Assembly (NCBI RefSeq): GCF_015547515.1
Contig: NZ_JADMVE010000007.1
Location: 178,374-242,373 of the forward strand
From: Eubacterium sp. 1001713B170207_170306_E7
GTDB taxonomy: Bacteria > Bacillota > Clostridia > Eubacteriales > Eubacteriaceae
Reading direction: 5' to 3'
Length of the DNA: 64,000 nt
The position numbers and the translations under genes are program-made. Below are positions 1 through 64,000 of the stretch, piece by piece. Position 1 is the stretch's first letter, and each line of letters opens with the position of its first letter. The notes below the pieces were generated by a model. It worked only from the letters and a program-made list of their open reading frames with translations, was not told the DNA's origin and did no database searches.

Positions 1-957
1 ATAGGTGTCCGCAACCGGGGTGTTTCTTGTTCCTGCGTAGGAACGGATAATTTTATTGAAGCTGTTCTTTAAGGTCGGGCAGTTCTTTAATGCGTTTTCC
101 TTAATGTAGTCGAGTTTTTCCTGTGTGGTGGAGATATCACCCTTTTCAACAGGGGAGGCATCTGGTCCGATTAACAGGTTGCCGTGTACGGTTGGGGCAA
201 CGAGGATACCTTTACCGTTTTTAGTCGGGCAGGGGAAGATAACGTTGTTAACCAGTCCGCCAACTTCTTTGTCAAAGATGAAATAGTTACCCTTACGTGC
301 TAAAAGCTTGAAGTAAGGTTCACCAACCATCTTGTAGATATCGTCAGCATAAACACCGGCAGCGTTGACTACGATTTTAGCTTCGATGTCTTCACCGGTG
401 GTTTTGATTAAGAAGGAACCATTTTTATTCTGGATATTGGTGACCAGATGGTTCAATTTAAGTGTAACACCATTGTCAACTGCATTTTCAGCAACCTTGG
501 CGCATAATTCGAAAGGTGAAACCAGGCCCGCAGTGCCAGCGTATAAAGCACCACAGATATCCGGATTGATGTTTGGCTCCATTTCATGAACTTCATCCTT
601 AAACAGGATACGCATATCCGGAACACCGTTAACCAGGCCGTTCTGATAGAGTTCGTGGAGTTTCATCATTTCGTGTTCGTTATGGGCAACGACCAGGGAA
701 CCGGTACGTTTGTAAGGAACATCCAGATCGTCACATACCTTTTCGTACATAATGTTTCCAGGTGCGTTGAATTTACCCTTTAATTTATAGGAAGGTGCGT
801 CGAAGCCAGCATGAACGATAGCGGAGTTTGCCATGGTGATCTGATTTCCCACATCATTTTCTCCATCCAACAGAACCACATCCAACTGAAAGCGGGATAA
901 CTCCCGGGCTATGTAGGAACCGGCAATACCAGCGCCTATAATAGCGATATCATACAT
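1..957 (-). CDS. glpA: Anaerobic glycerol-3-phosphate dehydrogenase-like FAD oxidoreductase (partial)
   Basis: Partial gene; its 3' end lies beyond the left edge, leaving 319 codons. The N-terminus (MYDIAIIGAGIAGSYIAREL) is a dinucleotide-binding GxGxxG fold for FAD. Downstream residues match the DAO/GlpA family, including a conserved NAAGVYAD stretch and a GNLLIGPDAS region. The family oxidises glycerol-3-phosphate to dihydroxyacetone phosphate; in Clostridia it is often followed by a GlpB-like partner and a DUF1667 protein, which cannot be checked here. The ATG at 957 is preceded by AAGGAGGA (964-971), which fixes the start. It is the third gene of glpK-glpP-glpA on the minus strand, separated from glpP by a strong hairpin. 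Substrate is inferred from family and neighbours; other members of the family act on related 2-hydroxy acids. Confidence 0.82.
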   Translation of the reverse strand, partial: MYDIAIIGAGIAGSYIARELSRFQLDVVLLDGENDVGNQITMANSAIVHAGFDAPSYKLKGKFNAPGNIMYEKVCDDLDVPYKRTGSLVVAHNEHEMMKLHELYQNGLVNGVPDMRILFKDEVHEMEPNINPDICGALYAGTAGLVSPFELCAKVAENAVDNGVTLKLNHLVTNIQNKNGSFLIKTTGEDIEAKIVVNAAGVYADDIYKMVGEPYFKLLARKGNYFIFDKEVGGLVNNVIFPCPTKNGKGILVAPTVHGNLLIGPDASPVEKGDISTTQEKLDYIKENALKNCPTLKNSFNKIIRSYAGTRNTPVADTY

Positions 958-1015
958 AATAAATCCTCCTTGATTTGTTATAATATATTTAAAAATATAG
1001 ACAAAGTTAGTTATT

Positions 1016-1074
1016 CAATAAAAAAACCACACAATTTTCTCAGAAATTATGAAATACTAAGAAAATTAGTGCGG
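1016..1074 (-). terminator. Hairpin with U-tract between glpP and the glpA-like gene
   Basis: Read on the minus strand, an arm at 1074-1057 (CCGCAC, then AATTTTCTTAG) pairs with an arm at 1043-1027 (CTGAGAAAATT, then GTGTGG), with one bulge and G-U pairs, followed by seven T. This is an intrinsic terminator about 60 bases before the start of the glpA-like gene. It may simply end glpP, or be a conditional terminator controlled by the GlpP antiterminator encoded just upstream. Confidence 0.8.
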
Positions 1075-1099
1075 CTCTCCATTGCCATTGATTTAGTTT

Positions 1100-1732
1100 T
1101 TATTCTCCCTCAGGTTTAAGGGGTTCATCTTCTCTATTATTTTGCTCACTTTTTATGCTTGAAAAGGCGTCCCATAACGGTTTATATGAGGTACTGGCAG
1201 AGATCGCACCAGCGTCGATGCAAGAACGAACCTCTTCTTCTGTCTCGATAAACCCGCCGGTAATAATCGGAACCGTCAGTTCCTTTTTTACACTGTGGAT
1301 AATCTTGGGAACGAGTCCGGGCAAAATTTCAACGGCGTCAGGCCGGATCTTTTTTGCAGAGTTGATGGAAACATCCATGGCGGATGAGTCCAGCAAAAAT
1401 AAACGCTGTATGGTCATGAGGCCCTCCTGCTTGGCACGGGCAACCAGAGAATTCTTGGTTGAAATGATGCCAGTAGGGTTGATCTCTTCCTTCAGATATT
1501 TGATAAAATAGTTATCCTGGGCATAGCCTTTAATGAGGTCCAGATGGACGAAGGCATACTTGCCGGCATGATTCACATATTCAACCATTTTTTTGAGGTT
1601 ATAAATGTTACCACCCAGCAAAAAGATAACCTGTGTGTCCGATGCGATGGCATCGTGAATATCCTTGGGATTTCGGACAGCGGCGATGATCGGATTCGCT
1701 TGAAACATAAGAAAACATTTTCTTGTCGACAT
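1100..1732 (-). CDS. glpP: Glycerol-3-phosphate-responsive antiterminator GlpP
   Basis: A 210-residue protein of the GlpP family, which has a TIM-barrel-like fold, senses glycerol-3-phosphate and lets RNA polymerase read through terminators in glp leaders (established in Bacillus). Recognisable blocks are NPIIAAVRNPKD, FLLGGNIYNL, FVHLDLIKGY and the late phosphate-site stretch VPIITGGFIETEEEV. Length is normal. The ATG at 1732 has AAGGAGG eight bases upstream. It lies between glpK and the glpA-like gene on the same strand, so the regulator is placed inside the pathway it should control. Likely targets are the hairpins at 1016-1074 and in the long glpK leader (inference). Confidence 0.93.
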   Translation of the reverse strand: MSTRKCFLMFQANPIIAAVRNPKDIHDAIASDTQVIFLLGGNIYNLKKMVEYVNHAGKYAFVHLDLIKGYAQDNYFIKYLKEEINPTGIISTKNSLVARAKQEGLMTIQRLFLLDSSAMDVSINSAKKIRPDAVEILPGLVPKIIHSVKKELTVPIITGGFIETEEEVRSCIDAGAISASTSYKPLWDAFSSIKSEQNNREDEPLKPEGE

Positions 1733-1824
1733 TAGGTCCTCCTTAAACTCATCTATGCCTGTATTCTAGCATAAAGGCACTCGGAGGTAAATAGTTTTTT
1801 TGCACTTTTTGTACTTTTGTTAAA

Positions 1825-1863
1825 GTTTTTGTCGGGAAAGCCCTAAAACTCCCCGACAAAAAC
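1825..1863 (-). other. Perfect 12-bp stem-loop in glpK-glpP spacer
   Basis: GTTTTTGTCGGG (1825-1836) is perfectly repeated in inverse at 1852-1863. No long U-tract follows on the minus strand, so it is a weak terminator at best. It sits between the glpK stop and the glpP start and may protect the glpK 3' end or tune glpP expression. Confidence 0.6.
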
Positions 1864-1894
1864 CCAACATTTTTACTTTTGACAATAAAGAGGC

Positions 1895-3662
<1,768 letters not shown>

Positions 3663-3691
3663 ATTATAGCACAATCTTGATATTGTGTAAA
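3663..3691 (-). promoter_or_regulatory. glpK promoter with palindromic operator in the spacer
   Basis: On the minus strand TTTACA (3691-3686), a 17-base spacer and TATAAT (3668-3663) form a near-consensus sigma-A promoter. The spacer holds a perfect inverted repeat CACAAT-N6-ATTGTG (3670-3687), an ideal place for a repressor to block polymerase. Confidence 0.8.
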
Positions 3692-3876
3692 GGATTTACA
3701 ACCTAAAAAGAAAGTTAATTTTTTAACAAATGCTGAAAGCCCCTGTTTATGCGGTTTAACGCTGAAACTATTAATATTTTCAGAAACCATCAAGAAAAGA
3801 AAAATTCAGGTTTTCCAAAGGGAAGGAGTGTTTTTTTGCTCACCAAACATAAAATTTTGCCAAATGAAAAATTAAC

Positions 3877-3905
3877 TTATCAATTGGGTAAAACTGTGAT
3901 ATAGT
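3877..3905 (+). promoter_or_regulatory. Probable dhaK promoter
   Basis: TTATCA (3877-3882), a 17-base spacer and TATAGT (3900-3905) lie about 40 bases before the dhaK start. The match to consensus is moderate. Confidence 0.5.
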
Positions 3906-3944
3906 ATAAATTAAATAAGCAAAGTTCATTAGGAGGGAATTCTT

Positions 3945-4937
3945 ATGAAAAAATTTATCAATGATGTTGAAAACGTTGAAAACGAGATGCTTGAAGGGAT
4001 TGTAGACGCCCATCCAGATTATGTTAAACGCCTTGAAGGCTTAGACGTACTGGTAAGAGCAGATAAAAAAGAAGGAAAAGTTGCGCTTGTCAGCGGCGGC
4101 GGCAGCGGACACGAACCGGCACACGGCGGTTTTGTCGGCAGGGGAATGCTTGACGCTGCGGTAGCAGGTGCGGTTTACACCTCTCCAACACCGGATCAGG
4201 TTTACGAAGCCATCAAGGCAGTAGACGCTGGCAATGGTGTATTATTAGTCATCAAGAATTACACCGGTGATGTTATGAATTTTGAAATGGCAGCTGAAAT
4301 GGCTGAAGGCGACGGCATTGAAGTGGCTTCTGTTGTTACCAACGATGATGTTGCGGTACAGGACAGCCTCTACACAACCGGACGCCGCGGTGTCGCCGGA
4401 ACCATTTTTGTCCATAAAATTGCCGGAGCCAAGGCAGAAGCTGGCGCTTCTTTAGCCGATGTTAAAGCAGTTGCTGAAAAAGTTATTGCCAATGTACGCA
4501 CCATGGGCGTTGCCATCAAACCATCAACCGTTCCTGCAGCAGGCAAACCTGGCTTTGAACTGGCTGAAGATGAAATGGAAATCGGTATTGGTATCCATGG
4601 TGAACCGGGTACCCACCGCGAAGCTTTAAGACCGGCAAATGAAATTGTAGACCATCTGCTTGAAAAGATTTTAGCAGATATTGACTATTCAGGCTCCGAA
4701 GTTGCGGTTATGGTTAACGGCGGTGGCGCAACACCGGCGATGGAACTGTATATCCTCAACAAACGCGTTCATGATGTATTGGCTGAAAAAGGCATTAAAA
4801 TCGCCAAAACCTTCGTTGGAAACTATATGACCTCCATTGATATGGCAGGGGCTTCCATCAGCTTGTTAAAACTGGACGATGAAATGAAGGAACTGCTGAA
4901 CGCACCGGCAGATACCATTGCGTTAACACAGTTTTAA
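3945..4937 (+). CDS. dhaK: Dihydroxyacetone kinase subunit DhaK
   Basis: A 330-residue substrate-binding subunit of the PTS-dependent dihydroxyacetone kinase, which phosphorylates dihydroxyacetone with phosphate passed from DhaL. The GGGSGHEPAHGGFVG block (about residues 50-65) forms the substrate site. The covalent dihydroxyacetone-binding histidine is present as His218 in the HGEPG motif, the same number as in E. coli. Length is normal. A strong AGGAGG site precedes the ATG. dhaL and dhaM follow on the same strand, but 182 bases with two inverted repeats separate dhaK from dhaL. Divergent from glpK, giving the cell both oxidative and phosphorylating routes into dihydroxyacetone phosphate. 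Confidence 0.96.
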   Translation: MKKFINDVENVENEMLEGIVDAHPDYVKRLEGLDVLVRADKKEGKVALVSGGGSGHEPAHGGFVGRGMLDAAVAGAVYTSPTPDQVYEAIKAVDAGNGVLLVIKNYTGDVMNFEMAAEMAEGDGIEVASVVTNDDVAVQDSLYTTGRRGVAGTIFVHKIAGAKAEAGASLADVKAVAEKVIANVRTMGVAIKPSTVPAAGKPGFELAEDEMEIGIGIHGEPGTHREALRPANEIVDHLLEKILADIDYSGSEVAVMVNGGGATPAMELYILNKRVHDVLAEKGIKIAKTFVGNYMTSIDMAGASISLLKLDDEMKELLNAPADTIALTQF

Positions 4938-4966
4938 GCAACATTTTAATTAAAGGACAGAACATC

Positions 4967-4997
4967 AAAATGACAGGCCGGCATGGCCTGTCATTTT
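4967..4997 (+). repeat. Perfect 13-bp hairpin between dhaK and dhaL
   Basis: AAAATGACAGGCC (4967-4979) and its exact complement (4985-4997) flank a 5-base loop. Only four T follow within the arm, so termination would be partial. It could lower dhaLM relative to dhaK or stabilise the dhaK message. Confidence 0.75.
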
Positions 4998-5014
4998 AGG
5001 GCAGAGTAAAAATA

Positions 5015-5083
5015 ACACAGAGACGCGGAGAGGATATGGAGAAGAAAACACGAACCTGCGGCTCTGTGTCTTTGTGTTTTTTT
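5015..5083 (+). repeat. Imperfect inverted repeat upstream of dhaL
   Basis: AACACAGAGACGCGGAG near 5014-5030 pairs imperfectly (about 14 of 17) with CTCTGTGTCTTTGTGTT at 5062-5078, followed by a T-run to 5083. The ends read like a small repeat element or a second leaky terminator 37 bases before dhaL. Confidence 0.55.
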
Positions 5084-5119
5084 ATAGAATATATATAATA
5101 GGATAGAAAGGACTTAATT

Positions 5120-5761
5120 ATGGCAGCAACAAAAGAAAATGTAGTAAGCTTTATCCATCTGTTTAATGATAAAATGCAGGAACACCGTCAGGCCTTGACC
5201 GATATGGACCAGGCCATTGGCGATGGGGACCACGGTATTAACATGAGCCGCGGTATGAAAGCCGTTGAGGAAAAATTGCCGACCTTTGAGGAAAAGAATA
5301 TTGATGATATCCTGAAGGGCGTTGGCATGACACTGGTTTCCACTGTTGGCGGCGCTTCAGGCCCCTTATATGGCACTGCGTTTATGAAAGCCGGAATGGC
5401 CTCAAAGGGCAAAGAAGCACTGACTGCTGAGGATATCAGCGCGGCTTTGGAAGCCGCTATTGAGGGAATCAAGCAGCGTGGTAAATCCACTACGGGTGAA
5501 AAAACCATGCTCGATGCTATTGTACCCGCTAAAGAAGCCTATGACAAGGCTGTCGGCGAGGGAAAAGGCATTGCGGCGGCACTGGCCGACGCTGAAGCTG
5601 CCGCATGGGACGGCGTTGAGTATACAAAAACAATTATCGCGACCAAAGGCCGCGCGAGCTACCTGGGTGAGCGCAGCATCGGGCATCAGGATCCCGGGGC
5701 GACTTCCATCACCTATTTAATTCAGGCGGCGAAAGAAGCCGGAGAGCTGGCTGGAGCGTAA
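5120..5761 (+). CDS. dhaL: Dihydroxyacetone kinase ADP-binding subunit DhaL
   Basis: A 213-residue DhaL-family subunit. It holds a tightly bound ADP that is rephosphorylated by DhaM and passes the phosphate to dihydroxyacetone on DhaK. The metal-binding aspartates are in DQAIGDGDHGINMSRG (about residues 30-45), the nucleotide-binding glycine/serine loop is GGASGPLYGT (about 76-85), and KGRASYLGERSIGHQDPGA (about 176-194) is the C-terminal signature. AGGAC-type ribosome binding site before the ATG. dhaM begins three bases after the stop, so the two are co-translated. Length is standard. Confidence 0.95.
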   Translation: MAATKENVVSFIHLFNDKMQEHRQALTDMDQAIGDGDHGINMSRGMKAVEEKLPTFEEKNIDDILKGVGMTLVSTVGGASGPLYGTAFMKAGMASKGKEALTAEDISAALEAAIEGIKQRGKSTTGEKTMLDAIVPAKEAYDKAVGEGKGIAAALADAEAAAWDGVEYTKTIIATKGRASYLGERSIGHQDPGATSITYLIQAAKEAGELAGA

Positions 5762-5764
5762 GCT

Positions 5765-6148
5765 ATGGTAGGAATCGTTGTTGTATCACACTCACAGAAA
5801 GTGGCAGAAGGCGCCAAAGAGCTGGCTCTGCAGATGGCAGCGGACGCCAAGATTGCGGCGGCAGGCGGCCTTCAGGACGGTAGTATTGGTACTGATATGG
5901 AAAAAATTACCAATGCCATCAATGAAGTGATGTCCGATGACGGCGTAATCATGCTTGTGGACATGGGATCAGCCATCATGACCTCTGAAATGGCCATCGA
6001 AATGTCAGACAATCCGGATAAAATTAAAATTGTCGATACGCCTGTTGTTGAGGGAACAATCTTTGGAGCCGTCGAGGCTTCGATTGGTTCTTCAATGGAA
6101 CAGATTATGGATGTTTTGGCGCAGGCAAAGACACAGCCCAAGTTCTGA
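5765..6148 (+). CDS. dhaM: PTS-dependent dihydroxyacetone kinase phosphotransferase DhaM (EIIA-type only)
   Basis: A 127-residue protein with a single EIIA-mannose-like domain. It takes phosphate from the PTS phosphocarrier HPr and hands it to ADP bound on DhaL. The start MVGIVVVSHSQKVAEG carries the phosphoryl-accepting His9. The conserved LVDMGSAIMTSEMAIEM stretch is in the middle. E. coli DhaM carries extra HPr-like and EI-like domains; these are absent here, the usual Firmicute form, so general HPr must be the donor. Starts three bases after dhaL. Confidence 0.93.
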   Translation: MVGIVVVSHSQKVAEGAKELALQMAADAKIAAAGGLQDGSIGTDMEKITNAINEVMSDDGVIMLVDMGSAIMTSEMAIEMSDNPDKIKIVDTPVVEGTIFGAVEASIGSSMEQIMDVLAQAKTQPKF

Positions 6149-6169
6149 TCAATATTGAATAAGCAAGTG

Positions 6170-6206
6170 AAGGACCGTATCCTCAAGGTACGGTCCTTTT
6201 TCTTTT
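6170..6206 (+). terminator. Terminator of dha operon
   Basis: AAGGACCGTA (6170-6179) pairs perfectly with 6189-6198, followed by TTTTTCTTTTT. Lies 21 bases after the dhaM stop. Confidence 0.9.
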
Positions 6207-6236
6207 TCCGCTCTGAAGCTGAGAAGGCCGTTAAGC

Positions 6237-6265
6237 TTGAAACACCCCTGAAAGTATGATACTAT
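6237..6265 (+). promoter_or_regulatory. Promoter of VanZ/phosphoesterase gene
   Basis: TTGAAA (6237-6242), a 17-base spacer and TACTAT (6260-6265), about 50 bases upstream of the start. Confidence 0.6.
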
Positions 6266-6317
6266 TTTAAAAAAGGTATAAATCCATTTTTATAAACGAT
6301 GAGAGAGCAGGTGTGGC

Positions 6318-7709
6318 ATGAGTGAAAAGCAAAAACGAGTTGTTCTTTGGATAAGCGTCGCGGCATGGATGGGCGTTATTTTTATGTTTTCTGCACAGAA
6401 TGCCACGGAATCATCCTCCTTAAGCGGGAGTGTGGTCGGCGCGGTTCTCCATGCCATTAAGACGGTATTCCCGGATATACGGCAGGTGCAGCTGAATCAT
6501 CTGCAATTATGGATCTCCTTTTTTATTCGGAAAGCAGCCCATGCTTCGATTTATTTCATTTTGGGGATTCTGGTATATACGGCAACCGGAAAAAATGTCA
6601 GCCGGAAGAAACGTTTCTTTATGGCCATCGCGGTTTGCTTTTTCTATGCCTGCACCGATGAATTTCATCAGCGCTTTGTTCCAGGCAGGAGCTGTGAATT
6701 CAGAGATGTCTGTATTGATACTGCCGGAGCCCTTTTAGGCATCGGATTTGTCATTTTTGTCAACTGGATAAGGCGTATTAAGGATGGCAGGCCGTGGAAG
6801 GAAACCTTTAAAGATATCCGTATTCGCGGGATTCTGTGGGGAATTGCCGGCGTTCTTTTTGTGATCATTTTATGCTGCCTTTACCTGTACCTTGGAAAAA
6901 ATATTTTGGTGACGACAAAATACACCATGAAATCAGCGGATATACCGGAAGCCTTTGACGGCTATAAAATACTCCAGATATCCGATTTTCACTCGAAAAG
7001 GTTTCCGGATAATAACGGGGGACTGGCAAAGACCATCAATGAACTGGAGCCGGACGTTATCGTGGCAACCGGAGATATGCTGAATGCAGCCCAGGATGAC
7101 GATGGCGAAGCGTTTCTTGAGCTGATCCCCAAAATAGACGCGGATATTCCGATCTATTATACAGCGGGCAATCATGAAACGGTGGATGAGATAACAGACC
7201 CCAAAAGCGCGCGTGAATATTTTGAGCGCATTGCGGCGCTGGGGGTGATGCGTCTGGATAATAAAAAGGTCGTTTTGAACAGAGGCGGCGAAAGTATTGA
7301 TTTATACGGTTTGGAAATAGAAATGACCTATTACCGGGACCGCAGAAACCCGGATTTTGATCAATTAAAGCTCACAGAAGGCCATGTCGAGGAATTGATC
7401 GGACCGGCAGAGGCTTCCCGGTTTGTGGCTCTGATGGCCCATAATCCGCTTTATTTTGAGGCCTATGCCGATTGGGGAGCAGACCTGACATTGACGGGCC
7501 ATGTCCACGGCGGGATGATTTATGTACCGTTTAAAGGCGGCATGTTTTCGCCTGAATACAGCCTCTGGCCACAATATTATGCAGGCGACTACCATATTGG
7601 TGATAAGGTTATGTTTGTAAACAGAGGAATCGGCAGCAGCGGAACCATACCGGTACGGATCCTCGATAATCCTGAAGTATGCTTGATTACCCTGGAAAGA
7701 CTTCAATAA
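6318..7709 (+). CDS. VanZ-like membrane domain fused to a metallophosphoesterase
   Basis: A 463-residue two-part protein. Residues about 8-155 are a VanZ-like multi-span domain: FSAQNATESS near the first helix, RKAAHASIYFILG, and the signature TDEFHQRFVPGRSCEFRD followed by DTAGALLG. A further membrane segment lies at about 173-197. Residues about 210-460 are a calcineurin-like phosphoesterase of the YkuE/YaeI type with all metal-site motifs: SDFH, ATGDM, AGNHE and GHVHGG. Members of that family cut phosphodiester or lipid pyrophosphate bonds at the membrane. VanZ-like domains are linked to glycopeptide and lipid-related phenotypes but have no settled activity. The fusion suggests action on an envelope lipid-linked phosphate (inference). 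Monocistronic, with its own promoter. Confidence 0.9.
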   Translation: MSEKQKRVVLWISVAAWMGVIFMFSAQNATESSSLSGSVVGAVLHAIKTVFPDIRQVQLNHLQLWISFFIRKAAHASIYFILGILVYTATGKNVSRKKRFFMAIAVCFFYACTDEFHQRFVPGRSCEFRDVCIDTAGALLGIGFVIFVNWIRRIKDGRPWKETFKDIRIRGILWGIAGVLFVIILCCLYLYLGKNILVTTKYTMKSADIPEAFDGYKILQISDFHSKRFPDNNGGLAKTINELEPDVIVATGDMLNAAQDDDGEAFLELIPKIDADIPIYYTAGNHETVDEITDPKSAREYFERIAALGVMRLDNKKVVLNRGGESIDLYGLEIEMTYYRDRRNPDFDQLKLTEGHVEELIGPAEASRFVALMAHNPLYFEAYADWGADLTLTGHVHGGMIYVPFKGGMFSPEYSLWPQYYAGDYHIGDKVMFVNRGIGSSGTIPVRILDNPEVCLITLERLQ

Positions 7710-7783
7710 ACGATGCTCTCCAGTTCTAATGGGTGCTGTTAAACTTTACAGCACAAAAAATAGATGATTTATAAAATAAAAAA

Positions 7784-7812
7784 TTGATTTATTGGTTGTT
7801 TAATAGTATAAT
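7784..7812 (+). promoter_or_regulatory. Promoter of exopolysaccharide control module
   Basis: TTGATT (7784-7789), a 17-base spacer and TATAAT (7807-7812), upstream of the leader hairpin at 7834-7866. Confidence 0.7.
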
Positions 7813-7833
7813 CACTTATAAATAAATTAATTA

Positions 7834-7866
7834 AAAAGCATTATTGCTTAAAACAATAATGCTTTT
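7834..7866 (+). terminator. Leader hairpin (possible attenuator) before the 4,6-dehydratase gene
   Basis: AAAAGCATTATTG (7834-7846) is perfectly complementary to 7854-7866, the last bases being T. It lies after the predicted transcription start and before the gene, so a transcript must pass it. This is the arrangement of an attenuator, as known from antiterminator-controlled polysaccharide operons. Confidence 0.65.
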
Positions 7867-7893
7867 AATATGTCTGAGACATGGGAGAAGTTA

Positions 7894-9768
7894 ATGAAAA
7901 AAGATTCCAAGGATATAGTGGTACGCGTCACATTCCTGATTTTCTTGGATGTTGTGGTACTCTTTTTATCCTATCTATTCGCGTTTTTGCTGACCTACAA
8001 TTTTAAAATTCCTTTTAATTTTGTCAGCGGTGCGCGTTGGTTTTTAGCCATGGGGATTGGCATTAAGGTGCTTGTCTTTTTTATCACCGGCATGTACAAT
8101 ACCCTTTGGCGCTATGCAAGTATAGAAGAACTCTGGCAGATCACCTTTTCGGTGATTCTGGCAAATATTCTGACCTTTGTGCTTTATTTTGCCATTGGCG
8201 CCGGGATTCCGACGACGGTTCAGATTCTGTCCTTTGTGTTTGATTTGATCATGGTGGGGGCTATCCGTATTTTTTACCGGACCGGAAGACGCATAAAACA
8301 GGGTGTCGGCGGTAAGGGCAACAGCCGAAATGTTTTGATCATCGGCGCGGGCGAGGCAGGCATCAAAATTTTAAGAGAACTTGCGGCAGGCGAGCTTAAA
8401 AGCTATGTCGTCGGTTTTGTGGATGACAATGTCTATAAGCAAAAGAAAAAGATCAATGGCCTGACAGTCCTGGGCGGAAGAGAGGATATTCCTGAAATTG
8501 TCGAGGATGAACAGGTTAATGAAATCATTATCGCACTGCCATCTGTTCCCAAGAAGGAAATGAATGAAATTGCGGAGATCTGCCATAAAACCGGCCGTCC
8601 GGTCCGTGTTCTGCCGAGCTTCGACGATATTTTGAACTATGACGTCAGCCTCAGCAAGCTGAGAGATCTGCAGATAGAGGATTTATTGGACCGTGACGAA
8701 ATCCATCTGGATAAAAGTGTGATTTCCGACTTTATCAGAGGCAAGGTCGTACTGGTGACCGGCGGGGCGGGCTCCATTGGCTCCGAGCTCTGCCGGCAGA
8801 TCATTAAATATCAGCCAAAGCAGCTTGTCATATTAGACATTTATGAGAACACGCTGTATTATCTGGAGCTGGAGCTGCGCCGTTATATCCATGAGCTGGA
8901 AATTGAAAGCGGCTATGGCATCCGGCTGGACCTGGAAATTACCAGTATTCGCGATAAAGCCAGCGTTGACAGTTTGTTTGAACGCTATCGGCCCCAGGTG
9001 GTTTTCCATGCGGCAGCGCACAAGCATGTCCCCCTGATGGAAAAGACACCCAAGGAAGCCGTGAAGAACAATATCTTTGGCACAAGGAACGTGCTGGATG
9101 CCTGTGTCGAGTATGAGGTTGAGAAGTTTGTGCAGATATCCACGGATAAGGCGGTTAAGCCTACCAATGTCATGGGAACGACCAAGCGCGTGTGTGAAAT
9201 GCTGGTTCAGCTCTACGACCAGCACAATAAGACGGAATTTGTGGCGGTCCGTTTTGGGAATGTACTGGGAAGCAATGGCAGTGTTATTCCCATATTTAAG
9301 GAACAGATCGCAAACGGCGGCCCGCTGACAGTAACGCATCCTGACATTGAGCGGTTTTTCATGACCATACCCGAGGCGACGCAGCTGGTTCTCCAGGCCG
9401 GCAGTATCGCCCATGGAGGTGAAATCTTTGTGCTGGACATGGGTGAGCCGGTGAAAATTAAGGATCTGGCTGAGCGGATGGTGCGCCTTTCCGGTTATGA
9501 ACCTTATACAGAGATGCCGATTGTTTTTTCGGGCCTGAGGCCAGGGGAAAAATTGTTTGAGGAGCTTTCCTACGATATGGGTGAGTTTGATAAAACACGG
9601 TACAAGGATATTTTTGTTGAAAAGGCAGAAGTCTTTGATGAAATGATAATAAATGAAGAGCTTGAAAAATTGAAACAAATTGTCAATGGCGGAACAATGA
9701 CGGAGGTGATTGACCAGTTGAAAATAATCGTTCCGGACTATCACCCTAACCGCGAAACTAATATTTAA
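7894..9768 (+). CDS. Membrane UDP-sugar 4,6-dehydratase (PglF/WbpM/EpsC-like)
   Basis: About 624 residues. Four membrane helices (about residues 10-130) precede a CoA-binding-like Rossmann domain starting NVLIIGAGEAGIKIL and then an SDR domain with VVLVTGGAGSIGSELCRQI. The catalytic tyrosine of ordinary SDRs is replaced by methionine (VMGTTKR), the pattern of the large UDP-GlcNAc 4,6-dehydratases. These make UDP-4-keto-6-deoxy sugars, the first step to bacillosamine or QuiNAc-type sugars. I chose the ATG at 7894 because GGGAGAAG precedes it; an in-frame ATG at 7870 has no ribosome binding site and lies on the leader hairpin. First gene of the glycan control module; partner aminotransferase and acetyltransferase genes are about 43 kb away. 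Confidence 0.92.
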   Translation: MKKDSKDIVVRVTFLIFLDVVVLFLSYLFAFLLTYNFKIPFNFVSGARWFLAMGIGIKVLVFFITGMYNTLWRYASIEELWQITFSVILANILTFVLYFAIGAGIPTTVQILSFVFDLIMVGAIRIFYRTGRRIKQGVGGKGNSRNVLIIGAGEAGIKILRELAAGELKSYVVGFVDDNVYKQKKKINGLTVLGGREDIPEIVEDEQVNEIIIALPSVPKKEMNEIAEICHKTGRPVRVLPSFDDILNYDVSLSKLRDLQIEDLLDRDEIHLDKSVISDFIRGKVVLVTGGAGSIGSELCRQIIKYQPKQLVILDIYENTLYYLELELRRYIHELEIESGYGIRLDLEITSIRDKASVDSLFERYRPQVVFHAAAHKHVPLMEKTPKEAVKNNIFGTRNVLDACVEYEVEKFVQISTDKAVKPTNVMGTTKRVCEMLVQLYDQHNKTEFVAVRFGNVLGSNGSVIPIFKEQIANGGPLTVTHPDIERFFMTIPEATQLVLQAGSIAHGGEIFVLDMGEPVKIKDLAERMVRLSGYEPYTEMPIVFSGLRPGEKLFEELSYDMGEFDKTRYKDIFVEKAEVFDEMIINEELEKLKQIVNGGTMTEVIDQLKIIVPDYHPNRETNI

Positions 9769-9814
9769 AAAGAGATACAAGGAATATAAAAATTCCTTGT
9801 ATCTCTTTCTCTTT
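9769..9814 (+). terminator. Terminator after the 4,6-dehydratase gene
   Basis: Perfect 17-bp stem, 9769-9785 with 9792-9808, then a T-rich tail. It begins immediately after the stop codon. Confidence 0.9.
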
Positions 9815-9824
9815 TAAGTTATAA

Positions 9825-9854
9825 TTGTTTTTGTTATAATAAAATAGTTATAAT
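9825..9854 (+). promoter_or_regulatory. Promoter of wzz-like/BY-kinase genes
   Basis: TTGTTT (9825-9830), an 18-base spacer and TATAAT (9849-9854), just after the terminator and 35 bases before the next start. Confidence 0.55.
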
Positions 9855-9888
9855 TTAAAGTATATAAAATAATGAAGGGAAAATTTTG

Positions 9889-10599
9889 ATGGAAGAGATT
9901 AGTTTACATGACATACTGGATATGTTAAAGGAAAACTGGAAATTTATTGTCATTTTAACCTTGTGTTTTATGATTGTTGTTTCTGTGTTTACCATCTTTT
10001 TTATGAACAAAGAGTACAGCAGCTACACAACACTAATGATTGGTAAGTCAGAGGGTTATTCGGATACAAACGCAAACGCGAATTACAATGAAGTTTTAAC
10101 AAACCAGAAATTAGTTGGCACGTACAGTGAAATTGCGAAAAGTAAAAGCGTTGTTTCAGAGGTCGAAAATAATTTAAACCTTGACTTAAGCGATGGCCAG
10201 TTATCTAAAATGATTGATGTCACAACCGTCAACGATACAGAGCTGATTAAAATTACGGTGACGGATGAGGATCCTGTTGAAGCGGCCAACATTGCCAATG
10301 AGACCGCTAAAGTATTCATGTCAAATATTGGCGAATTAATGAAAATCAGCAACCTGCAGGTGGTAGACGCGGCGGAGGTCAACTCAAATCCAGTTTCTCC
10401 GAATTTAAAGCTGAATGTCGCGATTGCCTTTTTGCTAGGCATTGTTGTGAGTGTTTTCATTATTTTTATCCGTGAAATGCTTAATACCAGTGTTAAATCT
10501 GTTGAAGAACTAAAAGAGCTGATCGAGGGCGTGCCGGTTGTGGCGGTTATACCCCATTCCGAAGAGCTGATGACCCATTCTGAAGGAGGTAAAAAATAA
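9889..10599 (+). CDS. Wzz/YveK-type polysaccharide co-polymerase, BY-kinase modulator
   Basis: A 236-residue membrane protein with the co-polymerase layout: a short cytoplasmic start, a first helix at about residues 17-37, an extracytoplasmic region of about 135 residues, and a second helix at about 175-196 followed by a cytoplasmic tail. SNPVSPNLKLNVAIAF before the second helix is the proline-rich family signature. In Firmicutes such proteins set chain length and activate the separate tyrosine kinase encoded next. The ATG at 9889 is preferred over the TTG at 9886. Its stop overlaps the kinase ATG by one base. Confidence 0.92.
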   Translation: MEEISLHDILDMLKENWKFIVILTLCFMIVVSVFTIFFMNKEYSSYTTLMIGKSEGYSDTNANANYNEVLTNQKLVGTYSEIAKSKSVVSEVENNLNLDLSDGQLSKMIDVTTVNDTELIKITVTDEDPVEAANIANETAKVFMSNIGELMKISNLQVVDAAEVNSNPVSPNLKLNVAIAFLLGIVVSVFIIFIREMLNTSVKSVEELKELIEGVPVVAVIPHSEELMTHSEGGKK

Positions 10600-11333
10600 T
10601 GAAGGATTCAATTATTACCTATAAATCTCCTAAAGACCCGATTTCTGAAGCTTTCAGAAATATGCGTACAAATATTACCTTTGCAGATATTGATGAGGAG
10701 TTAAGGGTTCTCACAATTACAAGCACCGGAAAAGGCGAAGGAAAATCAACGATCATTGCAAATTACGCTGTTGCCCTCGCCCAGTCGAAGAAAAAGGTGC
10801 TTTTGATTGACTGTGACCTGCGACGTCCCAGAATTCACCGTTTGTTTGAACAGCCAAATAAAAGAGGACTGACCAATATCCTTTTGAGAGAATGTGAAGC
10901 CACAGAGGCCATTCAGACTACCGATGTCGAAAATCTTTTTATTATTTCTTCTGGGCCGATTCCACCGAACCCGTCGGAAATCCTGGCCAGCAAACGTCTG
11001 ATTGACCTGATTAACCAGTTCAAACAGGCCTTTGACTATATTTTGATTGATGCGCCGCCGGTCGGAGTTGTAACGGATGCCGCGGTGCTCTCGCATGTAA
11101 CAGACGGTTATATCGTGGTTGCGGCAATCAGTGTTACCAATAAGGAAGGGGTCCGTATGGCCCTTGAAACACTGCGCAATGTCAATGGTAATATTGTCGG
11201 TGTTGTAGCGAACAACGCGCCTGTGAGCAAGCGGAGCGGATATTACTATTACTACAGTGCTTACGAAGAGGATCAGCATCAAAGCAAGAGAGAGAAAAAG
11301 CAGCGGAAGATTAAAGAAAAAAAAGGAAAGTAA
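10599..11333 (+). CDS. Bacterial tyrosine kinase (CpsD/YwqD/EpsB-like)
   Basis: A 244-residue BY-kinase. Walker A is TGKGEGKS (residues 43-50), the BY-kinase Walker A' is LIDCDLRRPR (69-78), and DYILIDAPPVG is Walker B. The C-terminal tyrosine cluster SGYYYYYSAY is the autophosphorylation tail that cycles with the matching phosphatase and controls polymer length and export. The last residues are very lysine-rich. Works with the membrane co-polymerase just upstream and the PHP phosphatase just downstream; the three form one operon. Confidence 0.95.
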   Translation: MKDSIITYKSPKDPISEAFRNMRTNITFADIDEELRVLTITSTGKGEGKSTIIANYAVALAQSKKKVLLIDCDLRRPRIHRLFEQPNKRGLTNILLRECEATEAIQTTDVENLFIISSGPIPPNPSEILASKRLIDLINQFKQAFDYILIDAPPVGVVTDAAVLSHVTDGYIVVAAISVTNKEGVRMALETLRNVNGNIVGVVANNAPVSKRSGYYYYYSAYEEDQHQSKREKKQRKIKEKKGK

Positions 11334-11345
11334 GGGACAAACAGA

Positions 11346-12167
11346 ATGATTGATATACATACGCATGTGCTATACGGTATCGATGATGGCTCCCCGACGA
11401 TTGAAAATAGTCTTGAGATGCTCAGAGTTGCGGAGCGGATTGGCTTCCGCGGTGTCGTTTTAACACCGCACTACATGAGCTATACAAATTTTGTTTCAAG
11501 AGTTGCTGAGAACAAAAAAAGACTGAAGGCTTTGATAAAAGCAGTTGCGGAAGAAAATATCAATATACAGCTGTTTTTGGGAAATGAGCTCTATTATGAA
11601 CCGGATATGATAAAGATGGTTGAAACTGGTGAGTTTACCACCCTGAACAAGAGTAATTATTTTTTAGTGGAAACCATGCGGCATGATTCCAGTGTCGAAC
11701 ATTTACAGGAATTCCTTTACCGGTTACAGGCTAAGGGGTACTCAACGATTTTAGCGCATCCTGAAAGATATGATTTTGTCAGGGAAGACCCCAATGTCTT
11801 GTTGGATTTTATGGATAAAGGAACCTATATACAGACAAACGCATTAAGCTTAACAGGCTTTTACGGAAGTGCGTCAAAAGAGACGGCCGAGATCATGCTG
11901 GAGCACAATATGGTCCAGTTTCTGGCCAGCGACGCACACCGTGTTAAAAGCTATGAACTGATGGAAAGAGCATTGAACCGCGCTGAGGAAATTGTCGGGC
12001 ATAAAAAATTTGAACAAATTATGAATTTGAATCCCGCAATTGTTCTGAGCAACAAAGGAACGATTCAGTGCAGTCCGACCGAATACAGCCCTAAGAAAAA
12101 ACATCATTTTTTCCCTTCGTTTAAGAAGAGTGGTAAAAAACGTTTAGGAGGGGTGGGAATTCAATAA
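11346..12167 (+). CDS. Tyrosine-protein phosphatase, PHP family (CpsB/CapC/YwqE-like)
   Basis: A 273-residue metal-dependent phosphatase that dephosphorylates the BY-kinase tail. Metal ligands are visible in MIDIHTHVLYGIDDG (HxH), TPHYM, ILAHPERY and ASDAHR. The C-terminal 25 residues are basic and outside the usual domain. It starts 13 bases after the kinase stop. Not a histidinol phosphatase in this setting, because it sits directly beside the kinase and co-polymerase genes. Confidence 0.94.
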   Translation: MIDIHTHVLYGIDDGSPTIENSLEMLRVAERIGFRGVVLTPHYMSYTNFVSRVAENKKRLKALIKAVAEENINIQLFLGNELYYEPDMIKMVETGEFTTLNKSNYFLVETMRHDSSVEHLQEFLYRLQAKGYSTILAHPERYDFVREDPNVLLDFMDKGTYIQTNALSLTGFYGSASKETAEIMLEHNMVQFLASDAHRVKSYELMERALNRAEEIVGHKKFEQIMNLNPAIVLSNKGTIQCSPTEYSPKKKHHFFPSFKKSGKKRLGGVGIQ

Positions 12168-12887
12168 ATGAAACAGGTAAAAAACACAGTGATTGTAATA
12201 CTGTTTGTGGTTTTCTGTGTGATCATCGTGTATGGTTTAAAAACCTGGAACAATGATGGTAAAAAGAAGGTTGAGGCCAATGGCGATCAGCCCACAGTAA
12301 CCGCACAAAATACGGATAAAACCACAAGCCCGACGATTACGATCACCTCGAACAATATTTTTAATGAAAACAATGTGACGAATGGCGATGTATCGGTTAT
12401 GTTTAAGGCTTCGGATTTAAAGGATGCCTATGTCAACGGGACGTCCCTGAATGATCCGCAGTCACAGGAAAAGGTAACAGAGGCTTTATTGTTAAATCCG
12501 GGCACCTATGAAGTCATCGTCGAGGACAATAGCGGCAGCAAGGCTGTTTTAAGATTTTCCATTGATCCTAACGTGGTTGTTCCCGCAGAAGGCGGAAAAA
12601 AGGCTTCTGACATTAAATCTGAACCTTATACAGGCGAAGTGGCTCAGGTACAGGGCCCCACAATTACCGCCCAGACCCCGTCTGGACTGGTGAACGGGGG
12701 AACCGTGAGCGCTGAGTTTGTAACCCTGGCCTACTCCAGCCCTCAGCAGGTCACCTCTGTTACGCTTGACGGCGAGACGATGGAGGTTATCGGGACGGTA
12801 ACAAGCTATATGTCTGGCAAGCACACGGTTGTGGTTACAGACAGCAGCGGGGCAAGCTCAACCTTTACCTTTACAAATGATTATTAA
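12168..12887 (+). CDS. Secreted/anchored protein of unknown function with two beta-rich repeats
   Basis: A 239-residue protein I cannot assign. Residues 5-25 form one membrane segment (TVIVILFVVFCVIIVYGL), then comes a Thr/Lys-rich linker. Two beta-rich modules follow, about 55-125 and 160-239; each opens with an N-G-(D/G) turn (NGDVSVMF; NGGTVSAEF), has a VTSVTLDGE/DAYVNGTS strand, and ends with a V(V/I)(V/E)(T/D)DSSG-type turn. This looks like tandem Ig-like domains. The ATG follows the phosphatase stop with no gap, so it belongs to the co-polymerase/kinase/phosphatase operon. A role at the outer face in polymer export or attachment is an inference. Confidence 0.85.
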   Translation: MKQVKNTVIVILFVVFCVIIVYGLKTWNNDGKKKVEANGDQPTVTAQNTDKTTSPTITITSNNIFNENNVTNGDVSVMFKASDLKDAYVNGTSLNDPQSQEKVTEALLLNPGTYEVIVEDNSGSKAVLRFSIDPNVVVPAEGGKKASDIKSEPYTGEVAQVQGPTITAQTPSGLVNGGTVSAEFVTLAYSSPQQVTSVTLDGETMEVIGTVTSYMSGKHTVVVTDSSGASSTFTFTNDY

Positions 12888-12900
12888 AAAGCATATAAAA

Positions 12901-12930
12901 AAAAGAACACCGATAAATGGTGTTCTTTTT
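12901..12930. terminator. Bidirectional terminator between convergent genes
   Basis: AAAAGAACACC (12901-12911) pairs with 12919-12929; T-tracts lie on both strands. It ends the glycan control operon and the convergent LCP gene. Confidence 0.9.
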
Positions 12931-12946
12931 TGTTGCAATCAGATTG

Positions 12947-13888
12947 TCAGATGCTTTGATCCTCAAAGATATAGGCATCCATTTTTTCACGGACAGTTGG
13001 AATATCAAAGACCAGGTAATACACGCCGTCAATCATCTGGCCGCTGGCATCGTCATCCTGCGGGAAACGGTTCTGGCGGATCCCCTGTTTTGCGAGGGCG
13101 CCGTACTTGGTGGTCATATCGAGCATTTCCTGATTAGAGAGGCTGGTGGTAATATAGGGAGCCAGATCACCGATTAAACCAGGATAGCTGGTTACAGGCT
13201 GCTGGATCATCTTTACCACCAAGGCATTCAATACAGTTCGCTGACGTTCCGTTCGTTTAAAGTCATTGCCGCTGGCGTAACGGATTCTGGAATAAGCCAG
13301 GGCCTGTTCACCTGTCAGAAGCTGGGTGCCGGACTGATAAAGCCCTGGAATCTGGCCGGTTGCGATTTCCTCTTCGGTAATGTCAATGCTGACGCCGCCG
13401 AGCATGTCGATGATTTCAGGCATTGAGGTAAAATTGACGGACATAAAATCTGTGATATTAAGCCCGAAGTTTTCGTTCAGCGTGCGGATGGCAAGCTCAG
13501 GTCCGCCAAAGGCGTAGGCATGGTTAATCTTATCCATACCGTGTCCTGCGATATCAACATAAGAGTCACGCATGACAGAGGTCAGCTTGATGCGGTTATG
13601 AACATTGTCTAAGGTCAGAATCATGATGGAGTCGGAACGGCCGGTCTCACCTTCTTCAGCGTCGATGCCGTAGAGGGCAATATTGACAATATCGGCGTTT
13701 TTATTCTCGGTGACCCCCAGGTCCTCGGCGTTGTTTGAAATATCGACCTTATCCATTTTATTCATGGTATTCTGAATATATGAATAAGCATACAGACCAC
13801 CGCCTAAAAACAAGGCGATGATGACGGCCAGGATAATCAAGGCCACCTTTTTACCGGTACTCATGCCGCCGGTTTTGTTTTTTCCCAT
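12947..13888 (-). CDS. LytR-CpsA-Psr (LCP) family glycopolymer ligase
   Basis: About 313 residues. A short basic cytoplasmic start, one membrane helix (about residues 15-38), then the extracellular LCP domain. Conserved charged residues that bind the lipid pyrophosphate are in GIDAEEGETGRSDSIMILTLD, LTSVMRDSYVDI, MDKINHAYAFGG and RIRYASGNDFKRTERQR. LCP enzymes transfer teichoic acid or capsule from undecaprenyl pyrophosphate to peptidoglycan. The ATG at 13888 (AAGGAG 11 bases upstream) is preferred to a GTG at 13900 that overlaps the ribosome binding site. Convergent with the glycan control operon, which suggests it anchors the same polymer. Confidence 0.93.
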   Translation of the reverse strand: MGKNKTGGMSTGKKVALIILAVIIALFLGGGLYAYSYIQNTMNKMDKVDISNNAEDLGVTENKNADIVNIALYGIDAEEGETGRSDSIMILTLDNVHNRIKLTSVMRDSYVDIAGHGMDKINHAYAFGGPELAIRTLNENFGLNITDFMSVNFTSMPEIIDMLGGVSIDITEEEIATGQIPGLYQSGTQLLTGEQALAYSRIRYASGNDFKRTERQRTVLNALVVKMIQQPVTSYPGLIGDLAPYITTSLSNQEMLDMTTKYGALAKQGIRQNRFPQDDDASGQMIDGVYYLVFDIPTVREKMDAYIFEDQSI

Positions 13889-14057
13889 ATAAAAAGACAC
13901 TCCTTACTTATTTTATAATTGACAATTATACCATAAGTCACTAGGCCTTTCTATTTAATTTAAAAAAATCTTTATAAGTTTTTAAATAAAAATAATTGTA
14001 ACCGGGAACAATATTATCCATCTGGGACAATAGGGGGTGTATTTTGTTTTCGTAATG

Positions 14058-14066
14058 TGATATAAT
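14058..14066 (+). promoter_or_regulatory. Extended -10 promoter of dnaE operon
   Basis: TG (14058-14059) one base before TATAAT (14061-14066) forms an extended -10 element; the -35 region is weak. The leader to dnaE is about 35 bases and holds AAAGGAGGG. Confidence 0.6.
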
Positions 14067-14109
14067 ATGAGAAATTATTGAAAAATAGCAAAGAAAGGAG
14101 GGAATCCAG

Positions 14110-17100
14110 ATCGAATCTGAATTTACACATTTACATGTCCACAGTGAATTTAGCCTTTTAGATGGCTTTGGAAGAATTAAGCAGCTCGTGAAAGAAGCAA
14201 AGGATTTAGAAATGAAAAGTCTTGCGCTTACGGATCACGGGGTGCTTTTTGGTGCGGTCGATTTTTATAAGGCGTGCCTTGAGGAAGACATTAAACCCCT
14301 TATTGGCTGCGAGGTTTATGTTTCGCCCCGGCGTCTGGACCAGAAGGAAGGGAATATCGACACCAATCCTTACCATCTGGTACTGCTGGCTGAAAATAAT
14401 GACGGCTACAAAAACCTGATGAAAATTGTATCCGAAGGCTTCATTGATGGATTTTATTATAAACCCAGGGTCGACCATGAATACTTAAGGAAGCACCATG
14501 AAGGCATCATCTGTTTGTCGGCCTGTATCGGCGGTGAGATTCCACGTTTGATCATTGAAGGGCAGCTTCAGAAGGCCAATGATATCTGCCAGCTTTACCA
14601 GGACATTTTCGGGAAAGGCAATTTTTTTCTCGAGATACAGGATCACCGGATGCAGAAGGAAGCCCAGGTCAATGAGGTACTGGTCGATTTTTCCAGGAAA
14701 TACGATATTCCGCTGGTAGCAACCAATGATGTGCACTATGTCCGCAAAGAGGACGCCGAAGCCCACGACGTGTTGCTCTGTATCCAGACAGCCGCGTCTG
14801 TGGACGATGAAGAGCGGATGCGTTTCCCGAATGACGAATTTTATCTGAAATCCTCGGATGAGATGTCCCGGCTGTTTATAGATGTGCCGGAGGCCATTGA
14901 AAATACCAATAAAATTGCCGAGCGCTGTAATGTAAGCTTTGACCTTGAAAGCGCCCATTTACCGGAGTTTGAGCTGCCGGAGGGCGAAGCCTCCGCAGGC
15001 GATTATCTGAGAAAGCTCTGCGAAGCCGGCCTTAAGGTGCGTTATGGTGAGCTTACGCCTGAAATAAAAGAACGCATGGATTATGAACTGGACGTGATTC
15101 ATTCCATGGGCTTTGACAATTATTTCCTGGTGGTCTGGGACTTTATCAAATACGCCAAGGATCATGACATCATGGTTGGGCCGGGCCGGGGATCCGCCGC
15201 GGGAAGCCTTGTGGCCTACGGGCTGGATATAACCACCCTGGACCCGCTGAAATACAATTTGCTGTTTGAACGTTTCTTAAATCCTGAACGGATCACCATG
15301 CCGGATATTGACTGCGATTTTTGCTATGAACGCCGGCAGGAAGTCATTGACTATGTTATCCGGAAATACGGCGCCGACCATGTGGCGCAGATTATCACCT
15401 TTGGTACCATGGCGGCGCGGGGCGCGGTGCGCGACGTGGGACGGGCCCTGAATATGCCCTATAATGCGGTGGATAAGGTCGCCAAGGAAATTCCAATGCA
15501 CCCGGGACAGAACGTAACCATCGAAAAGGCTCTGGAGGAAAACAGCGAGCTGCGGAAGATGAAGGAAAGCGATCCCGAGGTCTCCAAGCTGCTGGACATG
15601 GCGGAGTCCATGGAAGGTCTGGCGCGTCATGCCTCCACCCATGCGGCTGGAGTGGTTATTTCAGATAAACCGCTGATGGAATATGTCCCGCTCTACAGAA
15701 ACGGGGACATGATAACCACCCAGTTTCCCATGGGGCTTCTGGAGGATCTTGGACTTATCAAGATGGACTTCCTCGGGCTGCGGACCCTGACCGTTATCCG
15801 CGATGCCCTTGAAAATATAAAACACAGTCAGGGAATGGACATTGATCTGGACAGCATCAATCTCGAGGATCCCAAGGTTTACAAGATGCTGTCAAAGGGT
15901 GATACCCTTGGGGTATTCCAGCTTGAAAGCAAAGGGATGATCGCGTTTATGCGCGATCTTCAGCCAGAGCATTTCGAAGATATCATCGCCGGAATTTCGC
16001 TTTACCGCCCCGGACCGATGGATCAGATACCGCGATATATTGAAAATAAAAAGAGTCCTGAAGCCATCACGTACCTGCATCCGATTTTGGAGCCGATCCT
16101 GAACGTTACTTATGGCTGTATGGTTTATCAGGAACAGGTTATGCAGATATTCAGAGATGTGGCAGGCTTTACCATGGGCAGAAGCGACCTGGTCCGCCGT
16201 GCCATGTCGAAAAAGAAAATCGACGTCATGGACCAGGAAGGCGAGGTTTTTATCCACGGTGAGGTGGATGAAAACGGCGTGCCCATCATCGACGGCGCAG
16301 TGCGCCGGGGCGTGCCTGAGAGTGTGGCAAAACAGATTTACGCAGAGATGAAGGATTTTGCCAAGTACGCTTTTAATAAATCCCACGCCGCTGCTTATGC
16401 GGTTATCGCTTACCAGACGGCCTGGCTGAAATGCTATTATCCCACAGAATTTATGGCGGCGCTGATGTCCTCTGTTATGGATGACGAAAAAAAGGTATCT
16501 AAATATATTGAGGACTGCCGTAAAAATGACATCAAGGTGCTGCCGCCGGACGTGAATGTCAGCTATGATAAGTTCTCTGTGAAAAACAACAAAATATGCT
16601 TTGGCCTGGGCGCCATCAAGGGCCTTGGCAAAAATGCCATTGTATCAATTGTAAATGCCAGAGAAAACGAAGGGCCCTTCAAAGGGTTCCGGGATTTTTG
16701 TGAAAAGGTAGACCTGAAAGCGCTGAATAAGCGAATGGTTGAGGGCCTGATTAAAGGCGGCGCCTTTGACTATACAGGCAGTACCCGTGCCCAGCTTTTG
16801 CTCGGGGCCGAACGGATGGTAGACCAGGTACAGCGTGAAAAGCGCGACCGTCTGGCCGGCCAGATCTCGCTGTTGGATTTTGGCGGGAACAGCAGTCTGA
16901 AGGAGGACTTTCTGCCCGATGTCGCCCCCTTTACCAAGGAACAGCGCCTGGCGCTGGAAAAGGAAGTACTTGGCCTGTACGTTACCGGACATCCCCTTGA
17001 AAAGTATGAGAATACCTTAAAGGAAAAGACAAACCTTAACAGCAGTATGCTTGACAGCTATGAAGACTTAAGGGATTCTGGAATCCGGGACGGCGGCGCA

Positions 17101-17628
17101 GTGATCATCGGCGGACTTATCGACGATGTCAAAAACCAGATTACCCGCAACGGCAAGCTGATGGCATTTATGACACTGGAGGATTTGTACGGCCGCCTGG
17201 AGGTGGTGGTATTTCCCAATACATTGGAGAAGTACCGGCCGCTCCTGACCGTGGATCACGCGATAATTGTAAGAGGCAAAATAAACTATAATGAAGAAAT
17301 GAACGTGTCTGTAATCTGTGAACAGGTTTATCCTTTAAGTCTGAAAGCGGATATGCCGCAGGTCAAAGAGGAAAAGGCCGCGTATGCCCCTTTGGATAAA
17401 AAGGAAAAGCTGGTCATTCATTTTACAGATTTTACACAAAAGCCCTTGCTAAAAGAAATCAAATCCGTTTTAATGAAAACACCGGGGCCGATACCGGTGG
17501 AGCTGCATTTTCAAAAGGAACATAAAAAATTTGGCGCAGACAAGAACCTTTGGGTAACAGTCTGTGATGAATTAATAAATAACCTGGAAGCGATTCTGGG
17601 GCAGAATAAAGTGGAGGTACTCAAATGA
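14110..17628 (+). CDS. dnaE: DNA polymerase III subunit alpha (DnaE), apparent ATC start
   Basis: A replicative polymerase subunit of about 1172 residues. The N-terminal PHP domain begins THLHVHSEFSLLDG, followed by the C-family palm with catalytic PDIDCDF (D401 and D403 if the ATC is residue 1, the same numbers as in E. coli), then RHASTHAAGVVI and FNKSHAAAYA, and a C-terminal OB fold (about 990-1075). No ATG, GTG or TTG lies in frame between the upstream stop (14086-14088) and a GTG at 14188, which would remove the first PHP metal motif. AGGAGG (14097-14102) is seven bases from the ATC at 14110, so I take ATC as the start. The stop overlaps the pfkA ATG (ATGA). DnaE type, not PolC. Confidence 0.9.
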   Translation: MESEFTHLHVHSEFSLLDGFGRIKQLVKEAKDLEMKSLALTDHGVLFGAVDFYKACLEEDIKPLIGCEVYVSPRRLDQKEGNIDTNPYHLVLLAENNDGYKNLMKIVSEGFIDGFYYKPRVDHEYLRKHHEGIICLSACIGGEIPRLIIEGQLQKANDICQLYQDIFGKGNFFLEIQDHRMQKEAQVNEVLVDFSRKYDIPLVATNDVHYVRKEDAEAHDVLLCIQTAASVDDEERMRFPNDEFYLKSSDEMSRLFIDVPEAIENTNKIAERCNVSFDLESAHLPEFELPEGEASAGDYLRKLCEAGLKVRYGELTPEIKERMDYELDVIHSMGFDNYFLVVWDFIKYAKDHDIMVGPGRGSAAGSLVAYGLDITTLDPLKYNLLFERFLNPERITMPDIDCDFCYERRQEVIDYVIRKYGADHVAQIITFGTMAARGAVRDVGRALNMPYNAVDKVAKEIPMHPGQNVTIEKALEENSELRKMKESDPEVSKLLDMAESMEGLARHASTHAAGVVISDKPLMEYVPLYRNGDMITTQFPMGLLEDLGLIKMDFLGLRTLTVIRDALENIKHSQGMDIDLDSINLEDPKVYKMLSKGDTLGVFQLESKGMIAFMRDLQPEHFEDIIAGISLYRPGPMDQIPRYIENKKSPEAITYLHPILEPILNVTYGCMVYQEQVMQIFRDVAGFTMGRSDLVRRAMSKKKIDVMDQEGEVFIHGEVDENGVPIIDGAVRRGVPESVAKQIYAEMKDFAKYAFNKSHAAAYAVIAYQTAWLKCYYPTEFMAALMSSVMDDEKKVSKYIEDCRKNDIKVLPPDVNVSYDKFSVKNNKICFGLGAIKGLGKNAIVSIVNARENEGPFKGFRDFCEKVDLKALNKRMVEGLIKGGAFDYTGSTRAQLLLGAERMVDQVQREKRDRLAGQISLLDFGGNSSLKEDFLPDVAPFTKEQRLALEKEVLGLYVTGHPLEKYENTLKEKTNLNSSMLDSYEDLRDSGIRDGGAVIIGGLIDDVKNQITRNGKLMAFMTLEDLYGRLEVVVFPNTLEKYRPLLTVDHAIIVRGKINYNEEMNVSVICEQVYPLSLKADMPQVKEEKAAYAPLDKKEKLVIHFTDFTQKPLLKEIKSVLMKTPGPIPVELHFQKEHKKFGADKNLWVTVCDELINNLEAILGQNKVEVLK

Positions 17629-18581
17629 AAATTGGTATTTTAACGAGTGGTGGTGACGCACCAGGAATGAACGCGGCGATCCGGGCAGTTGTCCGGACAG
17701 CCATTTATCATAAAATTGATGTTTACGGCATCAATCGCGGCTACGCAGGCCTGCTGGATAAAGATATCAGCCCATTAAACGTCTATTCAGTCGCAGATAT
17801 TCTGCAAAAGGGCGGGACCATTTTAAGAACCTCCAGAAGTGAGTTTTTCCCGACTGAGGCAGGACAGAAGCGTGCGGCGGAAGTTTTGAGAGAATATGGG
17901 ATTGAGCACTTAATCATTATCGGCGGGGACGGCAGCCTGAGCGGTGCGCTGGCGCTGAAAAAGCTGGGCGTGAGCGTTGTGGGGATTCCTGGAACCATTG
18001 ACAATGACTTTGGCGCCAGCGATTTCACCATTGGTTTTGACACAGCGGTGACCACAGCCATCGAAGCCATCGGAAAGATCCGTGACACCACCTTTTCCCA
18101 CAACCGGATCAACGTGGTGCAGGTGATGGGACGCACCTGCGGAGATATTGCCCTGTACGCGGGCTTCTCTGTCGGCGCGGAGGCGCTGATCATCCCTGAA
18201 ATTGAGACCAATCTTGAGGGCATCTGTGACCGGCTGCTGGCCGGCAAGGACCGTGGCAAGCTTCACAGCATTGTCATGCTGGCCGAGGGCTGCGGCAGTT
18301 ACCGCGATTACTGTAAAAAAATCGAGGAATTGACACAGGTTACAACTAAAGGCACCAATTTAGGGTATATCCAAAGAGGTGGGTCGCCGTCTCATTTTGA
18401 CCGTAATCTCGCGAGCTTTATGGGCTATAAAGCGGTAGAGGCGATCGTTAATGACAATACCGGAAATGTCGTGGTACAGCGCAAGGGCGAGTACATCATG
18501 GTTCCCCTTGAAGAAGCGCTGGAAACCCCGAAAGCTTTCCGTAAAGACATGTATAAAATTGCAAAGATCCTGTCGATTTAA
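17625..18581 (+). CDS. pfkA: ATP-dependent 6-phosphofructokinase
   Basis: A 318-residue PfkA that phosphorylates fructose-6-phosphate in glycolysis. ATP-site residues are in ILTSGGDAPGMNAAIRA and GGDGSLSGA; the glycine in GGDGS favours ATP over pyrophosphate. The catalytic stretch is PGTIDNDFGASDFTIGFDTA, and VMGRTCGDIALYAG and AEGCGSY complete the signature. The ATG overlaps the dnaE stop. Firmicutes commonly keep dnaE close to pfkA and pyk, so the order is ancestral. Confidence 0.97.
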   Translation: MKIGILTSGGDAPGMNAAIRAVVRTAIYHKIDVYGINRGYAGLLDKDISPLNVYSVADILQKGGTILRTSRSEFFPTEAGQKRAAEVLREYGIEHLIIIGGDGSLSGALALKKLGVSVVGIPGTIDNDFGASDFTIGFDTAVTTAIEAIGKIRDTTFSHNRINVVQVMGRTCGDIALYAGFSVGAEALIIPEIETNLEGICDRLLAGKDRGKLHSIVMLAEGCGSYRDYCKKIEELTQVTTKGTNLGYIQRGGSPSHFDRNLASFMGYKAVEAIVNDNTGNVVVQRKGEYIMVPLEEALETPKAFRKDMYKIAKILSI

Positions 18582-18632
18582 CTGTTTAAGAAATTTGACA
18601 TAAATATTAATATAAAGTGAGGTTTTAATCGT

Positions 18633-20375
18633 ATGAAAAAAACAAAAATGGTGTGTACCCTTGGACCGGCATCGGATTCAAAAGAGATTTTAACACAGAT
18701 GATCCAGGGCGGGCTGAACGTAGCGCGTTTAAACTTTTCCCACGGAAGCCATGAAGAGCACGCGGCAAGAATTCAGCGGATTAAGGAAGTGCGTAAGGAG
18801 CTGAGCATTCCGGTAGCGTTGATGCTGGACACAAAAGGGCCTGAAATTCGTACCGGGGACTTAAAGGAAGGCAAGGTCACCCTTGAAACAGGAAATAAAA
18901 TCGTGCTGACCTCCGAACAGATCGAGGGAGGCGCAGACCGCGTCAGCGTAAGCTATGAAGGCTTGCCGGAAGACCTGTCTGTCGGAAATAAAATCCTGAT
19001 TGACGACGGCCTGATCGAGCTGAATGTTGAACGCATCGAGGGAACCGAAATCTACTGCGGCATTGAAAACGGCGGTGTTTTGGGCTCTAAAAAAAGCGTG
19101 AATATTCCAAATGTCGAAATCAACCTTCCGGGGCTGACACCAAAGGATGAAAGTGACCTGATCTTCGGGATCAAGCAGAAGGTCGACTTTGTCGCAGCCT
19201 CCTTTGTGCGTAAACCCCAGGATGTCATTGCGATCCGTAAGGTTCTTGAAAACAACGGCGGCGGAAATATTCAGATTATCTCTAAGATTGAAAACCGCGA
19301 AGGCGTTGAGAAGATCGACCGTATTTTAGCGGTTTCTGATGGTATTATGGTTGCCAGAGGGGACCTCGGTGTAGAAATTCCAGCCGAAGAAGTGCCTCTG
19401 GTACAGAAGAGCATCATCAAAAAATGTAATCTTCTGGGCAAGCCGGTTATCACGGCCACACAGATGCTGGATTCCATGATGCGTAACCCGAGACCGACAA
19501 GAGCCGAAGTCGGCGATGTCGCCAACGCGGTATTTGACGGTACGGACGCGGTAATGCTTTCCGGTGAAACCGCAGCCGGAGCTTATCCGGTACAGGCGGT
19601 CGAAACCATGGCAAATATCGTGGAAAAGACCGAGCGCTCTGAAGAATATATTAACCGTCAAAAACCAGAACACGGTGAGCTTACCATTACCAATGCCGTG
19701 AGTGAAGCAGCAGTACAGATTGCGGCGAATCTGGACGCGACAGCCATTATCGCGGCCACCTCTTCCGGTCATACACCGCGTATGCTGTCCAAATACCGTC
19801 CTGAATGCACAATTTTGGCTGTCAGCGATAAAGTATCCACGGTCCGCCGTTTAACCCTTTCCTGGGGCGTTTACTGTATGTATATGCCAGAGCTCCGGGA
19901 TACCGACTCCATGGTCCACGACTCAGTACAGGCAGCCGTAGAGCTGGGCGTTGTCAAGATTGGCGATCTGGCCGTTGTGGCGGCCGGCGTGCCGCTTGGC
20001 GTACAGGGCAATACCAATATGATCAAAGTCCATACTGTGGGCAATGCGATCATGAGCGGTACCGGTATCGGCGATAAGCCTGTGACTGGCTATGCGAAGC
20101 TGATCAGCGAGGATAATGCCTCCGAGTTCAAGGAAGGGGATATTCTGGTTGTTAAATCCCTGTCGCCTGAAATTTCCTGGATTCTGGACAAAGCGGCAGC
20201 CATCATCACTGAGGAAGGTGGCCTGAGCTCAGAGGGCGCCATCGCGGGATTACACTACAATATTCCGGTTATAGTCGGGGTTGAAAAGGCCCTTGAAATT
20301 ATCGGGCACGGCAAGCTGATCTCCATCGATCCGAAGCGCGGCATGGTCTATCAGGGTAAGGTGCGCATGGTTTAA
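18633..20375 (+). CDS. pyk: Pyruvate kinase with extra C-terminal domain
   Basis: A 580-residue pyruvate kinase (phosphoenolpyruvate + ADP to pyruvate + ATP). The barrel has TLGPAS, LNFSHGSHEEH, MLDTKGPEIRTGDL and the active-site signature around IISKIENREGVEKID; GDLGVEIPAEEV and KPVITATQMLDSM are also intact. About 100 residues after the usual end (near 475) form the PEP-utiliser mobile-like domain of many Firmicute enzymes. Its motif reads GGLSSEGAIAGL; the histidine expected in the SHA position is Glu534 here, so the appendage should not be phosphorylated. Follows pfkA by 51 bases. Confidence 0.96.
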   Translation: MKKTKMVCTLGPASDSKEILTQMIQGGLNVARLNFSHGSHEEHAARIQRIKEVRKELSIPVALMLDTKGPEIRTGDLKEGKVTLETGNKIVLTSEQIEGGADRVSVSYEGLPEDLSVGNKILIDDGLIELNVERIEGTEIYCGIENGGVLGSKKSVNIPNVEINLPGLTPKDESDLIFGIKQKVDFVAASFVRKPQDVIAIRKVLENNGGGNIQIISKIENREGVEKIDRILAVSDGIMVARGDLGVEIPAEEVPLVQKSIIKKCNLLGKPVITATQMLDSMMRNPRPTRAEVGDVANAVFDGTDAVMLSGETAAGAYPVQAVETMANIVEKTERSEEYINRQKPEHGELTITNAVSEAAVQIAANLDATAIIAATSSGHTPRMLSKYRPECTILAVSDKVSTVRRLTLSWGVYCMYMPELRDTDSMVHDSVQAAVELGVVKIGDLAVVAAGVPLGVQGNTNMIKVHTVGNAIMSGTGIGDKPVTGYAKLISEDNASEFKEGDILVVKSLSPEISWILDKAAAIITEEGGLSSEGAIAGLHYNIPVIVGVEKALEIIGHGKLISIDPKRGMVYQGKVRMV

Positions 20376-20394
20376 TAAAATCCAAAAAGAATTT

Positions 20395-20423
20395 AAAAAA
20401 GAGCCTGTTCAGGCTCTTTTTTT
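20395..20423. terminator. Terminator between pyk and the convergent transporter gene
   Basis: AAAAGAGCCTG and its complement CAGGCTCTTTT flank a very short loop; T-tract to 20423 and an A-run before it allow use on both strands. Confidence 0.88.
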
Positions 20424-20429
20424 ATAGGG

Positions 20430-21698
20430 TTATGCCTCTGCCGGCAAATCCTCTTCAAGGCGCACGACTTTAATTTCCAGAACGCACTTTAAGCTGGCCT
20501 TTGTGATGGTGACGGTGAGGTTTTCATAGCAAAAGGTGTCGCCGACCTTTGGTATATGGCCAAGCAGATCAACCACCCAGCCGTTAACCGTATTGGAATC
20601 AAGGTCTTTGTTTTGAAACGGGATATTGAAATATTCAAACATATCAATGAGGTTGGCATGGCAGGAAACCAGGGTGGTCTGATCATCCAGGGGTTTGAAA
20701 ACCTCCACGATCTGATCGTGCTCGTCCCAGATATCGCCCACCAGCTCCTCAAGGATATCCTCAAGGGTGACCAGTCCAAAGGTACCGCCGAACTCGTCGG
20801 CGACAATGGCCATGTGAGTTTTGGACTTTTGCAGCAGCCGCAGCAGGGTAGAGATCTTCATGTTTTCGCTGGCGTATACCACATCGGCCACAATGCCCTG
20901 AATGGAGGGAATATCATGGTTGATCAGTGTATGAAAATCCTTCTCATGGATCATGCCGACGATATTGTCAATGCTTTTGATATAGACCGGGAGTCTGGAA
21001 TAACCGGTGGTTAAAAAGAGGCGTTCGATTTCGTCCAGAGGTGTTTCTTCAAGGTCGATGGCGGTAATGTCGACTCTGGGAATGGCGATGTCCCCGGCGC
21101 TGAGATCGTCGAACTCGATGGCGGAGCGGATCAGCTCGCCCTCATGCGCATCCAGCACCCCTTCGCTTTGGGCTTCGTCCACAATGGTTTTCAGCTCTTC
21201 GTCGGTAATGCTGGGGCCGTCTGTGGATTTGAGAAACTTTGAGAGCAGTCTTTTCCACTGGGAAAAGATAAAGGTCAGGGGCGTTAAAAGATAAATAAAA
21301 AAATTTAATATCGGCGCTGAAAAAATAGAAAATTTCTCAGGGTGCTCTTTCGCCATGCTCTTGGGGGAGATTTCCCCAAAAATCAAAACGAGAACGGTCA
21401 TTACCACGGTGGAGACCGTCACGCCCAGGTCACCGAAATATTTGGTGAAAAGGACGGTTGCCAGCGATGCCGAGGTAATATTCACAATATTGTTGCCGAT
21501 GAGAATGGTTGAGAGCATTTTGTCGTAGTCTTTGCTGATGTTTAACACAAGCGCAGCTTTTTTATTGTCTTCAGCCGCCATGTTTTTCATGCGGATTTTG
21601 TTAAAGGTTGAAAAGGCCGTTTCGGTGGCTGAAAAATAAGCCGACATTAAAATAAGCAGTGCGAGCACAAACATCATTATGAGACTGCTACTGTCCAT
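20430..21698 (-). CDS. HlyC/CorC family CBS-domain membrane protein
   Basis: A 422-residue protein of the CNNM/DUF21 family. Three to four membrane helices lie at about 1-150 (LIMMFVLALLILMSAYFSATETAFSTFNKIR is the first). Two CBS domains follow (about 200-320; IPRVDITAIDLEETPLDEI opens them), then a CorC_HlyC domain (about 340-415) ending near the acidic tail. Such proteins are linked to magnesium or cobalt export and membrane-potential sensing. The name hemolysin is historical. Single gene, convergent with pyk. Confidence 0.92.
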   Translation of the reverse strand: MDSSSLIMMFVLALLILMSAYFSATETAFSTFNKIRMKNMAAEDNKKAALVLNISKDYDKMLSTILIGNNIVNITSASLATVLFTKYFGDLGVTVSTVVMTVLVLIFGEISPKSMAKEHPEKFSIFSAPILNFFIYLLTPLTFIFSQWKRLLSKFLKSTDGPSITDEELKTIVDEAQSEGVLDAHEGELIRSAIEFDDLSAGDIAIPRVDITAIDLEETPLDEIERLFLTTGYSRLPVYIKSIDNIVGMIHEKDFHTLINHDIPSIQGIVADVVYASENMKISTLLRLLQKSKTHMAIVADEFGGTFGLVTLEDILEELVGDIWDEHDQIVEVFKPLDDQTTLVSCHANLIDMFEYFNIPFQNKDLDSNTVNGWVVDLLGHIPKVGDTFCYENLTVTITKASLKCVLEIKVVRLEEDLPAEA

Positions 21699-21796
21699 AA
21701 AATAAATTTTCCTCCTGAAATGTATTGGTCAATATATGGCTATTATACCATAATTCCTGCTTCTTTTGTTAAAAACGTGCGCATCTTTATAAAGAG

Positions 21797-21828
21797 AACG
21801 CCCGGGCGCTGCTGCGGTACCGGGCGTT
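21797..21828 (-). terminator. Stem-loop after the lipoprotein gene
   Basis: AACGCCCGG (21797-21805) and CCGGGCGTT (21820-21828) form a 9-bp GC-rich stem just after the stop on the minus strand; the T-tract is weak. Confidence 0.6.
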
Positions 21829-21832
21829 AGGG

Positions 21833-22981
21833 CTAATTAATGTTATAGTCAATTTTATAGAGCTGCGAAATGGGCTGTCCCTTGGCGTCGGTGGCGGCCG
21901 CGTCCTTTTTTTTCTCGATGGAGAAATAGATGGTGGATTTATAGGGATGGGCGATAATGGCCGACGTCAGGGTCAGGGGCGCTGATATCTGAAGCTTGTT
22001 CTTTCCATTTTCGTCCATGATCCAGATGGACTGGGACGACTTGGTATTGATGCTGGAAAACTGTGTGTACAGGATTTTTTCTCCATTGGGAGTGAAAACC
22101 GCTGAAGTAAAATTCCCCTCGCTGATAACAGACGCCTGGGTTCCCTTGCTGATGCTGTAATTCATGATCCGGTTGGAATCGCCGTAGCTCTGGGTATAGA
22201 TGATGCTGCCGTTTTGACGGTTAAGGTCAAAATTGATGACATTTTCGTCGATGAGGGTAGAGCTGAGCTCGTCACTGCCGTCCTTTATATCGGACATATA
22301 GAGGTTTATTTTTTGATCGTCGGTCGGATCTGTCCCTGTGAAGATCACCGCGTTATTTTTGGGATAGTACTGGATATCATGAACGGGAATGCCGCGGACG
22401 GTGTGGTAAACACGGCGGCTGCCGTCCGAGGTTGCCACGACGATCTGATTATTACTGTTGCTGTAGATAACGCTGTTTTCGTCCACCGTGCAGATGTTTG
22501 AGTGGACATTTTCCTCGGGCGAGGAAATGGTTTTGGTTACGCTCTTGTCAATGGAGGTCCAGATAAGCTGGTTTGAGGATTTTTCACCCCCGGTGTCCAG
22601 GCCCTTTTCCACATAAAAGACGCCTTTGGCGTATTCGTCAAATTTGGCTGAAAGCTGGTGCTTTTCGGAATTGACAAAGCTGGACAGCTGGTTTTCGTTC
22701 TCGCTTACCTTGAGCAGATTAATGTTGTAGGTGATGGGCGGCGCCTCGGTGGTGTTGAGCAGCAGAAGCGTGCTGCCGTCATAGGATATATCCTGAACCG
22801 TCCCGCTTCCAATGCTTTCAAAGGACAGAATCTCCATTTTACTCTGTGGATTTTTCTGCTGAAGCAGGGAGTTGTTAAGGGCAAGCGGTTTATCCTGCGG
22901 CACCAGAAAGCTTCTGCAGCCGCTGAGGAAAAAGGGAAGCGTGAGAAGTAAAAGCAGGGCGATCCATCTATTCTTTTTCAT
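21833..22981 (-). CDS. Beta-propeller (TolB/PD40-like) lipoprotein
   Basis: About 382 residues. The signal peptide MKKNRWIALLLLLTLPF ends in the lipobox LSGC (Cys22), so the protein should be lipid-anchored outside. The rest has repeating strands such as DGSTLLLLN, NNQIVVATSDGSRRVY, NAVIFTGTDPTD, GSIIYTQSYGDSNRIMNYS and GEKILYTQF, typical of TolB/PD40 propeller blades. I chose the ATG at 22981 (GGAGG upstream) over an in-frame start at 23011. It overlaps the kinase gene end by 14 bases, so it is translationally coupled to the two-component system and may modulate the sensor, as YycH-type proteins do in WalRK loci (inference). Confidence 0.82.
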   Translation of the reverse strand: MKKNRWIALLLLLTLPFFLSGCRSFLVPQDKPLALNNSLLQQKNPQSKMEILSFESIGSGTVQDISYDGSTLLLLNTTEAPPITYNINLLKVSENENQLSSFVNSEKHQLSAKFDEYAKGVFYVEKGLDTGGEKSSNQLIWTSIDKSVTKTISSPEENVHSNICTVDENSVIYSNSNNQIVVATSDGSRRVYHTVRGIPVHDIQYYPKNNAVIFTGTDPTDDQKINLYMSDIKDGSDELSSTLIDENVINFDLNRQNGSIIYTQSYGDSNRIMNYSISKGTQASVISEGNFTSAVFTPNGEKILYTQFSSINTKSSQSIWIMDENGKNKLQISAPLTLTSAIIAHPYKSTIYFSIEKKKDAAATDAKGQPISQLYKIDYNIN

Positions 22982-24770
22982 TTTCTTCACCTCCGGCAAG
23001 TGCTTTTTCAATAACAGGCAGGGTTACGATCACATTAGTCCCTTCGCCGACCTGACTGTCGACGCGGATAGAGCCGTTGTGCTTTTCAACAATCTGTTTT
23101 ACCAGGTACAGGCCAAGTCCGGCGCCGCCCTCGCCTTCGCTGCGGGCGCGGTCTTCATCTACGCGGTAGAAGGCATTGAAGATGCGATTCTTTTCCACAT
23201 CGGAGATACCAACCCCGTAGTCGCGGATTGAGACGACGATGTTGCCATCCTCACGCGTGGAAACCACGTCGATAATATCCCCTTTGTCGGAGTATTTGAT
23301 GGCGTTGTGCAGGACGTTGATGAAAAGCTGCTGAAGCCGGTCGTAGTCTCCGAGTATTTCCGGCAGGTTTTCATCGGATTTATAGTTGATTTCAATATCG
23401 TTTTGGCCGGATTTGATCTGCATTTGATCCACAACGTCGATGAGCAGGGCATGCAGGTCCAGATTGGCCTTTTTGACGTCAAACTCGATTTTATCAAACT
23501 GGTTCACATTCAGCAAATCGTCGACAAGGCGCAGCAGGCGGTGGCCTTCGCGGTTGATGGTCGTTAAGGAGCGGTTCAGAATTTCCGGGTCGACGACCTG
23601 TCTCCGGGTGAGCATGTCGGTGTAGCCGATAATGGTGGTCAGCGGCGTCCGCAGCTCGTGGGAAACAGAGCTGATGAATTTCTTCTGCTCGTTCTGGAAC
23701 TGCTTGGTGGCAGTGACGTTACGGATGATGATCATATAGTTTTCTTCATAACCCGCTTCCCGGATAGGGCTGCCGATAATCAGCAGGTTGCGGTCATTGC
23801 AGTCAATTTCCTCAGATATATGGTCCTTGCCGTTTTTGAGGTCATCGAACATGTCCCGGAGGAAGGACTGGTACTGGAAGTCATAGATCGTTTTGGGGTT
23901 GGACACGTTAAAATAGGTCTTTATATAGGAGTTGGACGTGATGATGTTGCCCTCTTTGTCAATGGCCAGCAAGCCGTCGTCAAGAGAGGCCAGAACACTG
24001 GCGAGGCGCTTGCGCTCGGACTCCAGCTGAAGGATCACATTGTTGACGTTCTGTGACATTTTATTAAAAACCTGGGTGAGATCCCCGATTTCATCATCCC
24101 GGCTGTAGTGCACCATGACGTTGTAGTTCCCCTTGTTGATCTCGCTTGAGATACGGGTCAGATCCTTGATGGGCTGGACAAAATGCTTTGAAAAGGACAG
24201 GGTAACCACTACCAGAATGGTCAGCCCAAGAATCCCGCCGATAACAAACAAAAGTGTGCACAGGCTGAGGAAGGAATCCATATTGTCCAGGGAATAGATA
24301 AAACCGATATAGCCAAGGAAATTATTGTCAATCCGGATTGGCGACACATAATAAAGAACACTGACGTGGTCAATGTTTTTCAGGGTCATAACCGGGCTGT
24401 CCTTTTGGCGTGAGAGCTCGATTTCATTGCTGAGGAACTGGTTATCAGGGATGGAGACCGAGTCGGCGATGGCGTTGCCGGCCGCGTCAAAAAGAATGAC
24501 CCGGCTGTTTTCAAGCTGGGCGATGCTTTTGCTGAAGGCCAGACTGTTGTCGATATAGCGGGTTTCGTCGGCCGATTCGGAGGAGGCGGCCTTGAGCTCC
24601 TGCCCGATGTAGAGCACCGCATCCTGGCTCATGACACCAAGACGATCCTTTGCCTGGTTGATATAGTAGTAGGTAACCCCTTGGATAACGCAGAAAATAA
24701 CAATGATAAAGGTCGCGATAAAGAGGGCGATGTTGTAAACAATCATTCGCCCCCGGTAGGTCATTTGCAT
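22968..24770 (-). CDS. Membrane sensor histidine kinase, WalK/PhoR-like
   Basis: A 600-residue kinase. First membrane helix at about 10-32, an extracellular Cache-like sensor (about 33-170), second helix at about 170-193, HAMP (about 195-247), PAS (about 260-360), HisKA with SSVSHELRTPLTTIIGYTDM, and HATPase with an N-box (FINVLHNAIKYS), DYGVGIS and GEGGAGLGLYLVKQI. This domain order matches WalK/PhoR kinases, which sense cell-wall or phosphate state. Its ATG overlaps the regulator stop by one base. Ligand unknown. Confidence 0.93.
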   Translation of the reverse strand: MQMTYRGRMIVYNIALFIATFIIVIFCVIQGVTYYYINQAKDRLGVMSQDAVLYIGQELKAASSESADETRYIDNSLAFSKSIAQLENSRVILFDAAGNAIADSVSIPDNQFLSNEIELSRQKDSPVMTLKNIDHVSVLYYVSPIRIDNNFLGYIGFIYSLDNMDSFLSLCTLLFVIGGILGLTILVVVTLSFSKHFVQPIKDLTRISSEINKGNYNVMVHYSRDDEIGDLTQVFNKMSQNVNNVILQLESERKRLASVLASLDDGLLAIDKEGNIITSNSYIKTYFNVSNPKTIYDFQYQSFLRDMFDDLKNGKDHISEEIDCNDRNLLIIGSPIREAGYEENYMIIIRNVTATKQFQNEQKKFISSVSHELRTPLTTIIGYTDMLTRRQVVDPEILNRSLTTINREGHRLLRLVDDLLNVNQFDKIEFDVKKANLDLHALLIDVVDQMQIKSGQNDIEINYKSDENLPEILGDYDRLQQLFINVLHNAIKYSDKGDIIDVVSTREDGNIVVSIRDYGVGISDVEKNRIFNAFYRVDEDRARSEGEGGAGLGLYLVKQIVEKHNGSIRVDSQVGEGTNVIVTLPVIEKALAGGEENEKE

Positions 24771-25456
24771 CAGATTTTCCTCATTTTATATCCGATCCCA
24801 AAAACGGTTTGGATAAATTTATTGGGCTGGGTGTCAATTTTACGGCGGATACGCTGGACATGCATGTCAACCGTGCGGGTGTCGCCGTAATAATCATAGC
24901 CCCAGATTTTTTCCAGCAGGGTATCCCGGGGGAAAACCTGTTCGAGGTTGGAGGCCAGCAGGTACAGAAGATCGAATTCCTTTGGTGTCAGGTGCACTTC
25001 CTCACCGTCGAGCAGAACCGTCCGTTCATCCGGCATGATGCTGAGCGGCCCATTTTTGATCACGGCATCGGTCTTTTTGGCGGCCGGAGCCTTGGTGGCG
25101 CGGCGCAGATGGGCCTTGATACGGGCCAGAAGCTCACGGTTGTCAAAGGGCTTGGTCAGGTAATCGTCGGCGCCCAGCTCAAGTCCCAGAACCTTGTCAA
25201 TAATATCGGTTTTGGCGGTCAGGAGAATGATGGGAACATCCATCATGGGTGTCAGGGTTTTGCAGACATCATAGCCATTGACCTTTGGCAGCATGATGTC
25301 CAGGACAATGAGGTCCGGCTCAAAGTTTTGGGCCTTTTCAATGGCTTCCTGGCCATCGTAGGCAGTCTCTACCTGATAGCCCTCAAAGTCAAGCTCCATT
25401 TTGATTAAATCTACGATAGCGGCTTCGTCATCGACAACTAAAATTTTTTCGTTCAT
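24770..25456 (-). CDS. OmpR/PhoB-family response regulator, WalR-like
   Basis: A 228-residue regulator. The receiver domain (1-118) has the acidic pocket DD at 9-10, phospho-acceptor Asp53 (IVLDIMLP), a switch threonine in LLTAK and a lysine in LTKPF. The winged-helix output domain (about 132-228) contains LTPKEFDLLYLL and TVDMHVQRIRRKI, which read DNA direct repeats in this family. First gene of the regulator-kinase-lipoprotein operon on the minus strand. Close to WalR/PhoP by appearance, but the regulon cannot be told from sequence. Confidence 0.95.
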   Translation of the reverse strand: MNEKILVVDDEAAIVDLIKMELDFEGYQVETAYDGQEAIEKAQNFEPDLIVLDIMLPKVNGYDVCKTLTPMMDVPIILLTAKTDIIDKVLGLELGADDYLTKPFDNRELLARIKAHLRRATKAPAAKKTDAVIKNGPLSIMPDERTVLLDGEEVHLTPKEFDLLYLLASNLEQVFPRDTLLEKIWGYDYYGDTRTVDMHVQRIRRKIDTQPNKFIQTVFGIGYKMRKI

Positions 25457-25510
25457 GCTGTTCTCCTTCTATATATAAGTATCATATGGTGTAATGGGTT
25501 ATAAAAATGG

Positions 25511-26221
25511 TCAGAACCACAGGTGGAACTGTTCCTTATTCTGGATGGCCTTCAGGATGCGGTCATCCAGCTCGGGAATGGTTTTTCGGAGCGCCTTCAT
25601 CATATCCTTCATGTCCTCGCGTTTGGTATGGCCGTCGGCGGGACAGGTGCTCTTGATAACCGGCAGTTCCTTTACCTCGGGGTTATAGATTATATCCTTT
25701 TCCTTAACAAAAATTAAGGGACGGATCAGGGTAATGTCTTTCCGGTCCAGGTAGGTTACCGGCGAGAAGGTATTGATGCGGCCTTCATAAAACAGGCTCA
25801 GGAAAAAGGTTTCGATGGCGTCATCGGCGTGATGACCGAGGGCGATTTTGCGGCAGCCCCGTTCAATGGCCAGATCGTGAAGCGCGCCGCGTTTCATCCG
25901 GGCACAGAGGGCACAGGGATTTTTTTCCTGACGGGCCTCAAAAACAATGGGGCCGATCTGTGTTTTTTTGATGGTGTAGGGAATGTCCAGCCCGGCGCAG
26001 AGCTGGATCAGCGGTTCAAAGTCCATGCCGCCAAAGCCCATGTCCAGGGTGATACCCTCCAGTTCAAAGGGAACTGGTGAGAAATATTGAAAACGCTTCA
26101 TGGCAACCAGTAGCGCGGTGCTGTCCTTACCGCCGGACAGGCCCACCGCGATGCGGTCGCCGGGGCGTATCATTTCGTATTTTTCAACTGCTCTTCTTAA
26201 AGGTCCGAGGATCTTTTTCAT
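25511..26221 (-). CDS. TtcA-like tRNA thiolation ATPase
   Basis: A 236-residue PP-loop ATPase. The nucleotide motif is SGGKDST (29-35), the CxxC pair is in NPCALCARMKRG, and LGHHADDAIETFF is the second family motif. TtcA proteins carry an iron-sulphur cluster and make 2-thiocytidine at tRNA position 32; Firmicute relatives may modify another base. The ATG at 26221 with AAAGGAG upstream is preferred over a start 28 codons earlier, which lacks a ribosome binding site and adds an unrelated extension. Confidence 0.87.
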   Translation of the reverse strand: MKKILGPLRRAVEKYEMIRPGDRIAVGLSGGKDSTALLVAMKRFQYFSPVPFELEGITLDMGFGGMDFEPLIQLCAGLDIPYTIKKTQIGPIVFEARQEKNPCALCARMKRGALHDLAIERGCRKIALGHHADDAIETFFLSLFYEGRINTFSPVTYLDRKDITLIRPLIFVKEKDIIYNPEVKELPVIKSTCPADGHTKREDMKDMMKALRKTIPELDDRILKAIQNKEQFHLWF

Positions 26222-26445
26222 GATGTCTCCTTTAATAAAATAAACTACTGGTATTTTACCATTATACAGGGGAAAAGACAAACTTTGTACAGGTTTTTCA
26301 GCCAAAAATAAAACTTATGGAAAGCTTGTCCGTTACCTTTATAGTTGTTTCGGATCGAAATTAATGATATAATTTTTAACTGCATCTTCCAGTACTGAAG
26401 ATGCCTAAGCTTTGATAAAGATGATTAAAAACAAAGGAGAAACGA

Positions 26446-26937
26446 ATGTCCCAGGCGATTATTAATTTTTTTGCTTTTTTACCCGACTGGCTGGAGGTTT
26501 TTATTATTTCGGCCATCCCGATTGTTGAGCTCAGAGGTGCGATACCGTGGGGGACCCTGGTGCTGCACATGCCTTACCTGCAGGTGTTTCTGTTATCCTG
26601 GATTGGCAGTATTATTCCCGCGCCCTTTATTCTGCTGTTTTTACCGGCGGTCTTAAAATGGATGCGCGGCACAAAGGTTTTTGGCCCCTTTGCCAACTGG
26701 CTGCACACCCGGGGCATGAAAAAATCTCAGAAGATCACACAGTATAAATTCTTCGGACTGATGATTTTTGTGGCGATTCCGCTTCCGGGAACCGGCGTCT
26801 GGACAGGCTGCCTGGCCGCGTCTCTCATCGAGATGGACTTTAAGCGCGGCATGCTGTCCGTTATTCTGGGGTCGGCCATCGCAGGTGTGATCGTGACAAC
26901 CCTGTGTGCCCTTGGGCTCATGGCAGTGGGGGGATGA
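26446..26937 (+). CDS. Small multi-drug export protein family membrane protein
   Basis: A 163-residue integral membrane protein with about four helices. AIPIVELRGAIPWG near the start and VAIPLPGTGVWTGCLAASLI are the hallmark of the small multi-drug export family (COG2426). Despite the name, the function is not settled and resembles DedA-like lipid transporters in topology. GGAGA precedes the ATG. The next gene starts four bases after the stop. Confidence 0.88.
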   Translation: MSQAIINFFAFLPDWLEVFIISAIPIVELRGAIPWGTLVLHMPYLQVFLLSWIGSIIPAPFILLFLPAVLKWMRGTKVFGPFANWLHTRGMKKSQKITQYKFFGLMIFVAIPLPGTGVWTGCLAASLIEMDFKRGMLSVILGSAIAGVIVTTLCALGLMAVGG

Positions 26938-26941
26938 TGGC

Positions 26942-27739
26942 ATGGTTCGTCTGATTGCCCTTGATCTCGACGACACCCTTTTGACAACAGACAAACGGAT
27001 TACCGATAAAAACCGGGAGGCCTTAAGGGCGTGCATGGACAGGGGAATCCGGGTGGTTACAGCGAGCGGGCGGTTCAATGAATCGCAGCTGGTGTTTATC
27101 AAAAGTATTGGGCTGGAGCTTGAAAAAGAATACCACGTTGGCGATGGCGGCGGAACCATTTTTAACGAAGATGAAATTTTAAAGGTCATGGGCGCCATCG
27201 ACCGGGAGCGGTATCTCAGTGTGTTAAGCCAGACCCGGGAGCTTGGGGTGCCCTGCTTTGTGGCCACGAGCCATAACATGTTTTACGATATACCGGACCA
27301 GCCTCTGTGCCAGGTTTACGGAAAGGTGCCCGGTGTCCGCCGGCCTTATATTGAAAGGCTGGAGGATCTTTCGGCAATCGAGGACGCCCTGAAGTTTGTG
27401 TTTTCCTATCAGTCCGGGGAAGAGCTCGAGCGGATCCGGTCGATTCGGTGTGACGGGACCATTACCTTTCACGCGGGGCGCAACCTCATGGAAATCACCA
27501 TGAAGAGCTTGAACAAAATGGCGGCCTTAAGAGAGCTGGCAGGGCTCTACAGGATTACGGCGGCGGAAATGGTCTGCATTGGGGACAGTGAAAATGATCT
27601 TCCGATGATTGAGGGCGCGGGACTGGGCATGGCGGTTAAGAATGCCATGGACCGCGTTAAGCGGCACGCCGATGTCGTTGGCGAAAAAACCAACGATGAG
27701 GACGGTGTGGCCTGGCTTCTGGAAAAATATGTATTGTGA
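26942..27739 (+). CDS. Cof-type HAD-family phosphatase
   Basis: A 265-residue haloacid dehalogenase-like hydrolase of subfamily IIB. Motif I is LDLDDTLLTTDK (nucleophile Asp near residue 8), motif II is TASGR, and motifs III/IV are near LNKMAALREL and GDSENDLPMIE. Family members dephosphorylate sugar phosphates, FMN or PLP; substrate cannot be assigned. The ATG at 26942 gives the normal N-terminus directly before motif I; a start 12 codons upstream overlaps the preceding gene. Co-transcribed with the membrane protein upstream. Confidence 0.93.
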   Translation: MVRLIALDLDDTLLTTDKRITDKNREALRACMDRGIRVVTASGRFNESQLVFIKSIGLELEKEYHVGDGGGTIFNEDEILKVMGAIDRERYLSVLSQTRELGVPCFVATSHNMFYDIPDQPLCQVYGKVPGVRRPYIERLEDLSAIEDALKFVFSYQSGEELERIRSIRCDGTITFHAGRNLMEITMKSLNKMAALRELAGLYRITAAEMVCIGDSENDLPMIEGAGLGMAVKNAMDRVKRHADVVGEKTNDEDGVAWLLEKYVL

Positions 27740-27779
27740 CGGCAGGGGGTGCTGTGAAGCGCGGCGGCTCTTTTGATTT

Positions 27780-27814
27780 AAGATCAAATTCAGTATTGAA
27801 TTTGGTCTTTTTTA
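27780..27814 (+). terminator. Terminator after HAD phosphatase gene
   Basis: AAGATCAAATTCA (27780-27792) pairs with 27797-27809 (one G-U), then TTTTTTA. Confidence 0.9.
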
Positions 27815-27863
27815 TGTTTACAATAGACCATAGTGACAAAATAATCAAAAAGGAAGTGTGAAA

Positions 27864-29096
27864 ATGCCATTATCACAGAATTTTTATAGACAAACCCGCA
27901 GGGAATTAGGCGAAAAGCTGGAGCCGGAGAGCCTGGCGATTATTTATTCCGGACGGGCGGTCCAGCAGTCCCTGGACGCGGATTATCCCTTTTACACCGA
28001 TAATAACTTTTATTATCTGACGGGGATCGAGGAGCCGAATGTAACCCTTCTGATGGAAAAGGATGCCAACGGCGAGGTCTCGGAACGCCTGTTCATTGAT
28101 GAGCCGGACCCCTTTAAAGAAAAATGGGTGGGGGCTAAGATCAGTAAAGAGGAAGCGGCAAGGTGCTCCGGAGTGGAGGAGGTGCGCTATAATTCCGCGC
28201 TGGAGCCCTGTATTCTTCAGGAAACCCATTTCGACAACCTGTACTTTGACTTTACCATGCCGAAACACCAGAGCTTTGCCACCAGCGATCCCCAGGTCAG
28301 GCTGCTTTTTGCGGATATGGAGCTGCAGAACCTACAGCCCCACCTGACCGCCATGCGGCTGATTAAAAAGCCGGAGGAAATAGAAGCCCTGCGTGACGCC
28401 ATTGAAATAACCGCCAAGGGCATTGACGCCATTTTGGAAAATCTGAAGCCGGATATGAAGGAATACCAGATTCAGGCAGTTTTTGAGTACACCATTAATA
28501 TGCTGGGCGCCCAGGGTGTTTCCTTCCAGACCATTGCGGCATCGGGCAAAAGCGCCACGGTGCTGCACTACATTAAGAATCAGGCGGCCATGAAGGGCAG
28601 CGACATGGTGCTTCTGGACCTGGGGGCCCGGTACAAGGGCTATTGCGGCGATATCAGCCGGACCTTCCCGGTTTCAGGAAAATATACCGATGAACAGGCC
28701 ATGGTCTACAATATGGTTCTGGAAGCCCAGCGGGAGCTGATCCCGATGTACCGTCCGGGTATGAAAATGCTGGATATCCAACAGGCTACTAAAGATATTT
28801 TCCTTGAAAAATGCTTAAAAAACAACATTGTGCCCCAAAATAAGGACATCAATGAATTCTATTACCACGGTATCGGCCATTCACTGGGGCTGGATACCCA
28901 CGACACCAATGATAAGCGGGAATACATCCTGGAGCCGGGCATGGTCCTCACCTGCGAGCCCGGGCTTTACATTGCGGAAATGGGCATGGGCGTGCGGATT
29001 GAGGACGATATCCTTGTCACAGAAAAGGGACCGGAAAACCTGTCGCCGCAGATTCCAAAGGATATTGACGCGATTGAAAAGCGGATGAATCCATAA
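27864..29096 (+). CDS. Xaa-Pro aminopeptidase, M24 family (PepP-like)
   Basis: A 410-residue metallopeptidase that removes N-terminal residues before proline. The N-terminal AMP_N domain (about 5-135) contains YSGRAVQQSLDADYPFYTDNNFYYLTGI. The pita-bread catalytic domain (about 170-405) shows all five metal ligands: LLDLGARYKGYCGDISRTFP (two Asp), HGIGHSLGLDTHD (His), TCEPGLY (Glu) and VRIEDD (Glu). The ATG at 27864 follows AAGGAAG; a GTG two codons earlier is less likely. Monocistronic. Confidence 0.95.
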   Translation: MPLSQNFYRQTRRELGEKLEPESLAIIYSGRAVQQSLDADYPFYTDNNFYYLTGIEEPNVTLLMEKDANGEVSERLFIDEPDPFKEKWVGAKISKEEAARCSGVEEVRYNSALEPCILQETHFDNLYFDFTMPKHQSFATSDPQVRLLFADMELQNLQPHLTAMRLIKKPEEIEALRDAIEITAKGIDAILENLKPDMKEYQIQAVFEYTINMLGAQGVSFQTIAASGKSATVLHYIKNQAAMKGSDMVLLDLGARYKGYCGDISRTFPVSGKYTDEQAMVYNMVLEAQRELIPMYRPGMKMLDIQQATKDIFLEKCLKNNIVPQNKDINEFYYHGIGHSLGLDTHDTNDKREYILEPGMVLTCEPGLYIAEMGMGVRIEDDILVTEKGPENLSPQIPKDIDAIEKRMNP

Positions 29097-29124
29097 GCCG
29101 TTTGGTTTTTTCCAAGAAAGGGGC

Positions 29125-29153
29125 TTGACAAAAAAGCCCTGTAGGTTTATCCT
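29125..29153 (+). promoter_or_regulatory. metK promoter
   Basis: TTGACA (29125-29130), a 17-base spacer and TATCCT (29148-29153), just upstream of the SAM riboswitch. Confidence 0.75.
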
Positions 29154-29171
29154 AGTACAAGTAATTGAATA

Positions 29172-29312
29172 TTTACCTATCCAGAGAGGTGGAGGGACAG
29201 GCCCGATGAAACCCGGCAACCAGCGTGAGCATGGTGCCAATACCTGCAGTCAAACTGTAATGATGGGGTTTTTGAACGAATCAAACCCCATGCGCGCATG
29301 GGGTTATTTTTA
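29172..29312 (+). promoter_or_regulatory. SAM-I (S-box) riboswitch with terminator, controlling metK
   Basis: The S-box core is clear: AGAGAGGTGGAGGGA, then CGATGAAACCCGGCAACC, then GGTGCCAAT and CCTGCAG. Stem P1 is CCTATC (29176-29181) with GATGGG (29262-29267). The terminator arms are at 29284-29294 and 29295-29305, followed by a T-rich tail. The P1 3' side can instead pair with the CCCCAT of the terminator, giving the antiterminator. High SAM should therefore stop metK transcription. Confidence 0.97.
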
Positions 29313-29390
29313 TTTAAGGATTTAAAAAAATCTGTGATCTTTCTCAAGGGTAAATAGAATTACGACAATACTATTTTTAAGGAGCGAATA

Positions 29391-30569
29391 ATGAAACAAT
29401 TATTTACCTCAGAATCTGTTACTGAAGGCCATCCGGATAAAATCTGTGACCAGATTTCTGACGCGGTGCTGGACGCAATCGTCGAACAGGACCCAATGGC
29501 CCGCGTTGCCTGTGAAACGTCTGTATCGACCGGCCTGGTTTTAGTGGCCGGTGAAATTACGACCAACTGTTATGTGGATATTCCCAAAATTGTCCGGGAA
29601 ACCATCCGCGGCATTGGCTATGACCGCGCGAAATACGGTTTTGACTGTGAAACCTGCGCGGTTTTAACCTCCATCGACGAACAGTCCTCGGACATTGCCA
29701 TGGGCGTTGACAAGGCTCTTGAAGCCAAGGAAGGCACGCTTGCGGAGGAAGACCTGGCGACCGGCGCCGGCGACCAGGGGATGATGTTCGGCTTTGCCTG
29801 CAACGAAACCCCCGAGCTCATGCCCATGCCCATCTCGCTGGCCCACAAGCTGACCAAAAAGCTTTCGGACGTGCGCAAAGAGGGCGTTGTGGATTATCTG
29901 AGACCCGATGGAAAATCTCAGGTGACGGTTGAATACAACGACGGTGTGCCCACCAGGGTAGATACAGTGGTTATCTCGACTCAGCACAGCGCCGATGTGG
30001 ACGCGGCCACCATCCGCGAGGACATGATCGAAAAGGTCATCAAGCCAGTGATCGATCCGGCGCTTTTAGATGAAAACACCAAATATTTCATCAACCCGAC
30101 CGGCCGCTTTGTTATCGGCGGACCACAGGGGGACGCCGGCTTAACCGGACGTAAGATTATCGTGGATACCTACGGCGGATATGGCCGCCACGGCGGCGGC
30201 GCTTTCTCCGGAAAGGATCCGACAAAGGTTGACCGTTCGGCCGCCTACGCGGCCCGTTATGTGGCTAAAAACATTGTGGCGGCAGGCCTGGCTGATAAAT
30301 GCGAGGTTCAGCTGGCCTACGCCATCGGTGTGGCTGAGCCGGTATCGGTGTTTGTCGATACCTTTGGAACCGGCAAGGTGGCTGAGGACAGGATTGCGGA
30401 GCTGGTGAAAAAGCATTTTGATTTAAGACCGGCTGCCATCATCAAAAACCTTGACCTGAGAAGACCAATCTACAAGCAGGTTGCGGCCTACGGCCATTTT
30501 GGCAGAGACGATCTGAATTTACCGTGGGAAAAAACCGACGTTGCCGAAAAATTAAAAGCAGAGGCTTAA
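29391..30569 (+). CDS. metK: S-adenosylmethionine synthetase
   Basis: A 392-residue enzyme making SAM from methionine and ATP. Signatures are [20 protein letters not shown] at the start, the central [12 protein letters not shown], and the glycine-rich phosphate loop [19 protein letters not shown]. Length is normal. The AAGGAG site precedes the ATG, and the SAM-I riboswitch in the leader gives feedback control by the product. Transcription should end at the hairpin 30578-30612. Confidence 0.98.
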
Positions 30570-30577
30570 AAGACCGG

Positions 30578-30612
30578 GGATCACAGCTGAAAAGTTGTGA
30601 TCCTTATTTTTA
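30578..30612 (+). terminator. metK terminator (copy 1 of a duplicated hairpin)
   Basis: GGATCACAGCT (30578-30588) pairs with AGTTGTGATCC (30593-30603) around a GAAA loop, followed by TTATTTTTA. The 26-base hairpin is repeated exactly at 30845. Confidence 0.9.
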
Positions 30613-30844
30613 GGCTGCAAAAAGGGTGCGGCCGGGGACTGCGCCTTTTATCCAGATAAGAAAAAAGGTCCAGGCGCCGCGGTAAACGGCCAGGAATCGT
30701 ATCGCGTTACCGGAGCAGCCGGACACCGGAGAGCTAAAGTGTCAACTTTCGAAAAGAAGATGCAGGTGCCGGTATAACCGCCGCAGGACGCTTTTCTCTT
30801 CCTTAGGTAAAAGGCTCCGTTTCTTTGTTTTTTGCATGATGAGA
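30613..30844 (+). ncRNA. GC-rich structured intergenic element, candidate small RNA
   Basis: No plausible gene is present. GCCTTTTATC (30643-30652) can pair over ten bases with GGTAAAAGGC (30806-30815), closing a domain of about 150 bases. Inside, CGGTAA (30680-30685) pairs with TTACCG (30707-30712), and a CGGT/ACCG hairpin lies near 30768-30777. The region is visibly more GC-rich than other spacers in this window and ends at the second hairpin. No promoter was identified. RNA class unknown. Confidence 0.45.
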
Positions 30845-30882
30845 GGATCACAGCTGAAAAGTTGTGATCCTTTATCTTTTTG
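30845..30882 (+). terminator. Second copy of the metK-type terminator hairpin
   Basis: Exact repeat of the 26-base hairpin at 30578, followed by TTTATCTTTTTG. It would end any transcript from the 30613-30844 element. Confidence 0.88.
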
Positions 30883-31087
30883 TTTCTTAAAAGGGCTATA
30901 AAGTATCAAAAAATTAAGGCAAGGTGCGACCATTTTGTGTATAATTAATGCGTTCGAGTAATAATTTGAATACTTTTAGATAAAACTTGGATAGAAAATC
31001 TTGTTTTTGTGCGTTAAAAAGTATAAAATAAACGGTACAGCATCATTGGCAACTGCCAAAAGACCAAGCTGCTAGGAAGATGATTGA

Positions 31088-31777
31088 ATGATTGAATTTA
31101 TAAATGTTACAAAAACGTATGATAAAAATGAAAAAGACGCCTTAAAAAATGTAAACCTGTTTATCGACAAGGGTGAATTTGTATTTCTGGTTGGCCGCAG
31201 CGGCGCCGGAAAGTCTACCTTTATCAAGCTTTTGCTTCGTGAAATCGACGCGAGCATGGGCACGGTTAAGATCAAGGGCCACGATATTTCCAAGCTTTCC
31301 AAAAAAGAGATTCCGTATCTGAGAAGAAAGCTGGGGGTGGTTTTCCAGGACTTCCGGCTGCTTGAGAATAAAAGTGTCTATGAAAATGTGGCCTATGCCA
31401 TGGAGATCATTGGCCGGCCCGAGCGCAAGATCCGCAAGAAGGTGCCTCTGGCGCTGGAAATGGTCGGGCTTTCGCACCGGGCAAACCACTATCCCAATGA
31501 GCTTTCCGGCGGGGAGCAGCAGCGTGTTGTTATCGCCAGGGCCATTATCAATAACCCCAGCATTTTGATCTGTGATGAACCGACAGGGAACCTTGACCCG
31601 GAAACATCGCGTGATATTATGCGTATTCTGGAAGAAATTAACAAGCATGGCACCACGGTGGTGGTGGTAACCCATGACAGTGAAATGGTAAATATTATGA
31701 AAAAGAGGGTTCTGACCCTCGAAAATGGCTATCTTGCCAGCGATGACGTCAAAGGGCGGTACCGCAATGCGAAGTAA
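31088..31777 (+). CDS. ftsE: Cell division ATP-binding protein FtsE
   Basis: A 229-residue ABC ATPase. Walker A is GRSGAGKST (near 35-43), the Q-loop is VFQDFRLL, the ABC signature is LSGGEQQRV, and Walker B is LICDEPTGNLD with the H-loop in VVTHD. FtsE with FtsX forms a transmembrane machine that activates peptidoglycan hydrolases at the septum or sidewall. ftsX overlaps its end by 11 bases, and the M23 hydrolase gene that FtsEX should control follows. Confidence 0.96.
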   Translation: MIEFINVTKTYDKNEKDALKNVNLFIDKGEFVFLVGRSGAGKSTFIKLLLREIDASMGTVKIKGHDISKLSKKEIPYLRRKLGVVFQDFRLLENKSVYENVAYAMEIIGRPERKIRKKVPLALEMVGLSHRANHYPNELSGGEQQRVVIARAIINNPSILICDEPTGNLDPETSRDIMRILEEINKHGTTVVVVTHDSEMVNIMKKRVLTLENGYLASDDVKGRYRNAK

Positions 31778-32684
31778 TCACTGGAAAACCATGCCCCGGA
31801 CGATCCTTCGCGATACAGCACAGAGCATGCAGCGAAACAGTCTTATGAGTATTGCGGCTGTTTTTTCCATCATTGCGGCGCTGATCATTTTGGGAATCTT
31901 TCTGGTGCTTACCATCAATATCCGCCAGGCGACGGTGAATGTGGAGTCTCAGCTGGAAATGAAAATTTTCCTGAAGGTAGATTACACCGAGGAACAGCGC
32001 GCCGACCTGGAGCGGGACCTGAAGGCTAATCCGCTTATTTCGGAGGTTCGCTTTGAAACAAAGGATGAGGCCCTGCAAAACTTTTCAAGCTCACTGGAGG
32101 ACTATACCGGCCTTCTCAGTGATTTCAGTTCCGAGAACAACCCCATGCCCGCCTCTTTTATCGTTCAGGTAAAGGACTCGGAAAGCATGGACGATGTCAA
32201 GGCCTTTGCGCTGACCTATCAGGACAAAGGGGTGGAATATGTCAAATACGGCGAGGAATACATTAACGCGCTGCTGAACTTTAACCATTTCGCCAATACC
32301 ATGAGCATTGTTGTGCTGATTGTTCTGTCGGTTATTTCATTGTTTTTAATTTATAATACCATCAAGCTCACGGTGTTCGCGCGCCGGAAGGAGATCGGTA
32401 TCATGAAATACGTCGGCGCGACCGACGCTTATATCCGAACGCCCTTTGTCCTGGAGGGAACTTTTCTGGGACTCATCGCGGCTGTCGTGGCGGTGATGAT
32501 CGTGCGTTTGGCTTATTACTATATATTGGGCATGCTCGGCGGCAGTGTACTGCTTCCGATGACCTCGGCACTGGCGACACCGGATCAGGTAATGGGTCAG
32601 CTGATCTTTTTCTTTACAGTTTATGGTGTTGTGATCGGTGCGGTGGGCAGTGTGTTCGCGATCCGAAAATTCTTAGACGTATAA
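31767..32684 (+). CDS. ftsX: Cell division protein FtsX
   Basis: A 305-residue permease-like protein. One N-terminal helix (about 25-48), a large extracellular domain (about 50-170; NVESQLEMKIFLKVDYTEEQ and NPLISEVRFETKDEAL are typical), then three helices in a FtsX domain (about 175-300) with YNTIKLTVFARRKEIGIMKYVGA. The ATG at 31767 overlaps ftsE; a start 14 codons upstream gives a non-family extension. The extracellular loop passes the FtsE ATPase signal to the coiled-coil hydrolase encoded next. Confidence 0.95.
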   Translation: MRSNHWKTMPRTILRDTAQSMQRNSLMSIAAVFSIIAALIILGIFLVLTINIRQATVNVESQLEMKIFLKVDYTEEQRADLERDLKANPLISEVRFETKDEALQNFSSSLEDYTGLLSDFSSENNPMPASFIVQVKDSESMDDVKAFALTYQDKGVEYVKYGEEYINALLNFNHFANTMSIVVLIVLSVISLFLIYNTIKLTVFARRKEIGIMKYVGATDAYIRTPFVLEGTFLGLIAAVVAVMIVRLAYYYILGMLGGSVLLPMTSALATPDQVMGQLIFFFTVYGVVIGAVGSVFAIRKFLDV

Positions 32685-32706
32685 AAACAGGAGGGGACTT
32701 CAGAAA

Positions 32707-33978
32707 ATGAAGAAGAAAATTTCTTTAATTGTAACGGCATTATTTTGTTTATCAATATTTATTTCTCCGGTTTACGCAGCCACAAAGGATGAACTGCAGC
32801 AGCAAAAAGACGACGCGACTGCAAAAAAAGAGGCTGCCCAGTACCAGGTGGACATGACCCAGAACACCATCGAGGGGATTCAGGCTGAAATCAGCAAGGC
32901 CAACGCAGAGATGGATAAGATCAACGGTCAGATCAATACCTTGGATGGCCAGATCAGTGATTTGACCGCTAATCTGGAAAGAACCACGGCAGAACTGGAA
33001 GCGGCTGAAGAAAAACAGGCGAAACAGGAAGAAGAATTAAAAGAGCGTGTCCGTGTCATGTACATGTACGGAAACGAAGGCTATATGCAGGTGCTTTTCT
33101 CAGCCACCGACTTTGCGGATTTTATCGCCAAGGCGGATATGATGAAATCCATCGTACAGGCCGATAAGGACTGTGCAACCGCGTTGGAAAAAACCCGTGC
33201 GGAGGTACAGGAGAAAAAAGAAACCATTGAATCCAACAAAACCCAGGTCGAACAGGCAAAGGCCGACCAGGAAACCGCTTTGCAAAGCCAGCAGAGCATA
33301 AAGTCACAGAAGGATGAGCTGTTGGCCAAGAACCAGCAGGTGGTTCAGCAATACCAGGCGGAAGTCAACAAACAGGATGAAATTCTGAATCAGGCCAATG
33401 CCGAACTGGCGGTCATCGCGCAGCAGGAAGCCGAAGCGTTAAAAGCGCGTCTGGCGCAGGAAGAAGCTGAAAGACAGCAGCGGGAAGCGGAAGAGGCAGC
33501 CCAAAACGGTTCCTCCGGCGGCGGCAGCAGTGAGGACAGCGGTTCCTCCGGCGGCAGCAGCAACGTCGTGGTATCCAGCGGCTTTATGTGGCCATTACCG
33601 GGCAACTACACCATCACCAGCTGGTTTGGCTACCGTCCGGCGTCTGATACCAACGGGATCGGCTCCACCAACCACGGCGGCATGGACATCGCCGCCTCCA
33701 CCGGCACACCGATTCACGCGCCGGCTGGCGGTTATGTCACGATGGCATCCTGGAACGGGGGCTACGGCAACTGTATCATGGTGGCCATGGACAATGGCGA
33801 TACCCTGTTATTCGGGCATTTAAGCGGTTATAACGTATCCTATGGCCAGCGTGTCAACCAGGGCGATATCATCGGTTATGTGGGCAGCACCGGAAATTCC
33901 ACCGGACCACACCTGCATCTGACCTATCTGTTAAACAATAGCACTTCAGTTGACCCGTGGGATTACATTTATTATTAA
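32707..33978 (+). CDS. Coiled-coil M23 peptidoglycan hydrolase (EnvC/PcsB-like)
   Basis: A 423-residue secreted protein. The signal peptide ends near PVYA (residues 21-24). A long coiled coil (about 25-265) rich in Q, E, K and A follows, then a Gly/Ser linker (about 268-295), then an M23 endopeptidase domain (about 315-418). Zinc ligands are visible: NHGGMDIA (HxxxD) and GPHLHLTY (HxH). This is the layout of hydrolases activated by FtsEX through the coiled coil, and the gene is 22 bases after ftsX. Confidence 0.94.
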   Translation: MKKKISLIVTALFCLSIFISPVYAATKDELQQQKDDATAKKEAAQYQVDMTQNTIEGIQAEISKANAEMDKINGQINTLDGQISDLTANLERTTAELEAAEEKQAKQEEELKERVRVMYMYGNEGYMQVLFSATDFADFIAKADMMKSIVQADKDCATALEKTRAEVQEKKETIESNKTQVEQAKADQETALQSQQSIKSQKDELLAKNQQVVQQYQAEVNKQDEILNQANAELAVIAQQEAEALKARLAQEEAERQQREAEEAAQNGSSGGGSSEDSGSSGGSSNVVVSSGFMWPLPGNYTITSWFGYRPASDTNGIGSTNHGGMDIAASTGTPIHAPAGGYVTMASWNGGYGNCIMVAMDNGDTLLFGHLSGYNVSYGQRVNQGDIIGYVGSTGNSTGPHLHLTYLLNNSTSVDPWDYIYY

Positions 33979-33994
33979 AATAAAGACAGAATTT

Positions 33995-34025
33995 GGAAAG
34001 AATCGTCTGATTCTTTCCTTTTTTA
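33995..34025 (+). terminator. Terminator of ftsEX-hydrolase operon
   Basis: GGAAAGAATC (33995-34004), loop GTCT, exact complement (34009-34018), then TTTTTTA. Confidence 0.93.
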
Positions 34026-34097
34026 TTGTTTCTTTAAGGCTTTTAGTGTATTCTTTTCAGGTGAGTATAGAATAGAATGGATTTGAAAGGATTGACA

Positions 34098-35297
34098 ATG
34101 GATAAAGGGCAGAGAAAAAAGTTTATCGTTATAGCGGTAATCGCGCTTATTGTCACAAATATTTTAACTTTTTGCCTGACAACCGGCGCCGGCGTGGCGC
34201 TGGGCAATAAGGTGATTTTAAATGTTGACAGCACAGAAATGGCCGATGGACTTAAAAAGCTGGTAAGCTTAAAGGGGCACATCGATAAGGAATATTACAA
34301 GGATATGGATGACACAACCCTGATGGAAGGGGCCATGAAGGGCATGTTTGAGGCCACCGGCGACCCCTACAGCGGTTACTATACCGAGGAAGAATTTCAG
34401 AAGCTGATGGAAAGCTCCACGGGCACCTACAGCGGCATCGGCGTGGTGGTAACCGAGGATGAGAGCGGCACGACCACGGTGGTCACACCATATAAAAACA
34501 CCCCGGCGGGCGATGCAGGCATGCAGATCGGCGATAAGATCGTCAGGGTAAACGGCGAGGATGTCAGCGGAAAGGGCTCGGAATATACCGTGAGCCTGAT
34601 GCGCGGCGATCCGGGAACGGCGGTGGAAGTCACGGTGCTGCGGGACGGGCAGGAACAAACCTATAACCTGACCAGAAAGAGCATTGACACCCCGACGGTT
34701 GAGTCCAGCGTTATCGACGGTATTGGCTATATCTCGATTTCTGAATTTACCAACAAGACCTCAGAGGATTTTAACGCAGAGCTTGAAAATCTTTTGAGCC
34801 AGAATATCAGCGGACTGATCATCGACCTACGTTACAACGGCGGCGGTGTCGTTACCTCCGCGGTGGCAGTGGCAGACCGTCTGCTGGGGGACACGACAGT
34901 GGTCTACACAGTTGACAAAAACGGCAGCCGGAAGGACTACACCTCGACCGGCGAGGTGAAGCTGGATCTGCCAATCATCGTGCTGGTCAACGAAGGGACC
35001 GCCAGTTCCTCCGAGATTCTGTCCGGGGCCATCCAGGATACTGGGGCCGGACAGCTGTTAGGAACACAAACATTCGGTAAGGGCATTGTTCAGGAGGTGG
35101 TTCCGCTCAAGGATAACAGCGGCTATAAGCTGACCAATGCGGAATATTTTACCCCGAACGGCCGCAACATTAACGAAAAGGGCCTGACGCCCGACGTGGT
35201 GGTTGAGCAGAACGAAGCCTACAAGAATACGCTGAATGTCCCGGAAGATCAGGATTCACAGCTTCAGAAGGCGCTTGAGATTTTAAAAGGCAAGTAA
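34098..35297 (+). CDS. S41 family C-terminal processing peptidase (CtpA-like)
   Basis: About 399 residues. An N-terminal signal anchor (about 8-30), a PDZ domain (about 95-180; GIGVVVTEDESGTT and AGMQIGDKIVRVNGEDV) and a peptidase domain with catalytic Ser in NEGTASSSEILSGAI and Lys in TFGKGIVQ. These enzymes cut proteins at exposed C-termini outside the membrane, in some species trimming peptidoglycan hydrolases or their regulators. That would suit its position after the FtsEX-hydrolase operon. The ATG at 34098 has AAAGGA seven bases upstream; the one at 34077 has none. Confidence 0.93.
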   Translation: MDKGQRKKFIVIAVIALIVTNILTFCLTTGAGVALGNKVILNVDSTEMADGLKKLVSLKGHIDKEYYKDMDDTTLMEGAMKGMFEATGDPYSGYYTEEEFQKLMESSTGTYSGIGVVVTEDESGTTTVVTPYKNTPAGDAGMQIGDKIVRVNGEDVSGKGSEYTVSLMRGDPGTAVEVTVLRDGQEQTYNLTRKSIDTPTVESSVIDGIGYISISEFTNKTSEDFNAELENLLSQNISGLIIDLRYNGGGVVTSAVAVADRLLGDTTVVYTVDKNGSRKDYTSTGEVKLDLPIIVLVNEGTASSSEILSGAIQDTGAGQLLGTQTFGKGIVQEVVPLKDNSGYKLTNAEYFTPNGRNINEKGLTPDVVVEQNEAYKNTLNVPEDQDSQLQKALEILKGK

Positions 35298-35308
35298 AAA
35301 GGAGGGGA

Positions 35309-35340
35309 GGATCGGAGTTTTAAAACTTCGATCCTTTTTT
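35309..35340 (+). terminator. Terminator after S41 peptidase gene
   Basis: GGATCG (35309-35314) and CGATCC (35329-35334) close a hairpin with a palindromic interior, followed by TTTTTT. Confidence 0.88.
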
Positions 35341-35363
35341 CTGCTATATTGAACTGATTCCCA

Positions 35364-35391
35364 TTGACAAAAACGGCAAAAGTGGTACAAT
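35364..35391 (+). promoter_or_regulatory. uvrBA promoter
   Basis: TTGACA (35364-35369), a 16-base spacer and TACAAT (35386-35391). No clear LexA-type palindrome was recognised around it. Confidence 0.65.
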
Positions 35392-35437
35392 AAGAGAACA
35401 CATGTTTCTTGGATTGAAGGGTTACAAAGGTGATTGA

Positions 35438-37399
35438 ATGAAACCATTTAAAGTAGTATCCGACTATGAACCAAAGGGCGACCAGGAAAAAGCGATCCGG
35501 GAGCTGGCCGACGGCATTGACAGAGGGCTCAAATTTCAGACCCTTTTAGGTGTCACCGGCTCCGGGAAAACCTATACCATGGCCAAGGTGATCGAAGCCG
35601 TCCAGAAGCCGACGCTGATCATCGCCCATAATAAAACACTGGCGGCACAGCTCGCCAACGAGTTCCGGAGCTTTTTTCCGGAAAACGCAGTAGAGTATTT
35701 TGTATCCTATTATGATTATTACCAGCCGGAGGCCTACGTGCCGCACTCGGATCTCTACATTGAGAAGGATTCCTCCATCAATGATGAGATTGATAAAATG
35801 CGCCACTCGGCCACAGCGGCTCTTTTCGAGCGCCGTGACGTGATCGTGGTGGCCAGCGTGTCCTGTATTTATGGACTTGGGAGCCCCATCGATTACGAAA
35901 ATCTGGTGCTTTCGCTGCGTCCGGGCATGGAAAAGGACCGCGACGCGGTAATCCGGAAGCTGGTGGACATCCAGTATACCCGCAACGACATCGCCTTTGA
36001 GCGTAACAACTTCCGGGTAAGGGGCGATATTCTGGAAATCTATCCAGCGGCATCGTCGGGAAAGGCTGTGCGCCTGGAATTTTTCGGCGATGAAATCGAC
36101 CGGATCACCGAGATTGACACCATCACGGGCGAGATTACCGGTGAGCTCAGCCACGTATCCATCTTTCCCGCGTCGCATTACACCACCACGCCCGAAAAGC
36201 TGGAGGTGGCCATCAAGGGGATCCGCGACGAGCTGGCCGACCGCTACGATTATTTTACCGAACACAACCAGCTGGTCGAGGCCCAGCGTATCCTGCAGCG
36301 GACCAACTATGACCTTGAGATGCTCAAGGAGATGGGCTACTGTAACGGCATTGAGAACTATACGCGCTATATTAACGGCTCGCCCCCGGGCGCGCCGCCC
36401 TATACGTTGATCGACTATTTTCCAAAGGACTTTTTAATGTTCGCGGATGAGTCCCACGTGTCCATTCCGCAGATTGGCGGCATGTCCTCGGGCGACAGGG
36501 CCCGAAAACAGAATTTGGTGGATTACGGCTTCCGGCTGCCCTCGGCCTATGATAACCGCCCCCTTAACTTTGAGGAGTTTGAGGGCAAGATCAACCAGAT
36601 GGTCTTTACCTCGGCCACGCCGAGTAAATATGAAAAAGAACACAGCGAACAAACCGTCGAACAGATTATCCGGCCCACAGGCCTCATTGATCCTGAAATC
36701 TTTGTGCGGCCCATCAAGGGACAGATCGACGATTTGATGGGTGAGATCAATGAGACAGTGTCAAAGGGCAACCGGGTGCTGGTGACCACCTTAACCAAGA
36801 AGATGGCCGAGGATCTGACCCAGTATTTCAAGGAAAACGGCATTCGGGTCAATTACCTGCACTCCGATATCGACACCATCGAACGGACAAAAATCCTCAA
36901 GGAGCTGCGCATGGGCGAGTTTGACGTGCTGGTGGGCATCAACCTTTTAAGAGAAGGGCTGGACCTGCCAGAGGTTGGACTGGTCGCGATTCTGGATGCG
37001 GATAAGGAAGGCTACCTGCGATCTGAAACCTCGCTGATCCAGACCATTGGCCGGGCGGCCAGAAATGTGGAGGGCAAGGTGCTTATGTACGCAGACCGGA
37101 TCACCAAATCCATGGACTACGCCATCAGCGAAACCAACCGCCGCCGCAAGATTCAGAGCGAATTTAACGAGGCCCACGGTATTGTACCGCAGTCGGTCCA
37201 TAAGGAAATCCGCGATTCCCTCGAGGTCACAAAGGTGGCCGAGGATCAGGCATCCTATGTGGTGGAAGACGAAGTGATGGACGTACAGGCTGAGCTCATG
37301 AACCTTGAAGCAGAAATGCTGGCCGCCGCGGAAAATCTTGAGTTTGAAAAGGCCGCGGCCCTGCGTGACCGGATTAAAGAATTGAAAGGAAATAAATGA
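35438..37399 (+). CDS. uvrB: Excinuclease ABC subunit B
   Basis: A 653-residue helicase-like damage verifier of nucleotide excision repair. Walker A is GVTGSGKT (near 39-46). The beta-hairpin that probes damaged DNA is near [36 protein letters not shown] and QTIGRAARN are helicase motifs; the last 35 residues are a UVR domain that contacts UvrC. The stop overlaps the uvrA ATG (ATGA), so the two are coupled. Confidence 0.98.
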
Positions 37400-40212
37400 A
37401 ATACATAGATGTCAAGGGTGCCAAAGAGCACAACCTTAAAAATATTAATGTCAAAATACCGAGGGACCAGCTGGTGGTGCTGACTGGCCTGAGCGGCTCG
37501 GGCAAATCCTCGCTGGCCTTTGATACCATTTACGCGGAGGGGCAGAGACGCTATGTCGAGTCCCTCTCCGCCTACGCCAGACAGTTTCTGGGACAGACCC
37601 AAAAGCCCAACGTGGAAAGCATTGACGGCCTGTCGCCGGCCATTTCCATTGACCAGAAAACCACCAACCGCAACCCCCGCTCCACCGTGGGGACCGTGAC
37701 GGAAATATACGATTATTTCCGTCTGCTTTATGCCCGGATCGGTATCCCGCACTGCCCAAAATGCGGCAAGGTCATTGAGTCCCAGAGTGTGGACCAGATC
37801 GTGGACACGGTCCAGGCCCTGGAGCCCGGTACCAAGTTCCAGATTTTGGCGCCCGTGGTGCGCGGCGAAAAGGGACAGCACAAAAAACTACTGGACCATT
37901 TGAAAAAAGAAGGCTATGTGCGCCTGATCGTGGACGGTGAGGCCAGAGAGACCAGTGAGGACATCGAGCTGGAAAAAAATAAGAAGCACAGCATCGAGGT
38001 CGTAGTTGACCGCCTTAAGAGCAAGGAAAACATGACCAAGCGCCTGACCGATTCCATCGAGACAGCCCTGCACCTGGCCAACGGTCTGGTAATCTGCGAC
38101 ATAATCGGCGGCGAACAGCAGCTTTTCAGCGAAAAGCTGTCCTGTCCCGACTGCGGCATTGCCATGGATACTCTGGAGCCCCGGACCTTTTCCTTTAACA
38201 ACCCCTTCGGGATGTGCCCCGAGTGCCACGGCCTTGGCTTTCATAAGGAGATTGACCCGGATCTGCTGATCCCGGATAAGAGCCTGTCCGTGGAACAGGG
38301 GGCCATCAAGTTTTTCGGGTTGAAGAACGACTCGAAAATCATGGTCAACCTCATACGTGCCATTGCGAAAAAATACAACTTTACCCTGGACCAGCCCCTG
38401 ACAGAAGCGCCGGAGGCCTTTCTTCAGGAGCTGCTTTACGGCTCGGACGAAATTTTGGAAATTGAGTACGAGGGCAAGTTTTCAGGCACCTATACGACCA
38501 CCTTTGAAGGCCTTGTCAACAATATGGAGCGCCGCTATCAGGAAACCCACTCCGAGGGCATGCGCAGCCTTATCGACAAGTACATGTCCGAAATCCCCTG
38601 TCCGAAGTGCAAGGGAAAACGCCTGAACCCCACCAGCCTTGCGGTCACCGTGCAGGACAAAAACATTATCGATCTGACCGATATGTCGGTCAGGGAGCTT
38701 TTAGGCTTCTTTTCAGACATGGAGCTCACGGAAACGGAACAGATGATTGGCGAACAGATTTTTATCGAGATCAACGCCCGCCTGAAATTTTTACAGGATG
38801 TTGGCCTGGAATACCTGACCCTGTCCCGGGCCGCGGGAACCCTGTCCGGCGGCGAATCCCAGCGTATCCGCCTGGCGACCCAGATCGGCTCCGGTCTTGT
38901 GGGGGTGCTCTATGTGCTGGATGAGCCCAGCATCGGCCTGCACCAGCGGGATAACCAGAAGCTGCTGAAAACCCTGCGCCGCCTCACCGATCTGGGCAAT
39001 ACCCTGGTGGTGGTGGAGCATGATGACGAAACCATGGAGGAAGCGGACTGGATTGTGGACATCGGCCCGGGCGCTGGCGTTCACGGCGGCGAGATCATTG
39101 CCGAGGGGACGGTTGAGGATATCAAGAAGGCACCGGACTCCATTACCGGCCAGTACCTGAGCGGTAAAAAGCAGATTGCGGTGCCAAAGGAGCGCCGGGC
39201 CGGTAAAGGCACGGCCATCACCATCAAGGGCGCGACCCAGAATAATCTGAAGAACATTGACGTGTCCTTCCCGCTGGGCAAGTTTATCTGTGTCACGGGG
39301 GTTTCCGGCTCCGGAAAGAGTACGCTGGTCAATGAGATTTTATACAAGGGCGCTTCCCAGAAGCTATACCGCAGCTTTAAGAAGCCCGGAAAATACAAAA
39401 GCATCGAAGGCCTGGATGAGATCGACAAGGTTATCGCCATTGACCAGTCACCCATCGGCCGGACGCCAAGGTCCAATCCGGCCACCTATACCGGCGTGTT
39501 CGACATGATCCGGGACCTTTTCGCCAAGACCCCCGAGGCCAAGGCCCGGGGCTATAAAAAGGGCCGCTTCAGCTTTAACGTGAAGGGCGGCCGCTGTGAA
39601 AAATGCAGCGGCGACGGCATCCTCAAAATCGAGATGCACTTCCTGCCCGACGTCTATGTGCCCTGCGAGGTCTGCCACGGGCAGCGGTATAACCGCGAAA
39701 CCCTGGAGGTCAAGTACAAGGGCAAGAACATTGCCGATGTGCTGGATATGACGGTCGAGGAATCCCTGAAGTTTTTCGAGCATCTGCCCAATATCCGCAA
39801 TAAAATGCAGACGCTGTATGACGTGGGCCTGGGCTACGTGAAGCTGGGACAGCCGTCCACACAGCTTTCCGGCGGGGAGGCCCAGCGGATCAAGCTGGCC
39901 ACTGAGCTCTCAAAGCGCAATACGGGCCGCACCCTCTATATTCTGGATGAACCGACCACCGGGCTTCATATGGCCGATGTCTCGAGGCTGATCGACGTAT
40001 TGCAGCGTCTGGCCGATACGGGCAGCACCGTGGTGGTCATTGAGCATCAGCTGGATATGGTTAAGGTTGCCGACCATATTATTGATCTGGGACCCGAGGG
40101 CGGCGACGGCGGCGGCATGGTGGTGTGCACCGGCACCCCTGAGGAAGTCGCCAAGGTGAAGAAATCCTACACGGGGCAGTATCTGGCTAAGATTTTACAT
40201 AAAAAATACTAA
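37396..40212 (+). CDS. uvrA: Excinuclease ABC subunit A
   Basis: A 938-residue tandem ABC ATPase that finds bulky DNA lesions with UvrB. The first Walker A is GLSGSGKSS and the second is [12 protein letters not shown] signatures are LSGGESQRI and LSGGEAQRI. Zinc-binding CxxC pairs appear as CPKCGK, CPDCG, CPECHG and CEKCSGDG. Length is normal. Translationally coupled to uvrB. No terminator was found before the feo promoter. Confidence 0.98.
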
Positions 40213-40239
40213 ATATTACCGATCTTTTCACGAAATGCG

Positions 40240-40268
40240 TTGACAGGTACTGTCTAATTAAGTATAAT
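40240..40268 (+). promoter_or_regulatory. feoAB promoter with palindromic operator
   Basis: Perfect consensus: TTGACA (40240-40245), a 17-base spacer and TATAAT (40263-40268). A palindrome, GACAG-GTA-CTGTC (40242-40254), overlaps the -35 element, a fitting site for a metal-dependent repressor of iron uptake. Confidence 0.85.
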
Positions 40269-40308
40269 AAAGCTAACAAAAGAGTTTAACAGACAGTGGG
40301 TGATAAAG

Positions 40309-40533
40309 ATGAAAACAACATTGAAGGATTTAAGACCTGGTGAATCAGGTGTGGTTGATACAATTTCGGTGGAGGGCCTCATGCGCCGCAAGCTCATGGA
40401 TATGGGCGTAACCCCCGGTGTTGAGGTCATGGTCGATAAGGTAGCGCCTTTTGGAGATCCGATTGAAATTCACCTTAGAGGCTATGCACTGAGCCTGCGC
40501 AAAAACGATGCTGAAAATATATTGATCGCCTGA
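40309..40533 (+). CDS. feoA: Ferrous iron transport protein FeoA
   Basis: A 74-residue SH3-like protein (TLKDLRPGESGVVDTI, MDMGVTPGVEVMVDKVAPFGDPIEI, and a final strand with LSLRKNDAENI). It associates with FeoB and is needed for Fe(II) uptake. The ATG at 40309 is chosen over an upstream GTG that overlaps the ribosome binding site. A hairpin separates it from feoB. No feoC is present. Confidence 0.93.
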   Translation: MKTTLKDLRPGESGVVDTISVEGLMRRKLMDMGVTPGVEVMVDKVAPFGDPIEIHLRGYALSLRKNDAENILIA

Positions 40534-40566
40534 TTGTTTTAAGAGTCAAAATAAATATTAAATCAC

Positions 40567-40598
40567 AAAAACCGCCTTTTTTTAAGGTGGTTTTTCTC
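40567..40598 (+). terminator. Hairpin between feoA and feoB
   Basis: AAAACCGCCTT (40568-40578) pairs with 40584-40594 (one G-U), then a T-rich tail. Probably partial, giving more feoA than feoB message; no second promoter was evident before feoB. Confidence 0.8.
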
Positions 40599-40650
40599 TT
40601 GTAAGGGTAAGTTAGTTTTATGTGACATCCTAAAAACCGAGGAGTATTTT

Positions 40651-42681
40651 ATGAATTATCGTGTTGCACTGGTGGGAAATCCGAACTCTGGAAAGACCAC
40701 CCTATTTAACAGCCTGACCGGAAGCAATCTGTATGTGGGGAACTGGCCGGGCGTCACCATTGAAAAAAAGGAGGGGGACCTGCGAAATACCACGGACAAG
40801 ATCACCCTGGTGGATCTTCCCGGCATTTATTCGCTGGCGCCTTATTCGATGGATGAGATCGTGTCAAGGGATTTTTTGCTGAATGAACCGCCGGACCTGA
40901 TCATCAATATTTTAGACGCGTCAAACATCGAGCGGAACCTGTACCTGACCACCCAGCTGATGGAATTGAAGATTCCCATCATCGGTGTGCTGAACATGAT
41001 GGACATCGTTGAGAAAAAGGGCTTGAAGCTGGACCTTCATTCCCTGAACAGAGGCTTTGGCTTCCCATTTGTGGAGATATCGGCCCAAAAAGGGGTGGGC
41101 ATTGAGGCGCTGATCAAGGCGGTTGAGAAAAAGCTGGAGGAGGACCGGAAAGCCGGAAAAACACCGGAATTCCGTCCGGTTTTTCCAGACCGGATCGGAG
41201 CGGCCATCATGGACTTCGACAACCTGGTACAGCGGTCCTACCCGGATATTCTGCCCGGCTATCCAAAGCTGTTCAGAAGCATCAAGCTCATTGAAAAGGA
41301 TGAGGAAATCCTGAAAAAGGTGGGGGACTGCTTTGGCCTGGATCAGGATATTTACGACGCCCGGGAAAAGATCCACGAGATCAGCGGACAGGATGTGGAC
41401 AGCACCATCGCGGATTACCGCTACCGTTTTATCACCGGCCAGGTGGCAAAGGCGACGAAAAAGATCGGCAAGAGCCATCTGGCCTTTGAGGACCGCCTGG
41501 ACAGGGTGCTGATGAACCGCTACGCAGCCCTGCCCATTTTCTTTGTCTTTATGTTCATCATTTACTTTGTATCCATCAATGTGGTGGGAGACGGCACCAC
41601 GGGCTTGATCGAGGGCTTTATCAGCGAGACGCTGATTCCGGGTGTAACGGGCTTCATGGAGGGGCTGAACGTGGCCCCGTGGCTCATCGCTTTGGTCACC
41701 GAGGGGGCCATTACCGGCGTGGGGGCGGTGCTGACCTTTATCCCACAGATTACCGTGCTGTTCATCTTCGTCTCTGTGCTGGAGGACAGCGGCTACATGG
41801 CGCGGGTGGCCTTTATGATGGACCGTGTGTTCCGGAAATTCGGCCTTTCAGGAAAATCCTTTATCCCCATGGTGGTGGGGCTTGGCTGCTCGGTGCCGGG
41901 GATTATGGCGACACGGACCCTGGAGAATGAGCGGGAGCGCAAGCTCACCATTATCCTGACGCCTTTTATTTCCTGCGGGGCCAAGATGCCGATCTATGTG
42001 CTTATGGCGTCGGCCTTTTTCTCAAAGGCCCAGTCGGTCATGGTTTTTTCCTTATATATCGTAAGCCTGCTGGTGGTTTTTGTCTCGGGTGTGGTCTTAT
42101 CCAAGACGGTGTTTAAGGGGCAGGATTCCGGTTATCTGCTGGAGCTGCCGCCCTACCGCCTGCCGGTGCTTAAAAACACGGTCACCCAGGTATGGCAGCG
42201 TGTGAAGGAATTTATCGTGCGGGCCGGCACCATTATCTTCGCGGCTTCGGTTATTCTGTGGTTTCTCCAGAATTTCGGCACGGATTTCCAGATGACCGCC
42301 AATGCCGATGAAAGCATTCTGGCAACCTTTGGCAAAATCATCGCCCCGGTTTTTGCCCCTCTGGGCTTTGGCAACTGGGTGGCCAGCGTTTCGGTATTGT
42401 CCGGCATCGCGGCCAAGGAGATGATCATCAGTACCATGAGTGTTCTGACCAGTACCTTTGACGGCGGCTTTACCATGGCGCTGGGACAGATTTTCACCCC
42501 GCTCTCGGCTTACAGCTTTATCCTGTTTGTGCTTCTGGCCTCGCCCTGCATGGCGGCGCTGGCGACCATGAAAAAGGAGCTGGGAAGCTGGAAAACCTTT
42601 GGCTTTGCCATTTTGTACCAGACGGGTACCGCCTATCTGATCTCCATGCTGGTTTATCAGGTCGGAAGCCTGTTTATTTGA
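40651..42681 (+). CDS. feoB: Ferrous iron transporter FeoB
   Basis: A 676-residue membrane transporter with an N-terminal G domain. G1 is GNPNSGKTT (near 8-16), followed by NWPGVTIEKKEG, G3 DLPGIYSL and G4 NMMD; a helical GDI-like segment covers about 170-275. The membrane part (about 285-675) has about ten helices with two Gate motifs containing conserved cysteines (GLGCSVPGIMATRTL; SCGAKMPIYVL). Imports Fe(II) under anoxic conditions. Confidence 0.97.
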   Translation: MNYRVALVGNPNSGKTTLFNSLTGSNLYVGNWPGVTIEKKEGDLRNTTDKITLVDLPGIYSLAPYSMDEIVSRDFLLNEPPDLIINILDASNIERNLYLTTQLMELKIPIIGVLNMMDIVEKKGLKLDLHSLNRGFGFPFVEISAQKGVGIEALIKAVEKKLEEDRKAGKTPEFRPVFPDRIGAAIMDFDNLVQRSYPDILPGYPKLFRSIKLIEKDEEILKKVGDCFGLDQDIYDAREKIHEISGQDVDSTIADYRYRFITGQVAKATKKIGKSHLAFEDRLDRVLMNRYAALPIFFVFMFIIYFVSINVVGDGTTGLIEGFISETLIPGVTGFMEGLNVAPWLIALVTEGAITGVGAVLTFIPQITVLFIFVSVLEDSGYMARVAFMMDRVFRKFGLSGKSFIPMVVGLGCSVPGIMATRTLENERERKLTIILTPFISCGAKMPIYVLMASAFFSKAQSVMVFSLYIVSLLVVFVSGVVLSKTVFKGQDSGYLLELPPYRLPVLKNTVTQVWQRVKEFIVRAGTIIFAASVILWFLQNFGTDFQMTANADESILATFGKIIAPVFAPLGFGNWVASVSVLSGIAAKEMIISTMSVLTSTFDGGFTMALGQIFTPLSAYSFILFVLLASPCMAALATMKKELGSWKTFGFAILYQTGTAYLISMLVYQVGSLFI

Positions 42682-42688
42682 TTTATCT

Positions 42689-42710
42689 GCGGCCCTGGGC
42701 CGCTTTTTTT
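42689..42710 (+). terminator. feoB terminator
   Basis: GCGGCC (42689-42694), loop CTG, GGCCGC (42698-42703), then seven T. Confidence 0.9.
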
Positions 42711-42775
42711 GTTAACACTTTAGCATCTTTGGGTAGATATAATCATAGCAATATAAAAGCAAAATGGAGGAAACC

Positions 42776-43456
42776 ATGAAAAAGACACAGGCATCTGCCC
42801 AAAACGATTCAGGCGGCCGCTCCTTTGCGGCGGGCTTGAATTTTTATAAATTATTCTGGATTTTTATGATCGGCTGTTTTTTAGGGACGATTCTTGAAAT
42901 GATTTTCTGCTTTGTCACCCAGCATGGCCTGATTGAGAGCCGGTCGGGTCTGATTTACGGTCCCCTTAACCCGGTCTACGGCTTTGGGGCCGTGGTGCTG
43001 ACCATTGTTTTAAGGCCCCTGGCCCACAAAAGAGACCTGATCATCTTTCTTTTCAGTATGGTTATCGGCTCAGGCTTCGAGTATCTCTGTTCGGCCTTTC
43101 AGCAGTATTTTATGGGGACCGTGTCCTGGGATTACAGCAATCTGCCCCTTAACATCGGCGGGCGCACCTGCCTGCTGTACGGCCTGTTCTGGGGGCTTCT
43201 GGGGCTTTTGTGGGTAAAGGATATTTACCCGTATTTCTCCAGATGGATCGAAAAAATCCCCAATAAGGTGGGGGTAGTGCTGACCTGGGTGCTGGTGGTG
43301 TTTATGGTCTTTAACATGGCGATCTCCGCCCTGGCGGTTCAGCGCTGGGACCAGCGTGACCACGGCGTGAAGGCGGACAATGCCTTTGAGGAATTTCTGG
43401 ATAAGACCTATCCTGACGATTTTATGCGGAAGATTTACCCGAATATGATCCTTTAG
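42776..43456 (+). CDS. Putative ABC transporter permease-like membrane protein (CmpB family)
   Basis: A 226-residue protein with about five membrane helices. GCFLGTILEMIFCFVTQHGLIESRSGLIYGPLNPVYGFGA holds the signature of the Firmicute family called putative ABC transporter permease (PF06541), and WDYSNLPLNIGGRTCLLYGLFWG supports it. No ATPase partner is nearby and the true function is unknown. The ATG at 42776 has GGAGG six bases upstream; an ATG four codons earlier is less likely. Monocistronic. Confidence 0.85.
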   Translation: MKKTQASAQNDSGGRSFAAGLNFYKLFWIFMIGCFLGTILEMIFCFVTQHGLIESRSGLIYGPLNPVYGFGAVVLTIVLRPLAHKRDLIIFLFSMVIGSGFEYLCSAFQQYFMGTVSWDYSNLPLNIGGRTCLLYGLFWGLLGLLWVKDIYPYFSRWIEKIPNKVGVVLTWVLVVFMVFNMAISALAVQRWDQRDHGVKADNAFEEFLDKTYPDDFMRKIYPNMIL

Positions 43457-43470
43457 CAAAGGCACCATAA

Positions 43471-43526
43471 AAAAAGCCCCTGACTTTTGATGAAGCGGCT
43501 GCTCAATCAAAAGCCAGGGGCTTTTT
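43471..43526. terminator. Terminator between convergent membrane protein genes
   Basis: AAAAAGCCCCTG (43471-43482) and CAGGGGCTTTTT (43515-43526) close a long stem extended by CTTTTGAT/ATCAAAAG. T-tracts on both strands. Confidence 0.9.
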
Positions 43527-43552
43527 GGGCGTTGGTTTCGGGCGGTCCGCCG

Positions 43553-44497
43553 TCAGTTTTCGATTTCCCGGTTTGGTTCCAGGCCCAAGCCTGGCTCTGG
43601 CGTTTTGAGGTCAAGGCCTTCATATTCCGGTGCCTTTTCCTTAAAGACCGTCAATATGGTGACGCCGGTCAGAATCAGCACACAGCCCAGCACGCTTTTC
43701 AGCGTAACGGGTTCTCCCAGAAAGATGATGCCGCAGACCACGCTGGTGATGGGCTCAAACATGCTGAGAATGGCGGCTGTGGTGCCGCCGGACAGCTTGA
43801 CGCCCAGCTGGAACAGGGTAATGCCCAGAAAGCCGCAGAGCATGGCCACCAGAAAGGAGAGCAGCCAGCCCATAGGGGTGATGGCAAGAGTCAGGGTGCC
43901 GGTGAACAGGCCGTAGATAAAGACAAAGCCGGCCACAAACAGGTTGATGTAAAAGGACAGCTTGAGGGGGTGCAGTTCTAAAAGACTGCTTTTATCCAGA
44001 TACAGGATATAAAAGGCATAGGTCAGGCCGGAAACCAGGGCCAGGAGGATCCCCAGCAGGCCGCCCTCAATTTTGCCGCCCATAAAAAAACTGATGCCGG
44101 CCGTGGCGATGACCAGGGCCAGTATCTTGGGTTTGGTCAGATGCTCTTTAAAGATCAGAATGGCGCCCAGGGCCACAAACACCGGATAGACAAAGTGCAG
44201 GGTGGTGGCAGTGCCCACCGGAATATAGTTATAGGACTGGTACAGCATGAGGGTGGTGACTGCGGAACCGATAAAGCTGATGATCAGAAGCTGCCTGAGC
44301 TGGCTTCTGGTCAGCTTAAAGGACACCTTCTGCTGCTTGAGGATAAGCCATAAAACCGGTACACAGAAAAAGGTCCTTAAAAAAGTCAGCATGATGGAAT
44401 TGCTGCCGTTAAGGTAGGTGATTTTCCCCATGATCGGTGTAAAGCCAAAGATACAGGCCGAGAGTATGATAAACAAATTTCCTTTTAAGCTTTTCAT
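43553..44497 (-). CDS. EamA/DMT-superfamily transporter
   Basis: About 314 residues with ten predicted helices in two EamA repeats. GNLFIILSACIFGFTPIMGK opens the first, and GILLALVSGLTYAFYILYLDKSSL opens the second. The FYQSYNYIPVGTATTLHFVYPVFVALGAIL-like segment is typical of drug/metabolite exporters, many of which move amino acids or nucleotides. The ATG at 44497 has GGAGG upstream; a start 22 codons earlier has none. It lies downstream of the racemase gene on the same strand, with a terminator between. Confidence 0.9.
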   Translation of the reverse strand: MKSLKGNLFIILSACIFGFTPIMGKITYLNGSNSIMLTFLRTFFCVPVLWLILKQQKVSFKLTRSQLRQLLIISFIGSAVTTLMLYQSYNYIPVGTATTLHFVYPVFVALGAILIFKEHLTKPKILALVIATAGISFFMGGKIEGGLLGILLALVSGLTYAFYILYLDKSSLLELHPLKLSFYINLFVAGFVFIYGLFTGTLTLAITPMGWLLSFLVAMLCGFLGITLFQLGVKLSGGTTAAILSMFEPITSVVCGIIFLGEPVTLKSVLGCVLILTGVTILTVFKEKAPEYEGLDLKTPEPGLGLEPNREIEN

Positions 44498-44575
44498 TTT
44501 TCCTCCAACGATATAAATGCTTCCCAACAGCACAAGCATACACCATAATCCGGGGAAAAACAAGGGGTCAAAAAA

Positions 44576-44610
44576 GTAAAAAAGGCCTGCGCGATGGGCA
44601 GGCCCTTTTT
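44576..44610 (-). terminator. Terminator after racemase gene
   Basis: On the minus strand AAAAAGGGCCTGC pairs with GCAGGCCTTTTTT around a short loop, then further T. Lies 13 bases past the stop. Confidence 0.88.
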
Positions 44611-44622
44611 AAATAAGTCTTT

Positions 44623-45684
44623 TTAAAAAGCGCATTTGTCAATGTATTCCGAGGTCGAGGCGTGAAGGGCGCTGACGTAATTGCAGCGGAAGGACACAAT
44701 ATCCCCGATTTGGTAATCACGGCCGCATTCGGTAATGTCCACAATCAGGTGGTCTGAGCTGGAGGCGATGATCTCAAGGTCTTTATCCAGCGGGGTCAGA
44801 TCCTCCATGGTGGTATCCTGCTTGCCCAGGGCGCAGATGGCCCGCCTGCGGATACCGCGGTCCTCAAATACCGGGGTGCAGCCATAGGCGTCACAGCCGA
44901 TTTTGCCAATGGGCATGGAGGGCTTATCCTTGATCTCGATGATTTCCACATCCAAAATAAAATTGTCATCGTGAAGCTTTTCATAGCGCAGGTTGTTGGA
45001 GGTGTCGTTTCCGATGAGGATCAGCTCGCCGATGCGCAGGTTGTTGATACAGGCCGGGATGGTGCTGTCCTCCACCATAAAATAGGTGCTGGACGCGCCG
45101 CCGGAGGTGATGGCGCAGTCCAGGCCAAAGCGTTTTCTGAGAAGGGTCTGGAAATCGTCAAAGCGCTCGTAGGTTTCCACGGTGGGCACGATGGCGCCAG
45201 TACAGGACAGGTTGGCGCCGATACCCCGGATGTCAATGTTTTTAAGCTTCAGCATCTCGGCCATATCCGCACAGAGGGATTCCTCTGTGAAATAGCCCTC
45301 GCGCAGGTCGCCCAGATCCACCATGATCAGCACCTCGTGCTTTTTATGGTGCCTGGCGGCCGCGGCGTCCAGAGCCTGGACGGTTTTCAGCTCAGAGTTT
45401 AAGGAAAGGGTGGCGTACTGGACGGTTTCTTCAACCTCGGAGAGCATGGGCATGCGGATCAGCCACTTGGGGCAGTTAAGGTCTGCGAGGGTGATGAGAT
45501 TCTGGACACGGGAATCGCCAAGGGCGGTAACGCCCCCTGCGAGCAGGGTTTCGGCAATCTCATAGTTGCCGCCGGTGCATTTGGTAATGCCAGTTACGCA
45601 GATGCCCTTTTCCGCCGCGGCCTTTACAACCGTCTGTGTATTTTCAAGAATTTGCTGTTTGTTAAATCGCAATAATGGATACAT
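44623..45684 (-). CDS. PLP-dependent alanine/ornithine racemase family enzyme
   Basis: A 353-residue fold-type III PLP enzyme. The Schiff-base lysine is Lys35 in VTGITKCTGG. The phosphate-binding SGGASSTYF and the barrel motif MVDLGDLREGYF, plus IGANLSCTGAI, match the ornithine/alanine racemase family rather than biosynthetic Alr, which carries a different C-terminal domain and catalytic tyrosine context. Probable reaction: interconversion of L- and D-ornithine or another amino acid. Orr-type enzymes take part in clostridial amino-acid fermentation, but no ornithine aminomutase genes are nearby. Confidence 0.88.
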   Translation of the reverse strand: MYPLLRFNKQQILENTQTVVKAAAEKGICVTGITKCTGGNYEIAETLLAGGVTALGDSRVQNLITLADLNCPKWLIRMPMLSEVEETVQYATLSLNSELKTVQALDAAAARHHKKHEVLIMVDLGDLREGYFTEESLCADMAEMLKLKNIDIRGIGANLSCTGAIVPTVETYERFDDFQTLLRKRFGLDCAITSGGASSTYFMVEDSTIPACINNLRIGELILIGNDTSNNLRYEKLHDDNFILDVEIIEIKDKPSMPIGKIGCDAYGCTPVFEDRGIRRRAICALGKQDTTMEDLTPLDKDLEIIASSSDHLIVDITECGRDYQIGDIVSFRCNYVSALHASTSEYIDKCAF

Positions 45685-45785
45685 GGTTCACCTCAAAAAT
45701 TTTATACGTTCTCTTAGTATACCATGTTTTTATAAAGAGTGTATGAAGATTTTTAAAATAATTACGCCCTTTCCGTGGCTTTAGG

Positions 45786-45814
45786 TTGACAGTATTTTCC
45801 GCCTTGTTTATAAT
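45786..45814 (+). promoter_or_regulatory. leuS promoter, perfect consensus
   Basis: TTGACA (45786-45791), a 17-base spacer and TATAAT (45809-45814). The leader before leuS is only about 40 bases, so no T-box fits. Confidence 0.88.
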
Positions 45815-45862
45815 TAAGGGTGCACTTATACACGTATTTTGATTATTAATTTGGAGGAACCC

Positions 45863-48274
45863 ATGAAGATATACGACCATCATCACATTGAGAAAAAATG
45901 GCAGAAGTACTGGGAGGATCACGATACCTTTAAAATCGAGCAGGACTCGGATAAAGAAAAGTTCTACGGTCTGGTAGAATTCCCGTATCCGTCAGGAGCC
46001 GGACTGCACGTCGGCCACGTCAGAGCCTACACATCCCTTGAAATCATTTCAAGAAAACGCCGGATGGAGGGCTTTAACGTCTTGTTTCCCATTGGCTGGG
46101 ACGCCTTTGGCCTGCCGACAGAAAACTACGCCATCAAGACCGGCCGCCATCCGAGAGAAGTCACCGACGAAAACATCAAGGTATTTACCCAGCAGCTGAA
46201 ATCCATTGGGTACTCCTTTGACTGGGACTGCGAGATTGACACCACGGACCCCAACTATTTTAAATGGACCCAGTGGATCTTCTTACAGCTCTTTAAACAC
46301 GGACTGGTTTACAGAGACCGCACCTACGTCAATTTCTGCAGCGGCTGCAAGGTCGTGCTGGCCAACGAAGACTTCCGCGAGGGCAAATGCTCCATCTGCG
46401 GCAGCGAGGTCGTACAGCTTGAAAAGGACGTCTGGTTCCTGAAAATCCGCGAGTACGCCGAAAAGCTTCTGGCAGGCCTGGACGATGTGGATTACCTGCC
46501 GCGTATCCGCCTGGAGCAGGAAAACTGGATCGGTAAATCCATCGGCGCCGAGGTCGATTTTGACATCGCGGGCGCAGATCAGAAGCTCCGCGTTTTCACC
46601 ACCCGTCCCGACACCCTGTTCGGCGTGACCTTTATGGTCATCGCGCCGGAGCATCCGCTGATCGAAGAAATGCAGGACCGCATCACCAACATGGACGCCA
46701 TTGTGGATTACCAGGAAGCCGCCAAGCGCAAGACCGAATTTGAGCGCGTGCAGCTGGCCAAGGAAAAAACCGGGGTCATGATCGAGGGCATCCGCGGCAT
46801 CAATCCCTTAAGCGGGGAAGAAGTCCCCATTTTTATCGCGGACTATGTTATGATGGGCTATGGCACCGGCGCCATTATGGCCGTTCCGGGCCATGATACC
46901 CGTGACTGGGAATTCGCGAAGAAATTCGGCCTGCCGATCATTGAGGTCATTAAGGGCGGCGACGTGAGCGTGGAAGCCTATACCGATACGGCCAGCGGCG
47001 AGATGGTGAACTCCGGCTTCTTAAACGGGCTGGAAGTCAGGGAAGCCATCGCCAAAACCATCGAATACCTGGAAGAAAAGGGTCTTGGCAAAAAGACCAT
47101 CAACTATAAAATGAAGGATTGGGCCTTCAACCGCCAGCGTTACTGGGGCGAGCCCATTCCCATTGTCCACTGCCCAGAATGCGGCATGGTCCCTGTACCG
47201 GAAGACCAGCTGCCCTTAGAGCTGCCAAAGGTCAAGAGCTATGAACCCACCGACACGGGCGAATCGCCGCTGGCCGGTATCCCGGAATGGGTCAATACCA
47301 CCTGCCCGCACTGCGGCGGCCCAGCCAAGCGCGAAACCGACACCATGCCGCAGTGGGCCGGCTCCAGCTGGTATTTCCTGCGCTATTTTGACAACAAAAA
47401 CGACCAGGCACTGGCCGACTATGATAAAATGAAATACTGGATGCCAGTCGACTGGTATAACGGCGGTATGGAACACGTCACACGCCATCTGCTCTATTCC
47501 CGTTTCTGGCATAAATTCCTGTATGATATCGGCGTGGTACCCACAGCCGAGCCTTACAAAAAACGGACCATGCAGGGCCTGATCCTGGGCTCCGACGGCG
47601 AAAAAATGTCCAAATCCAAGGGCAATGTGGTCAACCCCAACGATATTATCGACGAATACGGCGCCGATACCCTGAGAACCTATGTCATGTTCATCGGGGA
47701 CTATGAAAAGCCCGCTCCGTGGTCCGAAAATGGCACCAAGGGCGCCAAGCGTTACCTGGACCGTGTCTGGAAGCTTCAGGAAATTGTGACAGACGAAACA
47801 GGCTACAGTAAAGAGCTGGAAGGCATGATGCACAAAACCATCAAGAAAGTCAGCAGCGACTATGAGGAAATGAAATTCAACACCGCCATCGCGGCCCTGA
47901 TGACCTTGCTCAACGAGTTTAACAGCGTGGGCAAGGTGACAAAGGACGAGTTCAAAACCTATCTGCAGCTGCTGTACCCGGTAGCGCCCCATATCACCGA
48001 GGAGCTTTGGGAAATCGCCGGACTGGAGGGCTGCCTGCACGACAGCCCGTGGCCGGTTTATGACGAAGCCAAAACCGTGGACGACGTCATCGAGATGGCT
48101 GTTCAGATCAACGGCAAGGTGCGCGGTAAGATCAGCCTGCCCGCCGACGCGGACAAGGAAGCCGCCAAGGCCATCGCCCTTGAGCATGAAAATATCCGCA
48201 GTTATGTGGAAGGCAAAAATATCGTGAAGGAAATCTTTGTGCCAGGCAAAATCTTTAACCTGGTTGTGAAATAA
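45863..48274 (+). CDS. leuS: Leucyl-tRNA synthetase
   Basis: An 803-residue class I synthetase charging tRNA-Leu. The HIGH motif is HVGH in YPSGAGLHVGHVRAYTSLE, the KMSKS motif is intact (GSDGEKMSKSKGNVV), and the CP1 editing domain (about 225-420) has TTRPDTLFGVTF and YGTGAIMAVPGHDTRD. Zinc-like CxxC pairs (CSGCK, CSICG; CPECG, CPHCG) are present. The ATG at 45863 with GGAGG upstream is preferred over a start 8 codons earlier. rnhA follows two bases after the stop. Confidence 0.97.
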   Translation: MKIYDHHHIEKKWQKYWEDHDTFKIEQDSDKEKFYGLVEFPYPSGAGLHVGHVRAYTSLEIISRKRRMEGFNVLFPIGWDAFGLPTENYAIKTGRHPREVTDENIKVFTQQLKSIGYSFDWDCEIDTTDPNYFKWTQWIFLQLFKHGLVYRDRTYVNFCSGCKVVLANEDFREGKCSICGSEVVQLEKDVWFLKIREYAEKLLAGLDDVDYLPRIRLEQENWIGKSIGAEVDFDIAGADQKLRVFTTRPDTLFGVTFMVIAPEHPLIEEMQDRITNMDAIVDYQEAAKRKTEFERVQLAKEKTGVMIEGIRGINPLSGEEVPIFIADYVMMGYGTGAIMAVPGHDTRDWEFAKKFGLPIIEVIKGGDVSVEAYTDTASGEMVNSGFLNGLEVREAIAKTIEYLEEKGLGKKTINYKMKDWAFNRQRYWGEPIPIVHCPECGMVPVPEDQLPLELPKVKSYEPTDTGESPLAGIPEWVNTTCPHCGGPAKRETDTMPQWAGSSWYFLRYFDNKNDQALADYDKMKYWMPVDWYNGGMEHVTRHLLYSRFWHKFLYDIGVVPTAEPYKKRTMQGLILGSDGEKMSKSKGNVVNPNDIIDEYGADTLRTYVMFIGDYEKPAPWSENGTKGAKRYLDRVWKLQEIVTDETGYSKELEGMMHKTIKKVSSDYEEMKFNTAIAALMTLLNEFNSVGKVTKDEFKTYLQLLYPVAPHITEELWEIAGLEGCLHDSPWPVYDEAKTVDDVIEMAVQINGKVRGKISLPADADKEAAKAIALEHENIRSYVEGKNIVKEIFVPGKIFNLVVK

Positions 48275-48276
48275 AC

Positions 48277-48735
48277 ATGAAGTATGTCGAGCTGTACACA
48301 GACGGCGGATGCCGCGGCAATGGACAGGCCGGTGACAACATCGGCGCCATTGGCGGTATCCTCATCTATCCGGAAAAAAATATCCGCAGGGAATATAAAA
48401 AAGCCTACCCCAATACTACCAACAACCAGATGGAGCTGCTGGCAGTCATCACTGGCCTCAAGATGCTCAAAGAGCCCTGTGAGGTCGTGATCCACAGCGA
48501 TTCCGCCTATGTGGTCAACGCCTATAACCAGAACTGGGTTGCCGGCTGGAAGGCCAAGAACTGGAGCCGCGGCAAGGCAGGCCCCCTGAAAAACAGGGAG
48601 CTCTGGATGGAGCTGGACGAGTTGGTCAACACCCATGACGCCCGCTTCGCCAAGGTCAAGGGCCACGCCGATAACGCGCTCAACAACCGCGCCGACGCTT
48701 TGGTAAATGAGGCGATGGACGCGTATGGGAAGTAA
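48277..48735 (+). CDS. rnhA: Ribonuclease HI
   Basis: A 152-residue RNase H that removes RNA from RNA-DNA hybrids. The four catalytic acids are present: Asp9 in ELYTDGGCRGN, Glu in NNQMELLAVI, Asp in HSDSAYVV and Asp in NNRADALV. The basic handle region (GWKAKNWSRGKAG) marks it as the E. coli HI type. Begins two bases after leuS; terminator follows. Confidence 0.96.
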   Translation: MKYVELYTDGGCRGNGQAGDNIGAIGGILIYPEKNIRREYKKAYPNTTNNQMELLAVITGLKMLKEPCEVVIHSDSAYVVNAYNQNWVAGWKAKNWSRGKAGPLKNRELWMELDELVNTHDARFAKVKGHADNALNNRADALVNEAMDAYGK

Positions 48736-48756
48736 GGAAATTAATTAGTAACAAAT

Positions 48757-48803
48757 AAAAGCACGTTAAAGCCTTTATAAAAGGGGCTTTGACGTGCTTT
48801 TTT
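48757..48803 (+). terminator. Terminator of leuS-rnhA
   Basis: AAAAGCACGTTAAAGCC (48757-48773) pairs with 48785-48801 (one G-U), then TTT. Confidence 0.9.
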
Positions 48804-48849
48804 GATGTATTTGAAAGATGTTCGGAGAGTGGCGGTGAAGTAAAAAAAG

Positions 48850-48875
48850 TTCGCAGACTGTTGGTAGTCTGCGAA
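48850..48875 (+). repeat. Left copy of a palindromic hairpin pair (inverted repeat)
   Basis: Arms TTCGCAGACT (48850-48859) and AGTCTGCGAA (48866-48875) with loop GTTGGT. The whole 26 bases are the exact reverse complement of the copy at 49222-49247. Confidence 0.9.
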
Positions 48876-49221
48876 TAGGCTGTCTGAAACGCCGTGAACA
48901 GTGATGCCGATCTAGAATCTGACCATAGCCTTGACCAGATTAGGGAAGAAATATAGGAGAACTAAACCTTTTAAAATTCGCTTAAATCCGCGGTATATAA
49001 CAAAGAATTCTGACCATATTTTGACAAGATCGCCAGAAAGGAAAAAAACAAGATTATTTGGGTAGAGAAATTGATTATTGTTAAATTCCAGACATAAAAG
49101 TGATTTTAAATAAAATTATTTAATTTTTTTAAAAAAGTGGTGCATTTTTAATGAGGGAATGTTATAATAAATCACGCAGTTGAAAAACAGATTATTTTCT
49201 TAGGAAAAAAAATACAAAAAG
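48876..49221 (+). other. 346-base AT-rich segment between inverted hairpins, no gene
   Basis: No coding sequence is supported. It holds two imperfect direct repeats, CTGACCATA...TTGACCAGAT at 48919-48940 and CTGACCATA...TTGACAAGAT at 49010-49030, and a TATAAT at about 49163-49168 pointing to the TnpB-like gene, with a poor -35. Bounded on both sides by the palindromic hairpins, it could be an invertible segment or what is left of a transposon end. Confidence 0.55.
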
Positions 49222-49247
49222 TTCGCAGACTACCAACAGTCTGCGAA
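49222..49247 (+). repeat. Right copy of the palindromic hairpin, next to the ribosome binding site
   Basis: Arms TTCGCAGACT (49222-49231) and AGTCTGCGAA (49238-49247), loop ACCAAC. It ends four bases before the AGGTGAGG site of the TnpB-like gene, so the stem could affect its translation. Confidence 0.9.
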
Positions 49248-49264
49248 AAAAGGTGAGGTCAATT

Positions 49265-50569
49265 ATGAGTGCTGGATACGCCATTACGACGTACAAAATG
49301 CAGCTGTGCTATAAGCATCTTGACTGGTTTAAGCAAACCCAGTCTCTTTTTGACGCAGTACTGGCCTTTTATTACGGGCAGATTGATCAAGCCCCCCAGA
49401 CATTAAGTCTAACGAATCAAAATTTACTGCGCCATCTGGAGCTGAAAACCATCCCGCAGCGGGACGGCACTCAGCCGGAAAATCCGATTCCTTATGAAAA
49501 AGTACCGCTGTACTTCAGACGTTCTGCCATCAATGTGGCCATCAGTCTGTACAGAAGCTATGACAGCCGCCTCAAAGCTTGGAAAGAAAAGCAGAAAGAC
49601 CAAGTAGGAAAAGGAAAACCCAACCCACCAGGCAGGCTGCATGCATCTATGCTCTATTACAAAGGTATGTATAAGAACTTTGACGACAGAAGCATCATGC
49701 TTAAGCTCTATACGGGAAAAGCCTGGGTATGGGTCAAGCACCGTATTACCGGAAGATCTTTTCCGGAAAATACCGAGATTATGAGCCCGACTGTTGTTAT
49801 CAGAGGAAAAAAGGTGATGCTCCACGTTCCTGTAAAAGAAAAAATAGAGGACACAAGAACTGCGAAAGAACGTGTTAAACAGAGCGAAAGCTTTGTAGCC
49901 GTTGCTTTAAGCAACGCCGATACCCTGGCCGTTTGTACAACCATCAAAGCTGACGGTAGCGCTAGCCATCCAACCTTTATCAAAGGTGGAAAAGCACTGG
50001 CACACCGTAGGAAGCAGCTGATAGGGTATATCAAACGCGGGAAATCTAATCAAAATACCAAAGGCATTTTGCTCCAGAGTTCTCCATTGAGAGAGGATGG
50101 AGATAAGGCTGGAAGAACAAACACGAAATACTATCAAAAAATCACCTGTGTCACTGATCACTATGCCCATGAAGTTTCCAGAAAAATCGTGGACTACGCC
50201 AAAAGCCATAACGCCAAAATCATCGTCATGCCCGACTATGGCAATACCTTTGCCAAAGGCACACAGCATTATTTGAAAACCAGCGTCTATGACTTCATCG
50301 GCCGCCGGATCATCAACGATGTCAAGTACAAAGCCTGGCAGTGCGGTATCGTGGTACAGCAGAGCAACATGCGCGATAGCGCAAAACACTGCGCCAAATG
50401 CGGAGAAAACATTGCCAAGTACAATACTGAGTATCAAAACCCCAGCCAGAAGTTCTACGGCGGACAAAACTTTGTCTGCAAAAACGGCCATCAGGGCAAT
50501 ACCATATTAAATACCGCCAGAAATCTGGGAGAAAGTTTTTATCAGACCTTTTATGAAAAAGCGTCTTAA
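49265..50569 (+). CDS. TnpB-family (IS200/IS605 OrfB) protein, apparently nuclease-dead
   Basis: A 434-residue protein with the TnpB/Cas12-like layout: a helical N-terminal half, a RuvC-like C-terminal half and an inserted zinc ribbon. FIKGGKALAHRRKQL matches the conserved region after RuvC-I, and NTARNLG matches the NAAxN end of RuvC-III. All three catalytic acids look replaced: Ala214 in VAVALSNADTLAV for the GIDLG Asp, Pro323 in IIVMPDY for the IVIEDL Glu, and Asn412/Ile414 in GNTILNTARN for the DRD Asp. The zinc ribbon keeps C376xxC379 and C405xxxH409. The reading frame is intact and no TnpA transposase is adjacent. The ATG at 49265 is preferred over a GTG at 49253. This resembles the domesticated, RNA-guided repressors called TldR. 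Function here is unproven. Confidence 0.85.
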   Translation: MSAGYAITTYKMQLCYKHLDWFKQTQSLFDAVLAFYYGQIDQAPQTLSLTNQNLLRHLELKTIPQRDGTQPENPIPYEKVPLYFRRSAINVAISLYRSYDSRLKAWKEKQKDQVGKGKPNPPGRLHASMLYYKGMYKNFDDRSIMLKLYTGKAWVWVKHRITGRSFPENTEIMSPTVVIRGKKVMLHVPVKEKIEDTRTAKERVKQSESFVAVALSNADTLAVCTTIKADGSASHPTFIKGGKALAHRRKQLIGYIKRGKSNQNTKGILLQSSPLREDGDKAGRTNTKYYQKITCVTDHYAHEVSRKIVDYAKSHNAKIIVMPDYGNTFAKGTQHYLKTSVYDFIGRRIINDVKYKAWQCGIVVQQSNMRDSAKHCAKCGENIAKYNTEYQNPSQKFYGGQNFVCKNGHQGNTILNTARNLGESFYQTFYEKAS

Positions 50570-50620
50570 TTTTTTAATTATTATATTTAGATGAGTAATA
50601 AATAAAACGTAAAATCAAAG

Positions 50621-50695
50621 CCTTTGGTGAAAGCCGGAGGTGTGCTTTTCGCCTATAAGGCCAAAAGTACAGGCTTAGCACCGCCTGTTTTTATT
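50621..50695 (+). ncRNA. Run of hairpins after the TnpB-like gene, candidate guide-RNA scaffold
   Basis: Three hairpins follow within 75 bases: CTTT-GGTG-AAAG (50622-50633), CTTTT/AAAAG with GCC/GGC around TATAA (50645-50667), and ACAGGC/GCCTGT (50669-50688) followed by TTTTTATTT. The last is a normal terminator for the gene. The set also resembles the structured scaffold (omega RNA) that TnpB genes carry at and beyond their 3' end. Which of the two cannot be decided from sequence alone. Confidence 0.5.
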
Positions 50696-50836
50696 TCGCG
50701 TCGCATTGTGTTTGTTTTCTTACTTATTTATTAAAGAAAGCAGCCGCAATGCGATGAAAGTAGAGATTAAAGGATCCGTTGATGGTCATGAGTGCTACGA
50801 GTTTTAAATTAAATGATAAATCATAATGTAATGTAG
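50696..50836 (+). other. Spacer before glycan cluster with a long stem-loop
   Basis: TCGCATTG (50701-50708) pairs with CAATGCGA (50747-50754) around a loop that can itself pair weakly (TTTTCTT with AAAGAAA). No gene and no clear promoter were recognised between here and 50836. Confidence 0.5.
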
Positions 50837-50859
50837 GGAACGGTGCCCTCACCGTTCCG
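50834..50859 (+). repeat. Short palindromic intergenic repeat, copy 1
   Basis: TGTAGGGAACGGTG, then CCCT, then CACCGTTCC; stem 50837-50845 with 50850-50858. A second copy lies at 52027-52052. Confidence 0.75.
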
Positions 50860-50874
50860 AAAAAAGGAACTACC

Positions 50875-52011
50875 ATGGAAAAACAAGAAAAAATTTACCT
50901 TTCCTCGCCCCACATGGGCGGCGAAGAAATGAAATACATACAGGAAGCCTTTGACACCAACTGGATCGCCCCCCTGGGCAAAAATGTCAACCAGTTCGAA
51001 AAAGAAATGGCAGACTATGTGGGACTTAAAGCAGGAGCCGCCTTATCCGCCGGAACAGCCGCCCTGCATCTCGGCTTAAAAGCACTGGGGGTAGGGGAAG
51101 GCGACGTGGTCTTCTGTTCCAGCCTGACCTTTTCAGCCAGCGCCAACCCCATTATCTACCTGGGCGCAAAGCCCGTTTTCATCGACAGCGAGCCCGAGAC
51201 CTGGAACATGAGCCCGGTCGCTCTTAAAAAAGCCTATGAAAAATACCCCAATCCCAAAGCCGTGATCATTGTGGATTTATACGGACAGGCCGCCGATTAT
51301 GAAAAGCTGTCAGTCCTATGTAAAGCCCACCACACGCCAGTACTGGAAGACGCCGCCGAAGCCTTAGGTGCGACCTACCAGGGCCAGAAATGCGGGAACT
51401 TTGGCGATCTGTCCGTTCTATCCTTTAACGGCAACAAAATCATCACCACCTCCGGCGGGGGCATGCTCCTCGGTAATGACGAAGCCCTCATCCAGAAAGT
51501 CCGCTTCTGGTCCACCCAGTCCAGAGAGAATGAACGCCACTATGAGCACAAAGAATTAGGCTACAACTACCGCATGAGCAACATCGTTGCCGGTATCGGA
51601 AGAGGACAGTTAAAAGTCCTCGAAAAACGCGTTGCAAAGAAAAAGCAAATCTTTGAGACCTATCAAGAAGCCTTTAAACAAATCAGCGATATTGAAATGA
51701 TGCCCGTTTCCGATAAAGGCAAGCCCAATTACTGGCTCAGCTGCATGACCTTAAAAGAAGGCAGTACAGTTAAGCCGTTAGATATCATGCTGGCTCTGGA
51801 AAAAGAAAACATTGAATCACGGCCAGTCTGGAAACCCATGCACTTGCAACCTTACTTTAAAGCCTTTGATTTCTTCAGCCATTGCGACAAAGAGAATGAA
51901 CAGAGCATTGCAGAAGACATCTTTAACCGGGGCGTCTGCCTGCCGAGCGATACCAAAATGATCGAAGCAGACCAACAGCGCATTATCAAAATTGTCAAAA
52001 AATTGTTTTAG
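50875..52011 (+). CDS. DegT/DnrJ/EryC1/StrS-family sugar aminotransferase (PglE-like)
   Basis: A 378-residue PLP enzyme that adds an amino group to a nucleotide-linked keto sugar. The start IYLSSPHMGGEEMKYIQEAF and WIAPLG are typical of the bacillosamine-type (PglE) group. PLP Lys188 is in SFNGNKIITTSGGGM; DAAEALGATY holds the PLP ring-binding Asp. Likely substrate is the UDP-4-keto-6-deoxy sugar from the 4,6-dehydratase at 7894 (inference). First gene of the glycan assembly cluster, next to an initiating transferase and a PglD-like acetyltransferase, which supports that pathway. Confidence 0.92.
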   Translation: MEKQEKIYLSSPHMGGEEMKYIQEAFDTNWIAPLGKNVNQFEKEMADYVGLKAGAALSAGTAALHLGLKALGVGEGDVVFCSSLTFSASANPIIYLGAKPVFIDSEPETWNMSPVALKKAYEKYPNPKAVIIVDLYGQAADYEKLSVLCKAHHTPVLEDAAEALGATYQGQKCGNFGDLSVLSFNGNKIITTSGGGMLLGNDEALIQKVRFWSTQSRENERHYEHKELGYNYRMSNIVAGIGRGQLKVLEKRVAKKKQIFETYQEAFKQISDIEMMPVSDKGKPNYWLSCMTLKEGSTVKPLDIMLALEKENIESRPVWKPMHLQPYFKAFDFFSHCDKENEQSIAEDIFNRGVCLPSDTKMIEADQQRIIKIVKKLF

Positions 52012-52026
52012 TTTATAGCAAGCGTG

Positions 52027-52052
52027 TAGGGAACGACACCCTCGTCGTTCCG
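52027..52052 (+). repeat. Short palindromic intergenic repeat, copy 2
   Basis: TGTAGGGAACGAC, ACCCTC, GTCGTTCCG; stem 52030-52037 with 52044-52051. Shares TGTAGGGAACG...CCCTC...CGTTCCG with copy 1, and the stem differences compensate each other. Confidence 0.75.
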
Positions 52053-52082
52053 CAAAACAAAGTCAAACTCTAGAGGTTCAAA

Positions 52083-52694
52083 ATGATCTATCAGAAATAC
52101 ATCAAACGTATACTCGACATCACCCTGTCCGGTGCGGCCATCATCGTGCTGTCACCCGTGATGGGCATCACCGCCATCCTTGTCAAAAAGAAACTGGGAA
52201 GCCCCGTGATCTTCAAACAGAAACGGCCGGGTAAGGACGAAAAAATCTTTACCATGTATAAATTCAGAACCATGACCGATGAGCGGGACGAAAAGGGAGC
52301 GTTATTACCCGACAGCGTCAGACTGACCACGTTTGGAAAGATGCTCAGGAGCACAAGCCTTGATGAGCTGCCAGAGCTTTTTAATATTTTAAAAGGGGAT
52401 ATGAGCATCATTGGCCCACGGCCCTTACTCGTGCAGTATCTTCCTTTATACAACGAAAGACAGAAAAGGCGGCATGAAGTAAGGCCCGGCCTTTCCGGAC
52501 TGGCCCAGGTCAATGGACGCAACGCTATCACCTGGGAAGAGAAATTTGATTACGATGTGGAGTACGTTGAAAAAGTCAGCTTGACACTCGATGTCCGCAT
52601 TGTTCTAAGAACTATCATCAAAGCCTTCAGACAGGAAGACATCAACGCAGGAAGCGAAGTGACGATGGAAGTATTTACAGGAGAACCATCATGA
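52083..52694 (+). CDS. Undecaprenyl-phosphate sugar phosphotransferase (PglC-like)
   Basis: A 203-residue bacterial sugar transferase (PF02397) with one N-terminal membrane-embedded helix (about 12-34), then the family core: FKQKRPGKDEKIFTMYKFRTM, RSTSLDELPELFNILKGDMSIIGPRPL and RHEVRPGLSGLAQVNGR. It loads the first sugar-1-phosphate onto undecaprenyl phosphate to start the repeat unit. The short form matches PglC, which uses UDP-diNAc-bacillosamine. Its stop overlaps the next ATG (ATGA). Confidence 0.94.
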   Translation: MIYQKYIKRILDITLSGAAIIVLSPVMGITAILVKKKLGSPVIFKQKRPGKDEKIFTMYKFRTMTDERDEKGALLPDSVRLTTFGKMLRSTSLDELPELFNILKGDMSIIGPRPLLVQYLPLYNERQKRRHEVRPGLSGLAQVNGRNAITWEEKFDYDVEYVEKVSLTLDVRIVLRTIIKAFRQEDINAGSEVTMEVFTGEPS

Positions 52695-53329
52695 TTAAAG
52701 ATCTGGCCATTATTGGTGCCGGAGGGTTTGGACGCGAAGTCGCCTGGCTGGTCGAGCGTATAAACAGTAAAGAAAAAACGTGGAATCTAAAAGGCTTCAT
52801 TGATGATCAGCAGCCCATTGGGACAAAGGTTAATCAATACACCGTCATTGGCACCACAGAAAACATCAAACAATTCGAAAAAGATTTGTATGTCGTCTGT
52901 GCTGTCGGTAATGCAAAAACCAGAAAAAGGATCATACAAAGTCTGGAAAACACCAAAACAATACACTTTGCCACCGTCATCGACCCCGCCGTTATCCATT
53001 CCGATAAAATCATCATTGGAGAAGGGAGCATCCTTTGTGCAGGCACCATCTTGACAACCAATATCACCATCGGGAAACACGTCATCATCAACCTGGACTG
53101 TACCGTAGGTCATGATGCCATTATTGAGGATTACAGTACTCTGTATCCAAGCGTTAATGTTTCAGGTATGACCACTATTGGCGAAGAAAGTGAAATTGGA
53201 ACAGGTGTAAATATCATACAGGGAAAAACAATTGCTCAGAATGTCGTTGTTGGTGCAGGTAGCGTTGTTGTGAAAGATTTATTAGAATCTGGAACATATG
53301 TTGGTATACCCGCCAAAAGAATATTTTAA
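52691..53329 (+). CDS. NeuD/PglD-family sugar O/N-acetyltransferase
   Basis: A 212-residue acyltransferase. The N-terminal Rossmann-like part (LAIIGAGGFGREVAWLVERI) binds the UDP-sugar, and residues about 95-212 are left-handed beta-helix hexapeptide repeats (IGEGSILCAGTILTTNITIGKHVIINLDCTVGHDAIIEDY). The catalytic His is in TVGHDA. In the bacillosamine route it N-acetylates the amino sugar made by the PglE-like enzyme. Overlaps the PglC-like gene by four bases. Confidence 0.93.
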   Translation: MIKDLAIIGAGGFGREVAWLVERINSKEKTWNLKGFIDDQQPIGTKVNQYTVIGTTENIKQFEKDLYVVCAVGNAKTRKRIIQSLENTKTIHFATVIDPAVIHSDKIIIGEGSILCAGTILTTNITIGKHVIINLDCTVGHDAIIEDYSTLYPSVNVSGMTTIGEESEIGTGVNIIQGKTIAQNVVVGAGSVVVKDLLESGTYVGIPAKRIF

Positions 53330-53343
53330 CAAAGGAAAAGAAA

Positions 53344-53949
53344 ATGCAGATAATCATCATAGGTGCCAGCGGTCACGGAAAAGTGATCAGTGATATTATA
53401 AGTTATAGCGTTAAAAAAGTCGGGAGAGAGGTAACTATAAGTTTTTTTGGATGATAACATCAAAAGAGGTACAGAAATACATGGTTATCCTGTGATTGGG
53501 ACCGTTGAAGAATGTGTCCATTATCCCGAAGCACACTTTTTGATTGGCATTGGAGACAATCTGACACGAAAAAAGATTGCGGAAACATATGAATTAAATT
53601 ATATCACAGCGATTCATCCAACCGCAGTGACTAGTGAAAATGTTCATATTGGAAACGGCACCGTTGTCATGTCAAATGCCGTGATCAATGCCGATGCAGA
53701 GATTGGAAAGCACTGTATCATTAACACCTCAGCGGTCATTGAGCATGAGTGTGTACCCATGTATCGCCACAGGCTTGTTTGTGTGGGAATGTGCATGTGG
53801 GTGAGGAGTGCCATGTTGGGGCAGGAGCGACGGTGATTAATAATAGAACTATAGATAATAACACTGTTATTGGTGCAGAGAGTGTTGTAATTAAGGATAT
53901 TAATGAATCGGGTACTTATGCTGGAATCCCTATCAGGAGAATTGGATGA
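53344..53949 (+). pseudogene. Second NeuD/PglD-like acetyltransferase, broken by two frameshifts
   Basis: Three frames are needed to read one NeuD-like protein. Frame 1 from ATG 53344 (MQIIIIGASGHGKVISDII) stops at 53454 just after a run of seven T (53442-53448); six T would restore SFLDDNIKRG. Frame 2 then reads GYPVIGTVEECVHYPEAHFLIGIGDN to IEHEC near 53752. A second shift is needed to reach THVSPQACLCGNVHVGEECH and a normal C-terminus ending at 53949. About four residues expected between HEC and THVSP are missing, so the second lesion looks like a small deletion, not just a read error. The gene lies between the intact acetyltransferase and a glycosyltransferase whose ATG overlaps its end. 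Confidence 0.88.
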
Positions 53950-55058
53950 AAACAGTCTTGATTTTAGCAAATAATGACATTGGGTTGTATAACTTTCGAA
54001 AAGAGCTCATTGAAAAACTTTTAGAAAAAGGGTTTGAAGTAGCAATCGCATTGCCGTATGGAAAGAAAGTCGATCAATTGATCCAAATGGGATGTACTTA
54101 TTATGAAACCCCCATTGATCGCCACGGCACTAATCCTATCACCGATATGAAGCTCCTTCATAATTACAAAAAAATTCTAAAAGAATACAATCCCGATGTG
54201 GTTTTAGCCTACACCATCAAACCCACGATCTATGGTGGTATGGCCTGTCAAAAATTGGGCATTCCTTACATTGCCAACATCACCGGCTTAGGAACCGCCG
54301 TTGAACAAGGCGGATTAAAGCAAAAACTGATTCTGGCGCTTTACAAAAAAGCCTTTAAAAAAGTCAACATGGTCTTTTTCCAAAACCAGAAGAATCAAAG
54401 CTTTTTTAAAGAACAGGGCCTTTCAATTCCAAATCAGAGGCTTCTGCCCGGCTCCGGCGTCAACCTGAATGCCCATTGCTATGAGCCTTACCCGGAGAAG
54501 GATGACACCATCCGCTTCCTCTTTATTGGCCGCATGATGAAAGACAAAGGCATTGATGAGCTACTGGCCGCAGCCCAGATAATTAATGAAAAATATAGCC
54601 ATGTTTTTTTTGATCTCATTGGTTTTTGTGAAGCAGACTACAAAGGAAAAGCCCAGCTGGAAACTTTACACAAACAGAAAATTATCAATTACATGGGCCA
54701 CCAGGATGCCATTCATGAACATATTAAAGCTCATCATGTCTTGATCCATCCATCCTACCATGAAGGTATGGCCAACGTCCTTCTGGAAGCCGCCGCTTGT
54801 GGCCGCCCTGTGCTGGCCTCCAACATTCCCGGCTGTCAGGAAGCTTTTGATGAAGGCATCACCGGTTTTGGCTTTGAGCCAAAAAACGTCGACGACCTCG
54901 TCCGAACCATTGAAAAATTTATCGCCCTGCCCTATGAAGTTAAAAAAGCAATGGGAATCGCCGGTCGAAAAAAGATGGAGCAGGAGTTCGACCGCCAGAT
55001 CGTCGTGGACGCCTACATGGAAGAGATTGAAAACATATTAAAAAACAGACATAAATAA
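53946..55058 (+). CDS. GT4-family glycosyltransferase (PglA-like)
   Basis: A 370-residue GT-B transferase. The acceptor domain has ILANNDIGLYNFRKELIEKL and DVVLAYTIKPTIYGGMACQKLGIPYIANITGLGTA, a pattern seen in PglA-like GalNAc and galacturonosyl transferases. The donor domain has LPGSGVNLNAH, FLFIGRMMKDKGIDELLAAA and HPSYHEGMANVLLEAAACGRPVLAS (EX7E). It probably adds the second sugar to the lipid-linked residue. ATG overlaps the end of the broken acetyltransferase gene. Confidence 0.92.
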   Translation: MKTVLILANNDIGLYNFRKELIEKLLEKGFEVAIALPYGKKVDQLIQMGCTYYETPIDRHGTNPITDMKLLHNYKKILKEYNPDVVLAYTIKPTIYGGMACQKLGIPYIANITGLGTAVEQGGLKQKLILALYKKAFKKVNMVFFQNQKNQSFFKEQGLSIPNQRLLPGSGVNLNAHCYEPYPEKDDTIRFLFIGRMMKDKGIDELLAAAQIINEKYSHVFFDLIGFCEADYKGKAQLETLHKQKIINYMGHQDAIHEHIKAHHVLIHPSYHEGMANVLLEAAACGRPVLASNIPGCQEAFDEGITGFGFEPKNVDDLVRTIEKFIALPYEVKKAMGIAGRKKMEQEFDRQIVVDAYMEEIENILKNRHK

Positions 55059-55085
55059 ATAATTAGATTCGATTCTGGAGAAAAA

Positions 55086-56399
55086 ATGGATTTATATCAA
55101 GCACTTAAAAACAAACAGGAAAAACTGTCCCTCATAGGCCTCGGCTACGTAGGCATGCCCATCGCCGTCGCCTTCTCGGAAAAGCTCGACGTCATCGGCT
55201 TCGACGTCAACGCTGAAAAAGTCCAGCTTTATCAAAAAGGCGTTGACCCCACCAAAGAGGTGGGGGATGAAGCCATCAAAAGCTGTACCGTGGATTTTAC
55301 AAACGACGAGACAAAACTTCGAGAAGCCCGATTTCACATTGTGGCCGTTCCAACCCCGGTGAGAGATGATAAAACACCAGACCTGACCCCCGTGGAAGGC
55401 GCCAGCCACACCCTGGGAAGAAACCTGACCAAAGGTTCCATCGTGGTCTATGAAAGCACCGTTTATCCCGGCGTTACCGAAGAAATCTGCATCCCTATTT
55501 TAGAAAAAGAATCCGGTTTAAAATGCGGCGAGGATTTTAAAGTCGGCTATTCCCCAGAGCGCATCAACCCCGGCGACAAAGTCCACCGCCTCGAGACCAT
55601 TGTCAAGATCGTCTCCGGCATGGACGAAGAAACCCTGGACACCATTGCCAAGGTTTACGCGCTCGTCGTCGACGCCGGTGTCCACCGGGCCGAGAGCATC
55701 AAAGTCGCAGAAGCCGCCAAGGTCATTGAGAACAGCCAGCGGGATATCAACATCGCCTTTATGAACGAACTGTCCATCATCTTTAACAAGATGGGCATCG
55801 ACACCCAGGCCGTTTTAAAAGCAGCCGGCACCAAGTGGAACTTCCTGAACTTTTTCCCCGGCCTCGTCGGCGGGCACTGCATCGGCGTCGATCCCTACTA
55901 CCTGACCTACAAAGCTGAGCAGTTAGGATACCATTCCCAGATCATCCTGTCCGGGCGGCGCATCAACGACGACATGGGCAAGTATGTGGCCGAGAACATC
56001 GTCAAGCAGCTGTTAAAAAAAGACATCTCCACTAAAAACGCCAGAGTCGCCATTCTGGGCTTTACCTTCAAAGAAGACTGCCCCGATACCCGAAATACAA
56101 AAGTCATCGACATCGTCAAAGAGCTCAGAGACTACGGCATCGAGCCCATCCTCTGCGACCCCGAAGCCGACGCCCAAGAAGCGAAAAAAGAATATGGTAT
56201 CGAATTTACAAATTATAAAGACCTGAAAGACTTAGACTTAACCGTCATCGCCGTCGCCCACCAAAGCTTTAAAGACAAAACCCTCGAAGAGTTAGATCAA
56301 CTCTATAAAAATCCAGAAGCCAAAATCCTCATCGACCTGAAGGGCATTTTGGATAAACAAACCTGTGAAAAGCAAAACTACACCTACTGGAGGTTATAA
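55086..56399 (+). CDS. Nucleotide-sugar 6-dehydrogenase (TviB/WbpO-like)
   Basis: A 437-residue UDP-sugar dehydrogenase that oxidises C6 to a carboxylate with NAD. Rossmann start LSLIGLGYVGMPIAVAFSEK; YSPERINPGDKVH and the catalytic Cys in GLVGGHCIGVDPYYLTYKA are intact; the C-terminal UDP-binding domain starts near GFTFKEDCPDTRNTK. Sequence style favours the UDP-GlcNAc dehydrogenases (TviB, WbpO). The epimerase gene follows three bases after its stop, and the pair would give UDP-GalNAcA. Confidence 0.93.
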   Translation: MDLYQALKNKQEKLSLIGLGYVGMPIAVAFSEKLDVIGFDVNAEKVQLYQKGVDPTKEVGDEAIKSCTVDFTNDETKLREARFHIVAVPTPVRDDKTPDLTPVEGASHTLGRNLTKGSIVVYESTVYPGVTEEICIPILEKESGLKCGEDFKVGYSPERINPGDKVHRLETIVKIVSGMDEETLDTIAKVYALVVDAGVHRAESIKVAEAAKVIENSQRDINIAFMNELSIIFNKMGIDTQAVLKAAGTKWNFLNFFPGLVGGHCIGVDPYYLTYKAEQLGYHSQIILSGRRINDDMGKYVAENIVKQLLKKDISTKNARVAILGFTFKEDCPDTRNTKVIDIVKELRDYGIEPILCDPEADAQEAKKEYGIEFTNYKDLKDLDLTVIAVAHQSFKDKTLEELDQLYKNPEAKILIDLKGILDKQTCEKQNYTYWRL

Positions 56400-56401
56400 A
56401 A

Positions 56402-57391
56402 ATGGGATACGAAAACATCACATTTCCCCAAGAAACCAAATTTCTGATCACCGGCGGTGCAGGCTTTATCGGCTCCAACCTCTGCGAAGCCCTGCTAAAA
56501 CGCGGCCATTTCGTGCGCTGCCTGGACGATTTGTCCACCGGAAAAGAAGAAAACATCCAGCCTTTTTTAGAAAACCCAAATTTCGAATTCATCAAAGGCG
56601 ATATCCGGGATCTCGATACCTGCATGAACGCCTGCAAAGCGATTGACTACGTCTCCCACCAGGCCGCCTGGGGAAGCGTGCCCCGAAGCATCGAGATGCC
56701 CCTGCTCTACGAAGAAATCAATATCAAAGGCACCCTGAACATGCTCGAAGCCGCCAGACAAAACAACGTGAAAAAGTTCGTCTACGCCTCCTCCTCATCC
56801 GTCTACGGCGATGAGCCCACCCTGCCTAAAAAAGAAGGCAGAGAAGGCAATTTACTCTCCCCCTACGCCCTGACCAAAAGAACCAATGAAGCATACGCCG
56901 CACTTTACACCAAACTCTACGGCCTGGAAACCATCGGCTTTCGCTACTTCAACGTTTTTGGCAGAAGACAGGATCCCGACGGCGCCTACGCTGCTGTTAT
57001 CCCAAAGTTTGTGAGTGCACTGCTCTATAACATTGCCCCAAAGATCAATGGAGACGGCACCCAGTCCAGAGACTTTACCTATATTGAAAATGTCATCGAA
57101 GCCAATCTGAAAGGCATGCAGGCAACCAGGGAAGCCGCCGGGGAAGCCTTCAACATCGCCTACGGCGGCCAGGTCAATCTCAATGAGCTCTACCAGAAGC
57201 TCAGCGAGCTGCTGGGTAAAAAGATCAAGCCGGTCTATGGACCGGAGCGGGCAGGGGATATCAAACATTCCAATGCGGATATTGACAAGGCGAGAAAACT
57301 TCTAAAGTATGCGCCGGATTATAGTTTTGAGCGAGGGATTGAGCTGACAATTGAGTGGTATGAAAAAAATATGTGTCTTTACGCTATATAG
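56402..57391 (+). CDS. UDP-N-acetylhexosamine C4-epimerase (TviC/WbpP-like)
   Basis: A 329-residue extended SDR. Cofactor motif FLITGGAGFIGSNLCEALL, then catalytic YxxxK in SPYALTKRTNEAY and serine in ASSSSVYGDEPTLPKKE. FRYFNVFGRRQDPDGAYAAVIPKF is characteristic of the UDP-GlcNAc/GalNAc (WbpP, TviC) group. Acts with the dehydrogenase upstream to supply a uronic amino sugar. This is the last gene with base composition like the chromosome; the next gene overlaps its end by 32 bases and is strongly AT-rich. Confidence 0.93.
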   Translation: MGYENITFPQETKFLITGGAGFIGSNLCEALLKRGHFVRCLDDLSTGKEENIQPFLENPNFEFIKGDIRDLDTCMNACKAIDYVSHQAAWGSVPRSIEMPLLYEEINIKGTLNMLEAARQNNVKKFVYASSSSVYGDEPTLPKKEGREGNLLSPYALTKRTNEAYAALYTKLYGLETIGFRYFNVFGRRQDPDGAYAAVIPKFVSALLYNIAPKINGDGTQSRDFTYIENVIEANLKGMQATREAAGEAFNIAYGGQVNLNELYQKLSELLGKKIKPVYGPERAGDIKHSNADIDKARKLLKYAPDYSFERGIELTIEWYEKNMCLYAI

Positions 57392-58403
57392 TTTAAAGGG
57401 AGCATCATCACATTACAGAATTTTGCAATTTAAAAACGATTTAGAAAAAAATTTCGATGCTAAATTTTTTTGTTTTTGGAGCGATAAGTATATAACAAAA
57501 TATAGCTCTAATAAAAAAAAATATATGTTAAATATTACATTTGAATATTTAAAAAATATGTTTAAACGAATTTTTCAGATTTTGGTACTTGCACCAAAGT
57601 GTGATGTTGTTTTTTTTCAAAAAGGTATAATTCCTAAAAGTAATTTCTCTTTTTTAAGATATTTAAAAAAAAGGGGAGTTAAGGTTGTATTTGATGTAGA
57701 TGATGCTATTTATCTAAATGAAAAACCAAAGGGAATATCAAAATGTATTGCTGCATTGTCGGATCTGGTAATTGTAGGGAATGATGAATTGGAAAAGTAC
57801 TATAGCGACTTTGCAAGCAGAGTACTACTAATACCTACTGTTGATTATACACCAGCATATGAGCCATTTAGACGTGATACTTTTAATATGAAAGTAGTTG
57901 GTTGGATTGGAACTAAAGCAACAATCAATAATTTGGATTTAATAATTGAACCGATGAATAGGCTTGTAAATATATATCCAGAAGTTGAATTGCACATAAT
58001 ATGTGATGATGATTATGGATATACTAAAAAAATTAAAAACTCAAAATTGGTGAAATGGGATATCAATACATATAAAGAGAATTTAAGTAATATAACAATT
58101 GGGATAATGCCTTTAAAAGATAATGAATACAATAGAGGAAAGTGCGGATTTAAGTTAATACAATATTTAAATCTTGAAAAACCTATAATATCGAGTAATG
58201 TAGGTGTTAATAAAGAAATAACAAATGGCTTTGGATTATTGGCAGAAGATAAAGAGCAATGGTTCAAAGCTTTAGGGAAAATTTTGTTTAATAGTGATTG
58301 CTATTATAAACTTACCACGAATATAAGTGAGGAGTTTAACAAAAAGTATTCATTTGAGATAGCGTCTAAAATGCTTATAGAAATATTAGATAATATTATT
58401 TAA
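57360..58403 (+). CDS. Glycosyltransferase, GT4-like
   Basis: A 347-residue GT-B type protein, divergent from named members. The N-terminal half has YSLKGASSHYRILQF and the acidic VVFDVDDAIYLNEKP stretch; the C-terminal half has VVGWIGTKATINNLDLI, MPLKDNEYNRGKCGFKLIQYLNLEKPIISSNVG and a typical helical end. GWIGT and the KCGFKLIQY region are seen in GT4 enzymes of capsule loci. The ATG at 57360 lies inside the epimerase gene. Codon choice is AT-heavy (AAA, ATA, AAT), unlike the genes before it. Donor and acceptor unknown. Confidence 0.85.
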   Translation: MKKICVFTLYSLKGASSHYRILQFKNDLEKNFDAKFFCFWSDKYITKYSSNKKKYMLNITFEYLKNMFKRIFQILVLAPKCDVVFFQKGIIPKSNFSFLRYLKKRGVKVVFDVDDAIYLNEKPKGISKCIAALSDLVIVGNDELEKYYSDFASRVLLIPTVDYTPAYEPFRRDTFNMKVVGWIGTKATINNLDLIIEPMNRLVNIYPEVELHIICDDDYGYTKKIKNSKLVKWDINTYKENLSNITIGIMPLKDNEYNRGKCGFKLIQYLNLEKPIISSNVGVNKEITNGFGLLAEDKEQWFKALGKILFNSDCYYKLTTNISEEFNKKYSFEIASKMLIEILDNII

Positions 58404-58452
58404 AGGCCATAAATGATTTAAATATTTGAAAAAAATTTTAAGGATGTTAAAA

Positions 58453-59358
58453 ATGAAAAGCCCAAAGATAAGAGTTTTAATGTCAACATATAATGGTGAA
58501 AAATATCTTATTAAGCAACTTGAAAGCATTAAAAAACAAAAGGATGTAAATTTAAGTTTATTGGTTCGAGATGATGGCTCAAAAGATTCAACTGTAAAGA
58601 TATGTAAAAAATATGATTTTCTTGAATTATACCAAGGAAAGAATATAGGGGCAGCTAGGAGTTTCTATGATCTAGTAAAAAATTCTGGTGACTATGATTT
58701 TTATGCCTTTTCAGATCAAGATGATATCTGGGATGAAAATAAATTGCATATTGCTATTCAACATCTAAAAAAAAATAGTTTAAAAAAGCCTTGCATGTAT
58801 TGTTCGAATTACAGATTGATTGATAGCAGAGACCAAGTTATTAAAAATGGAAAAAATAAAAGTGTTTTGAAACGAAATAAATATACTTCTTTAGTGCAGA
58901 ATATAGCTACTGGATGTACTATCGTATTTAATAAAAATGCAAAAGAACTATTCCTATCTTATTTACCGCAAAATATAGTAATGCATGATTATTGGATGTA
59001 TCTTTTATGTGTATTTTTTGGTGAGGTAATCTATGACCCGATTCCTCACTTAGGATATAGACAACATTTAAATAATGTTTTGGGAGATAATAGTAGTGGC
59101 TTTTCAAAATTCAAGAGCAGATGTTTATCATTTAAAACCATAAAAAACCAACATTTTAGAGAAGAAATGGCAAGTGAGCTATTCAATGGATTTAAAGATC
59201 GTCTTAGTTATAAGGATGCTAAAAAAGTGAAAGAAATTATGCTGTATAGAAAAAAATTGATTTTAAGGATAAATTTGTTGTTTGACTCCGATATATATAT
59301 GTTAACATTCGATAGAAATATTTGGTTGAAAATTCGAATTTTGTTAGGAAAATTATAA
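58453..59358 (+). CDS. GT2-family glycosyltransferase (rhamnosyltransferase-like)
   Basis: About 301 residues. GT-A start IRVLMSTYNGEKYLIKQLESI, then LLVRDDGSKDSTV, the metal-binding FSDQDDIWDENKL and MHDYWMYLL near the active-site end match the RgpB-like rhamnosyltransferase group of GT2. The ATG at 58453 follows AAGGA by eight bases; TTG (58426) and ATG (58444) starts are less well placed. AT-rich like its neighbours. Four bases separate it from the polymerase gene. Confidence 0.87.
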   Translation: MKSPKIRVLMSTYNGEKYLIKQLESIKKQKDVNLSLLVRDDGSKDSTVKICKKYDFLELYQGKNIGAARSFYDLVKNSGDYDFYAFSDQDDIWDENKLHIAIQHLKKNSLKKPCMYCSNYRLIDSRDQVIKNGKNKSVLKRNKYTSLVQNIATGCTIVFNKNAKELFLSYLPQNIVMHDYWMYLLCVFFGEVIYDPIPHLGYRQHLNNVLGDNSSGFSKFKSRCLSFKTIKNQHFREEMASELFNGFKDRLSYKDAKKVKEIMLYRKKLILRINLLFDSDIYMLTFDRNIWLKIRILLGKL

Positions 59359-59362
59359 AAAA

Positions 59363-60685
59363 ATGAATAAAATAGAGACAAGGAAAACAAACTTTAAAAG
59401 AGTATGTGCTTCAGTATTATTCTTTTTAATGCTTTTTTTTCCAACAGTAACTGAAATAAAAAACATTAAAATAGGTCTTATATTTTTTCTTGTTTTAATG
59501 ATTATTTATGATATCTTTTCGAGTAACAGAACATTTATATCTAAAAAAGTGTTTGTGTGGATATTAATTTGGATGATAACGGGCTTGTTTTTCCTTTTAA
59601 TAGGTATAGTTCATAATAATACTCAAGGTATTATTCAAATAGGAACATTTTATTTTTTATGGCCACTTATATATTTGATATTTATTAGTGGATGTCGCAA
59701 TAAAAAAAGTTTTTTTATACTATATAAAATAATAATTATAAGTAGTATAATTATAAATTTATATGCAATTTATTATGTTTTTAGTCAATATGGATTTTTG
59801 CCTATACTGGATTTTTTAAACTTTCAAAGTACAGAAAGTGGTATTTACTTTGGTAATAATGGCGAGATAGCATATTCTTTAGTTAATATTTCAACTCTAG
59901 TTTTTACTATCCCATTTATTTTATCAGTTTTCTTTTTATGGCCTAAAAATCTACAAAAAAGAATTAGCTGGCCTTTAATCATGATTTGTTTGTTTACTAG
60001 TTTTATCGCGGCACTGTTAGCCCGAAGAAATGCACTATATATTGAAATAATATTTTCTTTAATAATAATATTCTTTATAAAAAATATATATTATAAAGAA
60101 GAAAAAACAAATTTAAAAAAGTATGTATTAGTATTTATCTTTTCTCTTTTAATTTTATATATGCTTATAGAATACTTGAATTTTAATTTCATTAATAGTG
60201 TTTTTTTATCAATTAAAGATGCGTTTGATTTTTCAGGAAAGAGTAATGATTTTGGAGCGACTTTAAGATATCAACAGTTTAAAGCTTTAATCAATGGTTG
60301 GAAAAACCATGTTTTTTTAGGAGCTGGACTAAACAGTGGTGTCTCAGAAATAGTGCGATCAGATGTTCAAAAATGGGCTTATGAGCTAACTTATGTTGCT
60401 CTTTTATATCAAATGGGAGTAATTGGAATATGTATATTTACTTTCCAAATTATATGGATAATAAAAAGATTACTTCAAATTATGAAGGATGAAGAATTCA
60501 AAAATTTAGTTGTAGTAGTTTTAGTAGGTTTATTATCTTTTCTACTAGCAAATGCAACAAATCCATATTTAATGAAATTTGATTATTTATGGGTTTTATT
60601 TTTACCGTTATCAATTATTAATTATTACCAAATAAATAATGGGGGAAATTATGAATCAACTCAGCTTAAAACAGATACAGTATAA
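59363..60685 (+). CDS. Wzy-type polysaccharide repeat-unit polymerase
   Basis: A 440-residue membrane protein with about 11-12 helices and one long extracellular loop (about 285-335), the shape of Wzy/O-antigen ligase-like proteins. GATLRYQQFKALINGWKNHVFLGAGLNSG in that loop resembles the family's conserved segment; RRNALYIEIIFSLIIIF precedes it. It joins repeat units on undecaprenyl pyrophosphate outside the membrane. Sequence identity in this family is always low, so the call rests on topology, the loop motif and the cluster. The LicD gene overlaps its end. Confidence 0.85.
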   Translation: MNKIETRKTNFKRVCASVLFFLMLFFPTVTEIKNIKIGLIFFLVLMIIYDIFSSNRTFISKKVFVWILIWMITGLFFLLIGIVHNNTQGIIQIGTFYFLWPLIYLIFISGCRNKKSFFILYKIIIISSIIINLYAIYYVFSQYGFLPILDFLNFQSTESGIYFGNNGEIAYSLVNISTLVFTIPFILSVFFLWPKNLQKRISWPLIMICLFTSFIAALLARRNALYIEIIFSLIIIFFIKNIYYKEEKTNLKKYVLVFIFSLLILYMLIEYLNFNFINSVFLSIKDAFDFSGKSNDFGATLRYQQFKALINGWKNHVFLGAGLNSGVSEIVRSDVQKWAYELTYVALLYQMGVIGICIFTFQIIWIIKRLLQIMKDEEFKNLVVVVLVGLLSFLLANATNPYLMKFDYLWVLFLPLSIINYYQINNGGNYESTQLKTDTV

Positions 60686-61460
60686 ATCGTTAGAAATACT
60701 AAAAAAAGTTGATAATATTTGCACTAAGAATAATTTAACATATTTTTTAGCGTATGGTACATTAATCGGTGCTGTTAGACATAAAGGCTTTATACCTTGG
60801 GATGATGACATAGATATTATGATGCCAAGAAAGGATTACAATTTGTTGCTTCAATATTTTTATGATAACCAAAAAAGTATATATCCGTTAAAAGTACTAA
60901 ATGTGGAAACAACAAAAAATTATCCATATATGATAGCAAGAATTATCGACGATAGATTTACAGTAATAGAAAATAGAGTTAAGGTTAACTATGGTTTAGG
61001 ATTATTTATCGATATTTATCCATTAGATGCTTTAGGAGAAAATACTTTAGAAATAAAATATACTTTAAGAAAAACTAATTTTTATGTCCAAGCAATAAAA
61101 TGTTTTTTGCCTGAAGATAAAAATCTTAAGGGGTTAAATCATTATAAAGCAATAGTTTTAAGAATGTTTATCAGTAAATCTAAAGAATATTATATAAAAA
61201 AATTAATTTCTATTATAAAAAAGAAAAACTATGAAAGAAGTAAATGTGTTGGATGTGTTGTTTGGGAAAATGATTGTTATGAAAAAAGTCTTGTAGAAAA
61301 AACAATGAAAATGAAATTTGAAGATGCAGAGTTTCCTGTCCCCGTAGGTTATCATGAAATGCTTACACAAATATATGGAAATTATATGGAGTTGCCGCCG
61401 GAAAATGAGCGAATAGGACATCATGAGTACCAAGCATTTGTGAAAGATCAATATTTATGA
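60651..61460 (+). CDS. LicD-family phosphotransferase
   Basis: About 269 residues. LicD core AYGTLIGAVRHKGFIPWDDDIDIMMPRKDY has the nucleotidyltransferase-like DDDID metal site; GLGLFIDIYPLDAL follows, and the C-terminal FPVPVGYHEMLTQIYGNYMELPP is also typical. LicD proteins place phosphocholine, phosphoethanolamine or similar groups on surface glycans. The ATG at 60651 with GGGGGA upstream is chosen over one at 60639. Overlaps the end of the polymerase gene, and the flippase overlaps its own end. Confidence 0.92.
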   Translation: MNQLSLKQIQYKSLEILKKVDNICTKNNLTYFLAYGTLIGAVRHKGFIPWDDDIDIMMPRKDYNLLLQYFYDNQKSIYPLKVLNVETTKNYPYMIARIIDDRFTVIENRVKVNYGLGLFIDIYPLDALGENTLEIKYTLRKTNFYVQAIKCFLPEDKNLKGLNHYKAIVLRMFISKSKEYYIKKLISIIKKKNYERSKCVGCVVWENDCYEKSLVEKTMKMKFEDAEFPVPVGYHEMLTQIYGNYMELPPENERIGHHEYQAFVKDQYL

Positions 61461-62851
61461 AAAACAAAGTTTTAAAAGCGGGAATTGGTTATACATTTGG
61501 AAATTACTTACTTAAAGGGTTAAGTTTTTTGACCCTGCCTATTTTTGCAAGACTGCTGACGACAGAAGATTATGGAATATACAATATTTATCTTTCTTAT
61601 GAGTCTATTATTTATATTATATTAGGATTAACCTTTCATGCAAGTTTTAGAAATGCTAAATATAAGTATAAAGATAAATTCAATGAATATGTTTCAAATT
61701 GCGTTTTAGTTACATTAATTAGTTTAGGAATATGGCTATTGATGAGCAATATTTTTTATTCGCTTTATAAAGATATCATTAATTTAAATAGAATTGCGAT
61801 TAATTTATTACTTTTTCATAGTTTTGGAACAACAATTTTAACAGATTATAACACATATGTTGGAATTGATTATCAGTACCAATCTTTTTTAAAAATATCT
61901 GCTATAAATGCGTTAAGTAATATCATTCTTTCAATAATTTTTATTTTAACGATTTTTGACTCGGAACGTTATCTTGGAAGAATAATGGGTACAGCCATTC
62001 CAATTATCCTTATATCAATAATAATAAGTATTTTGTTTTTTAAAAAAGCTAAGCCTACCATAAAAAAAGAATATACTAAGTATGCTTTTAAATATAGCCT
62101 TCCAATCATACCACATGGTCTTTCTCAAATTGTTTTATCTCAATTTGATCGTATTATGATTAATACTATGGTTGGTGCATCTCAAGCAGGAATATACAGT
62201 TTTGCTTACAATATTTTTAGCATAGTTTCAGTTACAGGGGCATCGATAGATCAGGTTTGGCAACCGTGGTTTTATGAAAAGATGGCTGAAAAAAATTTGA
62301 GAGCTATTTATCATAGAGCGAATGAATTAATAATTGGTATGGGGATACTTATCAGTTGTATTATATTAGTTTCTCCAGAAATCATTCATGTTCTTGGAAC
62401 GGAAGCATATGATGAAGCGAAATATGTCGTAATTCCAATTTTAATAGGAGGATATTTTACCTTTTTATATAATATTCCGGCTAGCGTTGAGTATTATTAT
62501 GCAAAAACGAAGTTTATTGCTATTGGAACAATGTTAGCGGCTTTATTGAATATTTTACTTAATAGTTTAGTTATTCCAATTTATGGTTATGTCGCTGCAG
62601 CGTACACTACGCTTGTAACATACTTTTTATATTTTTTGTTTCACAGTATTTTAGCTTTTTATATTGAAAAGAAAATGGTGTTTTCAATACTAAAGACATT
62701 TTTTATAAGTTTCTCGATGATACTGACAGCCATAATAACTTTTGTTTTTATGGAAAAATTTGTTTATAGATGGGGTATTGTAGGATTGTTTATCATAACG
62801 AGTATCTTTTGGATAGAAAATAAATATCATATTTTAAATAAAAAAAAATAA
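61457..62851 (+). CDS. Wzx-type oligosaccharide flippase
   Basis: A 464-residue MATE-like protein with about 12-14 helices. The start GIGYTFGNYLLKGLSFLTLPIFARLLTTEDYGIYN is the family signature (polysaccharide biosynthesis/RfbX), and SLPIIPHGLSQIVLSQFDRIMINTMVG is the central repeat. It turns undecaprenyl-linked repeat units to the outer face for Wzy. Last gene of the AT-rich block, overlapping licD by four bases. Confidence 0.93.
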   Translation: MKNKVLKAGIGYTFGNYLLKGLSFLTLPIFARLLTTEDYGIYNIYLSYESIIYIILGLTFHASFRNAKYKYKDKFNEYVSNCVLVTLISLGIWLLMSNIFYSLYKDIINLNRIAINLLLFHSFGTTILTDYNTYVGIDYQYQSFLKISAINALSNIILSIIFILTIFDSERYLGRIMGTAIPIILISIIISILFFKKAKPTIKKEYTKYAFKYSLPIIPHGLSQIVLSQFDRIMINTMVGASQAGIYSFAYNIFSIVSVTGASIDQVWQPWFYEKMAEKNLRAIYHRANELIIGMGILISCIILVSPEIIHVLGTEAYDEAKYVVIPILIGGYFTFLYNIPASVEYYYAKTKFIAIGTMLAALLNILLNSLVIPIYGYVAAAYTTLVTYFLYFLFHSILAFYIEKKMVFSILKTFFISFSMILTAIITFVFMEKFVYRWGIVGLFIITSIFWIENKYHILNKKK

Positions 62852-62872
62852 ACTTATAACGAGGGAGTTGAG

Positions 62873-63928
62873 ATGAAACTATTTACAATTGGACCAACAG
62901 AAATGTACAAAAATACTTTAGAAGTGAAAGCACAAATGGTTCCTTATTTTCGAACAAAGGAATTTTCGGACCTTATGCTAGAAACAGATTCGTTGCTTAA
63001 AAAAAGTGTCGGAACAACCGAAGCTTCCAAATCCATTTACTTGACCGCTTCAGGAAGTGGCGCAATGGAGGCCACTGCTATGAATTGTTTTGACCAAAAC
63101 GATAAACTGCTTGTTATTTCAGGCGGTACTTTTGGAGAACGTTTTGAAGATATTTGCCGAATTCATTTTTTTAATTACGAGGTGTTAAAAATTGAGTTTG
63201 GTCAAACACTTACGCAGGAAATGTTAATCCCCTTTGAAGATAAAGGCTTTACAGGGTTATTAGTAAATCTGCATGAAACCTCAACCGGCCAGTTATATGA
63301 TATTGAAATGCTCTCTGAATTTTGTCAGAGGAATCAATTATTTTTAGTTGTTGACGCAATCACCGTGTTTTTATGTGATCCTTATAATATGGATAGATAT
63401 CACATTGATGCAACCATTATCAGTTCACAGAAAGGTTTGTGCTTATCGCCAGGGCTGTCAATGGTCATTTTAAGTAAGCGGATGGTGGAAAAAGTATATC
63501 AATCAAAGGTAAGCTCATTATATTTTGATTTTAGAGATTATATAAAAAATATGGAAAGAGGACAAACTCCTTTTACGCCCTGTGTAGGGATACTTTATGA
63601 GTTGAATGATATGCTCAAAAAAATTGATCAGGAAAGTATTGAGAGACATCTCAACCGGGTAAGGGCGCTCTGTGAAAATTTCAGAGAGAGTATCAAGAAT
63701 CTACCTATTTCCATTCCTGATTATCCATTATCAAATGGTATGACACCAATTATATTTGAAAAACCCATAGCAAAAGAACTTTTTGAAAGTTTGAAAAATC
63801 AATATGGCATTTATGTTAATCCTACTGGCGGCAAATTGAAAGAAAGGCTTGTCCGAATTGCGCATATTGGTAATCTAACCATTGAGGATAACCAAATGCT
63901 TATTGAACATTTAAAGGTATTTTTATAA
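62873..63928 (+). CDS. Class V aminotransferase, AEP-pyruvate/Ser-glyoxylate transaminase-like
   Basis: A 351-residue fold-type I PLP enzyme. IGPTEMYKNTLEVKAQM at the start, TASGSGAMEATAMNCF (cofactor phosphate loop), VVDAITVFLCD and PLP Lys187 in ISSQKGLCLSPGLSM place it with the alanine-glyoxylate / 2-aminoethylphosphonate-pyruvate transaminases. In a glycan cluster with licD, related genes often help make a phosphonate or amino-alcohol substituent, so that is the best guess here (inference). Base composition is closer to the chromosome than the block before it. A GGGAG site precedes the ATG. Confidence 0.85.
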   Translation: MKLFTIGPTEMYKNTLEVKAQMVPYFRTKEFSDLMLETDSLLKKSVGTTEASKSIYLTASGSGAMEATAMNCFDQNDKLLVISGGTFGERFEDICRIHFFNYEVLKIEFGQTLTQEMLIPFEDKGFTGLLVNLHETSTGQLYDIEMLSEFCQRNQLFLVVDAITVFLCDPYNMDRYHIDATIISSQKGLCLSPGLSMVILSKRMVEKVYQSKVSSLYFDFRDYIKNMERGQTPFTPCVGILYELNDMLKKIDQESIERHLNRVRALCENFRESIKNLPISIPDYPLSNGMTPIIFEKPIAKELFESLKNQYGIYVNPTGGKLKERLVRIAHIGNLTIEDNQMLIEHLKVFL

Positions 63929-63930
63929 AA

Positions 63931-64000
63931 ATGAAAAATCAACAAAGATATTTAAAGGTAATGAGCCATATTAAAGAAAAATATCCCCAAATAAAAACCA
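63931..64000 (+). CDS. Start of an unidentified gene (partial)
   Basis: An open frame runs from ATG 63931 to the window end (23 codons, MKNQQRYLKVMSHIKEKYPQ...). It starts two bases after the aminotransferase stop, as expected for the next gene in the cluster. Too short to identify. Confidence 0.5.
   Translation, partial: MKNQQRYLKVMSHIKEKYPQIKT

Follow-up and report, generated by a model that had tools for sequence, protein, structure and literature searches.

A TnpB-like protein that has lost the catalytic acids of its RuvC nuclease, a conserved structured RNA encoded behind it and a promoter segment in front of it that is predicted to invert form a module at the head of glycan clusters in Eubacterium. 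Judged from its sequence, the module is derived from TnpB, domesticated and phase-variable, and is likely a switch for the sugar coat that is made. The window (the whole stretch of 64,000 nucleotides of Eubacterium sp. 1001713B170207_170306_E7 analysed here) contains one of four full-length copies of the TnpB-like gene in this genome (G000, 4.27 Mb); the other three are 66–69% identical to it and each is found at a separate glycan locus. Four Eubacterium genomes harbor 17 such loci, with whole reading frames and the order of recombination-type sites, TnpB-like gene, RNA and sugar gene in all 17. A dead TnpB family with a covarying RNA occupies the place of a regulator at each of these loci in a genus of gut acetogens, and the same plan recurs in distant relatives.

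The TnpB-like protein and its family

The gene (49265..50569, forward strand) encodes a nuclease-dead TnpB/Cas12f-like protein of 434 aa; its frame is unbroken, as stated in the initial annotation of this DNA. The start codon (ATG at 49265) is backed by a conserved N-terminus (MxAGYAITTYK) and by its constant spacing to the proximal recombination-type site, which begins 43 nt before it in 17/17 Eubacterium loci. Among the Pfam matches of the protein is PF07282 (E 7.9e-6, barely above the cut-off), among those of NCBIfam guided_TnpB (E 1e-16, under the cut-off of that model). PF27142, which is given by the protein database for family matches, was absent from the Pfam matches reported for the window protein. 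A structural comparison with TnpB had been proposed as a check, and at the level of the fold the AlphaFold2 model gave Cas12f chains as the top Foldseek matches (8dzj, E 1.1e-10, TM-score 0.37/0.38), with TnpB ranking lower and TM-scores below 0.41 among the matches listed; these scores and the modest quality of the model (mean pLDDT 61.9) do not support an overlay of single residues.

For the assignment of the RuvC residues, four TnpBs retaining the catalytic motifs (L151 to L154, three of them with a transposase gene annotated beside them) were used as reference. The Asp/Glu/Asp columns of this alignment correspond to Ala214, Pro323 and Ile414 of the window protein, the same replacements that had been proposed by eye. 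A profile match to AsCas12f concurs at Pro323 and Ile414, Ala214 being outside its coverage. A family alignment of 168 sequences was compiled from 167 retrieved proteins, drawn from the best 120 of 537 and the best 120 of 679 matches, and the window protein, which is identical to P0001. Among these matches listed, position 214 is Ala and position 323 Pro in 168/168 sequences, position 414 is Ala in 158, Val in seven and Ile in three, and an acid is found at any of the three positions in 0/168. C376, C379, C405 and H409 are unchanged in all of them, including the zinc-ribbon pair C376/C379 already described as kept. No member of the alignment has the Asp/Glu/Asp of an active TnpB, as in IS200/IS605. 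The loss of three acids throughout all members seen is beyond chance.

Members of this protein family were found in four of 40 genomes of the taxonomic family searched, corresponding to four of the five genomes of the genus examined. With the NCBIfam TnpB model, 28 matches were obtained in six genomes, every one from the dead TnpB-like family, and no TnpB above the cut-off was detected in these genomes. Since no active TnpB could be recognized in the six genomes, the family looks domesticated, a nuclease-dead TnpB-like protein rather than a mobile element. This had been suggested in the initial annotation and is supported also by the identity of only 66–69% among copies at separate glycan loci; many near-identical copies, which would have pointed to a mobile element, were not seen. 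A tnpA-like open reading frame was not recognized by eye among those at 44–55 kb of the window, in line with the earlier statement that no TnpA gene is adjacent, and near-identical mobile copies of IS200/IS605 type with a tnpA neighbour were not found at these loci. A repeat scan of 48.2–51.4 kb detected no CRISPR array.

Promoter segment, structured RNA and glycan genes

The dead protein beside a glycan cluster had been recognized in the initial annotation, in which neither the invertible segment with its promoter nor the RNA had been noticed. The segment predicted to invert (48876..49221, 346 bp) lies between two recombination-type sites and is oriented in the window with its promoter toward the gene on the forward strand (ON), according to the comparison of orthologues. 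The distal site (48850..48875) has the structure TTCGCAGACT-GTTGGT-AGTCTGCGAA, with dyad arms of 10 bp and a core of 6 bp, and 0 sites of this type are expected in shuffles of the window. The proximal site (49222..49247) is its exact reverse complement and begins 43 nt before the ATG, as does the second site at every one of the 17 Eubacterium loci. A likely extended -10 element, TGTTATAAT, is located at 49160..49168 on the forward strand of the segment; it was not reported by a consensus promoter scanner and is found at the equivalent place in 16/17 segments once these are oriented ON.

In the genome of the window, eight sites with up to three mismatches to TTCGCAGACTNNNNNNAGTCTGCGAA were found (two with the reversed control pattern), and these form four inverted pairs, each immediately before one of the four TnpB-like copies. 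Inverted pairs of 26-bp sites enclose 329–346 bp at 17/17 TnpB-like loci of the four Eubacterium genomes; the core of the sites varies among loci and is complementary within each pair. A relaxed pattern gave 41 sites with zero mismatches, 34 of which belong to TnpB-like loci, the other seven comprising two additional pairs, both in G025, and three unpaired sites. Relative to the window, the segment faces the gene at three of the 17 loci (the window, L010 and L046) and faces away at 14. At L010 (G000) and L048 (G025), with flanks of 96.9% and 91.1% identity, the inner 336 bp are 57% identical in direct and 100% identical in reversed comparison. Similarly, the segments of the window and L047 are 51% identical directly and 82% reversed (flanks 94.5% and 84.1%), those of L041 and L046 53% and 88% (flanks 96.0% and 74.9%). 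Equal orientation was found for L009 and L050 (flanks 94.9% and 85.0%) and for L008 and L049, where the left flank is just 56.5% identical. As judged from these alignments, the segment is present in both orientations at orthologous loci of different genomes, and the inverted pair encloses a predicted promoter, the arrangement by which phase-variable promoters are recognized.

TGACCA motifs recur within the segment, which also has an AT-rich stretch. The repeats are located upstream of the promoter (48920-49030 in the window) and have counterparts in 19 segments; in the Acetivibrio segments described below, a ACCAAAACTAGGGCA-like sequence directly adjoins the -35 in 7/8. Both are possibly regulator sites. 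Two more inverted pairs of the same type are present in G025 without a TnpB-like gene (L052:6916-7299 and L053:5979-6363), from which the switch type is, on the sequences compared, more widespread than the TnpB-like module. L052 also contains a 197-aa tyrosine-recombinase-like and a surface-protein-like open reading frame, both recognized by eye. Single sites without a partner occur in G023 and G024 (L055:6493-6518, L056:5569-5594 and L054:5599-5624), the one in L055 about 160 bp before an open reading frame of 1545 aa that resembles a surface adhesin by eye.

A recombinase was not recognized by eye beside the four TnpB-like loci of the window's genome. A 412-aa tyrosine recombinase is encoded between related inverted sites of its own (TTCGTGGAAT...; L051:3822-5385 and L057:5142-6706); the site pair is present in four of four Eubacterium genomes and the recombinase gene was confirmed in two. 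This enzyme is a candidate master or self-inverting recombinase, its tie to the promoters described here being a guess. Further integrase-family matches in the window's genome amount to 17. An integrase at L078, encoded among phage-like genes, was set aside.

At 17/17 Eubacterium loci, the interval from the TnpB-like gene to the first sugar gene contains a conserved element predicted to be a structured RNA. In the window it covers 50617..50809 (forward strand), comprises five stems (one of them long) and a pseudoknot, and ends in GTGCTACGAGTTTTAAAT. The 5' strand of the pseudoknot (UAGCAC, 50676..50681, forward strand) is located in the loop of stem 3, the 3' strand (GUGCUA, 50792..50797, forward strand) at the 3' end of the RNA. 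RNAalifold predicted 48 pairs, 17 of which are changed on both sides, and with the pseudoknot and a short hairpin added by hand the structure has 59 pairs. Of 1000 cells of this structure, 95.5% hold standard pairs and 18 pairs are changed on both sides; 0/500 shuffles scored as high and slid controls gave 38–47%, where the structure is derived from the same alignment on which it is scored and the shuffles do not preserve relatedness. The pseudoknot is nearly constant within Eubacterium. Across 29 loci, 12 of them distant, 182/186 of its pairs are standard with compensating changes (UAGCAC:GUGCUA, CAGUAUC:GAUACUG and CCAUAUC:GAUAUGG), the strands having first been placed by eye.

A covariance-model search of 11 genomes, with 150 candidates scored per genome, recovered the 17 elements as strong matches, together with a single degenerate copy (E 1.8e-10) from within the L045 cluster; all other matches were antisense to the same hairpins or near the threshold. 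No Rfam family came near its gathering score for four loci compared. The RNAs of Cas12f and TnpB are pseudoknotted scaffolds, like the RNA found here, which by its predicted fold looks like a TnpB-type scaffold. It is nearly alike at every locus of a genome. A terminator-like hairpin (50669-50688) is situated within the element. Stem 3 was considered as a terminator or attenuator and rejected: in the consensus fold its T-run takes part in pairing, the run is incomplete in 4/17 loci, and the region behind has no excess of terminators.

The RNA is followed by a weakly conserved spacer with an AT-rich start (50810..50874, forward strand), likely a 5' UTR, which would also be the place of a guide. 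Shortly before the first glycan gene, a hairpin of the type GGAACGGTG-CCCT-CACCGTTCC is found (50836-50858), the stem of which is altered and yet still pairing in many loci. The first glycan gene encodes a DegT/DnrJ/EryC1/StrS aminotransferase (50875..52011, forward strand; PF01041, 9.8e-100) and is followed by a gene for a bacterial sugar transferase (52083..52694, forward strand; PF02397, 1.2e-62). The glycan-cluster neighbourhood noticed in the window proved general: the first downstream open reading frame of at least 130 aa is a sugar-biosynthesis gene at 17/17 Eubacterium loci (a DegT aminotransferase at six, a sugar epimerase at six and a sugar transferase at five). In the 13.1 kb past the leader, 11 terminator-like sites were found on both strands together, compared to 10.8 expected.

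Distant relatives were searched with one genome per species and then in the whole genomes of G040 to G043. The first scan gave ten loci, six of which are outside Eubacterium at 35–39% identity; L087 almost duplicates L086. The whole-genome counts were eight for an Acetivibrio MAG (G041), three for a Lachnospiraceae MAG (G042), one for G040 and three, including a fragment, for G043. None of the six distant loci has an acid at the aligned RuvC positions. The frame of L090 stops before the last RuvC motif, and L089 is without part of the zinc region. One internal stop each was seen in the matches G043:C28 (L090/L094; L090:5983-7215) and G041:C14 (L091/L115), which look like broken or misassembled members.

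Inverted pairs of another sequence are present 5' of the gene at 8/8 Acetivibrio loci and also at L090 and L123, no site pair was found at L085, L086 and L121, and L122 is too near the contig end. The enclosed segments measure 311–438 bp in the Acetivibrio MAG and 234–245 bp in a Lachnospiraceae MAG. The Acetivibrio segments carry a promoter of the form TTGAC-16 to 18-TAYACT, directed toward the gene in two and away from it in six. The RNA model matches at 8/8 Acetivibrio loci (E at most 2e-7) and weakly at L121 (0.0073); at L085, L086 and L122 the RNA was recognized solely by alignment and pseudoknot, and after the gene in L090 and L123 the model gave no match. In the distant loci the 3' tail of the RNA is ATTAA or GTAAAA. 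Glycan genes are located behind six of the eight G041 loci, the exceptions being L116 and L118, whose contigs end too soon; Pfam supports one such gene each in L088, L117 and L119, and the remainder were recognized by eye. An open reading frame of about 310 aa is often the first behind these modules. Glycan genes were also found behind L085 (by Pfam), L121 and L122 (both by eye). At L086, glycan-type genes point toward the module from the opposite strand, so the RNA cannot be their leader there. A 192-aa tyrosine-recombinase-like open reading frame (L086:4522-5100, by eye) is located near the module in a Lachnospiraceae MAG without inverted sites.

Proposed mode of action

For the action of the module, a complex of the TnpB-like protein and its RNA on the leader of its own operon, without a distant guide, is tentatively preferred (probability about 0.42). 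The TnpB-like gene, the RNA and the glycan genes would form one operon, the promoter segment of which is inverted by a site-specific recombinase. Protein and RNA would be produced together when the promoter is ON, and the dead protein would bind the adjoining RNA as TnpB and Cas12f bind theirs. At the leader, the complex may cause antitermination or exert another positive effect, comparable to UpxY and independent of a distant guide, and would in this way set how much transcript reaches the sugar genes. Because the RNA is nearly alike at all loci of a genome, protein supplied by one ON locus could act at the leaders of sibling loci as well. A local positive role is made plausible by the parallel to Bacteroides, where an invertible promoter is combined with UpxY and UpxZ. 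The more specific form of this reading, in which the ribonucleoprotein reads its own leader RNA and licenses long glycan operons as a local switch set by DNA inversion, is held with still less assurance.

This leader-acting complex is favoured over a repressor of TldR type, which would be guided by the 3' end of the RNA to the promoters of competing glycan loci, or of surface genes of other kinds, with the effect that one locus in the ON state shuts down the rest. Guides are employed by the known TnpB, TldR and dead Cas12 relatives. The initial annotation had seen the pattern of TldR here; the dead RuvC triad agrees with it, as does a pseudoknotted RNA that lies 3' of the gene and ends sharply at its 3' side, and a convincing pair of guide and target was not found. 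Candidate guides were taken either behind the scaffold end or from TTTTAAAT onward and compared with loci retrieved from the same genome and with promoter segments, for two loci also genome-wide; the proposed search for guide matches yielded no convincing target in any of these. Words of at least 11 nt common to RNA and segments occurred in 36/146 comparisons versus 14 in plain base shuffles, which leans toward a guide, and six of the seven longest words (at least 12 nt) begin in the TTTTAAAT tail. Seed-anchored matches of at least 14 of 18 also exceed the shuffles (17 versus a mean of 9.9, a comparison without a computed probability). Against this, the mean seed-anchored match of 81 pairs, which include the own segment and two gene-less segments, was 11.69 versus 11.44 and is reached by 7.5% of shuffles that keep the composition, and the count of matches of at least 12 (56 versus 49.6) by 9% of them; the excess matches are AT-rich. 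The best match in the Acetivibrio MAG was equalled by 54/100 shuffles. Apart from themselves, the 19-nt candidate of the window has no genomic match with up to two mismatches (two with three), and the L086 candidate none under three mismatches genome-wide. A 17-nt sequence, TTAGATAAGTTATTATA, follows the RNA in three Acetivibrio loci and has a match of 16 of 17 just 5' of the -35 of a sibling segment. A fourth, exact copy at L127, where a possibly decayed RNA tail is present, precedes another aminotransferase-like gene (by eye), and TTAGATAAGTTATTATA was for this reason rejected as guide, a shared leader sequence being judged likelier. PMC13418256 adds three points in favour of such a repressor: 6-nt guides are enough for TldR action, hin genes and inverted DNA are reported upstream of csrA-tldR loci in gut Firmicutes, and the guides of these loci are predicted to cross-target homologous fliC genes. 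The scaffold-like RNA, the 6-nt guide action and the partial lean of the match tests make a guide-using repressor a serious rival, even if its correctness is doubtful.

Several properties of the sequence after the scaffold were counted against a distant guide. In the 16 nt behind the RNA, mean identity is 0.57 for pairs with the same downstream cassette (19 pairs), 0.39 for pairs in the same TnpB-like orthologue group (17 pairs) and 0.42 for the others (100 pairs), with both groupings assigned by the author; by this comparison the sequence appears to track the downstream cassette, not the orthologue group. The first 20 nt are 81% A+T in Eubacterium, the next gene begins 23 nt after the RNA at L045 and L047, and the candidate guides drift through insertions and deletions. 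Other findings stand against an action on the leader. The terminator-like hairpin lies inside the RNA and its full T-run is missing in four of the 17 loci, the site pair is lacking at L085, L086 and L121, and the RNA was not found by the model at L090 and L123. Terminators are not in excess in the 13.1 kb, which gives no sign that antitermination is needed, and this and the arrangement at L086 speak against simple antitermination. The probability given for the leader-acting complex was kept below one half because of these two points, the scaffold-like RNA, the 6-nt guides and a part of the guide tests.

Alternatively, the complex might act on the switch itself, aiding or blocking the recombinase at the inverted sites and biasing the segment to ON or OFF. 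The constant 43 nt between proximal site and gene would suit such a role, which is nevertheless improbable, as L052 and L053 have site pairs of this type but no such gene, and L085, L086 and L121 have the gene but no site pair. Similarly improbable is a targeting of the own locus, with the sequence after the scaffold as guide and the invariant TTTTAAAT as target-adjacent motif in a local feedback. This would explain an invariant tail followed by unconstrained, cassette-linked sequence; the tail may equally well be explained as part of the RNA scaffold and is ATTAA or GTAAAA in distant loci. Least probable is a relic that is carried along with the glycan clusters and has no regulatory role, to which the internal stops in G043 (C28) and G041 (C14) would fit: all 17 Eubacterium frames are whole, many positions are invariant and the RNA covaries.

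Relation to known systems and mobility

Dead TnpB regulators are already known, including one clade with upstream inversions (PMC13418256). The loci resemble those of TldR in the inactivated RuvC of a TnpB-like protein, the RNA beside the gene and the association with surface genes unrelated to transposons (PMC13418256). They differ in that glycan instead of flagellin genes are involved, no convincing pair of guide and target was found, and inspection by eye revealed no recombinase next to the four loci of G000. The inversions upstream of the csrA-tldR loci of Flavonifractor plautii are about 120 bp long according to the same source, compared to segments of 329–346 bp in Eubacterium, 311–438 bp in Acetivibrio and 234–245 bp in Lachnospiraceae.

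UpxY is a NusG-like antitermination factor; a NusG-like family was not among the Pfam and NCBIfam matches of the window protein, which comprise TnpB/Cas12f and weak unrelated families. Capsule loci of Bacteroides fragilis combine invertible promoters, antitermination by UpxY and inhibition across loci by UpxZ (PMC12632263), and agree with the loci described here in the invertible promoter, a regulator gene in first place, several loci per genome and glycan genes behind. The difference is that a protein of TnpB fold and a conserved RNA are found in the place of UpxY.

Nuclease-deactivated Cas12f may have a sigma factor as partner. By their names and titles, the PDB entries 9n9c and 9n9m represent a Cas12f fold without nuclease and bound to guide RNA. 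AsCas12f1, Cas12f and TnpB (PDB 8dzj, 7wju and 8iaz) are the best fold and profile matches of the window protein, from which they are distinguished by the catalytic acids that are absent here, and no CRISPR array accompanies the module in 48.2–51.4 kb.

In the open-access literature searched, no description was encountered of phase-variable glycan loci headed by a TnpB family and its conserved RNA, and there is a chance that the mechanism is of a new kind. The module joins two fields, that of dead relatives of CRISPR nucleases as guide-using repressors and that of phase-variable capsules controlled by promoter inversion and antitermination, and offers a ready test of guide-free action by TnpB descendants on their own leader RNA. 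If the action on the leader is correct, the module would correspond to UpxY/RfaH antitermination, carried out by a protein together with an RNA and derived from a transposon nuclease, and a guide-free leader switch would have been retained across Eubacterium, Acetivibrio and Lachnospiraceae.

In E. limosum SA11, four glycopolymer clusters beside transposase genes are described in PMC4791908, and the dead TnpB-like family may account for these 'transposase' genes. In G024, a relaxase-like gene (L045:1324-2688, by eye) is located immediately 5' of one module, which suggests that module and glycan cluster can travel together on a mobile element.
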